A stretch of DNA of 5,819 nt. It comes from Deltaproteobacteria bacterium. GTDB lineage: Bacteria; Desulfobacterota; DSM-4660; Desulfatiglandales; HGW-15. Every line of letters begins with the position of its first letter. The stretch's first letter is position 1. Location of the stretch: assembly GCA_019308985.1 (NCBI GenBank), contig JAFDHB010000205.1, positions 1 through 5,819 of the forward strand. The letters are read 5' to 3'. Shown here piece by piece: positions 1 through 5,819 of this stretch. The translations under genes were made by a program, and so were the position numbers. The notes beneath the pieces were generated by a model. The model had not been told where the DNA came from. It did no database searches and was given only the letters and a program-made list of their open reading frames with translations.

Positions 1-174
1 TTGGCATCAATCCCACGCGTAGCAGGAAGCAGCGGTATCAGGAAGAAGGTCCTCCAGCCGAGCCAGGAAATCGTCCCTGCCCTTGTCAGTTCGGAAGATT
101 TTTCTCCGTTCTATCCCCAGGATGATCACGTGGTGCAAAATACCCGGGGCATCAAGGCGTGCTTGTCTCGGCAT
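1..174 (-). pseudogene. REP-associated Y1 (HUH) transposase, N-terminal fragment, frameshifted
   Basis: The minus strand encodes the start of a Y1-type (IS200-like, REP-associated) transposase. These are single-strand DNA nucleases that act with a HUH metal site and one catalytic tyrosine. I chose the ATG at 174 because the family typically opens with MPRQARLDAPG, seen here, followed by HHVII and GIERRKIF; a longer start at 201 is possible. The block then reaches SCYAW, after which family members continue with (A/V)LMPNHFH, the HUH motif. Here the frame stops at TGA (9-7) right after SCYAWD, while LMP is legible in the next frame at 10-2. One base therefore appears to be missing around 11-12. 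The family residue Arg in HHVIIRG is Leu here. The gene runs off the left edge, so I cannot say whether the rest is intact. Family assignment is firm; inactivity is an inference from the frameshift, and a sequencing error is the alternative. Confidence 0.8.
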
Positions 175-311
175 GCTGGGCTGTATACCAAAAAGGCACA
201 CAAAAGGCAGGTTATTTAGTTAGTTAAGGATGTCCCCCTTTCCTTCACGAATTGAGGCCTTCATGATTAGTTTGATTGCCTCTGCCGTACTGTCCTGTAG
301 TCACATTTCCC
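175..311. other. Non-coding spacer upstream of the transposase and the RNA promoter
   Basis: No credible gene on either strand. Read on the minus strand, it holds a T/A-rich TTAACTAACTAAATAA stretch (about 216-231) after a GGGGGACATCC block (about 228-238), just upstream of the transposase start. I suspect this is part of the transposon's own leader or end, but I cannot prove it without a second copy. No good Shine-Dalgarno sequence precedes the transposase ATG. Confidence 0.4.
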
Positions 312-340
312 TTGACACCCAAGCGCGCTTCCGCCATATT
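312..340 (+). promoter_or_regulatory. Sigma70-type promoter
   Basis: A perfect -35 hexamer TTGACA (312-317) is followed, after exactly 17 bases, by CATATT (335-340), which matches four of six positions of the -10 consensus TATAAT. Transcription would start near 346-349. It is the best promoter I see ahead of birA-pyc, and it lies directly in front of the hairpin-rich region that ends in a terminator at 601-641. It could therefore drive a free RNA, or an operon leader that is read through under some condition. Confidence 0.6.
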
Positions 341-540
341 TTTCCCCTAAAAAAGCGGTTTCTTATCATCTCACCTGAAAGCGGTGAGTGAGTCGCAGAG
401 ACGGGCCATATTGGCCAGCCAAGAGAGGGCCGCACCAAGGCCCCCGGTCTGAAAGGGAGGTTGCTTTAGGCCGGGGGCACTTTCTATTCCGGCAAGGGGT
501 GGAAAGAGGTTATTTTTCCGGCCCTCCGCGGGCCAGTGAG

Positions 541-589
541 TTCGGAATCTTCCAGAAGCAATGGTATCTACTTTCCGAATCACATTGCT
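541..589 (+). other. Possible H-type pseudoknot or two mutually exclusive hairpins
   Basis: Two perfect 7-base stems interleave. TTCGGAA (541-547) pairs with TTCCGAA (573-579), and AGCAATG (557-563) pairs with CATTGCT (583-589). Stem 2 begins in the loop of stem 1 and closes downstream of it, which is the arrangement of an H-type pseudoknot with joining segments of 9, 9 and 3 nt. The alternative is a switch between two hairpins. It ends 11 bases before the terminator stem, so its folding could affect termination. Confidence 0.45.
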
Positions 590-600
590 GGGGGCGGGAC

Positions 601-641
601 GCCCCTTGAGGCATTGCCTCGGGGCTTTGGGGCATTTTTTT
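601..641 (+). terminator. Rho-independent terminator upstream of birA
   Basis: GCCCC (601-605) can pair with GGGGC at 621-625, with an inner stem GAGGC/GCCTC (608-612/616-620) and loop ATT. Alternatively it can pair with a second GGGGC at 629-633, which is followed at once by A and seven T residues (635-641). The second pairing puts the U-tract directly at the foot of the stem, as in a classical terminator. The duplicated GGGGC gives two competing closures. No plus-strand protein gene lies upstream, so the transcript it ends must be the structured RNA itself. Confidence 0.65.
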
Positions 642-665
642 AAGTGAGACGGTGCTGGCAAAGAA

Positions 666-1568
666 ATGGGGGCCCTATTTCTGGTTTCGGGATCAGGGAA
701 GACGGTTGGAAGGATAGATCCTGAGAAACTCAGGAATAAGGAGTTTTTGTCCCCTCATATAAGGGATCCTGGGGGGTGGGTCCCACTGCCCTCCGTGCCC
801 GTTTCATCGTGGATCATGTCGAGGCACAGCACCATTGAGCTTCCCTTCACCACATACCTTTGCGGATCCTGCTCCTCCACTTTTCATGTCATGGAGAAAC
901 TGGCACGGGAAGCGGAGGTCAAACCATGGGATAGCGTGTTTTCTCTTAGCCAGTGGGCTGGAATAGGGCAGTGGTCCAGGAGGTGGATTTCCCGGGAAGG
1001 GAATGTTCATGCTACCTTTGTGTTACCTGCTGAGATGAGCGGTTTTCCCGGGCCCCTTTCTCTGGTGATTGGCTTTTGGATAACCCGCTTCTTGGAAAGG
1101 GAAGAGATTCCCGCAAGGATAAAATGGCCCAATGATATCGTGATTCAGAGGCGCAAGTTGGGAGGTATTCTGGTGAGGCATACCCTGGGGGCATCCTTTG
1201 CTGGGGTGGGTTTGAATGTGAACAGTGCTCCAATGGCATGGGAACTGGAAACTGGAGATCTTCCAGCCATCAGCCTCAGGGAAGCCGGCTATTATGAATT
1301 GGATCCATTGTTCCTATGGGGAAAAGCTCTCGAGGAATTGAAAGGATATTACCAAGGGGAGTGGAAGGCTGAAAGGAGGAACTTCATCTCCAAGGCAGAG
1401 TCCCTCCTGGAGTTCAGGAATGAGGTGGTGGACGTGATCGACGGTAAAGGTGTCTTGCGGCGCGGACGGATTTGCGCCGTTGGCTCCAATGGAGGCCTGA
1501 TAGTGGCTTTTCCTACGGGAAAAGAGGAGATATTATCGGGAAGGATATTTTGCGCGAGAGAGGAGTAA
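666..1568 (+). CDS. birA: Biotin--protein ligase (biotin--[carboxylase] ligase), no HTH domain
   Basis: This 300-residue cytoplasmic enzyme would activate biotin with ATP to biotinyl-AMP and transfer it to the acceptor lysine of a biotin-dependent carboxylase, most obviously the pyruvate carboxylase encoded next. Family landmarks are SSTFHVMEKL (about 70-79), the biotinyl-AMP loop AGIGQWSRRW (98-107), the catalytic core KWPND with Lys153, KLGGILV (164-170), GVGLNVN (180-186) and a C-terminal SH3-like BPL_C domain (about 242-296). The loop departs from the usual GRGRRGRxW: Ile replaces the first Arg, and Gln102 sits where E. coli BirA has Arg118. The first 60 residues show no helix-turn-helix, so this is a monofunctional ligase rather than a repressor. 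ATG 666 is the only ATG start upstream of the catalytic domain other than 816, and an in-frame TGA at 645 blocks extension. It has no strong Shine-Dalgarno; TTG at 747 behind AAGGAG is an alternative, although the spacing is short. Confidence 0.9.
   Translation: MGALFLVSGSGKTVGRIDPEKLRNKEFLSPHIRDPGGWVPLPSVPVSSWIMSRHSTIELPFTTYLCGSCSSTFHVMEKLAREAEVKPWDSVFSLSQWAGIGQWSRRWISREGNVHATFVLPAEMSGFPGPLSLVIGFWITRFLEREEIPARIKWPNDIVIQRRKLGGILVRHTLGASFAGVGLNVNSAPMAWELETGDLPAISLREAGYYELDPLFLWGKALEELKGYYQGEWKAERRNFISKAESLLEFRNEVVDVIDGKGVLRRGRICAVGSNGGLIVAFPTGKEEILSGRIFCAREE
1561..1565 (+). promoter_or_regulatory. Ribosome binding site of pyc
   Basis: AGGAG inside the last codons of birA, four bases before the pyc ATG. 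With only one base between the birA stop codon (1566-1568) and that ATG, translation of the two genes is probably coupled. Confidence 0.75.
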
Positions 1569-1569
1569 G

Positions 1570-4500
1570 ATGAAGCAAAAGGATTTTCTTCAGGTAAAAG
1601 AGGAACTGAAGGGGAAACCCATATTAGTTGCAAACCGGGGAATTCCCGCCAGAAGGATCTGCCGATCCATAAAAGAACTGGGAGCCATTCCCATTATAGC
1701 CGCAACGGACCTGGACAAGACCGCGCCCTTTACCTCGGGCGCCAAGGAGCTGTTGCTTTTAGGCAGGGATCCCAGGGCCTATCTTGACGTGGACTTGATG
1801 ATCAGGCTCGCCAAGAGGAGAGGGGTTGCCGGCATACACCCTGGATGGGGATTCGCCTCTGAGAGCGAGGATTTCCCCCACAAGTGTCGTGACGCCGGTA
1901 TAACATTCATTGGTCCGGATCAACGGTCCATGCAACAGTTGGGGAACAAGGTATCAGTGCGAAAACTGGCGCGCAGCCTTGGCATACCGGTTATTGCGGG
2001 ATCCCGGGGAGCTGTGGACCTGGAAGAAGCCGAAGAAATAGCCCGCGAAATTGGTTTTCCTTTGATGCTCAAGGCAGAAGGTGGAGGGGGAGGCCGAGGA
2101 ATACACATCGTCAAGGATAACTCTGAATTGAGGGAGTCCTTTAGAAAGGCATCTTCCCTGGCCCAAGCGGAATTCGGAAATCCCCGTCTCTATATGGAGA
2201 AATACCTTGAGTCAGTAAGGCACATAGAGATCCAGGTCCTGGCAGACCGGTACGGAAACTGTATTGCCTTCGACGAGAGAGATTGTACTGTCCAGAGGAA
2301 GCACCAGAAACTGGTGGAAATCACCCCCTCTCCATGGTCCAACATGTCTCCAGAACTGAGAGAAAAGCTGAAGGAATATGCCAGGCGCCTGGTGGAGGCC
2401 GTAGGTTATCACTCCCTGTGCACTGTGGAATTCCTGCTGGACCAGGACGCCAACCCATACCTGATTGAGGTGAACACCAGGCTCCAGGTGGAACACGGCA
2501 TCACGGAGTGCAGGTACGGGATAGATCTGGTGGAGGAGCAGATTGCAGTGGCTTTTGGGGCCAAGTTGAGGTGGACTCAGAGCTCTCTCCGTCCCCACAA
2601 CCATGCCATGCAGGTCCGGATCAACTGCGAGGACCCCAAGAACGACTTCGCTCCGAACGGTGGTCTGATACACAGGTATCTGTCCCCGGGGGGGCAGGGG
2701 ATAAGGGTGGATTCCTGCCTGAGCGCTGGGTATAACTTCCCGACCCAGTATGATTCGGCAGGAGCCCTCCTGATCGCCTACGGGAATTCCTGGGAAAAAG
2801 TTCTCTCCATCATGGACAGGGCTTTGGAGGAATACATCATCTACGGGGTGAAAACCACCGTCGGGTTCCACAAGCGGATCCTCAAGCACTCTCAGTTTCG
2901 GGCAGGGGAATTCGACACATCTTTCGTGGAGAACCATCCCGAACTTCTCCTTTATCATGATAAGGAGGACTTGCCCAACAGGGTGAGCAAGCTCATAGCC
3001 GAAATCTCTGCGAGGGGCTATAACCCTTTCATAGAGCTGGGTGAGTACAGGACCAGAGGCTCGCGCCGGATCGGAAGGTTCGACCCGGTACTCCCCTCTT
3101 TCGATCCTGCTGACACAGAGAGTCCGTATAAAAGGGGAGACCGGGATGCGATCCTGGACTATGTGAGGGACTCCTCATTAGTACACTTCACGGATACAAC
3201 GCCCAGGGACATAACCCAGTCCAACACTGGTAACAGGCTTCGCTTGGCCGAAGACAAGCTCATTGGCCCGTACCTGGACAATTGCAAATTCTTTTCCATT
3301 GAAAACGGAGGGGGTGCCCATTTTCATGTGGCCATGCTGGCAAACATGACTTACCCCTTTGAAGAGGCAGCCCAATGGAACCGGTTCGCCCCTAAGACTC
3401 TCAAACAGATATTGATCAGGTCCACAAACATCCTCGGTTACAAACCCCAGCCCCGCAATGTCATGAGGGTGACTGGAGAAATGATTTGTCAGCACTACGA
3501 CGTGATAAGATGCTTCGACTTCCTGAACCATATTGAAAATATGGAGCCCTTCGCCGAGGTGGTGATGGCCTCACGTTCTAATATCTTCGAGCCTGCCCTT
3601 TCTCTTTCCTATGGAAACGGCTTCGACATCCCCCATTATCTCTCGGCAGTGGACGAGATTATCACCATGATATCCAGGGTGACGGGACTCGGTCCCGAGA
3701 AGGCCAGCAAGAGGATCATCTTGGGCCTCAAAGACATGGCCGGTGTGTGTCCTCCCACTTTTATTTCCTCTTTGGTAAAGGAGATCAGGAAAAAATATCC
3801 CGAGCTGGTACTCCACTACCACCGCCATTTCACGGACGGGCTTTTTGTCCCTGCTGTTGCAGCCGCAGCCAAGGCTGGAGCCCATATCGTGGATACGGCC
3901 ATTGGGGCTGCCGTGAGATGGTACGGGCAGGGAGATGTCTTGTCCACTGCGGCTTACATAGAAGAGCTGGGAATGGAGGTTTGCCTCAACAAAGAGATGA
4001 TCAGAAAATGCAACTTCGTTCTCAAACAGATCATGCCCTACTATGATGCCTACACGTCTCCGTACTTCCAAGGGGTGGATTACGATGTGGTGGAGCATGG
4101 TATGCCAGGAGGAGCCACTTCCTCCTCGCAGGAAGGGGCCATGAAGCAGGGCTACATTCACCTCTTGCCCTACATGCTGGAGTTTCTCTCCGGAACGAGA
4201 AAGATCGTCAAGTACCATGACGTCACCCCTGGGAGTCAGATCACCTGGAATACGGCGTTTCTTGCTGTTACAGGGGCCTATAAAAGGGGGGGCGAAAAGG
4301 AAGTTCGAACCCTGTTGCAGGTTTTAAAGACTGTGGTGGAGACGCCAGAGGAAGAGTTGCCCGAGGAGATCAAGGCAAAGCGATTGGATATTTACCGGGA
4401 CTGCAATGATGCCTTCAGGAACCTCCTTCTCGGCAGATTCGGGCGGCTGCCCCTGGGATTTCCTCCTCAGTGGGTTTACGAGAGTGCCTTTGGGAAAAAC

Positions 4501-5277
4501 TGGAAGCAAGCAATGGAGCAAAGAACCGAGGACTCGCCCCTGAAACATTTGCTGGACGTGGACCTGGACGAGGAGAGGAAAAACCTTTTCAAGGAAATGG
4601 ACAGGATTTTCTCAGAGGAGGAGTTTGTGATGTACCTCAACCATCCGTCAGATGCCATCAAGACAATGAGATTCCAGGAGAAGTTCGGGGACCCCAATCT
4701 TGTTCCCCTGGATGTGTGGTTCGAGGGCCTGGAAATAGGCGAGGAGGTCTATTTCAATGACAAGGATCAAAAGCCCCACCGAATGGTATTGCTGGACATT
4801 TCAGAGCCGGACGCCAGAGGAATCAGGACCGTTAGATACACCTTGGATTCCGAGACCATGACCCATGAAGTGGAAGTGGGGGAAGCCCGACAATTTGATG
4901 ACAAGGGCGAAGAAATGGCTGATCCCGGCAACAAATACCACATCGGCGCTCCTTCCACCGGAGATCTTTGGGCGGTTTTGGTGGAGGTGGGGGATGTGGT
5001 GAAGAAGGGCGAAGAGCTGTGCAATCTTTCCATCATGAAACAGGAAAAAGCTGTTTACAGCCCCGTGGACGGAGTGGTCAAGAGAATACTCAAGTATGCC
5101 AATTACCAGGAAGACAAGAAAATGGTTCCGGTCAAGGAGGGAGAACTTCTGATGGAGCTGGCTCCCCTTTCCTCCACGTGCGATAATTGCAAGCACGCCA
5201 TAGTTGTGGAAGGAGGAAATTACTGTCCCTATTGTGGAACGAGACTCATGGAAAGGGCTCGCGCAGTGACTGCATGA
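1570..5277 (+). CDS. pyc: Pyruvate carboxylase, single-chain, with C-terminal zinc-ribbon-like tail
   Basis: A 1235-residue cytoplasmic enzyme predicted to carboxylate pyruvate to oxaloacetate using ATP, bicarbonate and covalent biotin. The biotin carboxylase part (about 15-465) shows KAEGGGGGRG with Lys168, ERDCTVQRKHQK (236-247) and the catalytic EVNTRLQVEH (Glu300, Asn302, Arg304). The carboxyltransferase part (about 535-830) shows DTTPRDITQ (542-550), Arg617, the KDMAG lysine (Lys721) and HRH metal ligands (His751, His753). These match R. etli residues D549, Q552, R621, K718, H747 and H749 by my alignment. MPGG is at 845-848; the following threonine (R. etli T882) aligns with Ser851. The SGxTSQP motif usual in this domain is not visible. 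A biotinyl domain follows (about 1122-1198) with SIMKQEK and acceptor Lys1157 instead of AMKM. The last 35 residues add CxxC-11-CxxC (Cys1204, 1207, 1219, 1222). Typical bacterial enzymes have about 1150 residues. The domain order argues for pyruvate carboxylase; another 2-oxoacid substrate is not excluded. Confidence 0.92.
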   Translation: MKQKDFLQVKEELKGKPILVANRGIPARRICRSIKELGAIPIIAATDLDKTAPFTSGAKELLLLGRDPRAYLDVDLMIRLAKRRGVAGIHPGWGFASESEDFPHKCRDAGITFIGPDQRSMQQLGNKVSVRKLARSLGIPVIAGSRGAVDLEEAEEIAREIGFPLMLKAEGGGGGRGIHIVKDNSELRESFRKASSLAQAEFGNPRLYMEKYLESVRHIEIQVLADRYGNCIAFDERDCTVQRKHQKLVEITPSPWSNMSPELREKLKEYARRLVEAVGYHSLCTVEFLLDQDANPYLIEVNTRLQVEHGITECRYGIDLVEEQIAVAFGAKLRWTQSSLRPHNHAMQVRINCEDPKNDFAPNGGLIHRYLSPGGQGIRVDSCLSAGYNFPTQYDSAGALLIAYGNSWEKVLSIMDRALEEYIIYGVKTTVGFHKRILKHSQFRAGEFDTSFVENHPELLLYHDKEDLPNRVSKLIAEISARGYNPFIELGEYRTRGSRRIGRFDPVLPSFDPADTESPYKRGDRDAILDYVRDSSLVHFTDTTPRDITQSNTGNRLRLAEDKLIGPYLDNCKFFSIENGGGAHFHVAMLANMTYPFEEAAQWNRFAPKTLKQILIRSTNILGYKPQPRNVMRVTGEMICQHYDVIRCFDFLNHIENMEPFAEVVMASRSNIFEPALSLSYGNGFDIPHYLSAVDEIITMISRVTGLGPEKASKRIILGLKDMAGVCPPTFISSLVKEIRKKYPELVLHYHRHFTDGLFVPAVAAAAKAGAHIVDTAIGAAVRWYGQGDVLSTAAYIEELGMEVCLNKEMIRKCNFVLKQIMPYYDAYTSPYFQGVDYDVVEHGMPGGATSSSQEGAMKQGYIHLLPYMLEFLSGTRKIVKYHDVTPGSQITWNTAFLAVTGAYKRGGEKEVRTLLQVLKTVVETPEEELPEEIKAKRLDIYRDCNDAFRNLLLGRFGRLPLGFPPQWVYESAFGKNWKQAMEQRTEDSPLKHLLDVDLDEERKNLFKEMDRIFSEEEFVMYLNHPSDAIKTMRFQEKFGDPNLVPLDVWFEGLEIGEEVYFNDKDQKPHRMVLLDISEPDARGIRTVRYTLDSETMTHEVEVGEARQFDDKGEEMADPGNKYHIGAPSTGDLWAVLVEVGDVVKKGEELCNLSIMKQEKAVYSPVDGVVKRILKYANYQEDKKMVPVKEGELLMELAPLSSTCDNCKHAIVVEGGNYCPYCGTRLMERARAVTA
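5179..5238 (+). other. Zinc-ribbon-like coding segment at the end of pyc
   Basis: Codons for Cys1204-Gly1223 read CDNC, 11 residues, then CPYCG, the pattern of a small treble-clef or rubredoxin-like zinc knuckle. It follows the biotinyl domain directly and ends 12 residues before the stop codon. It is in frame with no sign of a gene junction, so it is a true extension of the carboxylase. Its role is unknown; metal binding is inferred from spacing only. Confidence 0.7.
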
Positions 5278-5304
5278 GCATGCAGATGGTCCCTTCGAAA
5301 TTTC

Positions 5305-5313
5305 AAAGGAGGT
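5305..5313 (+). promoter_or_regulatory. Ribosome binding site of the sodN remnant
   Basis: AAAGGAGGT is an essentially perfect anti-Shine-Dalgarno match ending five bases before the ATG at 5319. It fixes the start of the broken sodN and shows that the initiation signal has not decayed like the coding region. The gap to the pyc stop is 41 bases with no terminator visible, so the remnant is probably still transcribed with pyc. Confidence 0.75.
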
Positions 5314-5318
5314 GTCTT

Positions 5319-5709
5319 ATGACAAAATCTTCGGTGCTCATGTGTATTGCTGCGCTCTTGGCTTTGCTGGGGATGCACTCCATGGCCTGGGCCAATTGCG
5401 AAATTCCCTACGGCATTTACGACGACCAGGCGAGGATCCGTCTGTGAAGAACACATAGCAACCATGGAGAAATCTATTGCCAAAATCAAGGCCCTTGTGG
5501 GAGCGCAGGGGGCCGGAGACGTGAACTAGAGGGTCCGCTGGATCATGAACAAAAAGCGGCACGCCACCGAGTTCCAGTACATCCTCTGGCAGTACTTCCT
5601 CACACAGAGAATCAAGCCCGTTGACCCGAAGGATCCGGTTGCGTACAACTTGTACCTCAAGAATCTGACCTTGCTGCACCAGCTTTCCTTTTATGCCATG
5701 AAGGTGAAA
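5319..5709 (+). pseudogene. sodN: Nickel superoxide dismutase, exported form, multiply disrupted
   Basis: NiSOD disproportionates superoxide with one nickel bound by the N-terminal hook HCxxPCG. Residues 1-26 form a signal peptide with a hydrophobic core and an AWA cleavage site. The mature protein would start NCEIPYGIYDDQ, recognisably the hook. However, His1 is Asn and Cys6 is Tyr (codon TAC, one transition from TGC), so only Cys2 of the side-chain ligands is left. The frame ends at TGA 5445. Homology resumes in the next frame at CEEHIATMEKSI (from 5443), so bases were lost or gained near 5442. In that frame an amber at 5527-5529 interrupts GDVN and RVRWIMNKKRH, where relatives usually have Gln (CAG to TAG). 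Homology continues through QYFLTQRIK and LLHQLSFYAMKVK to 5709, then meets intron sequence, which supplies the next stop (5716-5718). The C-terminal tail is missing. No SodX-type maturation protease is in the window. Identity is good; loss of function is nearly certain unless the read has several errors. Confidence 0.85.
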
Positions 5710-5712
5710 ATC

Positions 5713-5754
5713 GAGTAGGGTAAGGCGGGTTAATTAGGCCTGCCTTATCCTCTC
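5713..5754 (-). ncRNA. Group II intron domain VI with branch-point A
   Basis: On the minus strand TAAGGC (5747-5742) pairs with GCCTTA (5726-5721), extended outward past one A/C mismatch by AGG/CCT (5751-5749/5719-5717) and then GAG/CTC (5754-5752/5715-5713). This leaves A5716 as the single bulged base on the 3' strand. That A is the seventh base from the predicted intron end, the canonical branch-point distance. The spacing of bulge and AY end together fixes the splice junction. Confidence 0.78.
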
Positions 5755-5757
5755 ACA

Positions 5758-5788
5758 GAACCGTACGTACGGGCCTCGTATACGGCTC
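5758..5788 (-). ncRNA. Group II intron domain V
   Basis: Read on the minus strand from 5788, GAGCCGTA pairs with TACGGTTC (5765-5758) in an 8-base-pair lower stem with one G-U pair. It contains the catalytic AGC triad (5787-5785). A two-base CG bulge (5767-5766) follows, then an upper stem TACG/CGTA (5780-5777/5771-5768) with a five-base loop. This is the domain V shape. It is 31 nt instead of the usual 34, because the cap is short and the terminal loop is AGGCC rather than a GNRA tetraloop. Confidence 0.82.
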
Positions 5789-5792
5789 CTGT

Positions 5793-5819
5793 TTATTTTC
5801 CCTCATACCTGCCATGAAA
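5793..5819 (-). CDS. Possible C-terminal tail of the intron-encoded protein
   Basis: One minus-strand frame reads FHGRYEGK and a TAA stop (5795-5793), four bases before domain V. In several bacterial intron classes the maturase/reverse transcriptase ORF ends close to domain V, so this could be its last residues. Eight residues cannot establish it, and I recognise no motif. Confidence 0.25.
   Translation of the reverse strand, partial: FHGRYEGK

Follow-up and report, generated by a model that had tools for sequence, protein, structure and literature searches.

At positions 5710-5819 of the window, the minus strand carries a group II intron 3' end. The window is the whole stretch of 5819 nucleotides analysed here (C311:367-6185, on a contig of 6185 bases). 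We consider it likely (roughly 85%) that this is a mobile intron of the IIC kind that lies antisense across a sodN pseudogene, directly after the lysine codon of an MKVK stretch, and that arrived by reverse splicing and copying. In such an event, the intron RNA would have reverse-spliced into the DNA and the intron's reverse transcriptase would then have copied the inserted RNA. The window and its contig both stop at 5819, which leaves 110 bases of the intron in view; its remainder, perhaps together with the lost sodN codons, would lie farther right. The features of the window that bear on this reading are as follows.

5319-5709, plus strand: remnant of sodN (nickel superoxide dismutase) with the C-terminal part missing, recognized by PF09055 and by similarity to the SodN of relative L020
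5394-5396, plus strand: Asn codon where 9/9 relatives have the hook His (comparison of relatives)
5409-5411, plus strand: Tyr codon where 9/9 relatives have the second hook Cys (comparison of relatives)
5445-5446, plus strand: frameshift, with two bases fewer than L020 in the alignment
5527-5529, plus strand: in-frame TAG stop inside the sodN remnant
5710-5712, minus strand: intron 3' terminus GAT (12 of 13 kin introns end CTACTCGAT before host DNA)
5712-5755, minus strand: domain VI hairpin, in which one A, complementary to 5716, is bulged (fold and kin)
5716-5718, plus strand: TAG read from the intron's complement, overlapping the bulged A
5757-5789, minus strand: domain V hairpin (Rfam RF00029, fold and alignment with kin)
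5790-5819, minus strand: intron tail directly preceding domain V and truncated where the contig ends, in alignment with the tails of kin L046 and L047

The intron 3' end and its junction with sodN

Domain V of the window has the sequence expected of group II introns, as judged from alignment with kin introns and from a match to Rfam RF00029 at 5790-5715 (minus strand, 37.7 bits, E 7.4e-5) that is slightly below the gathering score of 40. In the minimum-free-energy fold of 5789-5710, both hairpins form and one A bulges out seven nucleotides from the terminal GAU, within the 7-8 nucleotides typical of domain VI in group II introns. The fold reaches -32.5 kcal/mol, against a mean of -20.6 for shuffled sequences (z -3.78, 0/200 shuffles as good). 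Domain VI taken alone is matched by 1/200 shuffles (z -3.78), and domain V by itself stands out less (z -2.08, 6/200 shuffles as good). The base of the domain VI helix and the bulge are common to the kin introns; by analogy, the bulged A is likely the branch point. Domain VI of the window also contains an A-C mismatch and has a longer arm than in the plasmid kin.

Kin introns were collected by blastn, which returned matches in eight plasmid records (nine places) and one phage record, with E values down to 2e-15, and by screening 395 genomes of the phylum, in which four genomes besides the source genome matched at E <= 1e-6. Genome searches at order and at class level covered an identical set of 85 genomes, and the latter contributed nothing further. 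We compared 13 kin: seven of the eight plasmid records, a second place in one plasmid, the phage record and the four phylum genomes. This set excludes the Persicobacter plasmid record and five domain V matches that are more distant (L026-L030). Of those five, three (L027, L029 and L030) end CTATCCCGAT, L028 ends CTACTCGAT and L026 has another sequence. An exact 25-base domain V/VI pattern had no match in viral contigs, and a distant-DNA search with the tail of L046 recovered only the domain V region of kin that were already known.

Two independent lines of evidence, the common intron end of the kin and the limit of SodN similarity, place the junction between sodN and intron at 5709/5710. Twelve of the 13 kin introns end CTACTCGAT and then pass into host DNA, and the window's CTACTCGAT ends at 5710; the thirteenth, L046, ends CTACTTGGT. 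The host DNA past the 3' end varies among kin, except in the Vibrio plasmid copies L031 and L037, which sit at a common site. From the other side, SodN similarity extends to AMKVK at 5709. Sixty sodN relatives were searched and nine had a match, the set to which our counts of 9/9 refer; all nine have MKxKQ, with Q next after MKxK. One of the nine (L021) matched in two frames and may carry a frameshift or an assembly error. The window is a good illustration of the single-base precision with which a 3' intron end can be placed on its own.

These results bear out most of the original prediction, which was made from the bare sequence and named the Rfam group II models as a check. It had proposed a group II intron 3' end antisense to sodN, one bulged A seven bases from the terminus and a junction placed to the base, all of which agree with the RF00029 match, the folds and the kin introns. 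It had also allowed for a different outcome, in which intact sodN relatives carry the intron's sequence as normal coding sequence, and the Q of all nine relatives stands at that point instead. Its reading of the TAG at 5716-5718 held in part: as proposed, this codon shares a position with the complement of the bulged A, but the sodN frame does not end there, since it shifts earlier, after 5445, and meets a stop at 5527-5529.

Kinship with group IIC introns and the choice of target

Kinship suggests that the window intron, of which 110 bases are read, belongs to group IIC. The window intron resembles the plasmid IIC copies (L031-L037 and L056) in its domain V sequence, in the base of domain VI with the bulged A and in the end CTACTCGAT; it differs from them in its longer domain VI arm, in its antisense position in decayed coding sequence and in the length that is visible. 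In the six plasmid copies whose reverse transcriptase gene is uninterrupted, the protein has 423-427 residues. That of L032, which was compared with solved structures, scores 277.6 bits against GsI-IIC and 276.5 bits against 7uim, versus 143.6 bits against LtrA and 139.4 bits against 6me0. A Pfam scan of two kin reverse transcriptases found RVT_1 and GIIM without an endonuclease domain.

Passages in three papers describe the target of group IIC introns as a terminator-like hairpin followed by T's (PMC3898094, PMC4424553, PMC8919778), and in a fourth a IIC intron is shown in complex with a DNA stem-loop (PMC10190682). The complete plasmid copies largely follow this pattern, as seven of eight have a hairpin and T-run immediately before their start at GTTTGCCC. 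In the remaining one, L036 from Marinomonas algicola, the T-run is present without a predicted hairpin. In one of the same papers, class C introns are described as landing behind terminators and sparing coding sequence (PMC8919778). This target preference counts against our main reading, as do the Rfam score below the gathering score, the short length of visible intron (110 bases), the mismatch and long arm of domain VI, and the searches of the source genome that recovered neither a reverse transcriptase nor a 5' part of this intron.

The copy in M. algicola provides a precedent in close kin, so an antisense insertion in coding sequence is not unique to the window. This intron splits an IS66 transposase gene in two; the parts match profile positions 2-190 and 193-279, and the intron lies on the other strand from both. 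As in the window, the intron is antisense to the coding gene that it interrupts and has the same end. Unlike the window, L036 is a complete intron with its reverse transcriptase, and the interrupted gene is a transposase of which both halves are present.

It is conceivable, though doubtful, that the C-terminus of sodN had already been deleted and that the intron landed behind a terminator hairpin brought next to the MKVK codon, removing nothing itself. Such a history would fit the seven of eight complete kin that lie behind hairpins, and it would fit the intact sodN of L020, which reads CAGAATGTG past the junction and has no T-run on the antisense strand. The copy in the IS66 transposase speaks against it, since that intron lies behind a T-run without a predicted hairpin and a hairpin is thus not strictly needed. 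The window and L036 can be read together as exceptions to the sparing of coding sequence, yet the window can equally be read as a landing in an already truncated gene. We raise only tentatively, and lean against, the more general idea that one lineage among IIC introns can insert antisense into coding sequence without a terminator hairpin (a decaying sodN here, an IS66 transposase in Marinomonas). If true, this would be a regular exception to the rule that IIC introns spare coding sequence, and a 5' exon without a hairpin, if that is what lies beyond the contig end, would add to the few cases of IIC introns that entered coding sequence.

The sodN remnant and the order of events

The sodN remnant matches PF09055 at 30.7 bits with two stops inside and is 57% identical to the SodN of L020 over residues 38-133. 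It shares with SodN a signal peptide-like start, the spacing and most of the conserved body. It departs from SodN in its frameshift, its stop, its missing C-terminal part and its hook, which reads NCEIPYGIY where all nine relatives have HCxxPCGxY. Functional SodN is also encoded in a single open reading frame, and here the frame shifts after 5445 and meets a TAG at 5527. Programmed frameshifting that keeps sodN in use was considered and rejected, because the hook residues are also gone. A search of the source assembly with a relative's SodN found no separate C-terminal piece, and the remnant had no match in plasmids. A limited literature search surfaced no paper on an intron in sodN, although such a paper may exist.

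The only other sodN-like locus found in the genome, C59:7118-7276 (L012 and L050), is also broken. There, the signal peptide-like start and the hook are in different frames, and SodN similarity stops after about 30-57 residues. The genome also encodes a desulfoferrodoxin domain (superoxide reductase) in an open frame of 130 residues on contig C410. It looks as though sodN is a function that the lineage has let go, with the intron as one of several marks on the gene.

The original prediction had called the insertion a true disruption, and this is not supported as stated. Because of its antisense orientation, the intron cannot be spliced out of a sodN transcript, as that prediction had noted. 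Nevertheless, sodN carries four other lesions (two hook residues, the frameshift and the stop), so inactivation cannot be attributed to the intron, and its insertion probably matters little now. The intron end in this damaged gene looks like an ordinary landing of a mobile element and not like a clean gene knock-out. More generally, the case cautions that an insertion in a gene with other lesions is not to be equated with the cause of that gene's loss.

An order of events in which the intron came first, killing an intact sodN whose other lesions followed by neutral decay, would be the original prediction taken to its fullest extent, and it appears unlikely. The junction does fall cleanly after a codon of a recognizable sodN, and sodN can still be aligned to L020 on both sides of the frameshift at the identity given above. 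On the other hand, the C59 locus is broken without any intron seen there, which suggests that sodN was being lost anyway, and the intact look of domain V beside a gene with four lesions hints at an earlier decay of sodN. Neither the C59 locus nor the state of domain V dates the events.

Assembly context and additional introns

The source assembly comprises 418 contigs and 5.06 Mb and is 91.5% complete, with 5.85% estimated contamination. All five domain V matches in this genome lie within 37 bases of contig ends, the usual sign of repeats that break an assembly. Both the fragmentation and the contamination estimate, as well as these five contig ends, could accommodate a chimeric junction, in which assembly ran on from sodN into a repeat that is not its true neighbour. 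We regard this as very improbable, as this intron end occurs nowhere else in the assembly, and a mis-join at random would have no preference for the precise base at which an intron ends. The gene beside sodN, a biotin carboxylase-type gene at 1570-5277, is open throughout its 1235 residues, which indicates that the assembly is not generally error-ridden here.

When the reverse transcriptase of a plasmid relative was searched against the source genome, the rest of the window intron was not found; apart from a weak match on C217, the matches were pieces of other introns, on C78 and C109 (34-37% identity). A search of this genome with the same relative's 5' 741 bases, run without a positive control, likewise gave no match.

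Several additional observations concern the surroundings of sodN and other introns. The minus strand at 7-201 of the window contains a frame of 64 residues that, on visual comparison alone, is similar to the Y1_Tnp (IS200-like) protein at L008 685-993; a Pfam scan gave no match for this frame. The region 666-5277 encodes a biotin ligase-type protein, followed by the 1235-residue protein, which combines biotin carboxylase, PYC_OADA and biotinyl regions with a C-terminal zinc-ribbon match.

Among the kin, L049 (2966-3067; genome G247, contig C201) is a domain V/VI remnant without a reverse transcriptase, situated between two open genes. The base of its domain V has decayed, yet its end is CTACTCGAT. 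The copy on Vibrio plasmid pVPH2 (L037, approximately 1524-3407) contains approximately 1.9 kb of extra DNA relative to pC1579 at their common site. This extra DNA encodes another reverse transcriptase and lies inside the intron's own reverse transcriptase region, so L037 is probably an intron within an intron. Finally, the source genome contains a different group II intron 3' end on contig C418 (L002, 1562-1613 and upstream), antisense in a GAF-GGDEF gene whose GGDEF match breaks off at profile position 45 of 161.
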